This document shows positions 1 to 20,371 of a stretch of 20,371 nucleotides of DNA, piece after piece. This stretch comes from a virus: positions 1-20,371 of IMG/VR virus record IMGVR_UViG_3300021962_000825. One strand, 5' to 3'. The position numbers and the translations under genes were made by a program. Within the stretch, counting starts at the first letter, position 1. Each line of letters begins with the position of its first letter. Under the pieces are notes generated by a model. That model searched no databases. It worked only from the letters and a program-made list of their open reading frames with translations, and was not told the origin of the DNA.

Positions 1-13
1 GCCTTGATACGGA

Positions 14-346
14 TTAATTGGTTTTGCCATAAAATGATTGTCTAGCTTCTAAACAGAGTAAACTGCCTGCCTTAAACTGCCGGCAAGCCTGGGGACGGTT
101 TTCGTAAATTGTACATGAAACTGACTTGCCAACAACTCCAGACAGAGCAGCACATCTATTGTTGCAGGTCTTGAGTAACGGATAGTCATCTCGGATTAAA
201 TTTGCTGGTATGTTGACGGCATCGGAGCGGTCACGCTTGAGCACCGGCCAGCTCCACTTGTGACTGCAACAGGCCCCGCAAGTCCTGCAATCCAGATCTG
301 ATGTTGCAGTACTCTGCGACTGGTTGCTCATGAAGAACGTGCTCAT
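14..346 (-). CDS. YkgJ-like CxxCxxCC metal-binding protein
   Basis: This 110-residue protein has the CRTCGACC motif (cysteines at 20, 23, 26 and 27), then CTIYENRPQACRQFKAGS with two more cysteines and LCLEAR near the end. This is the layout of the YkgJ family (CxxCxxCC, proposed zinc or iron chelation; Pfam PF03692). In that family the later 'C.iYe.RP..C' motif completes the site. The start must lie before residue 20, so either ATG (346 or 331) forces an overlap of at least 101 bases with the preceding PP-loop gene. A weak GAGA lies 7 bases before the ATG at 346. Both genes carry cysteine clusters and may work together, but this is a guess from adjacency. Confidence 0.82.
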   Translation of the reverse strand: MSTFFMSNQSQSTATSDLDCRTCGACCSHKWSWPVLKRDRSDAVNIPANLIRDDYPLLKTCNNRCAALSGVVGKSVSCTIYENRPQACRQFKAGSLLCLEARQSFYGKTN

Positions 347-1061
347 GCAGGTTCTCTACTTGAATGCCATCCTTGGGGCAATCAACAAACTTGCCAAGCC
401 GCTTGTCTACGCAGTTAAAACAGGCATGAACGTAGTCTGAGTTCATGTGCTTGTCCGGTTTGCTGACCACATTATCGTCGTATCTATTGCGATCAAACAA
501 AACGTTGTTGTTTTTGATGTAGGCCGAAACATCTTTGTCGGTCCACTCACGCAACGGAAACCACATCTCTGTAGATGGGCCTAGCAATTTTTTGTGGATT
601 TCTAGCGGGATCTGTCCAGTCAATGGATCTTCGTCACTGCTTTTGTGGCCGCATAGCAACACGTCAAAGTCAGAAATAACCCTTGCCTTTGGGCGGTTTA
701 GCCACTCCTTGCCACATACCCAAGGCTTACCTGCCTCCATGGGCTCTGTTCCGCGCATTACTCTAATGTTTCCATCTCCAATTGAGTACTTTTCACAAAC
801 ATCTATGCGTCCATTTCCGTGAGTTAGAGCAATAGATTCTGGCACCCAATCATGCACGGTCATCCCATAGGACTCTTGAGCTACATGATGGAAGGCGTAC
901 TTCTGGGGCAAAAATGGCAACTTAAAATGAATTACCTCAATGTCTGGTCGAATCTTTCTTGTGAGATCTAACAAGACAGTGCCGTCCTTCCCGCCACTCC
1001 AAAGAACGGCTGGGCGTTTTGCATGTTTAAGAGCCAAAAGTATAGTTTGTTCAGCAGTCAT
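231..1061 (-). CDS. PAPS reductase-like PP-loop protein (CysH/DndC superfamily)
   Basis: This 276-residue protein belongs to the adenine-nucleotide alpha-hydrolase superfamily. The PP-loop is AVLWSGGKDGTVLLDL with SGGKDG at residues 22-27; the usual last residue is serine, here glycine. FPLREWTDKDVSAYI (about 170-185) is the typical second half of PAPS-reductase-type proteins, and HACFNCVDKR near residue 213 gives a CxxC pair followed by another cysteine. Family members reduce activated sulfate or take part in sulfur transfer to DNA or tRNA. Such genes are frequent in aquatic phages, and their true substrate is mostly unknown. No other sulfur-pathway or dnd genes are in the window. It starts at a TAATG overlap and its last 38 codons overlap the next gene by 116 bases. 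Confidence 0.82.
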   Translation of the reverse strand: MTAEQTILLALKHAKRPAVLWSGGKDGTVLLDLTRKIRPDIEVIHFKLPFLPQKYAFHHVAQESYGMTVHDWVPESIALTHGNGRIDVCEKYSIGDGNIRVMRGTEPMEAGKPWVCGKEWLNRPKARVISDFDVLLCGHKSSDEDPLTGQIPLEIHKKLLGPSTEMWFPLREWTDKDVSAYIKNNNVLFDRNRYDDNVVSKPDKHMNSDYVHACFNCVDKRLGKFVDCPKDGIQVENLHEHVLHEQPVAEYCNIRSGLQDLRGLLQSQVELAGAQA

Positions 1062-2299
1062 TAAAGAATCATTGCGCCGCCAAGCATGCCGCCAGCACTA
1101 AGCAACCCGCCGCCTAGCGAGCCAAACATGCTCGACTTGCCGGCTTCTTTGGCAGCATTAGCCTGAGCCTGTGCTCCCGCCAAGTTCATCTGCGCGTTGT
1201 AGGCACCATAGATCGAGCCCATGCCAGTCTGACTTTCCGGGTTGAACAACTGTGGCCCAGCAGCCTGGCCCATGTTGTAGCCCATTTGCTGAGCAGAACC
1301 AACTGCTCCTTGAAGGATGGGTTGCTTGTAAAACGCCTGCAATACAGGTGCCTGAGCGGCCTGAAGCTGTCCAAGCGCACCAGCGCCAAGCTGAGCGCGT
1401 CCAACCTGAATAGCCGTGCCAGCCTGCATCCGGCCTTGCTCTGCTTGGCCGCGGGAAAGGGCCTGCTGAAAAGCCTGCTGCTGAGCGCCAAGTCCGTACT
1501 GCAAACCAGCTTGTTGGCGCTGAGTGGCCTCGGCCAGCGCGGGCTGGTAGATGGCTTGAATCTGCCCGGCAGCACGTTGGGCAGTGGTAAGGCGCTCTTG
1601 GTAGCGCTGGTTAGCGACCTGTGAGCGGTTAAGAATCTCAGCTCCAATAGCGCCGCCACCAAGTGCAGTTCCGCGGGCAGCGTATGCGGACCTGGCAGTC
1701 TGATCAGCAATGCGCTGTTCCTCAGGAGTCAAGCCGCGGCCAGCCATTAATTCTTGCTCAGCAGTTTGAGACAAAAGCCTGGCATAATTGCCCATTCCAG
1801 GCATCGTGCCAACATACTGGTTGACGATGTCTTGGTTGATGTTTTCTAAGCCAGACCCCATTTGAGGCCCGCCAACTCCCTGCTCAAAAGCAGTAAGCTG
1901 GGGAGCCTGCAAGGAACGAGCCATTTCCTGCTGGGCTAACTGGCCGGCAGAACTAAGGGCTTCTTGGTAGCCGGGCGTTAGTGAAGAAAATGCTCTCTGA
2001 TACTCAGGAAGCGAAGTCTGAAGCTGTCTTAACTCTGCCGCACGGTTAGCTGCACCGTACTTAGCTTCAACTTCCGCAACTTGCGGATACATCTTGGCCG
2101 CCTGCTCCAGTGCCTGCTGGCTTGAATAAGCCTGAGTTTGAGCCTGAAGTTCAGCATATTTTGGCTGGTATTCAGATTCTCTGGCGTAGACCTCTGGAGC
2201 CATCTCCACCTGGGCCTTAAGAATGTCCCGCATCGACTCCTGATAATTAGGAGCCGCCGGTGCTTGAATTGTTGTTGATCCGCCGCCATATCCGCCCAT
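1061..2299 (-). CDS. Probable internal virion / DNA-ejection protein
   Basis: This 412-residue protein is rich in alanine, glutamine and glycine. It has a short flexible start (GGYGGGSTTIQAPAAPNY), then long helical stretches with many glutamines (residues 30-330), such as YAELQAQTQAYSSQQALEQA. Its C-terminus is glycine-rich and hydrophobic (FGSLGGGLLSAGGMLGGAM), resembling membrane-inserting GxxxG helices. Podovirus internal or ejection proteins have this kind of composition and often a membrane-active end. It alone in the window has a strong Shine-Dalgarno (AAGGAG, 6-base spacing), pointing to independent and strong translation. The stop overlaps the next gene as TAATG. Function is inferred from composition and the virion-gene context; there is no motif to confirm it. 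Confidence 0.7.
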   Translation of the reverse strand: MGGYGGGSTTIQAPAAPNYQESMRDILKAQVEMAPEVYARESEYQPKYAELQAQTQAYSSQQALEQAAKMYPQVAEVEAKYGAANRAAELRQLQTSLPEYQRAFSSLTPGYQEALSSAGQLAQQEMARSLQAPQLTAFEQGVGGPQMGSGLENINQDIVNQYVGTMPGMGNYARLLSQTAEQELMAGRGLTPEEQRIADQTARSAYAARGTALGGGAIGAEILNRSQVANQRYQERLTTAQRAAGQIQAIYQPALAEATQRQQAGLQYGLGAQQQAFQQALSRGQAEQGRMQAGTAIQVGRAQLGAGALGQLQAAQAPVLQAFYKQPILQGAVGSAQQMGYNMGQAAGPQLFNPESQTGMGSIYGAYNAQMNLAGAQAQANAAKEAGKSSMFGSLGGGLLSAGGMLGGAMIL

Positions 2300-2302
2300 A
2301 AA

Positions 2303-2737
2303 TTACTCCTTATCGTATTTTCTGATTTGATCAATGGCCCGCATGTGCGCCCATCCTCCAATTAAAAAAGCTACATGTGAATATATTACAAAATCACTAC
2401 ACTTCAATGCAGAAGAATAACCCTTGCCCTGTGCTGCTGCTTCTTCTCCAGTGACCCACCCATGACAAGCATTCAGGATTAAAGGAAGCAGACTTGCCTT
2501 GTGTTGTTGGAAAAATGGATTACAGCAAATTGTTTCAATAAACAAAAATAGTTCTCTGGAAACTTCATCAAGAAGGACCGGCTGATCTCTGTCAACAAGA
2601 TCATCAATAACATGGCAGAAGTTCCAGCACCTCCAAATAAAATTAAAGGCATCGTCATTTCCATTTGCAATAAACAACATGATGTTTAGTGCGTTTGGAT
2701 TTTTGTCTACTTCCTCTGGCTTACTGCAATAGTCCAT
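2303..2737 (-). CDS. Small helical protein with an IDDLVD motif, unknown function
   Basis: This 144-residue protein is coupled to the methyltransferase (TAATG) and ends three bases before the next start. It appears fully helical, with WNFCHVIDDLVDRDQPV (about residues 38-54) as the most distinctive element. CNPFFQQHKASLLPLI and ACHGWVTGEE come later, then a hydrophobic HVAFLIGGWAHMRAI. I recall a family of phage proteins with 'CxxIxDDLIDxDKPV ... NPFYxxH ... ILxxxxxxW' that has no known role. The DDxxD-like acids on a helix bring terpenoid-synthase-like folds to mind, but the protein is half their size, so this is only a hint. Confidence 0.75.
   Translation of the reverse strand: MDYCSKPEEVDKNPNALNIMLFIANGNDDAFNFIWRCWNFCHVIDDLVDRDQPVLLDEVSRELFLFIETICCNPFFQQHKASLLPLILNACHGWVTGEEAAAQGKGYSSALKCSDFVIYSHVAFLIGGWAHMRAIDQIRKYDKE
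2306..2311 (-). promoter_or_regulatory. Strong Shine-Dalgarno for the internal virion protein gene
   Basis: AAGGAG lies 6 bases before the ATG at 2299, inside the last codons of the preceding gene. It is the only textbook Shine-Dalgarno I find before any gene in the window, and it fixes the start of the 412-residue protein. Confidence 0.75.
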
Positions 2738-3513
2738 TATTTTTCGTACAAGAATTCTGATATTTTAATTGGGGCAAACGGAACTTGATTTTCATGGAAT
2801 TCACCTAGCCCACTATTGACCAGGTTAATCCAAGCATCAAAGTCCAATATCGCATTCATATTTGGATTGCACTCAATTACCTTAAATCCAGCATTTGTAG
2901 CAGCATTTAAGTGATACCAAGTTGGATAGCACATGTAATGCCAGACATCCTGCAATTCTTTAATTTGCCGTGCTTGATGCGGATCTAGATCATCAACAGC
3001 GCACATGTCTGAAATTAACAACTTTCCACCTGGCCTTAAGACTCTGTATGCCTCACTCAAAACATCAACAAGCGGCCTGTATCCGATGCTTTGGTAGAAG
3101 TAAATAAAGTCAAATGAGTTGTCGCTAAACGGCATCTCATCGTATGAGCCTACCTTAAACGCGCAGTTTATTGGCGCGGCTGCCGTTGCTATTTTAACTT
3201 GCTCAGAAGAAATCGTAAGGCCAGTAAACGATGCTTCTGGATGTTTTTTTGCAAAAAAGTTTGCAACATGACCGATTCCACAACCGGCATCGAGCACCTT
3301 TTTTGATCCATCCTGCCAATGCCTGCAATGCAGTATTTCAAGATGTTCTTCAAAGTTATTTGAAAATAACCCGGACTGAAATACTGGATAGTCGTTATCA
3401 ACGTAAATTGACGTACAACCATTCCAGTACTTTTCTAGCTTATCATGCGACTTGCATTTGTTCTTGTAGTATATTGAGTGCGCCAAAAACGCAGAAAACC
3501 TTGAGGCGCTCAT
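2737..3513 (-). CDS. SAM-dependent class I methyltransferase
   Basis: This 258-residue protein transfers a methyl group from S-adenosylmethionine to an unknown acceptor. Motif I is VLDAGCGIGH (residues 73-82). GLTISSEQ (98-105) resembles the post-I motif of sterol/cyclopropane-fatty-acid type methyltransferases (GxTLSxxQ). DNSFDFIYFYQSIGY carries the motif II region and EAYRVLRPGGKLLISD the motif III region. Small-molecule or lipid targets are therefore more likely than DNA, since no DPPY-type motif is present. It is coupled to both neighbours by TAATG. Base composition here (2303-3513) is clearly more AT-rich than the head genes, which could mark recent acquisition. Confidence 0.88.
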   Translation of the reverse strand: MSASRFSAFLAHSIYYKNKCKSHDKLEKYWNGCTSIYVDNDYPVFQSGLFSNNFEEHLEILHCRHWQDGSKKVLDAGCGIGHVANFFAKKHPEASFTGLTISSEQVKIATAAAPINCAFKVGSYDEMPFSDNSFDFIYFYQSIGYRPLVDVLSEAYRVLRPGGKLLISDMCAVDDLDPHQARQIKELQDVWHYMCYPTWYHLNAATNAGFKVIECNPNMNAILDFDAWINLVNSGLGEFHENQVPFAPIKISEFLYEK

Positions 3514-4484
3514 TACGTCTTAATGCAGTACATCAACGCAATGTTGCGTGGACGTGTTTCTGAGCCACCTGTGGCAAGCGTTGTTCTGGTATCATTGCTT
3601 ACTCCATCCCAATTAAATCCGTTGCTTGCTCCAGTAAGATTACTTATTCCCTTGGCCTGATGGGTATGACTCTTAAGCTCATCAAGCTGCGTTGAGCCAA
3701 GCGAGCGGCCAGGATCAGTACCCTTGCCGTTGTCCCAACCGCGGACAAACTCGCCACGCAGATCTGGAGTAGCAATAACTCCAATTGCAACAAGGCTCGG
3801 ATAGCCAGCAGTGCTTTGCCCATTGCATTCTAACCATCCTGTGGGAGGCGAGCTTCTATAGAATGCCATAATAGCGCCTGTTGGCACCAACGATGGGTTA
3901 GTCGCCACAACCTGAGCATCTACATAGGCTTTGGTAGTTGCCTGCAATGCCAGTGTAGGGTCGCCTGTTGGCAGCACTACAGGCCCTATAAAGGTTGCCC
4001 CGGTTAAACTGGCCTTGGTGTCCACATATTGCTTGGTAGCAGCCTGAAAGGCGCTAGCTGGATCTGCTTGTAGCGTCAAGGTGCCAGCCATCGTGTCGCC
4101 AGCTTTGTTGAGTGGCGTAAAGCCCAGAGATGCTTGCTTGGTTGCTAGCCCCGTGTCCACATAAGTCTTCGGAATGGCAGATAGAGTCCCAGTTGGTGAG
4201 CTGCTAGACAGAGTCAACTCGCCAGTCATGGAAACGGACCCGTTTCTGTTGACGTATGAAGCCAGATCTGGCGCGATTGCAGCCTGCATCTGAGAGATGG
4301 TGCCCTTCTTGAGTAGCCCCCCCTGAAGAATCAACGTAGTGTCGGCACCAGTAAGCGAAAGAGCCGTGGGCTTATCGCTAATAACTCCAGGTACAAGCAC
4401 CGCGTTATTAACGTGTGCGTTAAGATTGGTGGCGTTTACCTGCCCGCCATCTGCGTATATTGTTCCTGCTTGAATGTCTGCCAT
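3513..4484 (-). CDS. Tail fibre with a phage tail-collar domain
   Basis: This 323-residue protein is a probable short fibre or receptor-binding protein. The first 200 residues contain repeated shaft units: LSAIPKTYVDTGLATKQ, AFQAATKQYVDTKA, and ALQATTKAYVDAQV, with NKAGDTMAGTLTLQADP between them. From about residue 202, GAIMAFYRSSPPTGWLECNG opens a tail-collar domain (Pfam PF07484), followed by PDLRGEFVRGWDNGKG. A KSHTH element is of the metal-binding HxH type seen in T4 gp37-like fibres. The end, ETRPRNIALMYCIKT, is the standard close of this class. The stop overlaps the methyltransferase start as TAATG. Receptor binding is inferred from the family. Confidence 0.9.
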   Translation of the reverse strand: MADIQAGTIYADGGQVNATNLNAHVNNAVLVPGVISDKPTALSLTGADTTLILQGGLLKKGTISQMQAAIAPDLASYVNRNGSVSMTGELTLSSSSPTGTLSAIPKTYVDTGLATKQASLGFTPLNKAGDTMAGTLTLQADPASAFQAATKQYVDTKASLTGATFIGPVVLPTGDPTLALQATTKAYVDAQVVATNPSLVPTGAIMAFYRSSPPTGWLECNGQSTAGYPSLVAIGVIATPDLRGEFVRGWDNGKGTDPGRSLGSTQLDELKSHTHQAKGISNLTGASNGFNWDGVSNDTRTTLATGGSETRPRNIALMYCIKT

Positions 4485-4485
4485 A

Positions 4486-6681
4486 TTATTCTTCGGTGAT
4501 CATGCCTCTGCTGGAGTTGATAGCATAGACGCTAGTGCTTTTTAGCGCTGGCCTTCCCTTGTTAAACACTACCTCCGTGTCAATTGCCACTCCTTTTGAG
4601 CCAATCCGCGGGCGAATAGTGCCATCAATTTGAGAAGATCCACTAAAAACGTACCGCATAATCTCTTCTGTGGCATCCGGATCATGCACTGTGGCGTAGA
4701 TGGAAACGTCATCTCCGGCAGTGTTGCTAAAGTTAAACTCTGCCCGGCTAAAACGTTTTGTGGCCTGGTTGTCAAACGTGTATTCGCGAGAGCGTATGCT
4801 GGCAGCCACTGGAATAATAACGTATGAAGCTGCGCTTAGCGTTGCTGGAAGTGAAAACGGAAGTAACGGTGTGCCAGTGACTCCAAGGAACTCGTCCCCT
4901 CCTTCGAGTTCTTCTGCTAGAAAAATGCCGCCATATGCACCAGCCAAAAACGTGGTCGGCTGACCGGGCGGTATTGGGCCAACAAGCGGAACCTGAAGCG
5001 GCTTTCCAATGTTTGCAATAATAAACAATCTGCGCTTGGTGCCATAAAATGCAGGCACAAAGTTGTCAATAAACATTCCAGCAGGATAAGTGTCTATGCT
5101 TTCCCATGCTTGGTTTAGTGTGTTGTACACTAAAATTGAATTGTTCTTAATGGAACCATTTACTGGAAACGCAATAAAGAACCTGTTGTCAAAATAAACT
5201 GCTGTAACTTTTTTGGCGTAGTCAAAATTGACGTTATCAAAATAATCATCAATAGGCTCACTTAGCGGCATAGTGTTGCCAATCAGCTTTAGGTCAAGCT
5301 GTGGCGTCAACATGTGTACGCCTTTGCCGCTAAAGAAGAACACAAATTGACCAGCCGGCACGATGCTGTGCCTAGCCAAGCAGCCAACTTCTGTGGTGAC
5401 TACGGTTATCTGGCTTTGATCTTGCGCAAGAGGATCAAATCTTGGATCTATGTAAGCCACATAAATCGACTTTAGCATGAATACCAAAAACTGGTTTTCA
5501 ATCCACGGCAAGAATCCAACAATTCTGTCATTGCCACCTTGATTGACATCAAAAACATTTAACTTGTCATATCGGTCACTGAGAATATCAGTGGCAATAA
5601 TCTCTGTATTGCCCGTCTTAACGACTATTCTATTCTGAAAATAAAGCCCAAACTCTCCTGGTGGCAACGGATAGGTGCCTTCGGCATTGATACCAGTCTG
5701 GTCAATAAAAGAAAGGGAGCCTGACACACCATCCCAAACCAACGGTGGATTTGCCTGTTGTACCTGAAAGCCAGTAATATCAGTATGCTGCTGAATTGTG
5801 GGGCCAGTGTTTGTAAAGGAAAACGTAAATCTTGTGCTTATTGATACAGATTGCACGATCACGTTTTTGTGAAAGTACTTATGCTGATTTGGAGGCACAT
5901 TAATATCAATTATGTTTACCTCTTCTCCAACAAAAAATCCGTGTGGCGTAGCTGTGGTAACAGTAACCGTTACAGTTGCTCCATTTGGTATCTGAGGATT
6001 ACTTACTGTTGCAGATATTAAAGGACCAGCAACTCCCCTAAATATGTACAAATTATTAAGTGCCTGTACCACTTCGGAATCAAAAGAAAATGAAGAAATA
6101 GCAACAGAAACCTGTCTAGTTTCATTTCCAAGATACCCAGGCTCGCCAAGTTCATAAAATATCTGAGTGGCGGTTAGCAACACTATTGTGTGCTCAGTAT
6201 ATGTTATGTTTGGGCTATCTGTTGAATAGCCAATTTTAATTTTATCACCAACTTTTAATCCTGCCGTTGTTGCAACACTTAGCCACCTTGAATGGGTTTG
6301 GCCAATGGTTTCACTTACAAGAAAATCAGTTTGAGATGTAAGTGTTCCAATCGGCAAATAACGACCAGCAGGAAACGTGTACTTTGTGGAAAAAACTTTA
6401 GTTTGCGTGTTGTACAAGACAATGCCATCCGTAAACAGCATCACGATGTTGTCCTGCCCAACAGAATTAACATAGTAACCAGAGCCAGATTGAAGATTGG
6501 TGTTTAACGTGTCGTCAGTCAGCCGCTCACAACCCTTCCTTGGCTGCGCTGCGCCCCGCTGGAGCCGCATGTTCTTTGAGGACTGGGAAAACCCAGGCTT
6601 CAGATTTGACGGATCAAGACGCGAAGAGAACCCAATGAAGTTATCATCGTTCTCAACTCCAATCTGGCTGTCTTCTGGCAT
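4486..6681 (-). CDS. Large virion structural protein, probably tail nozzle-like
   Basis: This 731-residue protein is beta-rich and lacks enzymatic motifs. The N-terminal motif DPSNLKPGFSQSSKNMRL, then RGAAQPRKGCERL, corresponds in layout to the start of podovirus nozzle proteins of the T7 gp12 type, where a 'GxxxSxxNxxxxxGxxxxRxG' motif opens the protein. The body has repeated strand-turn units such as IVMLFTDGIVLYNT, FLVFMLKSIYVAYIDPR and FIAFPVNGSIKNNSILVYNT that look like propeller blades. The length is close to nozzle proteins (700-800). It is coupled to its neighbour by TAATG and followed after one base by a collar-domain fibre. An alternative is a large tail-spike or receptor protein; structural status is firm, the exact role is not. 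Confidence 0.72.
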   Translation of the reverse strand: MPEDSQIGVENDDNFIGFSSRLDPSNLKPGFSQSSKNMRLQRGAAQPRKGCERLTDDTLNTNLQSGSGYYVNSVGQDNIVMLFTDGIVLYNTQTKVFSTKYTFPAGRYLPIGTLTSQTDFLVSETIGQTHSRWLSVATTAGLKVGDKIKIGYSTDSPNITYTEHTIVLLTATQIFYELGEPGYLGNETRQVSVAISSFSFDSEVVQALNNLYIFRGVAGPLISATVSNPQIPNGATVTVTVTTATPHGFFVGEEVNIIDINVPPNQHKYFHKNVIVQSVSISTRFTFSFTNTGPTIQQHTDITGFQVQQANPPLVWDGVSGSLSFIDQTGINAEGTYPLPPGEFGLYFQNRIVVKTGNTEIIATDILSDRYDKLNVFDVNQGGNDRIVGFLPWIENQFLVFMLKSIYVAYIDPRFDPLAQDQSQITVVTTEVGCLARHSIVPAGQFVFFFSGKGVHMLTPQLDLKLIGNTMPLSEPIDDYFDNVNFDYAKKVTAVYFDNRFFIAFPVNGSIKNNSILVYNTLNQAWESIDTYPAGMFIDNFVPAFYGTKRRLFIIANIGKPLQVPLVGPIPPGQPTTFLAGAYGGIFLAEELEGGDEFLGVTGTPLLPFSLPATLSAASYVIIPVAASIRSREYTFDNQATKRFSRAEFNFSNTAGDDVSIYATVHDPDATEEIMRYVFSGSSQIDGTIRPRIGSKGVAIDTEVVFNKGRPALKSTSVYAINSSRGMITEE

Positions 6682-6920
6682 TAGTCTTTGGCAATGATTC
6701 GGCCAAGCTTTTCAACAAGCTTCTGAAGGTCGTCCCGGATGTCCATGATGGCTTGCACGTCCATCTCTTCTTCACCCTCTTCCTCCTCCATGTCCTCCTC
6801 TTCGCCGTAACCACAGTCTGGGCAACAGCCGTTAGACTTCATGTCACAGCCACAGTCCGGGCAGTAATCACGGCTTCCGCCGCCCATCAGGGAACCAAGT
6901 GCGATAGTTAGCTTGCTCAT
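6681..6920 (-). CDS. Zinc-ribbon protein with an acidic stretch
   Basis: This 79-residue protein has two CPDC knuckles (residues 20-23 and 33-36) separated by nine residues, a typical zinc-ribbon. A run of almost only glutamate, with some aspartate and methionine, follows at residues 40-53. A C-terminal helix (IMDIRDDLQKLVEKLGRI) could form a coiled coil. The acidic run and helix suggest a protein-protein adaptor rather than a DNA binder. It is coupled to the lysin by ATGA and to the 731-residue gene by TAATG. I recall similar small zinc-ribbon proteins next to tail genes of aquatic phages, but know no function. Confidence 0.8.
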   Translation of the reverse strand: MSKLTIALGSLMGGGSRDYCPDCGCDMKSNGCCPDCGYGEEEDMEEEEGEEEMDVQAIMDIRDDLQKLVEKLGRIIAKD

Positions 6921-7453
6921 GCGATGTACTTCTTAAGTTTTTCCAACCGATTTTCCCAGCCTTTACTGAAAGACTTTTGCGTTTCATCCAGCTTTGCCAG
7001 CAGATCATAAAAACCGTCACGCTGCACGATGATGTCAGCACACACTGCATCAACGCCGATGTCCTTGATCTTGGCTTCCATTGCTAGAATGGTCTTGGCT
7101 CCCACAATGCCATCATCCTTGCTGCCAACTGCCCGCTGAAGGAACTTGCCAGCCTGCCCAACGCCCGTGTTCACGCAGCCATCAAAGTGTACCACACAAA
7201 GCGGCCAAGGCATCTTAAAGCACTTCCCGCGCACCCAGTAGTCGTTGTAGTAGATGTCCTCTACTTCGTCGTCAGAGATCTCCTTGACGCAGCGACGGTT
7301 CTCCTGACGGTCATCCCGGTACTTGTCGTACTCCCGTTGCAGGATGCCGCGGTTGGTTTTGCCACCAGAGTCGTGCCTGTGATTGCTAAAGCCTCCTTCA
7401 GCATCCAGCACAAACTCCAGCGACCGTTCAAAGTTTGGGTTTGCCGGATTCAT
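6917..7453 (-). CDS. Endolysin, GH108-type muramidase with a peptidoglycan-binding-like C-terminus
   Basis: The product degrades peptidoglycan at the end of infection. I chose the internal ATG at 7453 (178 residues). The longer frame starting at 7561 would run through the whole membrane-protein gene and adds residues unlike the family. The N-terminal pattern FVLDAEGGFSN, then DSGGKTNRGI, is the GH108 signature, in which the glutamate of EGG is the proposed catalytic acid. Later segments include YYNDYWVRGKC, HFDGCVNTGVGQAGKFLQRA and KDDGIVGAKTILA, matching the second half of the family (peptidoglycan-binding type 3). No signal peptide is visible, so it probably needs a holin. The stop overlaps the zinc-ribbon gene as ATGA. 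Confidence 0.88.
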   Translation of the reverse strand: MNPANPNFERSLEFVLDAEGGFSNHRHDSGGKTNRGILQREYDKYRDDRQENRRCVKEISDDEVEDIYYNDYWVRGKCFKMPWPLCVVHFDGCVNTGVGQAGKFLQRAVGSKDDGIVGAKTILAMEAKIKDIGVDAVCADIIVQRDGFYDLLAKLDETQKSFSKGWENRLEKLKKYIA

Positions 7454-7604
7454 TTCGGATGACGTCGATAAGCCCAAACAACGAGACAATAGCCGTCGTA
7501 ACAGCCCCGCCAATGTCCATGGAATAGATCCCCGCTGCCGCACCGAGTTTTGCAATGCCAAGCCAGGTTGAAGGTTGACGCAGGTAAGTTTTGAAGATGT
7601 TCAT
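7428..7604 (-). CDS. Small membrane protein next to the endolysin, candidate holin
   Basis: This 58-residue protein overlaps its upstream neighbour as ATGA and the endolysin start by 26 bases. An amphipathic start (MNIFKTYLRQPSTW) is followed by two hydrophobic stretches (about residues 14-28 and 31-48, the second being GGAVTTAIVSLFGLIDVI) and a charged end IRNESGKPKL. Many phages have small 'xYLxxPSTWxGxA ... IRNE' proteins beside their lysins, some annotated as holins. Which of the two membrane proteins makes the hole, and whether the other is an antiholin, cannot be told from the sequence. Confidence 0.7.
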   Translation of the reverse strand: MNIFKTYLRQPSTWLGIAKLGAAAGIYSMDIGGAVTTAIVSLFGLIDVIRNESGKPKL

Positions 7605-7765
7605 TTGGAATCAGTGTGTTCGATTAGTCTTTCCCAAAGAGCCTTTCTGTCAGCTTCGCACTCCTTGATTTTGCCGTACAAATACCAGACAGCAATGATG
7701 GTAAAAGCCATGGACAGACCCTGCCCAGCAGCTTGTTCAAGGACTTTGCTGATAAACTGTTCCAT
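7601..7765 (-). CDS. Small membrane protein, candidate BhlA/UviB-like holin
   Basis: This 54-residue protein starts two bases after the preceding stop. It has one membrane segment (about residues 17-32, SMAFTIIAVWYLYG) followed by a charged helical tail (KIKECEADRKALWERLIEH). A short N-terminal helix, one membrane span and a charged C-terminal helix is the layout of BhlA/UviB-type holin-like proteins. It is followed by a second membrane protein (ATGA overlap) and the endolysin, which supports a role in lysis. A spanin is less likely, since the periplasmic part would be too short. The holin role is inferred from topology and position. Confidence 0.65.
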   Translation of the reverse strand: MEQFISKVLEQAAGQGLSMAFTIIAVWYLYGKIKECEADRKALWERLIEHTDSK

Positions 7766-7767
7766 GC

Positions 7768-7914
7768 TTAGCGTTTCTTGGCTGTCTTTGCGGATGCCTT
7801 AAACGCTGCTGCCGTAGGAGCACCCTTGCTTCCCGGCTTGCGCATCTTTTCCTTGCTGCCAGCAGCGATACGAGCCTGCTTGGCGTTAATGTTGGCGTAG
7901 AGTCCCTTTTTCAT
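7768..7914 (-). CDS. Small basic protein (48 residues) of unknown function
   Basis: This short gene lies in the 2-base-spaced chain between the DUF6321-like gene and the first membrane protein. The product begins MKKGLYANINAKQARIAAGS and continues with KMRKPGSKGAPTAAAF, ending in a lysine- and alanine-rich helix. I recall near-identical 'KKGLYxNIxAKxxRIxxGSxEKMRKPGSKGAPT' proteins in many uncultured aquatic phages, often next to a DUF6321-like gene. About a quarter of the residues are lysine or arginine, so nucleic-acid binding is possible. No function is known to me. Confidence 0.75.
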   Translation of the reverse strand: MKKGLYANINAKQARIAAGSKEKMRKPGSKGAPTAAAFKASAKTAKKR

Positions 7915-7916
7915 AA

Positions 7917-8186
7917 TTAGCACTTCCAGCGTTTAAGGCTAGCAGCCTTGCGGGTTGGCCGGCCCTTCTCATCTTTCATTGGCCCTGGCATGCCACTCAT
8001 TCGAGCGCAGAACGACTTCTTTCGGCCGGCATCAGCCTTGGTCTTTGGATTCGGAGCAGGAGCCTTGAGCTTGCTTCCAGTGGCGGCATTGAGCTTAGCC
8101 CGGCCCTTGGCAGTCAGGCCAGCCCCCTTGGAGACAGGCAGCTTCTCGCCGCGGCCAACGGATAGTGAGGGAGTTTTCTTGGGCAT
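7917..8186 (-). CDS. Small basic protein resembling DUF6321
   Basis: I chose the ATG at 8186, one base after the upstream stop, giving 89 residues; longer forms would run into the preceding gene. The protein is very basic. It has the pattern SLSVGRGEKLPVSKGAGLTA, then KAPAPNPKT, then RRKSFCARMSG-like KKSFCARMSG and a closing ASLKRWKC. I recall this as the DUF6321 family of phage proteins, but could not check it. The cysteines in FCAR and RWKC are conserved in my memory of the family. Its charge suggests nucleic-acid contact, possibly inside the head. Function is unknown. Confidence 0.8.
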   Translation of the reverse strand: MPKKTPSLSVGRGEKLPVSKGAGLTAKGRAKLNAATGSKLKAPAPNPKTKADAGRKKSFCARMSGMPGPMKDEKGRPTRKAASLKRWKC

Positions 8187-8187
8187 A

Positions 8188-8379
8188 TTACTGAGCAGGA
8201 GGGATAAACTGCCCGTTAATGTAACTCCAGCCAATGCCTGCACCAGAGTCGCCTATTGGCTCAACGTAATAAGCTGGATCAACGTAATATCCTTCTGGAG
8301 GAGTCCATGGTGGCGGCACATCACAAGGAAGGCAGCTTGCAACAATGTTGGTAGCAGAATCAATAATTGCGTAGTTCAT
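8188..8379 (-). CDS. Small protein of unknown function after the fibre genes
   Basis: I chose the second methionine (MNYAIIDSATNIV) as the start, giving 63 residues and an 8-base gap. The first ATG at 8403 would overlap the fibre gene by 16 bases. The protein starts with a beta-strand pattern, then a proline-rich PPPWTPPEGYYVDP, and ends with GIGWSYINGQFIPP. This 'xWTPPEG ... GxGWxYxxGxFxPP' layout occurs in many small phage proteins next to fibre genes, some annotated as fibre-assembly or tail proteins. A fibre chaperone or tip role is possible but unproven. Confidence 0.75.
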   Translation of the reverse strand: MNYAIIDSATNIVASCLPCDVPPPWTPPEGYYVDPAYYVEPIGDSGAGIGWSYINGQFIPPAQ

Positions 8380-8387
8380 TGGTTTTA

Positions 8388-9569
8388 TTATTTGCCAACC
8401 CATCCAGTGTTGGTGGCAGTGCCAGATTCTTTAACAAAAAGCGAAGTGTTTGCCCCGCCAGAAAGATTTAGGTAAAGACTTCCGGGATTGGCTGTGACTG
8501 CGCCTTCAGGAGAACCTGAGCCAGCGCTGATTGTAGCGCTTAGAGTTAAGCCTGCGTTGTTGAGTTTAATCCCACCAGAATCAAGGTTGGTAGCCGCAGA
8601 AGCGTCTGCTGCTACACCAATGCCAACTCGGCCAGCAGCACTAATTACAAACGGAGTTGCATCAGGAGTTGTTGAATCCTCAACCTTTAGACAGTCCCCT
8701 GTTCCAAGATTGGTAATCCTAACAGCGGCGGCGGTGGAGGCGGTGTTGCTTAAGTCAACGCTGATGCCTGAACCTGTGCCGGTTACTCCTTGGGTAACAC
8801 CCAAGGCTGAACTGGGAAAATTTACTGAAATAATTTGAGATGCCGCAAACGAATTCTGGGCAACTGTAGACGCAGCAGGATAAGTGGCTCCGTTATTGCC
8901 TCTCCATGTTAAAACATGGGTGTTTGACATCCATATATCCCCCCCAACTGGAGTTGGATTAGTGTTTGCCCCTAAATTTAACGGAGCACTTGTGCCAGAA
9001 GGTCCAAGCACAAGCTTGCCGGTCATCGTGTCTCCGGACTTGAGCACCGTTGTGCCTCCTTGCGTAACCTTTGTAGAGGTCGTGCCAAAATCAGCGCCCA
9101 AAGAAATTGAGCCAGCTCCGTTTGTGACCACAATGCCATTGCCGGCAGTTAGCGCAGCCTTAGCCAGCGTGTTGCCTGTGCTGTTGCCAATAAGAAGCTG
9201 CCCATCTGTGTAGGATGTCTGGCCTGTGCCACCCTTGTCTACGGCTACAGTGTTGATCGTTGGGTTGGGATAAGTTCCCCCCAAATCCCCGCCTGCCGTG
9301 CCTGAAGGCGTGCGGCTGTCACTAAGACGCGCATCGTTACCTTCTGCTGCCGTGCCTGCCGTTGAGCCATACGATACAGCCAGCGTGCCAGAGCCAGTGA
9401 TGGTGCCACCAGACAGGCCAGTGCCTCCCGTAACGCTGGTAACCGTGCCGGCGTTCTTGACTAGGCTGCGAGCAATCTTTTTGGTAATGCCGCCTTGGTT
9501 AATAACCAGCACATCAACGTCATTGACGACTGTTGCCGGTGGCAGTTCGGAGATCTTAATGTTAGCCAT
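8388..9569 (-). CDS. Second tail fibre protein
   Basis: This 393-residue protein begins with ANIKISELPPAT and INQGGITKK, matching the N-terminal motif of the preceding 756-residue fibre, so both probably attach at the same kind of site or arose by duplication. Typical fibre elements follow: TVTSVTGGTGLSGGTITGSG, AEGNDARLSDSRTPSGT, GGDLGGTYPNPTINTVAV, and GTGQTSYTDGQLLIGNSTGN. A KSGDTMTGKL unit comes near the middle. The C-terminal third has AAGRVGIGV and short glycine/serine-rich beta segments, with no recognisable enzymatic tip. It lies 3 bases from the upstream gene and 8 bases from the next probable start. Receptor binding or a fibre-shaft role is inferred from composition and order. Confidence 0.85.
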   Translation of the reverse strand: MANIKISELPPATVVNDVDVLVINQGGITKKIARSLVKNAGTVTSVTGGTGLSGGTITGSGTLAVSYGSTAGTAAEGNDARLSDSRTPSGTAGGDLGGTYPNPTINTVAVDKGGTGQTSYTDGQLLIGNSTGNTLAKAALTAGNGIVVTNGAGSISLGADFGTTSTKVTQGGTTVLKSGDTMTGKLVLGPSGTSAPLNLGANTNPTPVGGDIWMSNTHVLTWRGNNGATYPAASTVAQNSFAASQIISVNFPSSALGVTQGVTGTGSGISVDLSNTASTAAAVRITNLGTGDCLKVEDSTTPDATPFVISAAGRVGIGVAADASAATNLDSGGIKLNNAGLTLSATISAGSGSPEGAVTANPGSLYLNLSGGANTSLFVKESGTATNTGWVGK

Positions 9570-9572
9570 AAA

Positions 9573-11843
9573 TTACGAATTAGAAAACGCAGCAGTAGCA
9601 ACATTAAACGAACTTGTGTAGCGCGCAAATCCTTTGGTCACACGGAACTCGTCTATTTTACCAGAAATTCCTTGTAGCCCAGCAATTGTTCCTGGAGCGC
9701 CAATAGCAAATGTGCTGGTTGTTGAAAAGTCTTTGCTGTTAGTAACATTTGCATCAAGAATGCCATTAATAAATGACTTAAACACTCCAGATACCCTAGT
9801 AAGAGCAACATGCGTCCATGTACTAAGAGGAATTGCAATTGCCCCACTGAAAATTGCTCCAATTCCTGCCTGAAATGCAAATGTTCCAGTTGCACTAATT
9901 GCTCCAGTGTAATTTGTTGCTAAAGATGCCGCTATATTTCCAAAAATATAGGATGAAGCATTGGCTCGATTAATCCAGAACTCAATCGTAAAATCACCTG
10001 TTCCAAACGCAAATGGAGTTCCATTCGTGCATGCAATATAACTACCGGCCGTTCCAGGCACTGACAGTGACGCAGTTCCAAACTTAAAGTCTGCCGTTGT
10101 TAAAACGGGATTTGCGTTGTTGGCCGTAAATGTCAGCGCACTCGGGCCATTGTCTGTAAAAACTTGAGTTCCATCTGTGCCATCAAGATGCAGCAACGCT
10201 GAAACTTGAGAGTAATTTGGATCAGTTCCAAGCAAACTACCCTCAATGTGCCATGTGTCAGAGGCAATCTTTGCTAGAATGTTGCTAAAATTTTGTCCTG
10301 CACTTGAAACTTGAGATGATGGTGAAAGAACGGTGACTCCGTTGGATGCCTGATAATTGATTCTTCCAACTCCTTTTTGAATCACATTTACAACTGAGCC
10401 AATAGGAATGGCAACAGAGGCATTTGTCGGAATGGTAAGATTAACTCCAGTTGCAGAGTTTACCGGATAAATCGTCTGTGCATCTGCAAGCGTCAATGTG
10501 CTGGACGCGGTCTTGTCAGCAACAACCGTGTAAAACGCCGATGAACTTGGAAGATATGTTGCAGCAACTTTGCTATCTGCGCCAAGCGGGCAAATGCCGT
10601 TTGCTACTCCAATCTGAGTCGTAGAAATTGCGCCAATCTGAACTGGCGTTGGGTAAACGTGTTGGTGATCCGCTCTGGCGGCAAATGCGCTGAGCCCAAC
10701 CACCGCACTCGTTGCCAAAGCGGCGGGAGCAGTCGTAGAAAGGCCGGCAATCTGGGCAGTAGTTAGCGCCGGGCAAGCTACTGTTGCCAGCGAAATAACG
10801 CGACCCTTGGCATCCGTAGAGATTACGGGAATTACTAGCGCACTGCCAACATTGCTCTGCGCCGTAGTAATTGCAGCCAAAGTCGGATTTGGATAAGCCC
10901 CTGTCAGGTCTCCACTAGCAGTTGCTGTTGCCCCCAGTGCTCCAACTTGAGCCGCGGTGGGAAACACATGTTGATGATCTGCACGGGCTGCAAATTCAGA
11001 AAGCCCAACAACTCCTGTTGTGGCAAGCGCAGCAGGAGCAGTCGTTGCAAGATCAGCGCCACCTGAAAAAGCTACGGAAGAAAGTGCAGTAACCTGGCCC
11101 TTGGCATTAATTGACAACACCGGAATCTGAGATGTGCTGCCAATGTTAATCTGGGCAGTAGTGATGTCAGCCAGCGCAATAGTGCCGCTCTCAATAATTG
11201 TGCCGCCAGACAAGCCGTCTCCCGCCGTAATGCTAGTCACTGTGCCACCGGCTTCGCTGCTGATTGTAACAGAGCCAAGGCTCGTCACACGGCCCTTGGC
11301 ATCAACAGAGATGACAGGAATGTTGGTGGCGTTGCCCACATTGTTTTGGGCAACCGTAATGGAAGCCAAAGCAGGATTTGGATAGTTCCCTGTTAAATCT
11401 CCACTTGCAACTGCCGTAGCGCCAAGGGCACCAACCTGAGCGGCAGTTGGAAGAACGTGCTGGTGGTCGGCCCTGGCTGCAAATGCAGAAACTCCAACAA
11501 CAGCAGATACTGCCAGCGCAGCAGGAGCAGACGTGGAAAGACCAGCAATTTGCTGAGTGGTTAGCGCAGGGTTGGCTGCTGTAGTCAAAGCGGTTACACG
11601 TCCCTTGGCATCAACTGTAAGCACCGGAATTACAAGACCAGAACCAACAGCGGTCTGCGCAGTCGTGACAGATGCCAGCGTTGGGTTCGGATAAGTGCCA
11701 GCCAGATCGCCACCAGCAGCGCCGGCCGGGTTGCGAAGAATAAGGCCGGTAACCTTTTTAGTAGCGCCACCTTGAACGATTGGAACCAGTTCTGTTCCGT
11801 CTACTGAAGTTGCCGCTGGAAGTGCAGAGATTTTGTCGCCCAT
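9573..11843 (-). CDS. Tail fibre with internal repeats and a LamG-like C-terminal domain
   Basis: This 756-residue protein is a probable receptor-binding fibre. Residues 4-31 (KISALPAATSVDG, then VQGGATKK) form an N-terminal motif shared with the next gene, probably the attachment end. Residues 41-410 carry repeated units: (G/S)GDLxGxYPNP at about 44, 147 and 310; DAKGRV-type strands at about 78, 181, 246 and 344; and AARADHQHV at 122, 285 and 388. The HxH elements recall iron-binding sites on the three-fold axis of phage T4 fibre gp37. Residues 544-750 look like a concanavalin A/LamG jelly roll (DFTIEFWINR, WTHVALTRVSGVFKSFINGI, KIDEFRVTKGFARYT), a sugar-binding fold. It starts one base after its neighbour without a Shine-Dalgarno. 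Fibre identity is secure; the receptor is unknown. Confidence 0.88.
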   Translation of the reverse strand: MGDKISALPAATSVDGTELVPIVQGGATKKVTGLILRNPAGAAGGDLAGTYPNPTLASVTTAQTAVGSGLVIPVLTVDAKGRVTALTTAANPALTTQQIAGLSTSAPAALAVSAVVGVSAFAARADHQHVLPTAAQVGALGATAVASGDLTGNYPNPALASITVAQNNVGNATNIPVISVDAKGRVTSLGSVTISSEAGGTVTSITAGDGLSGGTIIESGTIALADITTAQINIGSTSQIPVLSINAKGQVTALSSVAFSGGADLATTAPAALATTGVVGLSEFAARADHQHVFPTAAQVGALGATATASGDLTGAYPNPTLAAITTAQSNVGSALVIPVISTDAKGRVISLATVACPALTTAQIAGLSTTAPAALATSAVVGLSAFAARADHQHVYPTPVQIGAISTTQIGVANGICPLGADSKVAATYLPSSSAFYTVVADKTASSTLTLADAQTIYPVNSATGVNLTIPTNASVAIPIGSVVNVIQKGVGRINYQASNGVTVLSPSSQVSSAGQNFSNILAKIASDTWHIEGSLLGTDPNYSQVSALLHLDGTDGTQVFTDNGPSALTFTANNANPVLTTADFKFGTASLSVPGTAGSYIACTNGTPFAFGTGDFTIEFWINRANASSYIFGNIAASLATNYTGAISATGTFAFQAGIGAIFSGAIAIPLSTWTHVALTRVSGVFKSFINGILDANVTNSKDFSTTSTFAIGAPGTIAGLQGISGKIDEFRVTKGFARYTSSFNVATAAFSNS

Positions 11844-11844
11844 A

Positions 11845-12048
11845 TTAGCCTGTTGTCAGAATGTCGCCGCTTTCGGTTGTGAGTGTGAATCCAGCTTCAG
11901 TAGTAATCAAGTCTCCGCCAACAGATGAAATGGCAGTCTTCTTAAACTTGAAGGTTTGATTGCTACCAGAAACTTGGATTCTAGCAAAGTTTTTATTAAA
12001 TGCCTTTGCTGGATCTTGATTACGTTTCCTTATGAATTTGGTAATCAT
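11845..12048 (-). CDS. Small protein of unknown function before the fibre genes
   Basis: This 67-residue protein has a basic N-terminus (residues 1-25, rich in lysine, arginine and asparagine). The C-terminal half is a run of short similar beta-like units: DLITTEAGF, TLTTESGD and ILTTG. Such repeats suggest a small beta-solenoid or a strand that adds to another beta-structure. The stop is one base from the start of the large fibre gene (TAATATG), so co-expression is likely. It could be a small adaptor or fibre-associated protein; I do not recognise a family. Confidence 0.7.
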   Translation of the reverse strand: MITKFIRKRNQDPAKAFNKNFARIQVSGSNQTFKFKKTAISSVGGDLITTEAGFTLTTESGDILTTG

Positions 12049-12050
12049 GT

Positions 12051-13247
12051 CTAGTAAGTGTAAACCATGTTCATCCGCTGAATCTGGCCCTGCTGACGAA
12101 TTAACACGTCAATCTGCTGTTGCACAGCAAACTCAGCCATGCCTTCTAACGAATCGGCTTCAGTTGCACGGCCTTCTGAGCGCAGGAAGTCAGCGCTGAC
12201 AGCATTAACAAGATAGCTCTTAAAGCGAAAAGGCATTTCCATCAGCCTCCAAAAGTTGCTTGGATTAGCCGGCAACGTGCCGATGGGAGCTTGAAAATAA
12301 GCATTCCAAAAGTTACCAGCAACAGGAAGGTTCTTGTTGGGCGGGTTATACGCTGCACTTCCTTGATTTGGATCGTAGTAAACTTGTGATCCTGCCGAGT
12401 AGGCCAGCGTTGGGTCGTACCTTGTGCCAAACAAGAATGGCGCGGTTGCCCGGAGCAGCACAAACTTGGGATTAAAGTTTGCAAACCTAAGCACAAAAAG
12501 ATCCTGGCTTAGGATTTCTGTGGACACAGTTGTGTTCGTGTCCAAGTTAGGCATGTTTTCTACGATATAGGACTCAGCCCTATTGCGGCTAGTCTTGCGC
12601 GGATCACCTGTCCAGCAACCAATGGCCTGCCCGGCAACCACTGCAATCGGCTGCCTGTTGTTCACAAACTCCAGCGTAGAGCCGCTAATCGGAGTCCACT
12701 TTGGAGTACCCCATGGCATCTGCGCCGTCACCGTAGTGATGTACGGGTCCGTGGTCTCGTCGCCAACTGTGTACTCAAACGTGTACTGCTGAGCAGCAGC
12801 AGAAACTAGCTCGTCTTCTTCATTAAGAATAAAAAAAGGATTGATGACGTTGATGTACGAATCACCAATAGTGCCCTTTTGCCACGCCTGCTCAGAGAAG
12901 TCTCTCAAATAAACCCGCGGATAGTTTGGGGCCAACGTGATGACTACGGGAATTGTGTTCTCAGCGTTCTGAAAGTACAAAGGCTCCCCGTTTTCCTGAA
13001 GCAACTCATTCCCATTTTCAAGCAAAACAGGAATAGGAGCAGCCACAACATTAGAGATGGCTGTGCCCGGCCACAATTGCTGAATCTCCTGAATATCGGG
13101 CCAGTCTTCCCGGTCCCAAATCATGCTTAGCCGGCGGTTCGTGAAATCACGAATGGCAGCAAAGGACTTGTCATTTAGCGTATTTCTATCCAAGCCAATA
13201 AGCTGGCATGACTCTGCTAGAATTGCGCTAAATGGTACGGTCTTCAT
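12051..13247 (-). CDS. Probable head-tail adaptor with a carbohydrate-binding-like insertion
   Basis: This 398-residue protein probably forms the ring between portal and tail, like gp11-type adaptors of podoviruses. Helical segments at both ends (residues 6-50 and about 345-390, for example YLVNAVSADFLRSEGRATEA) look like the helical bundle of such adaptors, with a long beta-rich region between them. Residues 277-339 look like an inserted carbohydrate-binding module (CBM5/12-type): YDPTLAYSAGSQVYY, then a tryptophan-containing GNFWNAYFQAP and a closing NPSNFWRLME. These carry regularly spaced aromatics as in chitin-binding modules. It is coupled to the preceding gene by ATGA and followed after 2 bases by a 67-residue gene. 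Adaptor function is inferred from position and architecture; the insertion is a pattern match by eye. Confidence 0.7.
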   Translation of the reverse strand: MKTVPFSAILAESCQLIGLDRNTLNDKSFAAIRDFTNRRLSMIWDREDWPDIQEIQQLWPGTAISNVVAAPIPVLLENGNELLQENGEPLYFQNAENTIPVVITLAPNYPRVYLRDFSEQAWQKGTIGDSYINVINPFFILNEEDELVSAAAQQYTFEYTVGDETTDPYITTVTAQMPWGTPKWTPISGSTLEFVNNRQPIAVVAGQAIGCWTGDPRKTSRNRAESYIVENMPNLDTNTTVSTEILSQDLFVLRFANFNPKFVLLRATAPFLFGTRYDPTLAYSAGSQVYYDPNQGSAAYNPPNKNLPVAGNFWNAYFQAPIGTLPANPSNFWRLMEMPFRFKSYLVNAVSADFLRSEGRATEADSLEGMAEFAVQQQIDVLIRQQGQIQRMNMVYTY

Positions 13248-13564
13248 TTGCTAGGCGTCCACCCTACACTGATTTCCTTAACTCCGCCACTATTTACCTT
13301 GCACTCAGGATTGTCGCGCAGGAACTCATCCATAAATGCCTTGTCATTCCAGCAGCCGTATCCAAGCTTCTGCCCCCAAAAGTGGTAAGCAGTGCCGGGA
13401 ATAGTAGCAATCTTTTGACCCAGTCCCTCTACAGATTTGTGCCGCTCTTTGTTGAACTTGGCAATCTGCTTGGCCTCAACTTTGGCCTGCACCTTGTTTC
13501 GTTCCCAGCCTGCACGCAGCTCTTTCTCAAGCTGCCCAACCATGTTTTCAGGAATGCTGATCAT
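13244..13564 (-). CDS. Conserved-looking phage protein of unknown function
   Basis: This 106-residue protein overlaps both neighbours by four bases (ATGA at each end), so it is probably translationally coupled. The N-terminal half is a charged helix rich in lysine and glutamate (residues 10-45). The second half is compact and aromatic, with SYHFWGQ-like spacing in AYHFWGQKLGYGCWNDKAF and a closing GGVKEISVGW. I recall similar 'YHxWGQxLGYxCWxDK' proteins next to capsid and tail genes of aquatic phages, always without a known role. It could be a minor structural or head-completion protein; this is inference from position. Confidence 0.75.
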   Translation of the reverse strand: MISIPENMVGQLEKELRAGWERNKVQAKVEAKQIAKFNKERHKSVEGLGQKIATIPGTAYHFWGQKLGYGCWNDKAFMDEFLRDNPECKVNSGGVKEISVGWTPSK

Positions 13565-13797
13565 ACGCGAGCCATGAAAGTTGTGCCAGGACCAGGAACC
13601 AGAGGAAGCCTTCCGTTTGCGTCATAGATGCCACTGTAAGGGTTAATCGTATCCTCCGGCATGGCAGACCCATCTGTGCCCTCAGGGCCGCTGCTAGCGG
13701 GCTTCCTGTTGGCAAGAGCCACCAAGTTTGCCGGGGCCTGCACGCCGGTGTAGCGTTGAATCAGTTCTGGAATTATTGGTATTGGAAGTACAGTCAT
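13561..13797 (-). CDS. Small protein of unknown function, first gene after the hairpin gap
   Basis: This 78-residue protein begins right after a terminator-like T-run and has no Shine-Dalgarno sequence. The first 14 residues are hydrophobic and proline/isoleucine-rich (VLPIPIIPELI), which is not a convincing signal peptide. The rest is rich in glycine, proline and serine and probably flexible. Its stop overlaps the next start as ATGA. It lies between the capsid and head-tail adaptor genes, where minor head or connector proteins are common. I do not recognise it and assign no function. Confidence 0.65.
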   Translation of the reverse strand: MTVLPIPIIPELIQRYTGVQAPANLVALANRKPASSGPEGTDGSAMPEDTINPYSGIYDANGRLPLVPGPGTTFMARV

Positions 13798-13821
13798 AAA
13801 AAGTGACTGCTAACGGCAGTC
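13798..13821 (-). terminator. Terminator-like hairpin before the connector genes
   Basis: On the transcribed strand a 6-bp stem GACTGC/GCAGTC with a CGTTA loop (13821-13805) is followed by AC and then TTTTT (13802-13798). The next gene starts immediately at 13797. This is the arrangement of a weak Rho-independent terminator. Together with the hairpin array it could reduce transcription of tail genes relative to the capsid gene. The stem is short, so read-through is likely. Confidence 0.5.
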
Positions 13822-13870
13822 AGTCGGAATCTAGTTGGTTAAAGACTCAATGTTCTTCGTCTGGATGAAA

Positions 13871-14100
13871 GTGTGCCGTCTCTCCGGCTGTCACACCACT
13901 GCATCGACCGAGTATCCCGGTCCGTGCCGCCGGCATGGAGCCAGCATGGCAGGTGTCGCAAAACTAAAGAAATCGTCTCTCCGATTAGTCACACCACTTG
14001 TCAACCAGCCACATGGTGCTGGAAGCGCTTGACTCAATTTAGAGCCACAGGTGTCGCTCGACGCTATAATCTCCGTCTCTCCGGAGTGTCACGCCCATTG
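13871..14100 (-). repeat. Array of three repeated stem-loops with conserved GAGAGA loops
   Basis: The gene-free stretch after the capsid gene holds three copies of a motif read on the transcribed strand. Each has a box (GTGTGAC, or GCGTGAC in the first copy) followed by a short stem-loop with the same six-base loop GAGAGA. The loops are at 14076-14081, 13976-13981 and 13879-13884, spaced 100 and 97 bases apart. The stems differ between copies but remain paired: CTCCG/CGGAG, AATCG/CGATT and GCCG/CGGC. In the last copy a second helix GTGT/ACAC encloses the stem. A further box, GCGACACCTG, recurs at 14057-14048 and 13959-13950 and can pair in part with the GGTGT of the box. Conserved loop with compensating stem changes is what a selected RNA (or DNA) structure looks like. 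No long U-runs follow the loops. Function unknown. Confidence 0.75.
13925..13951 (-). other. Bulged 10-bp stem-loop inside the hairpin array
   Basis: On the transcribed strand TGCC-at-GCTGGC pairs with GCCGGC-GGCA around a five-base loop, giving ten pairs with a two-base bulge. One pair is G-U on the minus-strand RNA but would be an A-C mismatch on the plus strand, so the structure favours minus-strand RNA. The neighbouring repeat unit has a smaller stem-loop in the same general place (CCAGC/GCTGG, 14005-14022). Confidence 0.5.
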
Positions 14101-14119
14101 ACTCTTGGCGGCGTTCCCG

Positions 14120-14135
14120 ATCTCGCGTCCGAGAT
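14120..14135 (-). other. Stem-loop at the capsid gene stop codon
   Basis: A 6-bp stem (ATCTCG/CGAGAT) with a 4-base GACG loop begins at the last base of the capsid stop codon on the transcribed strand. No U-run follows. It is the first of a series of stem-loops filling the gap between the capsid gene and the next gene, and could protect the 3' end of capsid mRNA. Confidence 0.5.
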
Positions 14136-15211
14136 TAAGCAGCGTTGTAGTCAAACTTGCCGAGACCCAGAGGGTTCCCAACAACCAGACCAGCAACAGC
14201 TTCCACGAGGCGTCCGGGTCCACCACCGTTGTCAGTCAACGGAGTGACCTGTGCCACGTTTCCGCCATAACGCACTTCAATGAGGTTCATGTCAAGGACA
14301 AGACCCTTAAAAGGCGTGGGCGTGTAGGTCGTACCAGACACCGTCCCGAGGAACGTGGTCGGGTGCAAGCGCACCGTGCCAAAGTCACCTTGGAACACGT
14401 CCAGCGACTGGATGTAGGTGTCCGCGGCAGCATCACGCTGGAAGGTCTGCACCTTCGTTGCGCCTGCGCCAGTAATACCAACGCCAGTGGTGGTCGTCAG
14501 GCTGGTCGTCCCAAGCAGGCCAGTAAAGGCGCGCTTGAGGTCAGTGCCCACCAAGCAATCAAAGCTGGTGTAGTGACCAGTCTGATCGAAAATGGACTTG
14601 AGCAGGCCCTGCACTGTGGCGTCCGTCAAAGACGTTCCAAGAGCAGTGCCGGAGCCAACGATGGAAGTCGTGGGGGTACGGAAGATGGAAGGAATGTCGC
14701 CAGGAGTCGGAGTCCCCGTGCCGGCATTGCTGATCCAGGTCTGTGCGCCCGCGGTGCGGTAGGCAGTAGTCTGGTCGCCAGTGTCAAGCTGGGAAACCTG
14801 ATTCGAGGTCATCGTAACTTCCATGTCACGCTTGATCCCGGTGATCGCTTTTGCCACGTTGTCAGCCAGTTCATCACGCACACCAGCAACATCAGCGATG
14901 TCCTGAGTGAGCTTGGAAACACGGACTGCACGCCGATAAATCTGCGCGTAGTTGGACAATTCCGCACGATAGCCAACAACGTAGTTGCTGACGCCAGTCG
15001 TAAGGTTTACGTCCAAGCCGTCCGGAGTGCCGCCAACCTGGGGGGTCGGAAGGCTATCGGACTGCCAACGGAAGTACATATTGCCGGGCTTGGAGCCCTT
15101 CTTTGCCATCGACGTGAAGGGCGTGTCCTTGGCGTCAACCAAGGCAATCATGTCCATCAGATCTTCGCGCTTACCGCGGCCGGAGAGGTTGGGTTCAGTT
15201 AGAGAAGCCAT
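14135..15211 (-). CDS. Major capsid protein, SU10/DUF5309-like
   Basis: This 358-residue protein is the main shell component, with a predicted HK97-type fold. The N-terminus has the pattern GKREDLMDMIALVDAKDTPF followed by KKGSKPGNMYFRWQSDSL. I recognise this from the phage SU10-type major capsid family (DUF5309), where an E/D-L-x-D helix precedes a 'TPF' turn and a W-x-x-D-S-L motif. The centre is rich in threonine, glycine and alanine (beta-rich), and the C-terminus has the GGxGRLVEAVAGLVVGNPLG segment typical of the domain core. The length fits the family. Codon use is strongly GC-ending, unlike the more AT-rich accessory genes near the left end, as expected for a highly expressed gene. 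No Shine-Dalgarno precedes the start; the leader is AT-rich. A 6-bp stem-loop begins at the stop codon. Confidence 0.92.
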   Translation of the reverse strand: MASLTEPNLSGRGKREDLMDMIALVDAKDTPFTSMAKKGSKPGNMYFRWQSDSLPTPQVGGTPDGLDVNLTTGVSNYVVGYRAELSNYAQIYRRAVRVSKLTQDIADVAGVRDELADNVAKAITGIKRDMEVTMTSNQVSQLDTGDQTTAYRTAGAQTWISNAGTGTPTPGDIPSIFRTPTTSIVGSGTALGTSLTDATVQGLLKSIFDQTGHYTSFDCLVGTDLKRAFTGLLGTTSLTTTTGVGITGAGATKVQTFQRDAAADTYIQSLDVFQGDFGTVRLHPTTFLGTVSGTTYTPTPFKGLVLDMNLIEVRYGGNVAQVTPLTDNGGGPGRLVEAVAGLVVGNPLGLGKFDYNAA

Positions 15212-15245
15212 ATAGTTAAAAAATTACTGCGTTTTACTGGGTGAA

Positions 15246-16226
15246 CTAAACAAAGTTCATTGCTTTTACTAGGTCAGTCAAACCATCACGATTGCCACCA
15301 GTCTTTGCAAACTGCTGTTTAGCCTTTGTCTGATTTCCATTAGAATTGCTGCTTGGAGGCGCTTTAGCTGAACTTGGCTGCACTGGCGCTCTGCGAATCG
15401 GTTGGCTCTGGGTTTTGCCCTTTGCCTTGGACTCTGCATAAGTTTTTGCACCAAGCACTATCAATCCAACCATATGCTTCCAATCTGCTCTGCGTTTTCT
15501 AAGCTCTGGAAAATCCTTGGCAATCTGATTAGCAACTTGGTACTCCTCAGTTTCAGGTTTTTTCATCCAAGGAAAGTCAGCAAAAGCCTGTGCATCTGAT
15601 TGTGCCTGCTGTTGCAGATAATTCAGACGAGCAGGAAGTTCGACTTCCTTGCGCTTCATTGCTGTCCGCCTCATTGCTCTGACATCTTTGTCTGAAAGTT
15701 CGTGTTCCGTGCCATCAGGCAACGTAATAACGCCTCCATCCATGTTGTCTTCGCACCACAGCAAGACCTCTACTGCTTTATCGTACTCACCTTTAACCTG
15801 TTCAAGGCTATTAAGGGTTTCTGAAAACTCAGTTTGATCTTGTTGCTTTGCAGGAATAGAAGACTTTGCAGTCTCAAGTTCTTGCTGAAGCTCAGCCAAA
15901 CGCGCTTTATGCGATTCTAATTCGGATTGGGCAGCCTTTTTCGCAGCAACTAATTTGTTGATGCGCTTCTGGACACCCTTAGTCAAAGAACTACTATCGT
16001 GATGTTCGGAATCTTCATCAGCCTGCTGATCGTCCTCTGAAGAGGAATCCACTGCTTCTGGTTCATCCTGCTCCTGTGTGGCCGGAGCTGCCTCCCCCTC
16101 GTTAAGGAAGCTGGACTTCAAAAGATCGCTTAGATCTCTCTCATCCATTAAACCGAGTTTCTGAGCAACGGGACTTACTTCTGCCTCCTGATTCCCGGAA
16201 TCAGGCTGTGCTTCGTTTTCGTTCAT
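15246..16226 (-). CDS. Probable scaffolding protein
   Basis: This 326-residue protein sits directly before the major capsid gene, where tailed phages usually encode the scaffold that guides procapsid assembly. The first 85 residues are very acidic and rich in serine, glutamine and glutamate. A strongly charged coiled coil (about residues 85-150) follows, with KKAAQSELESHKARLAELQQ as its clearest part. A region of about residues 160-250 may be more folded, and the tail is basic and rich in serine, proline, glutamine and asparagine. Acidic, coiled-coil, low-complexity composition is typical of scaffolds, which diverge too fast for sequence motifs. The AAGGA upstream lies 18 bases from the ATG, too far for normal use. 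The gap to the capsid gene is 34 bases. Function is inferred from position and composition. Confidence 0.75.
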   Translation of the reverse strand: MNENEAQPDSGNQEAEVSPVAQKLGLMDERDLSDLLKSSFLNEGEAAPATQEQDEPEAVDSSSEDDQQADEDSEHHDSSSLTKGVQKRINKLVAAKKAAQSELESHKARLAELQQELETAKSSIPAKQQDQTEFSETLNSLEQVKGEYDKAVEVLLWCEDNMDGGVITLPDGTEHELSDKDVRAMRRTAMKRKEVELPARLNYLQQQAQSDAQAFADFPWMKKPETEEYQVANQIAKDFPELRKRRADWKHMVGLIVLGAKTYAESKAKGKTQSQPIRRAPVQPSSAKAPPSSNSNGNQTKAKQQFAKTGGNRDGLTDLVKAMNFV

Positions 16227-16259
16227 GCGGTTAAGGTCGCAAGTTCCTTATTAATACAA

Positions 16260-16274
16260 ACCAGTAACGCTGGT
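16260..16274 (-). other. Small stem-loop between genes
   Basis: A 5-bp stem (ACCAG/CTGGT) closes a 5-base CGTTA loop on the transcribed strand, in the 64-base gap before the scaffold-like gene. It is followed by TTTGTATT, too weak a U-run to call a terminator with confidence. The loop sequence is identical to that of the terminator-like hairpin at 13805-13821. It may be a weak terminator, a processing site or chance. Confidence 0.3.
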
Positions 16275-16290
16275 AGGCCCGTTATTAGCG

Positions 16291-16542
16291 TTATGCCAAA
16301 TCCTTTTCATCAGTCAAGCCATTTAATTTTAGTGCTTCTTGTCTTAATGTTAAAAGTGTTGAATAAACTAGATTAACGCCATCAGCTTGACCACAAGCGT
16401 GAACACGGTCTTCGCCTTTATTGTTATTGCCTACAGCATTCATCCAAAGCTGCTCCTGCATCTGTTGGATAGTTTCTATCATCTGATCCCAGATGTGGTT
16501 TTTGCCTGCAAAACCGTAAGCTGCGCGTTCTTTTTGTGTCAT
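16291..16542 (-). CDS. Small protein of unknown function between portal and scaffold
   Basis: This 83-residue protein starts at an ATGA overlap with the portal stop, so its translation is probably coupled to portal synthesis. It has no signal peptide and no membrane segment. The sequence looks mostly helical, with a glutamine-rich amphipathic stretch (IETIQQMQEQLW), a middle loop GNNNKGEDRVHACG and a second helix rich in leucine. The position between portal and scaffold fits a small head-assembly factor, but I do not recognise the family. It is followed by 64 bases without a gene before the scaffold-like gene. Confidence 0.7.
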   Translation of the reverse strand: MTQKERAAYGFAGKNHIWDQMIETIQQMQEQLWMNAVGNNNKGEDRVHACGQADGVNLVYSTLLTLRQEALKLNGLTDEKDLA

Positions 16543-18656
16543 TGTCCAGGTTGCTGCTGCATTGGAGTTACACCAAGCCGACCTATCTGAGCGTTTTGCT
16601 GTTGCATTACACTCATCTGAAGATTCTTCACATAGTTCTGGAACAGAGCTTGGAAGTTTTCATCCGCCTGTAGCGCCTGCTGCGCTTTCGGATTGTTCTG
16701 CATGACCTGCTGGGCAAACTGCATCTTGGTCTGTGCCGCTGGATCGTTCTCTTGATACAGGGCCTCATTACCAAGCAACATCATTCCAATGTCAGTCTGC
16801 ACGTCTTTGAACATCTTTTGAGAAGCCTGCTCCTGATTCATAATCAGTTCACCAGCCATTTCAGGAGCAATCGCCTGAATAAGCATCTCAGTAATCCGGT
16901 TAGCGTTTAGCACGCCACCAGTGTCCATCTGCTTAATCTTGGTCAGAAAGTCTACCTTCTGAGCGATGTACTCCTTATCCAAATTCATCACGTCAAACCG
17001 GACATTGATGTCAAATTCGTTGTGAATCTCAGACAAGTTAGTTGGCAACTGCCCGCCAGTAATGCGCTGGATCTCTTGTGGGTCCATGTACTGGCAACAC
17101 AGGGAGAACATCTGCCGGAACACTGAGCGCCACGACAGCAGCCACGAGTTTACCAGTGCCTGCTGAAGCATCTGAGTGGTCATTGGCATTACGTTGGGAT
17201 TGTTGGTCCCAAAGTAGGCTGCATGCTGTTGCTCAACACGCTGGATCAAGTTGAACGCCACCGTAGGTTCACGGGCCGGAGGCTCCATGAAGGTGTAGTC
17301 GTTCTGGTTGGTGACTGGCAGCGACACGCCTGGGCCAATCTTGTTGATTGCGCCAACTCGTTTAACTACCTTGATGGGCGGCAACGTCGAGAATGCTGTG
17401 TGATCGCGGATCGAGTCATGCTGAGCCTTGATTTCGTCCTGGTCGGTGGTTGCCAGCTCCGGGATACCGCGGGTGTCTGTGATGGCGCGTCGAATCTGCT
17501 CCCGGCGGAACTCCACAAACGGGTACTCGCCGTGGGCGTAGTCAAGTCGCTCGTGAATAGCCCACGAATCGCCGTCAGAAATGCGGTTAGACGCAGCCTG
17601 AGGACAAATAACAGTGTAGAAAATAGCCGGAGCATCGCCATCAAGGCTTTTGGTGTAGCAGTAAACTACCTCCACCATGTTCATAAAGTTTACACCGTTG
17701 TAGACCATCATCGTTGTGGTCGGCAGCAAGTTGATGTTGTAGTAGCTGCTGGATTTACCCAACTGCTGCAACGCCCGCTCTACCCAGTCAGGATTCCAGC
17801 CTTCTGTCGTGATTTTTTCACGCAACTCAACCTCAGACATCCAAGTCCGGCGGAAAATTACCCGAGACCGTTGCAAGTCCGCGGTTTCTGGGGGGAAAAT
17901 GATCTCGTCCCACGGCTTTAGAGCTACAATCTCGGGTAAATTCTTGCTGACGTACTCCTCGTCCATGGTCGTCATGCCAGTCTTGGCAAGCTCACGGACC
18001 ATCCGCTTTGCGTCTGCTGCCTTTAGTGTAGGCATAGCAGTGAGCATAATCTCAGCCGCCTGCTCAGGGGCGCTCACAATCAAGTTGGGCAGTTCCATCA
18101 AGACCTGACTGCCTGATTGCTGCGCCAGCCCCATGATCTGCTCCATGGAAATCTCTTGAGTGCGCTTGCTGATGTTCTGCTGCCAGCCCACAAAGAAGGC
18201 GCTCCATCCGTACTGAAGTGCATACTGGGCAGCCAAGGTTGCCTCTTTGTAGAGCTGCTGGGGCATCTTGCAGTCGCGAATCCAACGAAGCAAAGTAGTG
18301 CCAATTTGAGACACTGGCATGTCGCTGAGTTCATTTCCGTTGGCACGAAGTTCAGACTTTTGAAACGCGCCAACTAGCAAGGAGGTAAGCTCGTTACAGG
18401 TAGCGTCGATTAGCCGGGCGCGAACGTCAGAAGCCCCCTCAAACGGCCAAGCCGGGTCTCCATCGGAGCGGTTTTCAGAGTGTTTCTTGCCGTCATCGGT
18501 CTGTCCAGGCCAACGGCAAAAGCGGATATTGTCAAACTTGGTAACCAGATTGCCCTGGCTGGAGTTAATCATTGCCCGATTATACTCACTCAAAAGCTCT
18601 CCAACATGTGGCTTGTCAGAGGCAATTGCCAGAACGTCTGTGTTTGTATTCAACAT
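16539..18656 (-). CDS. Portal protein (head-tail connector)
   Basis: This 705-residue protein is the likely dodecameric portal at the capsid vertex, through which DNA enters and leaves. It directly follows the terminase and precedes the scaffold and capsid genes, the usual portal position. The N-terminal region has the pattern PWPFEGASDVRARLID, typical of podovirus-type portals, followed by long helical segments. The C-terminal 150 residues are rich in glutamine and methionine, as expected for a helical barrel or crown. The length is in the range of large podovirus portals. The start at 18656 is preceded by GGAAG 11 bases upstream and by AAAGG placed too close to serve well. The stop overlaps the next gene as ATGA. 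The assignment rests on position, length and motif pattern rather than a catalytic signature. Confidence 0.88.
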   Translation of the reverse strand: MLNTNTDVLAIASDKPHVGELLSEYNRAMINSSQGNLVTKFDNIRFCRWPGQTDDGKKHSENRSDGDPAWPFEGASDVRARLIDATCNELTSLLVGAFQKSELRANGNELSDMPVSQIGTTLLRWIRDCKMPQQLYKEATLAAQYALQYGWSAFFVGWQQNISKRTQEISMEQIMGLAQQSGSQVLMELPNLIVSAPEQAAEIMLTAMPTLKAADAKRMVRELAKTGMTTMDEEYVSKNLPEIVALKPWDEIIFPPETADLQRSRVIFRRTWMSEVELREKITTEGWNPDWVERALQQLGKSSSYYNINLLPTTTMMVYNGVNFMNMVEVVYCYTKSLDGDAPAIFYTVICPQAASNRISDGDSWAIHERLDYAHGEYPFVEFRREQIRRAITDTRGIPELATTDQDEIKAQHDSIRDHTAFSTLPPIKVVKRVGAINKIGPGVSLPVTNQNDYTFMEPPAREPTVAFNLIQRVEQQHAAYFGTNNPNVMPMTTQMLQQALVNSWLLSWRSVFRQMFSLCCQYMDPQEIQRITGGQLPTNLSEIHNEFDINVRFDVMNLDKEYIAQKVDFLTKIKQMDTGGVLNANRITEMLIQAIAPEMAGELIMNQEQASQKMFKDVQTDIGMMLLGNEALYQENDPAAQTKMQFAQQVMQNNPKAQQALQADENFQALFQNYVKNLQMSVMQQQNAQIGRLGVTPMQQQPGQ

Positions 18657-18660
18657 ACCT

Positions 18661-20371
18661 TTAATAGCTTCCGCACTTATTAAACTTTTGCCACGAATTA
18701 TTTGATACTCCTGTGTAGCTAGGTTGCATTACCACTAAATACCCTAGTGCGTCAATTGGATCTTTGCACGCCCCTTTCTGGCCGTCATGCCCGGTCCACT
18801 CTCTTAACGAGTAAATAAGGTTCTGGCAACTTTCATGAACCATTAGCCGCGGATGGTTCTTTTCAACATTAAGATCAGCGTCCCGATCGTAACAAAGTAG
18901 GTCGTTAATAATTAAAACACGCTCATCCACTGATACGCTAGCAGCAGGGAGGAAATAAAGAGGTTCACTAGCGTCCAAAAGAAGATCCAACAGGGTAACT
19001 CCTCCTTCTTTGCTGGTTGTCTCTGTGCCTGCGCTTCTCGGGTCGATGTAGCGTTCTGCGATCTCCTCACGTTTGTCATTGTGTGTTTCTAGTGACCAAA
19101 CAAGTTCCGTGTATTCATTAATTCCGCGGCCAGCACCACTTCTCTGTGCGGGGCCGGCTCGACCGTCAGCCTTATCACTTGGCAGCGCCCACTCGCCATA
19201 GCTTTGATCGGGCCACTCCCGGTAGACCCACACTGTACCATGCTTGTCCACTCTGGCCCAAAGCATGAACCAATTTCGGGCACCGGCTGGATCTGCCACC
19301 ATGTAGTTTGTCCCCTCAGGACAGTGGTCCGTGACGCTATCGGTAAAGATGTTCTTGTCCCCAAACATAGGAAACTGGCTGCCGGCAGTCTGCTCAGCCC
19401 AGCCATAAGCGCGGATCTTGATGTCGTGGGTGCTGCGTCCCTTCAGGGTCTGCTGCATCCGTTCCCAGTTGTTGTAGGGATTGAGCTTACTGTGAAACCA
19501 GATGCAAGCGTGCTTCCCGTACACGCCTTCCGCGGTGTAAGGCATGTTGCCCTTGGGTACGCCGATGACGTTGTTGTGCGGCAGAAGCTCGCTCTCCTTC
19601 CAGGTCTTGATCCGGCTAGTCGAGATGAACTCCTTCACGGTCTGTGTGTAACCAAGGATTGGCGTGAAGGTCACAAGCAGCTTGCCGTTACGGGTAATCA
19701 AGCGGTACTTGAGCGTCTCCAGCCAGTCGGCCGGGACAAGCTCGTCACACCAGACAAAGTCCACCTCGCCACCTTCGACGACCTTAATGTCCTGGCTGTA
19801 GTTAAGGAACCAGATTTGATTGCCGTTGTAGACCGCAGTATTGTCGCTAAAGCCGTTCTTCTGGGTCCAGCTAACCTGGGTCATCTTGCTGCGCTTGGCT
19901 TCCTTTAGCTCTGTGGGCAGATACTTGTGGAAGACGTTTTGCTGCATGGACACGCTCGTCATGTTGGTCGTGTGCAGGCACCAGATGTTAAGGCCGCGCT
20001 TCTTAAACTTCTCCTTGATCCAGTCCGGGGCAAAGCCGTTTAAGTCAGCACCCACAAAAGCCTGGGCAATCCGCTTGGCTGCGTACTCAGTCTTGCCGGC
20101 TCGGTTGCCACCAAGGATGAGCATTTCAGAATGAGCGTTGAGCAGCTTATCAGCGTCCTTCCACGATTCCAGCTCTGTGCCGTAGCGGTGAGGATCAGAC
20201 TGCTCAGCCCGGACGCGCTGCTCGCGCATGAGGAAGAGGCGCATGGTTTCCTCTGGACCCACGTTCTGAATCATCTGCCTGCGCTGCTCCTCGTCAGGGG
20301 CTGGCATCAGGGGATGCTCGATCAGCGGGTAGGTAAGAATCTTGTGGAAAAGTTTTTCTTTTTGCTCTTCA
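18661..20371 (-). CDS. terL: Terminase large subunit (partial at the window edge)
   Basis: This is the ATP-driven packaging motor and nuclease that feeds DNA into the procapsid through the portal. Numbered from the ATG at 20307, a Walker A motif GGNRAGKT lies near residue 66, a Walker B VDFVWCDEL near 182, and a coupling motif LVTFTPI near 211. The RNase H-like nuclease half shows candidate metal-binding aspartates in MVADPAG (about 339), YIDPRSAG (about 421) and KDPIDALGY (about 515). The reading frame stays open upstream of that ATG to the end of the window, adding 21 codons, and the ATG has no Shine-Dalgarno sequence. The true start is therefore probably outside the window; otherwise the protein has 548 residues. 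The stop is followed after 4 bases by the portal gene. The family is clear from the motifs; the packaging type (cos, pac or terminal repeat) is not visible. Confidence 0.95.
   Translation of the reverse strand, partial: EEQKEKLFHKILTYPLIEHPLMPAPDEEQRRQMIQNVGPEETMRLFLMREQRVRAEQSDPHRYGTELESWKDADKLLNAHSEMLILGGNRAGKTEYAAKRIAQAFVGADLNGFAPDWIKEKFKKRGLNIWCLHTTNMTSVSMQQNVFHKYLPTELKEAKRSKMTQVSWTQKNGFSDNTAVYNGNQIWFLNYSQDIKVVEGGEVDFVWCDELVPADWLETLKYRLITRNGKLLVTFTPILGYTQTVKEFISTSRIKTWKESELLPHNNVIGVPKGNMPYTAEGVYGKHACIWFHSKLNPYNNWERMQQTLKGRSTHDIKIRAYGWAEQTAGSQFPMFGDKNIFTDSVTDHCPEGTNYMVADPAGARNWFMLWARVDKHGTVWVYREWPDQSYGEWALPSDKADGRAGPAQRSGAGRGINEYTELVWSLETHNDKREEIAERYIDPRSAGTETTSKEGGVTLLDLLLDASEPLYFLPAASVSVDERVLIINDLLCYDRDADLNVEKNHPRLMVHESCQNLIYSLREWTGHDGQKGACKDPIDALGYLVVMQPSYTGVSNNSWQKFNKCGSY

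Follow-up and report, generated by a model that had tools for sequence, protein, structure and literature searches.

A two-helix RNA element in tandem behind a phage capsid gene, widespread among mobile elements and possibly acting on host RNA polymerase

The window, that is, the whole stretch of DNA analysed here, is a virus record of 20,371 bases in which the terminase, portal, capsid and tail-region open reading frames lie on the minus strand. The major capsid protein gene (14135..15211, minus strand; PHROG 1328 major head protein, E 9e-40) is separated by 337 bases from a gene for a 78-aa protein (MTVLPIPII..., 13561..13797, minus strand), which has no match in PHROG and is kept in most relatives. 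The gap between them holds an array of three units, with the capsid gene as upstream and the 78-aa gene as downstream neighbour. The sequence CGGAGAGACG occurs three times in the window, always on the minus strand, against 0.01 occurrences expected from dinucleotide-preserving shuffles, and the gap folds better than its shuffles on the minus strand (z-score -3.1; plus strand -1.0). Two further minus-strand hairpins lie beside the array. TCTCG-GACG-CGAGA (14121..14134), directly behind the capsid stop codon and 5' of unit 1, forms the first stem of the minimum-energy fold; it is lineage-specific and outside the core element. At the far end, the fold contains a terminator-like hairpin, TGACTGC-CGTTA-GCAGTCA followed by CTTTTT (13798..13822), whose T run stops precisely where the start codon of the next gene begins. 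The same module is found in L003, L011 and L017 and is present in a subset of relatives only; in other relatives helix P2 of the element described below takes its place. Behind the tail genes (14-3513), putative auxiliary genes for cysteine-cluster (YkgJ-like), PAPS-reductase-like and SAM methyltransferase-like proteins were noticed by eye only.

An earlier note on this DNA had described three copies of GYGTGAC, each followed by a hairpin with a GAGAGA loop, spaced 100 and 97 bases apart, with the stems CTCCG/CGGAG, AATCG/CGATT and GCCG/CGGC, in which pairing is kept. The sequence bears this out, with the correction that the whole arrangement belongs to the minus strand, which also codes for the capsid protein. 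The note had also recorded a second box 71-72 bases from two of the loops, and its positions stand: the GCGACACCTG box occupies 14057-14048 and 13959-13950, and its end-to-end distance to the loop that follows is 72 and 71 bases, respectively. However, it is no loose box, and the single hairpin, real in itself, under-describes the unit. GYGTGAC and GCGACACC pair with each other as the two sides of a helix, P1, which stands directly before the GAGAGA hairpin, P2; each 5' box pairs with the GGTGT of the following unit. Since the first unit has a covarying partner of its own, ACGCC/GGCGT, all three units possess both helices, and the array consists of three compact two-helix RNAs, not of lone hairpins. 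We regard this anatomy as nearly certain.

A covariance model (R1, built from 53 sequences) finds all three units complete, with E values from 5e-14 to 7e-11, and has no other match in the window. Unit 1 (14067..14120, minus strand; 51.3 bits, E 4.7e-14) has P1 formed by ACGCC (14114-14110) and GGCGT (14095-14091), followed by GAC (14090-14088), and P2 formed by CTCCG (14086-14082) and CGGAG (14075-14071) around the loop GAGAGA (14081-14076). In unit 2 (13967..14060, minus strand; 40.6 bits, E 6.5e-11), ACACC (14054-14050) and GGTGT (13995-13991) enclose a 54-nt arm, GAC follows at 13990-13988, and P2 consists of AATCG (13986-13982) and CGATT (13975-13971) with GAGAGA at 13981-13976. Unit 3 (13870..13962, minus strand; 43.8 bits, E 7.4e-12) is built alike, with ACACC (13956-13952) and GGTGT (13897-13893) around a 54-nt arm, GAC at 13892-13890, and GCCG (13888-13885) and CGGC (13878-13875) around GAGAGA (13884-13879). 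Units 2 and 3 were absent from the training set of R1, whereas unit 1 was present as locus L001, cut from the same record, so that its score is high by construction. With ACGCC/GGCGU in unit 1 and ACACC/GGUGU in units 2 and 3, P1 covaries already within the array.

Related sequences share a common order: 5' G[C/U]G or GGA, then ACRYC, a loop or arm, GGYGU and GAC, 0-1 nt, and P2. P1 (ACRYC/GGYGU, followed by GAC) closes either a loop of 8 nt at the shortest or a long variable arm, and GYG/GAC mismatches lie beneath it. P2, at a distance of 0-1 nt, is a stem of 4-6 pairs, G-C closed, with the GAGAGA hexaloop, and U is enriched about 4-7 nt behind it. The whole element thus measures about 45-50 nt plus the optional arm. 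A third, upstream hairpin (P0) was considered as a core part and rejected, as it is clear in some marine plasmid and chromosomal lineages and does not rise above shuffles in phages. In these marine copies (L209, L214, L241, L252-L260, L277, L278 and L280), P0, often of the form ...CTCGCC...GGCYYAG..., stands 0-1 nt before the element and has covarying outer stems. Several dispersed copies with the same P0 hairpin occur in two Pseudomonadales chromosomes (L253-L260) beside varied neighbours, among them, by eye, an integrase-like and a DNA methyltransferase-like gene; these copies may mark a mobile unit.

Both helices covary. In alignment A1, 94.1% of the cells are paired as against 78.1% in shuffles (0/500 as high), and the covariation score is 0.399 as against 0.104 (0/500), with slid versions of the pairing at 0.09 or below; RNAalifold independently recovers P1 and P2. 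To avoid selection by the search pattern, units were re-collected by P2 and GAC only, which gave 230 units from 172 loci, and the 5' anchor for the P1 tests was set irrespective of pairing. The first P1 pair is C-G in 128 units and A-U in 7, with zero exceptions (Fisher p 7e-12); the third is A-U in 138 and G-C in 17, with 5 mismatched A-C (Fisher p 8e-19). These p values overstate independence, since related sequences share history; the pattern nonetheless holds across unrelated contigs. Significance of covariation was approximated by the shuffles and Fisher tests. Further natural variants of P1 include ACACA/UGUGU, ACACU/AGUGU, ACACG/CGUGU and ACGUC/GACGU, with ACGUU/GACGU in Providencia phage PSTCR3. 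P2 occurs as 41 distinct four-pair stems, a count that demands at least four pairs; when no stem is required, 192 of 224 units still have a P2 of four or more pairs.

Eighty relatives of the capsid gene were collected, 74 of them with enough downstream sequence, and the element stands right behind the capsid gene in every one of the 74, about 30-100 nt behind the stop codon. Strict matching finds it in 73, in 1 to 4 copies; the remaining relative (L021) has a full unit with a seven-base loop, GAGAGUA, one base longer. The earlier note had argued for selection on structure, and had held that relatives without the hairpins, or stem changes that break pairing, would speak against it. None of the 74 lacks the element and the stem changes keep pairing, so that selection on structure is strongly supported by the covariation of two helices, the presence in all 74 relatives and the lack of any Rfam match. 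Stems and arms turn up in different combinations from phage to phage, and a locus has 1 to 4 copies, which indicates that the units recombine. Between the last P2 and the next start codon lie 7-12 nt in about half of the relatives; others have a spacer, a tRNA or a terminator-like module in between. Many near-complete relatives carry a second site in the early operon, between the genes for a RusA-like resolvase and a DnaB-like helicase and in the same orientation. At this second site (L267-L273), another conserved hairpin, GGCTGCGCATCTGT...ACACGCAGACC, follows in four relatives.

The element is by no means confined to this capsid family. A pattern scan of IMG/VR matched at least 119 stretches, nearly all of them real, since the reversed pattern gave 2, and the carriers include phages unrelated to one another, satellites, plasmids and host islands. 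In Morganella and Providencia phages the element lies between lysis and terminase genes, in MW202879 it precedes the terminase large subunit gene, and in L243 it stands before Mu gp36 with a FluMu_N gene in front; Pseudomonas phage Itty13 and Marinobacter phage PS3 carry it as well. In Stenotrophomonas phage phiSHP3 it lies behind a capsid gene of another family, as a weak match (E 1e-3). Chromosomal copies were found in Marinobacter, Microbulbifer, Cobetia and other mostly gammaproteobacterial genomes, some of them close to integrase genes; the 18 genomes checked have 1 to 7 copies each, and the E. coli genomes gave just one 20-nt partial match. In a Microbulbifer plasmid, an HTH gene and a DnaB helicase gene follow the element in the rightward operon, and a Microbulbifer island has it ahead of a PriCT-2 primase gene. 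Lambdoid phages keep nut or put sites at comparable positions, and the placement in the plasmid and the island resembles theirs. Escherichia phage D6 and Bordetella phages were dropped as carriers, having blast similarity only and no support from R1. Since carriers with cultured hosts exist (Morganella phage IME1369_02, Providencia phage PSTCR3, Marinobacter phage PS3 and Pseudomonas phage Itty13), the element is testable now.

Outside the capsid family, 112 of 120 contexts are not inside a long ORF, and the nearest gene is co-directional in 79 of 106 cases upstream and 73 of 103 downstream, by simple and noisy ORF calling. Within 300 nt of the element there are 36 tRNA genes, every one on its strand; 14 clusters begin with a tRNA whose 5' end is 4-12 nt behind P2, and in L172 a tmRNA follows the element. 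Individual examples (L085, L102, L130, L142, L151, L162 and L163) end 5-7 nt before the 5' end of a tRNA for Leu, Gly, Pro, Tyr, Ile or Thr. Some plasmid and island copies are just downstream of early promoters and most copies are mid-operon; others come last in an operon, opposite convergent genes (Sedimenticola trbI, Marinobacter phage PS3 and L245), and some 3'-end copies precede a terminator. Covariation, conservation and orientation together show that the element is transcribed in the sense direction within long phage and mobile-element transcripts. A search of the neighbouring genes with PHROGs and Pfam for a shared partner returned diverse functions and no single partner. T7-type RNA polymerases were found neither in 20 capsid relatives nor in 70 element-bearing records (many of them fragments; the T7 positive control worked), and the lack of this enzyme from the 70 records makes host RNA polymerase the most likely transcriber of the element regions. 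Intrinsic terminators near the elements number 14/148 downstream and 15/148 upstream, with a background of 19/444; there is no downstream enrichment and the comparison is uninformative.

The earlier note had known of no named RNA family with this shape, and Rfam 15 agrees: no family reaches its gathering threshold in the whole window, a search of a 351-base stretch over the array with E up to 10 gives one sub-threshold match (14 vs 52 bits), and the loci of six relatives yield only tRNA and tmRNA at or above gathering. Our literature search found nothing with the element's shape, the work on HK022 put RNA alone being close; subscription journals were outside its coverage, and an earlier description is possible. 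The element appears to be new as a family; by its kind it is a cis-acting structured RNA of mobile elements. Among known examples, GOLLD and ROOL are structured phage RNAs that often lie near tRNA genes. They share this location with the present element, but are hundreds of nucleotides long, and the element has no match to any Rfam family. Arrays of type III toxin-antitoxin RNAs likewise consist of tandem structured units, and in the window a terminator-like hairpin likewise stands before the next gene; however, the neighbours here are the capsid gene and a small structural-region gene, tRNAs or replication genes, with no linked toxin gene. In lambda-type nut sites (boxA/boxB), too, phage transcripts carry a small hairpin, which has about 5 pairs and a short, purine-rich loop. 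The present element differs in having a second covarying helix before the hairpin, in the place of boxA, and a phage-specific N protein is not implied, the same loop being found across unrelated phages, plasmids and hosts.

The closest parallel is the put RNA of phage HK022, in which two adjoining stem-loops alone bind the zinc-binding domain of beta' and suppress pausing and termination (PMC9378689). Likeness to putL and putR extends to the nascent fold, in which two stem-loops adjoin and stem I has a non-canonical pair at its base (PMC9378689), to the probable use of host RNA polymerase, and to the operon-leader positions of some copies of the present element. On the other hand, the present element is shorter, tandem, mid-operon and much more widespread, and the putL sequence has no GAGAGA hairpin. 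Membership of the put family itself was rejected, as R1 has no match in HK022 26000-40751, the stretch holding putL.

The element keeps the same letters in phages, plasmids and islands from many hosts, which have no neighbour gene in common, and its partner is therefore probably a conserved host machine. We tentatively propose, at slightly below even confidence, that the element is a cis-acting RNA that acts on host RNA polymerase in the manner of HK022 put RNA, by anti-pausing or antitermination, without being a put homologue. In such a scheme the nascent fold would bind the machinery of host transcription, RNA polymerase above all, and suppress pausing or termination, which would let the polymerase cross untranslated gaps and reach the genes, tRNAs or tmRNA that follow. 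Like put RNA it might act by RNA only, a phage protein being unnecessary, and extra tandem copies could raise the chance that one of them folds and binds. This is suggested by the antiterminator-like positions before the DnaB helicase of the Microbulbifer plasmid and the primase of the island, and by the sites before the terminase large subunit gene, between lysis and terminase genes and directly ahead of untranslated tRNAs and tmRNA; the covariation of both helices, the ubiquity, breadth and sense orientation of the element and the put precedent point the same way. Against it, the operon-3'-end copies face convergent genes, where read-through would help no co-directional gene, the main sites are mid-operon and not strictly at promoters, downstream terminators are not enriched, and the putL stretch of HK022 is not matched by R1. 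It is also possible, with somewhat less confidence, that such host-polymerase regulators made of RNA only form a widespread family not described before, portable among unrelated phages, plasmids and islands and serving in tandem at capsid genes, operon heads and tRNA genes, put-like antitermination being common and not a curiosity of HK022.

The main rival, which we judge somewhat unlikely, is that the element punctuates or stabilises RNA, either as a processing site for a host nuclease or as a barrier protecting the 3' end of the capsid message or the 5' end of the next RNA. Its spacing is what such a role would lead one to expect, with the element ending 4-12 nt before tRNA 5' ends in the 14 clusters and, for about half of the capsid relatives, 7-12 nt ahead of the next start codon, always standing about 30-100 nt behind the capsid stop codon in these relatives, and with some copies at operon 3' ends before a terminator. 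However, tight packing may merely reflect compact phage genomes, copies lie ahead of replication operons too, the short helices (4-6 pairs) do not resemble long RNase III duplexes, and the loop and single-stranded letters (GAGAGA, GAC and GYG) are far more conserved than a mere barrier requires. This near-invariant hexaloop with its flanking letters resembles a recognition surface, and would suit a docking site for a specific RNA-binding protein of the host or the mobile element; yet the phage, plasmid and host copies share no neighbour gene able to encode that protein. Alternatively, the GGAGAGA loop would serve as the ribosome-binding sequence of the next gene, which in many relatives has no other obvious one within 20 nt, only P2 and then ACAATTTTACT-ATG, although most array copies and the tRNA-preceding copies have no start codon behind them. 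Docking and translation together seem distinctly unlikely. As a separate observation, the 20 nt before the next start codon in L023, L029, L049 and L051 offer no evident ribosome-binding sequence but the GGAGA of the P2 loop.

A small self-cleaving ribozyme of a new class, cutting phage transcripts between genes, would fit the compact size, the conserved non-helical letters, the tolerance of long arms in the loop and the scattered phage positions. Known small ribozymes differ from two short helices without a pseudoknot, though, and here only two short helices and no recognisable pseudoknot are seen, no Rfam ribozyme matches and nothing marks a cleavage site, which leaves this reading very unlikely. 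The earlier note had considered attenuation before the tail genes, and an intrinsic terminator or attenuator, in which P2 and a U-rich tail stop transcription with P1 as a competing antiterminator helix, would draw on the U enrichment behind P2, the terminator-like hairpin after the array in the window and the potential of GUGU in some units to pair with ACA(C) behind P2. This alternative GUGU-ACAC pairing was rejected as it does not covary, GCGU units keeping ACA, not ACGC. P1 is retained without exception, many P2 stems are A-T rich (AATCG/CGATT) and separated by 3-4 nt from any U run, and a G-C rich hairpin with a U run directly behind it is not found in all members; such a role is very improbable indeed. 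Hairpin promoters for a phage polymerase, also raised by the note, do exist as DNA in phage N4. Neither these nor another DNA-level signal (recombination, packaging or attC-like), for which the host copies near integrase genes might speak, receives more than a next to negligible probability from us: the searches described above found no T7-type polymerase, plasmids and bacterial islands carry the element too, and the sense orientation, the strand bias of the tRNAs and the one-strand fold z-score point to RNA.

The analysis thus brings to light a strongly covarying small RNA fold behind the capsid genes of several phage lineages and beside tRNA genes that is missing from Rfam 15, and that marks places where phages of many hosts depend on one kind of help from a conserved machine of the host. 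Should it prove to serve in processing or protection, it would account for the balance that many phages strike between capsid and tail expression. If, as we tentatively propose, it acts on RNA polymerase, RNA-only antitermination would no longer be a special case but a general strategy of phages, and the element would offer a compact, portable part for transcription control.
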